Source of the DNA: Acidobacteriota bacterium
GTDB lineage: Bacteria > Acidobacteriota > Terriglobia > UBA7540
Length of the DNA stretch: 13,897 nt
Direction: 5' to 3'
Assembly: GCA_003165615.1 (NCBI GenBank)
Contig: PLWR01000581.1
Coordinates: forward strand, 1 to 13,897
The position numbers were made by a program, and so were the translations under genes. The stretch's first letter is position 1. Every line of letters starts with the position of its first letter. Below are positions 1-13,897 of this stretch, in pieces. The notes beneath the pieces are model-generated. The model searched no databases, was not told where the DNA came from, and saw only the letters and a program-made list of their open reading frames with translations.

Positions 1-2
1 GC

Positions 3-56
3 GGCGCGCTGCTGGATATTCAGTTGGTCGAGCAGGTTCTGCATGCAGGTCTGTGA
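3..56 (+). CDS. possible 3' end of an unidentified upstream gene (partial)
   Basis: From base 3 to the TGA at 54-56 the third frame reads GALLDIQLVEQVLHAGL, which looks like the amphipathic C-terminal helix of a protein that begins left of the window. The stretch is too short to name a family. Another frame is also open here until about position 123, so this is only a guess at which frame is coding. If real, the gene would lie on the same strand as the sugar-nucleotide genes and could belong to the same cluster. Confidence 0.25.
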   Translation, partial: GALLDIQLVEQVLHAGL

Positions 57-200
57 GAGGCGAAACTTCCCTCGCGGGCGAAGATTCGTGTGGAGCCCGA
101 AACTTCATTGTACACGATGGATGAACTTGCCCACAAACCTTCGCGTCGTGACCTGGCACCCGAACATTGCAATTACGAGATAGAGGCCAACCCGAAGGAT

Positions 201-304
201 ACTCTCTGTGTTCTCCGTGGCCAGAACGGATCCAACACAGAGGTCACAGAGAGACTCCGTGAACTCTGTGTTAAATCTTTCGAAGCACAGAGGACACAGA
301 GAAA
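201..304. repeat. CTCTGTG/CACAGAG dispersed repeat cluster, alternating orientation
   Basis: Four short units alternate in orientation: CTCTCTGTGTTCTCCGTGG (about 202-220), CACAGAGGTCACAGAGAG (236-253), CTCCGTGAACTCTGTGTT (255-272) and CACAGAGGACACAGAG (286-301). Neighbouring units are approximate reverse complements and could fold into hairpins. This pattern resembles a dispersed intergenic repeat I associate with acidobacterial and verrucomicrobial genomes (from memory). It is the 5' flank of the dehydratase gene. Although an open frame runs through it from position 90, the translation (LRELCVKSFEAQRTQRN) looks like translated repeat, not protein. Confidence 0.6.
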
Positions 305-308
305 TTGC

Positions 309-1505
309 ATGGAGAATCCTGCCACACCGCCGTATTCACACGTGGTACGTTATAATCCTGACTGGATATCAATAATGCGACGGGAGTTGGAAAACCACGA
401 TTGGGAAACATTCCTCGGCCGGCGCCAAATCGAGGGCGACGGTACGAAGATTGATGCCGCGATTGCGGGAAAGGCTATTCTTCTGACGGGCGCGGGCGGC
501 TCCATTGGGTCTGCCCTGGCAATGAGGATTGCCGCGTCCCACCCCCGGCTTTTGCTCCTTCTAGAAAACTCTGAACAGAACCTCTATCAAATCCATACTG
601 ATTTGGACAGCCTTGCGAACGGAGCGCCACATATTCCCATCCTCGGCGACATTGCCGATCGCCCGTTGATCGACGACATCTTTGCGCAGCATCGGCCGGA
701 AATTGTTTATCATGCCGCAGCATTCAAACATGTACCACTGATGGAAGCCAATCCGCTGGCGGCCATCCGGAACAATACCCTTGGCACCTATGCTCTGGCC
801 AAGGCCGTCGCCCACCACGCAGGTCAGAAGCTCATCATGATTTCCACGGACAAGGCGGTAGATCCGCAGAGCGTGATGGGGGTCTCGAAACGGGTGGCGG
901 AACTTGTTCTCATGACCCTGAGCAATGAAAACACGCGGATGAACAGCATCCGCCTCGGAAACGTATTGGGTTCCCAAGGCAGTGTGGGATTGCTCTTCCT
1001 CCAACAGATCGGCCGGGGCGCACCGGTAACAGTAACTCATCCCGAGGTTCGCAGATTCTTCCTGACCCTCGGTGAAACTGTGCGACTAATATTGACGGGC
1101 GCCTCCCTTGATTCACCCGGAGGAATCTGGGTTCCGGAACTGGGTCCTTCTCTTAAAGTGCTGGACCTGGCAAAACACTTGATCCGAAGCGTCGGCATCA
1201 CACCGGGGGACGACATTCCCATTACCTTCATCGGATTGCGGCCAGGGGACAAGATGGTGGAGCAGTTGGTCTCGACGCGGGAGTCGAAGGATAATGCAGC
1301 AACTAACGGGCTCCACCGGATTACAAGCCAACATTTTTCGCGCGAAGATTTGGCGGCAGCCATTGCTGAACTCACGGAGATTTCAAGCCGACGCGACGTC
1401 GCAGCTCTGATTCGGGGGCTGTGCAACATTGTTCCGGAATACCGGCCAAGCACCGCATTACTTCCGTCGGCAACCCATTCGGAGATCAGGGCAAATCACG
1501 CATGA
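309..1505 (+). CDS. UDP-N-acetylhexosamine 4,6-dehydratase, CapD/FlaA1-type SDR
   Basis: A 398-aa extended short-chain dehydrogenase of the polysaccharide-biosynthesis (CapD/PseB/LegB) type. It should oxidise, dehydrate and re-reduce a UDP-HexNAc to the 4-keto-6-deoxy sugar, using bound NAD(P) in the cytoplasm. What is seen: the Rossmann motif TGAGGSIG (residues 60-67), GDI at 113-115, YHAAAFKHVP (134-143), the active-site stretch STDKAVDPQSVMGVSK (179-194) with Met190 where classical SDRs have Tyr and Lys194 conserved, RLGNVLGSQGSV (215-226) and RPGDKM (311-316). It lacks the N-terminal membrane domains of WbpM/CapD, so it is the soluble form. The frame is open from 90, but that part is repeat sequence. 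ATG at 309 is preferred, with only a weak AGAG ribosome site, and ATG 375 is possible. Its stop overlaps the start of the next gene (ATGA), implying translational coupling. The exact sugar epimer made is not decidable here. Confidence 0.88.
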   Translation: MENPATPPYSHVVRYNPDWISIMRRELENHDWETFLGRRQIEGDGTKIDAAIAGKAILLTGAGGSIGSALAMRIAASHPRLLLLLENSEQNLYQIHTDLDSLANGAPHIPILGDIADRPLIDDIFAQHRPEIVYHAAAFKHVPLMEANPLAAIRNNTLGTYALAKAVAHHAGQKLIMISTDKAVDPQSVMGVSKRVAELVLMTLSNENTRMNSIRLGNVLGSQGSVGLLFLQQIGRGAPVTVTHPEVRRFFLTLGETVRLILTGASLDSPGGIWVPELGPSLKVLDLAKHLIRSVGITPGDDIPITFIGLRPGDKMVEQLVSTRESKDNAATNGLHRITSQHFSREDLAAAIAELTEISSRRDVAALIRGLCNIVPEYRPSTALLPSATHSEIRANHA

Positions 1506-2704
1506 CCAGAAAAATCGCTGTCCTTACAACTTCCCGCGCTGACTATTCCCACCTCTACTGGCCTTGGCGCGACCTCGCCGCGCACCCGGAAGTCGATCTG
1601 CGCATCATCGTGATCGGATCGCACTTGTCGCCGGAATTTGGGAACACTGTGCAGGAGATTGAAAAGGATGGATTCCGAATTGATGCGCGCATCGAGTGCC
1701 TTTTGAGTTCCGATACGGACGTGGGGATGGCGAAGACTATCGGCGTGGCCACACTGAGCCTTGCCGATGCCCTGGGGCAAATGCGTCCCGACTTGCTCTT
1801 GCTGATCGCGGACCGCTATGAGCTGCTGGCCCCGGCTTCCGTGGCGCTGGCCTTGCGAATTCCGATTGCGCATATCGAGGGCGGAGAGATCAGCGCGGGC
1901 GCCATCGACGATGCCGTCAGGAATGCCGTCACGAAAATGAGCCACATCCACTTTACGGGAACCGAGTCAGCCCGCCGGCGGGTCATAGCCATGGGCGAAG
2001 AGGAGTGGCGTGTCCACCGAACCGGCGTTCCATCCCTCGACCATCTCCGCCGGCAAACATTGTTCACTCACGAACAGTTGGAATCCCATCTGAAGTTGGA
2101 TCTCGCCCGGCCCACAACCTTGGTGGTCTACCACCCCGTCACGCTTCTTCGTGACACCACCCAGGAAGCGGATGCGCTGTTTGCTGCGCTGGAGTTGCTG
2201 CCGGAGCAGATCCTATTTTGCTACCCCAATGCGGACGCCGGCAGCCGGGCTTTGATCGAGCGAACCCGCGATTTCCTCTCCGATGGCTGTCGGGGGCATC
2301 TGTTCGTCAATCTGGATTCTCTCACCTACTGGAGTCTCCTCCAGCAAGTGGATTTGTTGCTCGGCAATTCGAGCAGCGGAATCATGGAAACCCCTTCCTT
2401 CGCGTTGCCCACGGTCAATATCGGGCTCAGGCAGGAGGGCCGGGAACGAGCCCGCAACATTTTGGATTGTCCTCCGAACACGCAAGCCATTCTGGAAAAG
2501 ATTCGTGTGGCAAGGACCGCGGAATTCCGCGAGTCATTGCAAGGGATGACGAACCACTACGGCGACGGGCACGCCTCCGAGAAGATCGTACAGGTCCTGA
2601 CCACGGTTCCTCTGTCACCGGAACTTCTGATCAAATACCCATCCTCGGCTCGGAAGGGCGGGGCTGAAGCCCCGCCCTTCCAAAGACGTGAGGCAGCGTT
2701 ATAG
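1502..2704 (+). CDS. neuC: UDP-N-acetylglucosamine 2-epimerase (hydrolysing), NeuC/LegG type
   Basis: A 400-aa GT-B-fold enzyme that hydrolyses UDP-GlcNAc, or a UDP-2,4-diacetamido sugar, while inverting C2 to give a ManNAc-type sugar. That is the committed step to sialic or legionaminic acid. Visible family landmarks: N-terminal TTSRADYSHL (9-18), LLIADRYELLA (100-110), HIEGGEISAGAIDDAVRNAV (124-143), RTGVPSLDHL (173-182) and LLLGNSSSGIMETPSF (285-300). The start overlaps the dehydratase stop by 4 bp (ATGA), so this start is preferred to an in-frame ATG at 1421 lying inside the upstream gene. Next to a 4,6-dehydratase and an aminotransferase it may act on a 2,4-diamino sugar (LegG role), not on plain UDP-GlcNAc. 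Its last residues (about 384-400) are encoded by a GC-rich palindrome and look non-native. Confidence 0.87.
   Translation: MTRKIAVLTTSRADYSHLYWPWRDLAAHPEVDLRIIVIGSHLSPEFGNTVQEIEKDGFRIDARIECLLSSDTDVGMAKTIGVATLSLADALGQMRPDLLLLIADRYELLAPASVALALRIPIAHIEGGEISAGAIDDAVRNAVTKMSHIHFTGTESARRRVIAMGEEEWRVHRTGVPSLDHLRRQTLFTHEQLESHLKLDLARPTTLVVYHPVTLLRDTTQEADALFAALELLPEQILFCYPNADAGSRALIERTRDFLSDGCRGHLFVNLDSLTYWSLLQQVDLLLGNSSSGIMETPSFALPTVNIGLRQEGRERARNILDCPPNTQAILEKIRVARTAEFRESLQGMTNHYGDGHASEKIVQVLTTVPLSPELLIKYPSSARKGGAEAPPFQRREAAL
2652..2681. repeat. GC-rich palindromic repeat inside the 3' end of the epimerase gene
   Basis: GGAAGGGCGGGGC (2652-2664) and its perfect reverse complement GCCCCGCCCTTCC (2669-2681) flank a TGAA loop, and T-A pairing can extend the stem to 14 bp. 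It lies inside the reading frame about 8 codons before the stop and encodes KGGAEAPPF. Such a strong hairpin without a U-tract resembles a dispersed REP-like palindrome more than a terminator. It could stabilise or attenuate the transcript between the epimerase and the aminotransferase. Confidence 0.8.
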
Positions 2705-2718
2705 GTGATTCTCGATAG

Positions 2719-3843
2719 ATGCGAATACCTCTCTCATCCCCGGACATTACCGAAAGCGAAATCCAGGCGGTCACCAGCGTATTGCGTACCGTGCGATTGA
2801 GTCTTGGACCGAAGCTGGAGGAATTTGAGAATGCCGTGGCGGCTTACGTGGGGGCAGCGCATGCCATCGCCGTAAACTCCGGAACCAGCGGCCTGCACTT
2901 GTGCATGCGAGCCCTGGGCATCACCGATGGCGATGAAGTCATCGTGCCGTCGTTCTCTTTCATTGCGGTGGCCAACGCCGTCGTCTACGAAAGGGCCGTG
3001 CCGGTTTTTGTGGACGTTGATGCGGAAACCTTGAACCTTAATCCCGCGAAAATCGAGGCCGCGATCACTCCCAAAACGCGCGCCATTCTCGTCGTGCATA
3101 CCTTTGGATACCCGGCGGACCTGGGGGCCATTTTCAGCATTGCCCGAAGGCGCGGCCTCCGAGTCATTGAGGATGCGTGTGAAGCGATCGGCGCTGAATA
3201 CGAGGGCCGCAAGGTTGGGCCGCTCGGGGACGCGGGAGTTTTCGCGTTTTATCCCAACAAGCAGATCACCACTGGCGAGGGCGGCGTGATCGTAACTCAA
3301 AACTCGCAGGTTGCCGCGCTCGCCCGCGCGCAGCGCAACCAGGGACGGTCCCATGCCGGCGAGTGGCTGGAGCACGGCGAACTGGGTTACAACTATCGCC
3401 TCTCAGAAATCAACTGCGCGCTGGGGATCGAGCAAATGAAGCGGATCGAGTCCATTCTGAAGAAAAGAGATGCCGTCGCGCGTGAGTACCATCGGCGGCT
3501 GAGTGGTAATCCTGATCTGAAACTTCCCCCGATGGACGTGCCTGCGGGCAGGATCAGTTGGTTTGTTTACGTTGTCCGGCTCGGCGCACGCTTTACGCAG
3601 CAGCAGCGCGATTGGATCTGGACGGAAATGACCTCGCGCGGGATTGGTTGTGGCAGGTACTTTGCTCCCATCCACTGGCAGCCAGTTTATAAGAGCCTCG
3701 CAGGTCCAAGGCATGACCTGCCAAATACGGAGTGGAGCGCCGTGCGTACTCTTGCCTTGCCCTTCTTCAACAATTTGCACTCTGCCGAGATTGACGAAGT
3801 CTGCCAGACCCTGCAGGAATTGATGCAGGCTGTCCCCGATTGA
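2719..3843 (+). CDS. DegT/DnrJ/EryC1/StrS-family sugar aminotransferase
   Basis: A 374-aa fold-type I, PLP-dependent enzyme that should transfer an amino group, usually from glutamate, to a 4-keto nucleotide sugar such as the dehydratase product. Seen in order: RTVRLSLGPKLEEFE (23-37, substrate and dimer region), VNSGTSGLHL (52-61, phosphate-binding loop), VIVPSFSFIAVANAV (74-88), VVHTFGYPAD (125-134), VIEDACEAIGAEYEG (149-163, with the Asp that contacts the PLP ring nitrogen) and FYPNKQITTGEGG (177-189) with Lys181 as the Schiff-base lysine. Length is normal for the family. It begins 14 bp after the epimerase stop, so it probably shares a transcript. It completes a set of dehydratase, 2-epimerase and aminotransferase; the acetyltransferase, condensing synthase and CMP-transferase of a full legionaminate pathway are not in the window. 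A perosamine- or bacillosamine-type product is equally possible. Confidence 0.88.
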   Translation: MRIPLSSPDITESEIQAVTSVLRTVRLSLGPKLEEFENAVAAYVGAAHAIAVNSGTSGLHLCMRALGITDGDEVIVPSFSFIAVANAVVYERAVPVFVDVDAETLNLNPAKIEAAITPKTRAILVVHTFGYPADLGAIFSIARRRGLRVIEDACEAIGAEYEGRKVGPLGDAGVFAFYPNKQITTGEGGVIVTQNSQVAALARAQRNQGRSHAGEWLEHGELGYNYRLSEINCALGIEQMKRIESILKKRDAVAREYHRRLSGNPDLKLPPMDVPAGRISWFVYVVRLGARFTQQQRDWIWTEMTSRGIGCGRYFAPIHWQPVYKSLAGPRHDLPNTEWSAVRTLALPFFNNLHSAEIDEVCQTLQELMQAVPD

Positions 3844-4010
3844 ACTCTACTGGGGAGAGGGCGAGAGCGCACCACGCCGCACCCCCAGCGCGCATCACCC
3901 CAAGGAACCGTCCATCGGGGGTTTGCCATTTCCTTCCGTCATTTATTCCGCCCCTTGGTTCCGACCGGCAGTTCGGCGCATAATAGGCACCGCCCGGTCG
4001 GTGGATTGCC

Positions 4011-4991
4011 ATGCCTGCGAACCTGACCCCCGTTTACCTGGAAGCGGAAAGACGCTTCAAGAGCGCCAAGACGAACGATGAGAAAATCTCGGCCATTGAA
4101 GAAATGATGGCCACGATTCCCCGGCACAAGGGCACGGAGAAGATGCAGGCGGATTTGAAGCGGCGGCTCTCCAAGCTGCGCGCCGAGGCGAGCCGGCGGC
4201 CCACCAGCCGCGCCGGCATCATTCATCGCGTCGAGAAGGAAGGTGCGGGACAGGTGGCCCTGGTGGGTCCGCCCAACAGTGGGAAGTCACTGCTGGTGCG
4301 AAGGCTCACGCACGCGCAGCCGGAAGTTGCCGACTATCCCTTCACCACGCGCGTGCCGTTGCCGGGAATGATGCCGTTTGAAGACGTGCAAGTCCAACTG
4401 GTGGATTTGCCTCCGGTGCACCCGGACTTCCCCGAGTCGTGGCTCTACCAGATCATCCGCAACGCCGACGCCGCTTTGCTGGTGGTTGATCTGAGCGACC
4501 CCGATCTGCTGGAGGATCTCGAGACTACGCTTGGCCAGGTCACGAATGCCAAGGTGCAACTCGACCAGGGCGAATTACCCGAGGCGCCCGGCTGGATTCG
4601 CAGGCGCACCCTGTTGGTGGCCAACAAGATTGACGCGAGCGGCGCCCCGGAGGGTCTTGAGATTCTGCGTGACCTGTACGGCAAACAGTTTGTGTTCGCC
4701 AGAGTGTCCGCGGAAACTGGCGAGGGCCTGGAAGTCCTTCGTCACGCCGTGTTCGAGATGTTGGAGATCATCCGCGTTTATACCAAGGCGCCGGGAAAGA
4801 AGCTGGAGCGTGTCGCCCCCTATGTCCTCAAGCGAGGCTCGCACCTGATCGATCTAGCCGGCCACGTCCACCATGATTTTCTGGCCCAGCTCAAGTATGC
4901 TCGACTGTGGAGAGCGGGGCGATTTGAAGGTCAGATGGTGAACCGCGACCATGTGCTCGAAGATAAGGACGTCGTGGAATTACATCGGTGA
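4011..4991 (+). CDS. DRG/Obg-like GTPase with C-terminal TGS domain
   Basis: A 326-aa cytoplasmic P-loop GTPase. Layout: a charged helical N-terminus (1-75), the G domain with G1 GPPNSGKS (86-93), a YPFTT switch-like segment (109-113), a G3-position DLPP (132-135), G4 NKID (205-208) and G5 SAE (233-235), then a TGS domain (about 256-326, beginning IRVYTKAPGKK and ending VLEDKDVVELHR). TGS domains are RNA- or ribosome-associated modules, and this arrangement matches DRG-type proteins of archaea and eukaryotes more than bacterial Obg. The G3 motif is DLPP where DxxG is usual, so the catalytic loop differs from the canonical one. A ribosome site GGTGGA sits 5-6 nt before the ATG. The gene stands 167 bp after the aminotransferase and is probably a separate unit. 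The role in translation or ribosome function is inferred from the family. Confidence 0.85.
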   Translation: MPANLTPVYLEAERRFKSAKTNDEKISAIEEMMATIPRHKGTEKMQADLKRRLSKLRAEASRRPTSRAGIIHRVEKEGAGQVALVGPPNSGKSLLVRRLTHAQPEVADYPFTTRVPLPGMMPFEDVQVQLVDLPPVHPDFPESWLYQIIRNADAALLVVDLSDPDLLEDLETTLGQVTNAKVQLDQGELPEAPGWIRRRTLLVANKIDASGAPEGLEILRDLYGKQFVFARVSAETGEGLEVLRHAVFEMLEIIRVYTKAPGKKLERVAPYVLKRGSHLIDLAGHVHHDFLAQLKYARLWRAGRFEGQMVNRDHVLEDKDVVELHR

Positions 4992-5034
4992 ATCGGATGA
5001 TTGGGTGATCGGACCATCGGGTCATTGAGTGATT
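4992..5034. repeat. degenerate short tandem repeat (GATTGGGTGATCGG-like)
   Basis: Immediately after the GTPase stop the sequence reads as imperfect repeats of a TGATTGG/TGATCGG/CATCGGGTCAT theme through about 5034. It has no coding character and no clear hairpin. It separates the GTPase from the next gene's ribosome site. Similar short ATTGGGTGAT-like spacers are, from memory, common between genes in acidobacteria. Confidence 0.35.
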
Positions 5035-5067
5035 TTCCCACTATCAACTATTGAGGAGGAAACAGAG

Positions 5068-5424
5068 ATGAGCAAATTGGTCATAGAATACTACTATAAG
5101 ATCTTGCCGGGCGCCGGCGCCGAATGGCTGGCGCTCTACAAAAAGAACCATAATCCGGTTTTGCAACAACTCATGAAAGAGGGCATTCTCCTAAGTGAAA
5201 AACTCTACGAGCGGCGCTTCCATTCGGAGACCCCGGCGTGGGATTACAAAATCGTGATGGTATGGCGCGACTGGGCGGCGCTGGAGGAAGCGCATTATCG
5301 CGATCCGCAGATCAAACGTGAGATTTACCCCGACCAGGAGGAACTCGCCCGGCAGGAAAAGCGGCGCTGGGAGTTGACCACCGGCCACTGGGACGATGTG
5401 TTGAAAGAAGTGCCGCTTGAGTAA
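5068..5424 (+). CDS. conserved hypothetical small protein (118 aa)
   Basis: The start at 5068 is chosen because a strong ribosome site GAGGAGGA (5053-5060) lies 7 nt upstream; an in-frame ATG at 5029 has none. The 118-aa product (MSKLVIEYYYKILPGAG...) is soluble, without signal peptide or membrane segment. It has a beta-strand start, an amphipathic helix (AEWLALYKKNHNPVLQQLMK), then strand and helix segments rich in aromatic and charged residues. The pattern is reminiscent of small alpha/beta ferredoxin-like (dimeric alpha-beta barrel) proteins, but I do not recognise the family and assign no function. The stop lies 7 bp from the stop of the convergent GalT-like gene. Confidence 0.75.
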   Translation: MSKLVIEYYYKILPGAGAEWLALYKKNHNPVLQQLMKEGILLSEKLYERRFHSETPAWDYKIVMVWRDWAALEEAHYRDPQIKREIYPDQEELARQEKRRWELTTGHWDDVLKEVPLE

Positions 5425-5431
5425 CGCTTTG

Positions 5432-6430
5432 CTAGGAGTGAGTGAGTTGCTCGATGTTGACCTTGCGCAGTTCCTCCGCGGCGCGTTCGGGCAGCACGGA
5501 GTTGTAGTAAACCTCTTTGAGGAAGTAGGAACGCGAGGTGGAGAGGCGCACAGGAACTAATTCAAAATGCCAGTGGAAGTCCTCGCGCAGAGTGCGCCAA
5601 TGGTCGGTGCGTTCGAATTTGGCGCTCAAATTGGGCGTGGTGTGCAAAGCGAGGTGGTAATCCTGGGCGACTGACTCCAGCCGAATCAAGACGGACTTAA
5701 GGAACCGTGCGAACTGGAACTGGCGTTCCCAGGTGGTCAAATCTTCCTCGAAGGCAGAGTTGTGTTCAAGGGGAAGAATCCAAATCTCGTAAGGCACGCG
5801 CGAGGCGAAGGGGCAGAAGGCCACAAACTGAGCATCCCACTCCACCGTGCGCACTTGCTTCGCAACCTCCTGTTGGGCGATGTCGCAAATCAGGCAGCGC
5901 TCCTTCACTGAAAAGTAACGCTGCAGTGAGCGGAGTTCGTAAACGACGCGGCGCGGAATGAAAGGCGTCGCCGTAATCTGCGAGTGCGGGTGGTCGGGAT
6001 CCTGTCCCGCCAGCTTGCCCTGATTGCGGAAAACGCTGACGTAGCGAAAGCGGCGGTCCTTCTTCAGGTCCACCAGGCGCGAAACGAATGCCCGTAGCAC
6101 CTGTGCCACGTTTTCATCGCTGAGCTGCGAAAGGTGTAAATGGTGGTCGGGATTTTCGATCACCACTTCGTGCGCCCCCAGGTTGCGCATTCTGTCGTAA
6201 ACGCCTTCACCGCACCGCTGCACGTCGCCTTCAATGCGATAAAGCGGGCGCACATGGGGGGTAACACGCACCTCCCACCCGCCCTTGCCGTTGACGTGGG
6301 AATAGATGGTTTGCGGGGTCAAAGCCTCCTGGCCGGAGCAAAAGGGACACACTTTGAGGTTCGGCCATGTGGTCTCGCCGTCTTCCTGCACCACCCAATT
6401 CATGGAGATGGGATCTTTCCGAATCTGCAT
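5432..6430 (-). CDS. GalT-like nucleotidyltransferase, HIT superfamily
   Basis: A 332-aa product resembling galactose-1-phosphate uridylyltransferase, which moves UMP between UDP-glucose and a hexose-1-phosphate through a uridylyl-histidine. Numbering from the ATG at 6430, CPFC (28-31) looks like a zinc-ligand pair and HPHSQ (147-151) is the catalytic HxHxQ motif, whose second His carries the nucleotide. A second pair CLIC (179-182), PYEIWILPLEHN (213-224) and HWHFELVP (286-293) form the second HIT-like half. ATG 6430 is preferred because GGAGG lies 4 nt upstream; a GTG at 6457 in the same frame lacks one. Ser in HPHSQ where E. coli GalT has Gly, together with the low overall resemblance to the classical enzyme, leaves the substrate open: a related ADP- or UDP-sugar phosphorylase is possible. 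Confidence 0.8.
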   Translation of the reverse strand: MQIRKDPISMNWVVQEDGETTWPNLKVCPFCSGQEALTPQTIYSHVNGKGGWEVRVTPHVRPLYRIEGDVQRCGEGVYDRMRNLGAHEVVIENPDHHLHLSQLSDENVAQVLRAFVSRLVDLKKDRRFRYVSVFRNQGKLAGQDPDHPHSQITATPFIPRRVVYELRSLQRYFSVKERCLICDIAQQEVAKQVRTVEWDAQFVAFCPFASRVPYEIWILPLEHNSAFEEDLTTWERQFQFARFLKSVLIRLESVAQDYHLALHTTPNLSAKFERTDHWRTLREDFHWHFELVPVRLSTSRSYFLKEVYYNSVLPERAAEELRKVNIEQLTHS

Positions 6431-6880
6431 CGATCCTCCAACCCGGCGCCGCGCCACCTGGAATCGGCGTCAGGTTTTTTCCGTGGCTCCGCGCACTTAG
6501 CGTCCGGGAGCATCACCAGAAATCGGAACTCCCCCAGGAGACTCATCGGCGGGTTCCAGTTTCTCTTTAGTCTTGGGGTGCGAATGAGGCTTGAATGAAG
6601 GGACTATGAATGCCTTCCGACCTTGCTCGCGTTACCCAGCGTAATCATCGTGACCAACGGCGCCACTCATACGGCAGCCGTCCATCAATCCTGCGTCGCC
6701 TATTAGACTTCGGAGGTCCCCTGGTGTCAAGTATTCATCCTCACACTGTCTTCCTCCTCACACGTTCCGCAGGTACGCTGGCGTGCCACCCGGCCAACGC
6801 GGGTTTTCCACCGTGAGGTTGGAAGAGTACCGCATTAGGGGTAGAATGGGCCATCATCGACACACTGGGGGGATGCGCCA
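6431..6880. other. 450-bp divergent intergenic region
   Basis: This lies between the divergently transcribed GalT-like gene and the AhpD-like selenoprotein gene, so it must hold both promoters. Open frames in it have no recognisable protein character. I see no tRNA and no clear sigma-70 promoter. A weak stem ACCCG/CGGGT followed by TTTT occurs near 6788-6808. A GGGGGG purine run at 6867-6872 serves as the likely ribosome site for the downstream gene. Confidence 0.5.
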
Positions 6881-7462
6881 ATGGCCTGGATCAAAGTGGT
6901 CGAACCCGAACAAGCAACCGGCACGTTGAAGAAGGAGTACGACGCCGCGGTAGAGCGCGCGGGAAAAGTCTTCAATATCCTCAAGGTTCAGAGCCTGAAT
7001 CCGCCAGCCCTGCAAGCCTCCATGCAAATGTATCGCGCCACCATGTTTGGCCCCTCGGGCCTTTCGCGGGCTGAGCGCGAGATGCTGGCCACGGTGGTTT
7101 CCTGGGCCAACCACTGTTTCTATTGAACCGAAGCTCACGGGGAGGATCTCCGTGCCGAATCCAATGATGAGCAACTGGCGGAACACGTCAAGCACGACTA
7201 CAACCGCGCCAACCTTAATCCGCGGCAGAAGGCGCTGTGCAAGTTCGCGGAGATGGTGACGCGGGCCCCGGGGGCCTTGAGTGCAAGGCACCTTGACCCC
7301 TTGCGCCAACTCGGTTTGAGCGACCGCGACATCCTTGACGCCGTCGAAGTCATCTCCTACTTCAATTACATCAACCGCATCGCCGATGCCCTCGGCATCG
7401 ATCCCGAGCCGGAAATGCAGGCGGCGCACGAAAAATGGAAAGAAGGTTTGGACGAGGGCTGA
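6881..7462 (+). CDS. AhpD-like peroxidase-related selenoprotein (TGA 7124-7126 read as Sec)
   Basis: Read through one in-frame TGA, this is a 193-aa carboxymuconolactone-decarboxylase/AhpD-fold protein, a cytoplasmic thiol-dependent peroxidase or disulfide reductase. The AhpD active site is Glu-x11-Cys-x2-Cys-x3-His. Here Glu67, Cys79, TGA-encoded residue 82 and His86 fit that spacing exactly (EMLATVVSWANHCFY-U-TEAH). Only one stop interrupts the frame, and after it the same frame continues with AhpD-family sequence (HGEDLRAE, LNPRQKALCKFAEMVTRAP, DILDAVEVISYFNYINRIAD) to a TGA at 7460. A SECIS-like hairpin sits just after the codon. An ordinary gene caller would give an 81-aa fragment ending at 7126. 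The start is supported by a GGGGGG run 8 nt upstream. A nonsense mutation of TGC or TGT to TGA is the alternative, but the hairpin and intact C-terminus favour selenocysteine. AhpD-like selenoproteins are known from genome surveys; the substrate here is unknown. Confidence 0.85.
7124..7154 (+). promoter_or_regulatory. Sec UGA codon and bacterial-type SECIS hairpin
   Basis: After the TGA (7124-7126) and 9 spacer bases, CACGGGGAG (7136-7144) pairs with CTCCGTG (7148-7154) around a GAT apex, with two G bulged. The apical loop starts 19 nt after the TGA, and bacterial SELB-binding hairpins place it at about that distance inside the coding region. A G is in the first loop position and the upper stem is G/C-rich. 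The lower stem is poorly paired. The fold was made by eye. Confidence 0.65.
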
Positions 7463-7475
7463 GGCGCTCGGCCAG

Positions 7476-7796
7476 ACAGGCTGCGGAAAGCCGCTCCCAT
7501 GCTGTCATCCTGAGCATTGACAGCGTTGCGGCTGCCCATCATGAACAGAAACTTGAAGAAAAGCACACCAGCCCCTCAATGTCATTCTGAGCCCGTTTTT
7601 CTGGGCGAAGGATCTCGGCAGTTCGTGGAGGGCGACGAAAAAAGCAAACTACGGGGGTTCTTCGCCCCCAAAACGGGCCCAGAATGACAGCGCAATTGAT
7701 GGTGAATCTAAATCAATTTGGCGTCGAATTTCTGCCGAGTGAAAGACCGGCTTCGCCTCCTCAGGATGACAGCGTGAGAGGTTTTCCGCAGCCTGT
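7476..7796. repeat. nested inverted-repeat island (TGTCATCCTGAG family)
   Basis: The 344-bp gap between the selenoprotein gene and the TIM-barrel gene is almost wholly repeats. Outer arms: ACAGGCTGCGGAAA (7476-7489) and its exact reverse complement (7783-7796). Middle arms: GCTGTCATCCTGAG (7501-7514) and its exact complement (7760-7773). Inner arms: 20 bp at 7580-7599 and 7670-7689, 19 of 20 complementary. CTCGGCAG at 7614-7621 also has its complement at 7732-7739. Four copies of the TGTCATYCTGAG core are present, two in each orientation. Open frames crossing the island are accidental. It may also act as a bidirectional transcription stop between the converging genes. Confidence 0.85.
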
Positions 7797-7806
7797 AAAG
7801 ACGGCG

Positions 7807-8772
7807 TTACGCGCCTTCGGCGCCGAAGGAGAGACCCATTTCACGGGCCACACTTTGAATATGGCGCCGCCCCTCGTCGAACTCCTCCGCGGTTTGCAAG
7901 TGTTCCAGCATCAGGGGAACATCCCCCTGTAGCCCCGCGAGGCCTCGTAAATAAGCACGATAATCAATCTCGCCGCGCCCCGGAATGACCTCCCGCAAGC
8001 ACACCTGAACGTAGTCCTCCCAATTTAAATCCTTGGCGTGGCAGGACACAATCCACGGGCCCAGTTTCTGAAAACACTCGTCGATGACCGCGCCGTTGTG
8101 GTACATCCGCTCCGGGCAGTTCATGACGTTGCAGGCATCCAGATGAACCGCGAACGCCTTGCGATCCACCCGCCTGATCAACTGCAAATAATCGTCCGGC
8201 CCCGTGGGGAAATTGAAGGGCATCATCTCAATTGAGAATGTGGTGCGGGTGGGTTTGACGGCGTCGATGACGTGGCGGCAATTCTCCACCGTGGCGTCGA
8301 TGAACTCCTCGGTGATGTTCTTGGGATGGGGGCCGCACCAAAAGTGGGCATTATAGGAGCCGGCAACATTGGGACAGGTGCGCGCACCCAGCAAGTCGGC
8401 CACGGCCAGCCGGTCCTCGACGTGCGCCATATTCTTGCGCCGCTTCTCCGCATCAGGATCGAGCATGTTGCACCACCCGCCCACCTCCGCAATGACTACA
8501 TCGCGAGCAGAGAATTCCTTGATGATGGCCTTGATTCTGCCCGTATCACTCGCCTCCACGTGAGGACCGTAAGCGGCACGGTACCCCAACCGTCGATGCT
8601 CCTGCGCAAGCTCCGCAGGGTCATCCGATTTGAGGAAAATGGGTCCACCCAACCGCATGGGTCGAGCACTTGGACTATTCTGCCCGCCCCGCAGCGAGGT
8701 TGGCGCAACAGCCAGGGCAGCCATCGTTCCTGTCTGACCAAGAAAGGCACGTCGGGTTAAATGATTTGGCAC
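7807..8772 (-). CDS. Tat-exported sugar isomerase/epimerase-like TIM barrel (AP endonuclease 2 family)
   Basis: A 321-aa protein of the xylose-isomerase-like TIM barrel family, whose members isomerise or epimerise sugars or polyols with a divalent metal. The N-terminus LTRRAFLGQTGTMAALAVAP (5-24) is a twin-arginine signal, so the folded protein should be exported to the periplasm or cell envelope. Probable metal ligands, by family pattern, are Glu182 (SIEMMPF), Asp212 (VHLDACN), His245 (SCHAKDL) and Glu290 (LMLEHL). RGEID (266-270) is also typical. The start codon is GTG at 8772, supported by GGGAGGT ending 4 nt upstream; no ATG lies near. It sits 125 bp downstream of mnmG on the same strand, but function gives no reason for an operon. 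The substrate is unknown; Tat-exported members are frequent in acidobacteria and planctomycetes (from memory). Confidence 0.85.
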   Translation of the reverse strand: MPNHLTRRAFLGQTGTMAALAVAPTSLRGGQNSPSARPMRLGGPIFLKSDDPAELAQEHRRLGYRAAYGPHVEASDTGRIKAIIKEFSARDVVIAEVGGWCNMLDPDAEKRRKNMAHVEDRLAVADLLGARTCPNVAGSYNAHFWCGPHPKNITEEFIDATVENCRHVIDAVKPTRTTFSIEMMPFNFPTGPDDYLQLIRRVDRKAFAVHLDACNVMNCPERMYHNGAVIDECFQKLGPWIVSCHAKDLNWEDYVQVCLREVIPGRGEIDYRAYLRGLAGLQGDVPLMLEHLQTAEEFDEGRRHIQSVAREMGLSFGAEGA

Positions 8773-8897
8773 TATGACCTCCCGTACTGGAGTTTAGCGG
8801 CTATCGAGTTAGGGTTCCCTCGTCGCGACCATTCATTGGGACGAAGCCCGCGGCGCACTGCCTGAGTGCGGCAGAACGGCATCAGGAGTTTTACCAC

Positions 8898-11033
8898 TTA
8901 CAATGCGGATATGGGTTGACCAGGACTTTGTTCCCCCGCTCGTCGCTGGAGAATTTCGATAAAGCAATTGACCAGGGAGACGGCGGCGGGGGTGATGCCG
9001 GGAATACGGGAGGCTTGCCCCAGCGTCAGGGGGCGCACTTTGGTGAGCTTCTCCACGACCTCGCGCGAAAGACCGGAGACTTTACCGTATTCGAACCATT
9101 CCGGAATGCGCCGCGATTCGGCCCGCTTCATCCTTTCCATCTGCCGTTCCTGCTGCTGCAAGTAGCCTTCGTATTTGAAATCCGTTTCCACGCGCCGGGC
9201 TTCTTCACGGGAGAGCGCGGCAAATGGATGAACCCCCTCACCCGTCCCGCCCTGCGGGACACCCTCTCCCCCAAGGGGGCGAGGGATGTTATTTATGATG
9301 GTGGATGATTGCAGTCCCTCACTGACCCATTCCATCAAGTCATCGATCCCCAGCTCCGTCCGCTTGAGCAATTGCGCGCCGGTCAAAGGCGAAGGTGCGG
9401 TAAGATGTCCGCCCTCCATCAGTCCAAGTCTCGTGTAGATTTCCTGGCCCCCCCGCGAGCGCGGATCCAAACGCGTTTCGAGCAGAAATTTTGTTGCCGC
9501 ACTGATGCGCAGCTTCTTTCGCGCGAACGCCTCGTAATCCTTTTGCCTGATGGTGCCGACCTGGTATCCCAGGGGAGTCAGGCGCTCGTCGGCGTTGTCG
9601 ATGCGCAGGTGCAGACGAAACTCGGCGCGCGAGGTAAACATGCGGTAAGGCTCGTCCACGCCCTTGCTCACCAGGTCGTCGATCATGATTCCCGCATACC
9701 CCTGCGTGCGGTCGATGGTGACGGGCGGCTTCCCTTGCGCGCGCAGTCCGGCATTAATCCCCGCCATGAGGCCCTGGCAACCCGCTTCTTCATAACCGGT
9801 GGTTCCATTGATCTGCCCGGCCAGAAACAGGCCCTGAATCTTCTTCGTCTCGAGCCACGGATAGAGTTCCGTGGGCTGCACCATGTCATACTCGATGGCG
9901 TAACCGGGGCGAATCATGTCGGCGTTTTCAAGGCCCGGGATCGACTTCACCATGGCCATCTGCACGTCAATGGGCATGGAGGTCGACATGCCGTTGACAT
10001 AGATCTCATTGGTGTCGAGGCCTTCCGGCTCCAGGAAAATCTGGTGCTGCGGTTTGTCCGGAAACTTCACGATCTTGTCTTCGATGGAGGGGCAGTAGCG
10101 CGGCCCGATACCCTTGATCTGTCCGGAGTAGAGTGGAGCGCGATGCACGTTCTCCCGAATGGCGCGATGCGTTTCGGCATTGGTGTAGGTAATCCAGCAA
10201 ACCGTCTGCGGCTGGGTGATGGCCTTGGTGCGAAAGCTGAACGGCGTGGGAACCGGATCGCCGGCCTGCACTTGAAACTTCGAGAAATCAATGGTGCGCG
10301 CGTCGAGCCGGGGTGGCGTGCCGGTTTTAAGCCTGCCCACCTCGAATCCCAGACGGCGAAACGCCTCACCCAATAGTACCGCGGGCGGTTCGCCCGAGCG
10401 TCCGGCCGGATATTGGTTTTCCCCACAATGGATCAGGCCGTTGAGGAATGTCCCCGTGGTGATGATGACCGCGCCCGCCTCCACCGTCCGCCCGTCGAGC
10501 AGGCGCACTCCGCGCACGCGTAGCGCCGCCATCCTGCCGGCGTTTTCGAGATCGGCCGATGCAGACTCGGGATGTGCCGGCAAGATGCCAGCGCCACCGT
10601 CTTCAATCACCAGATCGATAACTTCCGCCTGTTTGATGCGCAGGTTCGGTTCCGATTCCAGGACTTGTCGCATCTTCGCCCGGTAGAGTTTCTTGTCCGC
10701 CTGCGCCCGTGGCGACCATACGGCTGGCCCACGGCTGGTGTTGAGCAGGCGGAACTGGATTCCCACCGCGTCGATGACCTCGCCCATCACTCCGCCCAGC
10801 GCGTCGATTTCGCGCACCAGGTGGCCCTTGGCGATTCCGCCCACGGCGGGATTGCAGGACATCTGCGCGACCAGGTCCAGGTTGATAGTGTAAAGCGCCG
10901 TCTTCAGCCCCATCCGCGCCGCTGCCATCGCCGCTTCGCAGCCCGCGTGCCCCGCGCCCACCACCACCACATCGTATTTTTCCGAAAAGCCCATCGACAT
11001 TGTTGGTTGCCCGCCCGAGAAGGCCACCTTCAT
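8898..11033 (-). CDS. mnmG: tRNA uridine-5-carboxymethylaminomethyl modification enzyme MnmG (GidA)
   Basis: The FAD- and NADH-dependent partner of MnmE, which installs (carboxymethyl)aminomethyl at U34 of certain tRNAs in the cytoplasm. Seen: FAD dinucleotide fold [14 protein letters not shown] (22-35), [13 protein letters not shown] (59-71), the family signature [18 protein letters not shown] (310-327), [17 protein letters not shown] (405-421) and the C-terminal domain from KYEGYLQQQ (620-628) to the end. At 711 residues it is about 80-90 longer than usual. Two in-frame inserts explain most of this: residues about 146-172 and 576-604, both encoded by dispersed palindromic repeats. Start choice is uncertain: M1 has no good ribosome site, and M12 or M14 immediately precede the conserved core. 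An IS1-family element lies 42 bp upstream of M1 and probably displaced the native promoter. mnmE is not in the window. Confidence 0.95.
9222..9302. repeat. dispersed double-hairpin repeat inserted in mnmG (C-terminal part)
   Basis: GTCCCGC-CCT-GCGGGAC (9244-9260) forms a 7-bp stem. CCCTCTCCCCC/GGGGGCGAGGG (9262-9285) forms a second stem with an AA loop and one mismatch. CCCTCACCC precedes them at 9235-9243. Translated on the minus strand this gives [19 protein letters not shown] (584-602), unlike MnmG and typical of a translated low-complexity palindrome. It keeps the frame and sits just before the conserved C-terminal domain. Confidence 0.75.
10522..10595. repeat. imperfect inverted repeat inserted in mnmG (N-terminal part)
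   Basis: The 20 bases at 10522-10541 and the reverse complement of 10576-10595 agree at 15 of 20 positions, sharing the core ATCYTGCCGGC. The segment encodes minus-strand residues about 147-171 ([20 protein letters not shown]...), which interrupt the usual MnmG sequence between VIDLVIEDG and [12 protein letters not shown]. The reading frame is maintained. The GCCGGCAAGATGCC theme resembles other dispersed repeats of such genomes (from memory). Confidence 0.65.
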
Positions 11034-11067
11034 TCTACCAAGCGCCTTCGCCGGAAACCAGCGGCGA

Positions 11068-11075
11068 GACGGTTC
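11068..11075. repeat. 8-bp target-site duplication, left copy
   Basis: GACGGTTC directly abuts the left terminal inverted repeat and is repeated exactly at 13393-13400 after the right one. Eight base pairs fits the duplication size of IS1-family elements (8-10 bp). Confidence 0.92.
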
Positions 11076-11094
11076 GGTAGTGTCCTAGTTTGAA
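11076..11094. repeat. left terminal inverted repeat of the IS1-family element
   Basis: GGTAGTGTCCTAGTTTGAA is the exact reverse complement of 13374-13392. The first mismatch comes at the 20th base. Confidence 0.95.
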
Positions 11095-11140
11095 TTTTTT
11101 GAGGCTTGCGGGCAAGTGGAAGAGGTGCCAAACTGATATC

Positions 11141-11251
11141 ATGAAAAAAGAGCCTAAACCGAAAACGAAGCCGAAGACGAAGCCCCGCGAGGATACCAAC
11201 CAGATCGCCCATAGGGTTATGCAAGAGGTTATCCAGCGCAGTGAGGGCTAG
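11141..11251 (+). CDS. 36-aa basic passenger protein of the IS element
   Basis: ATG at 11141 to TAG at 11249-11251 gives a 36-aa peptide: a Lys/Pro-rich head (MKKEPKPKTKPKTKPRE) followed by DTNQIAHRVMQEVIQRSEG, a likely amphipathic helix. The head-plus-DxNQxAxRV pattern resembles short conserved proteins I have seen in several phyla, with no known function. No strong ribosome site is seen; GAGGTG lies about 14 nt upstream. Its stop overlaps the stop of the minus-strand DUF3800 gene within the palindrome CTAG (11248-11251), so the two genes converge on shared bases. It may be a small nucleic-acid-binding or regulatory cargo protein (inference). Confidence 0.6.
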   Translation: MKKEPKPKTKPKTKPREDTNQIAHRVMQEVIQRSEG

Positions 11252-12142
11252 ACAAAGATGGTTCGCCCTGCTGTGGGGTCAGCTTTTCCTAGGAGTTTTG
11301 CCATAGTTTGGGCGCTGAAATAGTGTACATCTTCGATTTTCCGGCTGAGCGCATGGAAAATTGTTAGGAGTTCCGGCTTCAGAGACCCACCGTCCCGCAC
11401 ATAGTGATACCAGACATAGGAAAATAAATCAGCAGCTTGAAGTCCAGCAGCCTCATTGCTAGATGTGAACGTCACATCCCCCATACGGGAAGAAAACTCA
11501 GGAGGGGAGCCGCGCTTTATAATCGTGTAGAGATCACGCGCAAATGATGAAAGTTGCTTATTTTCATCGAACCAAAAATGAGCCTTCCAGCCTGCCGGTT
11601 TAACAGCCTCGACTGCCTGAATCACAACATCTTGGAAGGGAAGGAAATAGGCTTTCTTTGGAGCGCCTGAAACGCGCCATTTTTCATTTTTCCATTCTCC
11701 CCCCGGTTAAATGGCGACGCTCATTCTCGTTTAGGCTAGAAAAATAGTTAACATCAATTATCGCGCCAACAGGGAAAATATTCGTCCGGTTGATGGCATC
11801 CATGCGGCAATCCAAATAACCGGTGGCCTTGGCATCATCCCAACCGTCATAGGGAGGTAGTCGGTGCCCCCTTGGGTCCCTTCGAAAAAACTGTGTGGCG
11901 TGCAATTCTGTTTGGCATCCATCGGCTGCCCAACGGCGTTGAAAATCCTTCCACTGTTGCTCGCTTCCTCTATAGCCAGCCACGACACAAAACTTTGACC
12001 CTTCGTGAGTCCCGCTTTCATCCACATACACTTTAACCATAACAATCTGTCCGGGCGCACCTATCCGGGGGTGCATCCAAGCGCCTAAAGGGGGAGCTGT
12101 TTTGGGCTGGACGAAAACCGCTTGACTGTCTAGGATTGACAT
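11248..12142 (-). pseudogene. DUF3800-type protein gene, frameshifted by a 7-bp duplication
   Basis: Two minus-strand frames form one DUF3800-like protein. The 5' frame starts at 12142 (AGGAG 9 nt upstream) or 12040 (MVKVYVDESG) and carries the N-terminal YVDESGTH motif. It stops at 11684 after GGRMEK. The 3' frame continues WRVSGAPKKAYFLPF and holds the late motif GLQAADLFSYVWYHY, ending at 11248. At the junction ATTTTTC occurs twice in tandem (11679-11692). Removing one copy restores MEKWRV and gives an unbroken 295-aa frame from 12142, or 261 aa from 12040. DUF3800 proteins have no settled biochemical role. Their conserved acidic residues suggest a nuclease-like fold, and they often occur in mobile regions (family knowledge, from memory). 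It is probably inactive here unless the slip is corrected. It lies downstream of, and co-directional with, the 55-aa gene. Confidence 0.82.
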
Positions 12143-12231
12143 GGCACACTTCTCCTGCCGCGTGCCAGCCGCACGTCCAGCCCTTCAACCCTGACGCTCT
12201 CGCAAAGACATCCGGGGGTGAAGTGCGTTTA

Positions 12232-12399
12232 TTAGGAGGGGTTTTTGAGCTTTGCCTTAGCCCAACGCGCTAATACAGCCTTGCGTGCGCTTTCGCTCCG
12301 CTCTTCGGCGGTCATGGCAGCCGCTCTTGCCGGGCCACCCTTTTTCCCGCCGCGCCTTCCCAACGCCACAGCATAAAGGTTTTTCCGTTTATTTACCAT
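12232..12399 (-). CDS. 55-aa basic passenger protein of the IS element
   Basis: Minus-strand ATG at 12399 to TAA at 12232-12234. The product is strongly basic and glycine/alanine-rich: a GRRGGKKGGPARAAA stretch (14-28), then MTAEERSESARKAVLARWAK (29-48), a likely helix. The G(R/K)xGGxxGGxAR...LTxExRSExARKAxxARW pattern resembles short proteins, common in soil bacteria, loosely similar to the KGG stress-protein repeat; no function is established. GAGGT lies only 1 nt before the ATG, which is unusually close, so the start could be elsewhere or the transcript near-leaderless. Two TATAAT boxes precede it on the minus strand. Divergent orientation from the transposase across an operator-rich region makes it a candidate regulator or accessory DNA-binding protein (inference). 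Confidence 0.65.
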   Translation of the reverse strand: MVNKRKNLYAVALGRRGGKKGGPARAAAMTAEERSESARKAVLARWAKAKLKNPS

Positions 12400-12406
12400 A
12401 CCTCAC

Positions 12407-12433
12407 ATTATACATGACCGCTCTCGTATTATA
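12407..12433 (-). promoter_or_regulatory. paired TATAAT boxes for the leftward passenger genes
   Basis: On the minus strand two perfect TATAAT hexamers lie at 12412-12407 and 12433-12428, 21 bp apart, upstream of the 55-aa gene. No good TTGACA-like -35 is visible for either, so they are called mainly on the -10 boxes and position. Both overlap operator-like palindromes. Confidence 0.45.
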
Positions 12434-12504
12434 CGTAAGCGGTCACGTATATTCTTGAAAACAAACTAAATTGAGTTCTTGACATGTACGTGAGCGCTCA
12501 CGTA
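12411..12504. promoter_or_regulatory. three related palindromic operators between divergent genes
   Basis: The best copy, TACGTGAGCGCTCACGTA (12487-12504), is a perfect 18-bp palindrome. The copy at 12432-12449 matches it at 16 of 18 positions and that at 12411-12428 at 15 of 18. The last two are centred 21 bp apart, two helical turns, and the first is 55 bp further right. Their positions over the promoter elements of both directions suggest a dimeric repressor controlling transposase and cargo together. The core GTGAGCGCTCAC equals that of the symmetric lac operator, so a LacI-type protein is one candidate. Confidence 0.75.
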
Positions 12505-12508
12505 TACT
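12479..12508 (+). promoter_or_regulatory. transposase promoter, TTGACA-18-TATACT
   Basis: A consensus -35 TTGACA (12479-12484) and -10 TATACT (12503-12508) are separated by 18 bp. The perfect operator palindrome occupies nearly the whole spacer and touches the -10, the classic layout for steric repression. Transcription would start near 12515, just before the ribosome site at 12522. Confidence 0.75.
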
Positions 12509-12531
12509 GTATTTGTAAGTTAGGAGATGCC

Positions 12532-13383
12532 ATGAAGAGACTGACCCGCGAAAAACAAGCTCAAATCGTATCGGCGCTGATTGAAGGAAACTCCATCCGC
12601 GCCACTTCCCGCATGTTTGGCGTGTCGAAAGATACCGTCCTAAAACTCCAAGTCGAAGCGGGCTACGCGAGCGCGAATTATCAGGACCGTGTTTTCGTCA
12701 ACCTGAATTGCAAGCGCGTCCAGTGCGATGAAGTGTGGGCTTTCTGCTACGCGAAGCAAAAGAACGTGCCCTCTGAGATGCAAGGTAAGTTTGGCGCCGG
12801 GGATGTCTGGACCTGGACCGCGATTGATGCCGATACCAAACTGATTCCCTCTTTCACCGTGGGCAACCGGGATGCATCCAGCGCAAGGATTCTGATTGAG
12901 GATTTGGCCGGAAGGCTCAAGAGCCGGATTCAGTTGACCACTGATGGCCTGAAAGCGTATGCGGTGGCAGTGGAGGATACCTTCGGCTCTGAGATCGATT
13001 ACGCCATGCTGATTAAAACCTACGAATCCTCGCAAGCGGAAACCCGGTATAGCCCCGCTGTTTGCACTTCCTGCGAGCCCAAGCCCATCATGGGACGGCC
13101 CGACCCTAAGCACATTTCGACTTCCTACATTGAGCGCTCCAATCTGAGCATCAGAATGGGGATTCGACGCTTTACCCGGCTGACTAACGGATTCAGTAAG
13201 AAAGTGGAAAACCACGCCGCTGCCTTCGCGCTGTTCTTGATGCACTACAACTTCTGCCGGGTGCATCAGACCTTGCGCGTTACCCCCGCAATGGAGGCTG
13301 GTCTGACGAATCACATTTGGAGCGTGAAAGAGATGCTGGAAGCAATTGGATTGCCATGCGGAACTTTCGAGAGTTCAAACTAG
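12532..13383 (+). CDS. IS1-family DDE transposase
   Basis: A 283-aa transposase. The N-terminal helix-turn-helix (residues 5-40, SIRATSRMFGVSKDTVLKL) probably binds the terminal repeats. A short cysteine-containing stretch precedes CDEVWAF (65-71, first Asp 66). TDGLKAY (137-143) has the second Asp 138 and IERSNLSIR (200-208) has Glu 201, matching DEMW, TDGW and RIERHN of IS1. FSKKVENHAAAFALFLMHYN (221-240) parallels the IS1 C-terminus. ATG 12532 is chosen because AGGAG stands 5 nt upstream; an in-frame ATG at 12484 lies inside the promoter. It is a single frame, unlike IS1, which needs a frameshift, so it belongs to the single-ORF branch of the family. The stop TAG is part of the right inverted repeat. 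It appears intact and active. Confidence 0.92.
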   Translation: MKRLTREKQAQIVSALIEGNSIRATSRMFGVSKDTVLKLQVEAGYASANYQDRVFVNLNCKRVQCDEVWAFCYAKQKNVPSEMQGKFGAGDVWTWTAIDADTKLIPSFTVGNRDASSARILIEDLAGRLKSRIQLTTDGLKAYAVAVEDTFGSEIDYAMLIKTYESSQAETRYSPAVCTSCEPKPIMGRPDPKHISTSYIERSNLSIRMGIRRFTRLTNGFSKKVENHAAAFALFLMHYNFCRVHQTLRVTPAMEAGLTNHIWSVKEMLEAIGLPCGTFESSN

Positions 13384-13392
13384 GACACTACC
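13374..13392. repeat. right terminal inverted repeat of the IS1-family element
   Basis: TTCAAACTAGGACACTACC is the exact reverse complement of the left end (11076-11094). It includes the last codons and stop of the transposase. Confidence 0.95.
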
Positions 13393-13400
13393 GACGGTTC
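13393..13400. repeat. 8-bp target-site duplication, right copy
   Basis: GACGGTTC immediately after the right inverted repeat is identical to 11068-11075. Confidence 0.92.
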
Positions 13401-13754
13401 CAGGCTCAGAGTTCAGCGACTAAATCACGCCTTGCTCTCACCTTGCGGCGCCCTCCGTGCACATCCTGACAAACCAATCGATCAGACGCTACGCCCGCTT
13501 GGTAACTACCCAAGGCTGTCCCAATTAGCTGAAAACTGTCGCACTCAATGCGGCTCTGCCGCCCCGCTGTGCGGAAAGGCTCCGAAGCTGTGAAATTTTT
13601 GTTGTTTTCAATCTAATGCAACACCTTCGGGACAGATTGGAGTCGGTGGTGGAGGCCGAGTTGAGGTTTACTCACGGGGCCGGCAAGTCAGACACCCCCC
13701 GCAAAGCGGGTGGCTTGATGAGTGGGGCCGCCTCAAAGGCGGTCACCCGTTAGT
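13401..13754. other. 354-bp noncoding stretch, former mnmG upstream region plus hairpins
   Basis: No convincing gene is seen. Before the IS1-family insertion, 13401 onward was directly upstream of mnmG, so its native promoter may lie here. The right part holds GC hairpins: CCCGC/GCGGG around 13697-13710 and CCGCC-TCAAA-GGCGG around 13727-13741. They lie just beyond the stop of the IS200-type remnant, where IS200/IS605 elements carry their subterminal hairpin. TGTCCC (13517-13522) and GGGACA (about 13629-13634) are weak inverted motifs only. Confidence 0.45.
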
Positions 13755-13897
13755 TTAAGCGTCGCGCCGAGGCGCGCCTTGGTCATACTGTCCACCGGTT
13801 CCATCCGCTTCTTCCTGTTCGCGGATGTATTGGCGGACTTGCTGCAGCTCGAACCCGACGGTGGACACGGCCTAACCACGGGCCCAGAGATGCTCCC
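13755..13897 (-). pseudogene. IS200/IS605-type TnpA (Y1 transposase) C-terminal remnant
   Basis: The minus strand from the window edge reads HLWARG-stop-AVSTVGFELQQVRQYIREQEEAD... to TAA at 13755-13757. The pattern WARGYFVSTVG...VRxYIxxQExxD is the C-terminal end of IS200-like tyrosine transposases, also found in REP-associated ones. The TAG at 13872-13874 falls where Tyr is expected in WARGY, so this copy is broken. The N-terminal HUH and Tyr motifs would lie beyond the right edge. The reading beyond QEEAD (GTGGQYDQGAPRRDA) is a low-conservation tail. Confidence 0.7.

Follow-up and report, generated by a model that had tools for sequence, protein, structure and literature searches.

A 2026 review (PMC13188914) lists an 'AhpD-like protein, TIGR01926, CxxU', with MCB9421940.1 as its example. 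The kind of selenoprotein dealt with here is therefore already known, in agreement with an earlier sequence-only reading of this DNA, which had not claimed the class as new. Two other AhpD-like groups that carry selenocysteine (Sec) in a CxxU motif, AhpD-like 1 (COG2128) and AhpD-like 2 (pfam02627), were described from seawater in the Sargasso Sea and GOS surveys (PMC1088965, PMC2398784), and for one AhpD-like protein the Sargasso paper also predicts a bacterial SECIS (PMC1088965). Known Sec use in Acidobacteriota includes three families with four proteins (PMC1794560), and three known selenoprotein genes are given for Occallatibacter riparius (PMC12013277).

The window analyzed here is a stretch of 13,897 nucleotides from a bacterium of the Acidobacteriota, a group that is common in soil. 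On its plus strand, a frame with an ATG start at 6881 runs to a terminal TGA at 7460-7462, and re-reading it to that point bore out the sequence-only reading that its sole internal stop is the TGA at 7124-7126. This codon specifies residue 82 of a 193-residue product, where it occupies the second position of CxxC in the motif CFYU. The active-site spacing of AhpD, Glu-x11-Cys-x2-U-x3-His, is present in the product and was correctly assigned, as all four codons agree: GAG for Glu67 (7079-7081), TGT for Cys79 (7115-7117), TGA for Sec82, and CAC for His86 (7136-7138). Glu67, an invariant column of the alignment, corresponds to a proton-relay residue of the AhpD-type active site (PMC3141380), as His86 does by alignment. 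Upstream of the gene, a G-rich stretch shortly 5′ of the ATG (6867-6873, plus strand) is, by its sequence, a possible ribosome-binding site, and a weak sigma-70-like site at 6819-6847 on the same strand matches the consensus at 9 of 12 positions. As had been anticipated for standard annotation, the table-11 ORF list of the window reports for this gene only an 81-residue piece, 6881-7126.

The read-through product belongs to a defined family. It matches the TIGR01926 "peroxidase-related" profile with 172.2 bits against a cut-off of 81.8, and the match extends over residues 2-178 on profile positions 1-178, so that family-like sequence does continue across and beyond the TGA. The Pfam CMD domain is matched with 54.7 bits. 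A second family, NF041238 (AhpD_rel_CFYUT, alkylhydroperoxidase-related (seleno)protein), carries the same CFYUT string in its name; the product scores 89.4 bits against this model, which has a cut-off of 175 and is 357 positions long, and thus is not a member. An AlphaFold2 (AF2) model built with 16 alignment rows has a mean pLDDT of 80.7 and matches 6k40, from D. radiodurans, at a TM score of 0.80. The structures 6k40, 3c1l, 2pfx, and 2oyo all share the fold of the model at TM scores of about 0.8, with 36-39% identity over the structural alignment. Sequence alignments of two of these, 6k40 and 3c1l, place a Cys where the 193-residue product would have Sec.

A scan of the genome collection produced 15 related loci (L001-L015) from named Acidobacteriota assemblies, which are 64-86% identical in the best segment. 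Their titles read Acidobacteriota or Terriglobia, with one Candidatus Versatilivorator, which is placed in Acidobacteriota. The alignment of homologs at residue 82, proposed in the sequence-only reading as a check, revealed TGA in 15 of 15 close relatives alongside the Cys of the two structures, and the frames of the relatives are otherwise open over 181-194 residues. Comparisons of the window with these relatives gave dN/dS values of 0.06-0.12 for residues 1-81 (calculable in 11 of the 15 comparisons) and of 0.07-0.23 for residues 83-180 (calculable in 14 of the 15). Both halves around the TGA are under purifying selection. These data bear directly on the possibility that the TGA is a nonsense mutation or a sequencing error in the pseudogene of an ordinary Cys enzyme. 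The division of the frame under table 11 into an 81-residue piece and a tail is in keeping with such a pseudogene, but the TGA is found at the same codon in all 15 relatives, which are separate records, and dN/dS in the tail is low in every calculable comparison. Because the TGA is retained throughout and selection acts on both sides of it, this explanation fails, and we assign it a negligible probability. Random stops or a frameshifted C terminus in close relatives, named earlier as the pattern that would speak against a selenoprotein, are absent.

Components of the Sec machinery were searched for in the genomes of the 15 relatives and in 14 control genomes, using family cut-offs. Matches above cut-off were obtained for tRNA-Sec in 14 of the relatives' genomes compared to 5 of the controls, for SelA in 14 compared to 1, and for both SelB and SelD in 12 compared to 2. 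The best tRNA-Sec scores in the 14 positive relatives' genomes ranged from 61.8 to 74.9 bits; the remaining genome (G002) was the only one of the 15 in which the search stayed below cut-off, with a best score of 44 bits. SelB was below cut-off in three of the relatives' genomes, as was SelD in three. ARAGORN assigned the anticodon TCA to all eight of the tRNA loci submitted to it. Separately, the SelD matches above cut-off in this set of genomes (G001-G015) each carry one in-frame TGA (12 of 12), from which it appears that selenophosphate synthetase is itself probably a selenoprotein in this lineage.

Downstream of the UGA, a putative bacterial SECIS hairpin, CACGGGGA-GGA-TCTCCGTG, is located at 7136-7154 on the plus strand, as judged by position rules, synonymous redraws, and silent-site conservation. 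Its 8-bp stem pairs 7136-7143 with 7147-7154 around the 3-nt loop GGA at 7144-7146; 17 nt separate the UGA from the loop, and the hairpin covers codons H86-R91 plus one base, the codon of His86 doubling as the 5′ end of the stem. The bSECIS rules set out in PMC13188914 (legend to its Figure 2) call for a loop of 3-9 nt, a stem of 4-16 bp, a G in the first two loop bases, a spacing of 16-37 nt from the UGA, and an energy of −7.5 kcal/mol or lower. The window hairpin, at −10.1 kcal/mol, conforms to every one of these published rules. The same hairpin is possible in all 16 close sequences, with eight pairs in 10 of them and seven pairs in 6, and in 15 of the 16 it belongs to the best fold predicted for the 48 nt that follow the UGA, L011 folding otherwise. 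In these sequences 95.3% of the stem cells pair, compared to 26-58% when the stem is slid along the alignment. A search of the whole window against Rfam at the gathering threshold gave no match.

As an independent line of evidence, silent sites within the hairpin are conserved to an unusual degree. Over the 68 residues that are invariant among the 16 close sequences, codon identity is 0.90 at codons 86-91 compared to 0.50 elsewhere; these codons form the highest run of six, a level attained by about 1 in 100,000 sets of six columns drawn at random. The sole silent changes within them are GGA/GGG and CTC/CTT, both of which keep a standard pair, and the 24 sequences of the wider set that share the peptide HGEDLR show only single exceptions (one GGC, one GAC, and one CGG). 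In the wider set, 91 of 113 Sec forms have a hairpin that obeys the rules and reaches −7.5 kcal/mol or lower, against 14.6 expected from synonymous redraws with pooled codon use, and 62 of the 113 surpass their own redraws at the 5% level. The remaining 22 Sec forms fall short of the energy threshold. Among the Cys forms, 3 of 10 reach it against 0.9 expected. The hairpin that obeys the rules is weak (−3.5 to −3.2 kcal/mol) in seven Sec forms (L062, L066, L067, L074, L086, L142, and L143), and the first five of these form one clade; such weak-hairpin forms may use another SECIS shape.

Covariation was less informative. No stem pair changed on both sides within the 16 close sequences, since the stem is too conserved. 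A wider pairing set was formed from the 98 of 113 sequences that have G[G/T] where the loop lies. Pairing holds in 81% of its stem cells compared to 30-56% when slid, and 40 cells, 32 of them at one pair and the other 8 at a second, are changed on both sides compared to 4 to 31 in slid controls. This covariation provides weak support for the predicted SECIS and may stem from few events. Folding energies of the 48 nt after the UGA, set against mononucleotide shuffles, gave z-scores from 0.07 to −2.95, with 0.04 for the window. Because covariation and these z-scores are weak, the case for the SECIS is built on the conserved silent sites, on agreement with the published position rules, and on the synonymous redraws.

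The alignments also point to a second arrangement. Another ten sequences, selected for a peptide that ends in DLR and for the absence of the +17 loop, pair fully with a loop at +24 (100% over seven pairs compared to 17-43% when slid), and three of the 98 sequences (L054, L056, and L058) likewise have their best hairpin at +24. The predicted SECIS thus exists, by these alignments, in two registers, with its apical loop either 17 or 24 nt after the UGA. A hairpin that is free of fixed codons in this way argues that the RNA, and not the peptide, is under selection, and the two registers offer a natural system for studying how an RNA signal within a coding region moves in evolution.

The distribution of the gene was followed in a draw of 396 Acidobacteriota genomes with a profile made from the 16 close proteins (E ≤ 1e-20). 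Matches were found in 112 genomes, 87 of which have a TGA-bearing relative, with the TGA verified at the Sec codon in all 87. Under stricter filters (E ≤ 1e-9), tRNA-Sec was detected in 238 of the 396 genomes and, among controls, in E. coli, Thermus composti, and Methanocaldococcus jannaschii; Sec decoding is therefore broad in the phylum. Specifically, tRNA-Sec is present in 78 of the 87 genomes with a TGA-bearing relative, compared to 6 of the 25 whose matches listed are TGA-free and 154 of the 284 with no profile match. Fisher tests, uncorrected for the relatedness of the genomes, gave P values of 4.8e-10 (TGA-bearing compared to TGA-free) and 1.5e-11 (TGA-bearing compared to all the rest). 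The nine TGA-bearing genomes in which the strict filters recovered no tRNA-Sec may, like G002, be incomplete.

For codon counts, 110 listed places (30 + 80) were combined with the window and L001-L015 into 126 loci with 128 profile hits, L039 and L040 being repeats of L001 and L010. The aligned codon is TGA in 115 hits, TGC or TGT in 10, and another codon in 3, two of which are second hits in L094 and L121. This ratio of 115 to 10 is biased, as the query was derived from Sec forms and most TGA-bearing but only some TGA-free listed rows were taken. A fairer statement is therefore that, among the matches listed and as counted by eye, all 54 at 150 bits or more hold at least one TGA, the best TGA-free match having 148 bits. 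Two or three verified Sec copies occur, among the loci taken, in no fewer than 12 of the 87 genomes that bear a TGA form. In a tree of 122 proteins, the window falls beside L002 and L001 in a supported all-Sec clade of 12 rows (100/99), itself nested in an all-Sec group of 22 rows (83/94, not starred). The tree, which is unrooted and in which long branches meet, implies six changes between Sec and Cys, five of them forced by starred branches. On balance we lean, by a narrow preference, toward a radiation of AhpD-like selenoenzymes in Acidobacteriota, made up of several clades in which Sec is usual over Cys and in which the SECIS was re-formed in two or more registers, the signal moving while the enzyme stayed.

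Another way to account for the internal TGA is that Trp or some other amino acid is inserted there, by reassignment of UGA or plain read-through, with no part for selenium. Database entries lend this some color: of 129 database relatives, 120 were listed, and by pattern 31 of these have Trp recorded at the site. These entries, however, are most simply explained, probably, as gene calls made under code 4, and 10 of the 13 TGA-free profile hits have Cys at this position while none has Trp. Moreover, the TGA forms track tRNA-Sec and carry hairpins that obey the SECIS rules, and TGA is the ordinary stop of three neighboring genes as well as of the selenoprotein gene itself, so that a general reassignment of UGA is unlikely. 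We consider this explanation extremely improbable. The other stored relatives comprise 42 that start just after the Sec site, 18 that end just before it, 19 with Cys, and 10 of other kinds. These entries indicate that standard annotation either splits the antioxidant-type enzymes of this set or labels them wrongly, and such mis-annotation is widespread.

Taken together, the TGA shared by 15 of 15 relatives, the candidate SECIS hairpin, and Sec machinery above cut-off in 12 to 14 of the 15 relatives' genomes support the earlier proposal that 6881-7462 encodes an AhpD-like selenoprotein. That UGA 7124-7126 is decoded as Sec is extremely likely, and the reading of the whole as a Sec-decoded AhpD-like enzyme of 193 residues, its substrate excepted, is very likely, drawing on the frame, the profiles, the relatives, the structure model, and dN/dS. 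The gene also indicates that its source lineage within Acidobacteriota decodes UGA as Sec.

Upstream of the selenoprotein gene there is a GalT-like gene in the opposite direction; downstream, the minus strand carries a TIM-barrel gene and mnmG. When eight neighbor proteins were compared with L001-L015 by tblastn, L002 proved to have both mnmG and the TIM-barrel gene next to its selenoprotein gene, and L001 to have mnmG there; the remaining 13 loci, several of them short, gave no match to any of the eight. Just 3′ of the selenoprotein gene, two inverted repeats, one nested in the other, lie in 7476-7796; each is 21 nt long and 90% complementary, and stretches resembling TGTCATTCTGAGC occur both inside them and in the intervening sequence. 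The mnmG gene (8898-11033) contains low-complexity peptide stretches, and the mnmG genes of L001 and L002 differ at about the same places by eye; these stretches look like repeat elements tolerated in a housekeeping gene. Next to mnmG lies the segment 11074-13394, bounded by a 21-nt inverted repeat without mismatches (11074-11094 and 13374-13394). It contains an IS1-type transposase (12484-13383, plus strand) and, on the minus strand, two ORFs whose frames differ (11684-12142 and 11248-11625) and which we take to resemble a split DUF3800 gene. This segment is probably a mobile element with a broken passenger. The ORF pair at 11248-12142 was considered as a second selenoprotein and rejected, because, although the first piece ends in TGA, the second lies in another frame. 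At the other end of the window, 90-3843 encodes consecutively a polysaccharide-biosynthesis dehydratase, a UDP-GlcNAc 2-epimerase, and a DegT aminotransferase, which looks like a surface sugar pathway of the nonulosonic-acid type. No neighbor in the window marks the selenoprotein gene as a peroxidase.

The sequence-only reading had labeled residue 82 as the resolving-cysteine position, a label that the relatives make doubtful. Three Cys-type relatives have lost the first Cys of CxxC while the second stays (L100, TRYC; L107, SSYC; L108, NSYC), and L106 (CTYS), in which Ser replaces the second Cys, is the single relative that opposes this trend. In AhpD from M. tuberculosis, it is Cys133, the second Cys, that attacks and Cys130, the first, that resolves. 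Because the first Cys is lost in three relatives compared to the second in one, and in light of this enzymology, we conclude with good confidence that Sec82 is the attacking rather than the resolving residue, with Cys79 as its probable resolving partner. The His is conserved throughout the 115 TGA hits, and every one of the 114 that extend over the first Cys retains that residue. Both Cys residues of AhpD, together with the Glu and His, form a proton relay according to PMC3141380, a description compatible with either Cys as the attacking residue.

By analogy with characterized relatives, a function in hydroperoxide or thiol redox chemistry is reasonably likely. Loss of the AhpD-like protein of D. 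radiodurans raised sensitivity to H2O2, and its CxxC cysteines matter (PMC8945050). The main rival on function is that the selenoenzyme is chiefly a thiol- or lipoyl-linked adaptor that re-reduces AhpC or OsmC, as AhpD does, rather than a peroxidase itself. Reviews describe AhpD as handing electrons from lipoyl proteins on to AhpC and, in the case of C. glutamicum, to OsmC (PMC8945050, PMC12028322), and PA0269 has weak peroxidase activity (PMC3141380), both of which favor an adaptor, while the D. radiodurans phenotype is compatible with either role. No AhpC-like gene, however, was found in the window, either in its ORF list or in a comparison of ten proteins with Pfam, and we regard the adaptor role as rather unlikely. 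A more remote rival is a selenoenzyme with reductive-dehalogenase chemistry, akin to the CMD-fold debrominase Bmp8 and to the selenium-containing deiodinases. The AF2 model does match Bmp8 (6ohi and 6ohj) at TM scores of 0.78-0.79, but at only 15-16% identity, compared to 36-39% with 6k40, 3c1l, 2pfx, and 2oyo, and no neighbor with a role in halogen metabolism was recognized in the window; we judge this chemistry very unlikely.

Under the favored reading of a hydroperoxide or thiol redox selenoenzyme, the following sequence of events can be proposed. When the ribosome meets UGA 7124-7126, SelB carrying Sec-tRNA(Sec) would bind the hairpin at 7136-7154, and Sec would be inserted at residue 82 of the 193-residue, CMD-fold TIGR01926 selenoenzyme, two steps that the comparison with relatives supports. 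The Sec selenolate, activated by the Glu67/His86 proton relay, would then probably attack a hydroperoxide, the resulting selenenic acid could be resolved by Cys79, and the Se–S bond might finally be reduced by a thiol or lipoyl donor.

Among literature searched by title and the start of the abstract, which takes in few subscription journals, we found no description of the spread in Acidobacteriota or of two SECIS registers. The closest described counterpart is the entry in PMC13188914, which names the same TIGR01926 subfamily and the same CxxU motif with Sec second as in the 193-residue product; it consists of one table row with an example accession, so that the comparison is by description only, and the string 'acidobacteri' is absent from the main text of that review. 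The AhpD-like 1 and 2 proteins of the Sargasso Sea and GOS surveys share CxxU with this gene and differ in their source, which is marine metagenomes. In the GOS data, Cys homologs outnumber Sec forms (902 to 299 and 207 to 70; PMC2398784), whereas in Acidobacteriota, with methods that differ from those of that survey, every one of the 54 matches listed at 150 bits or more carries a TGA.
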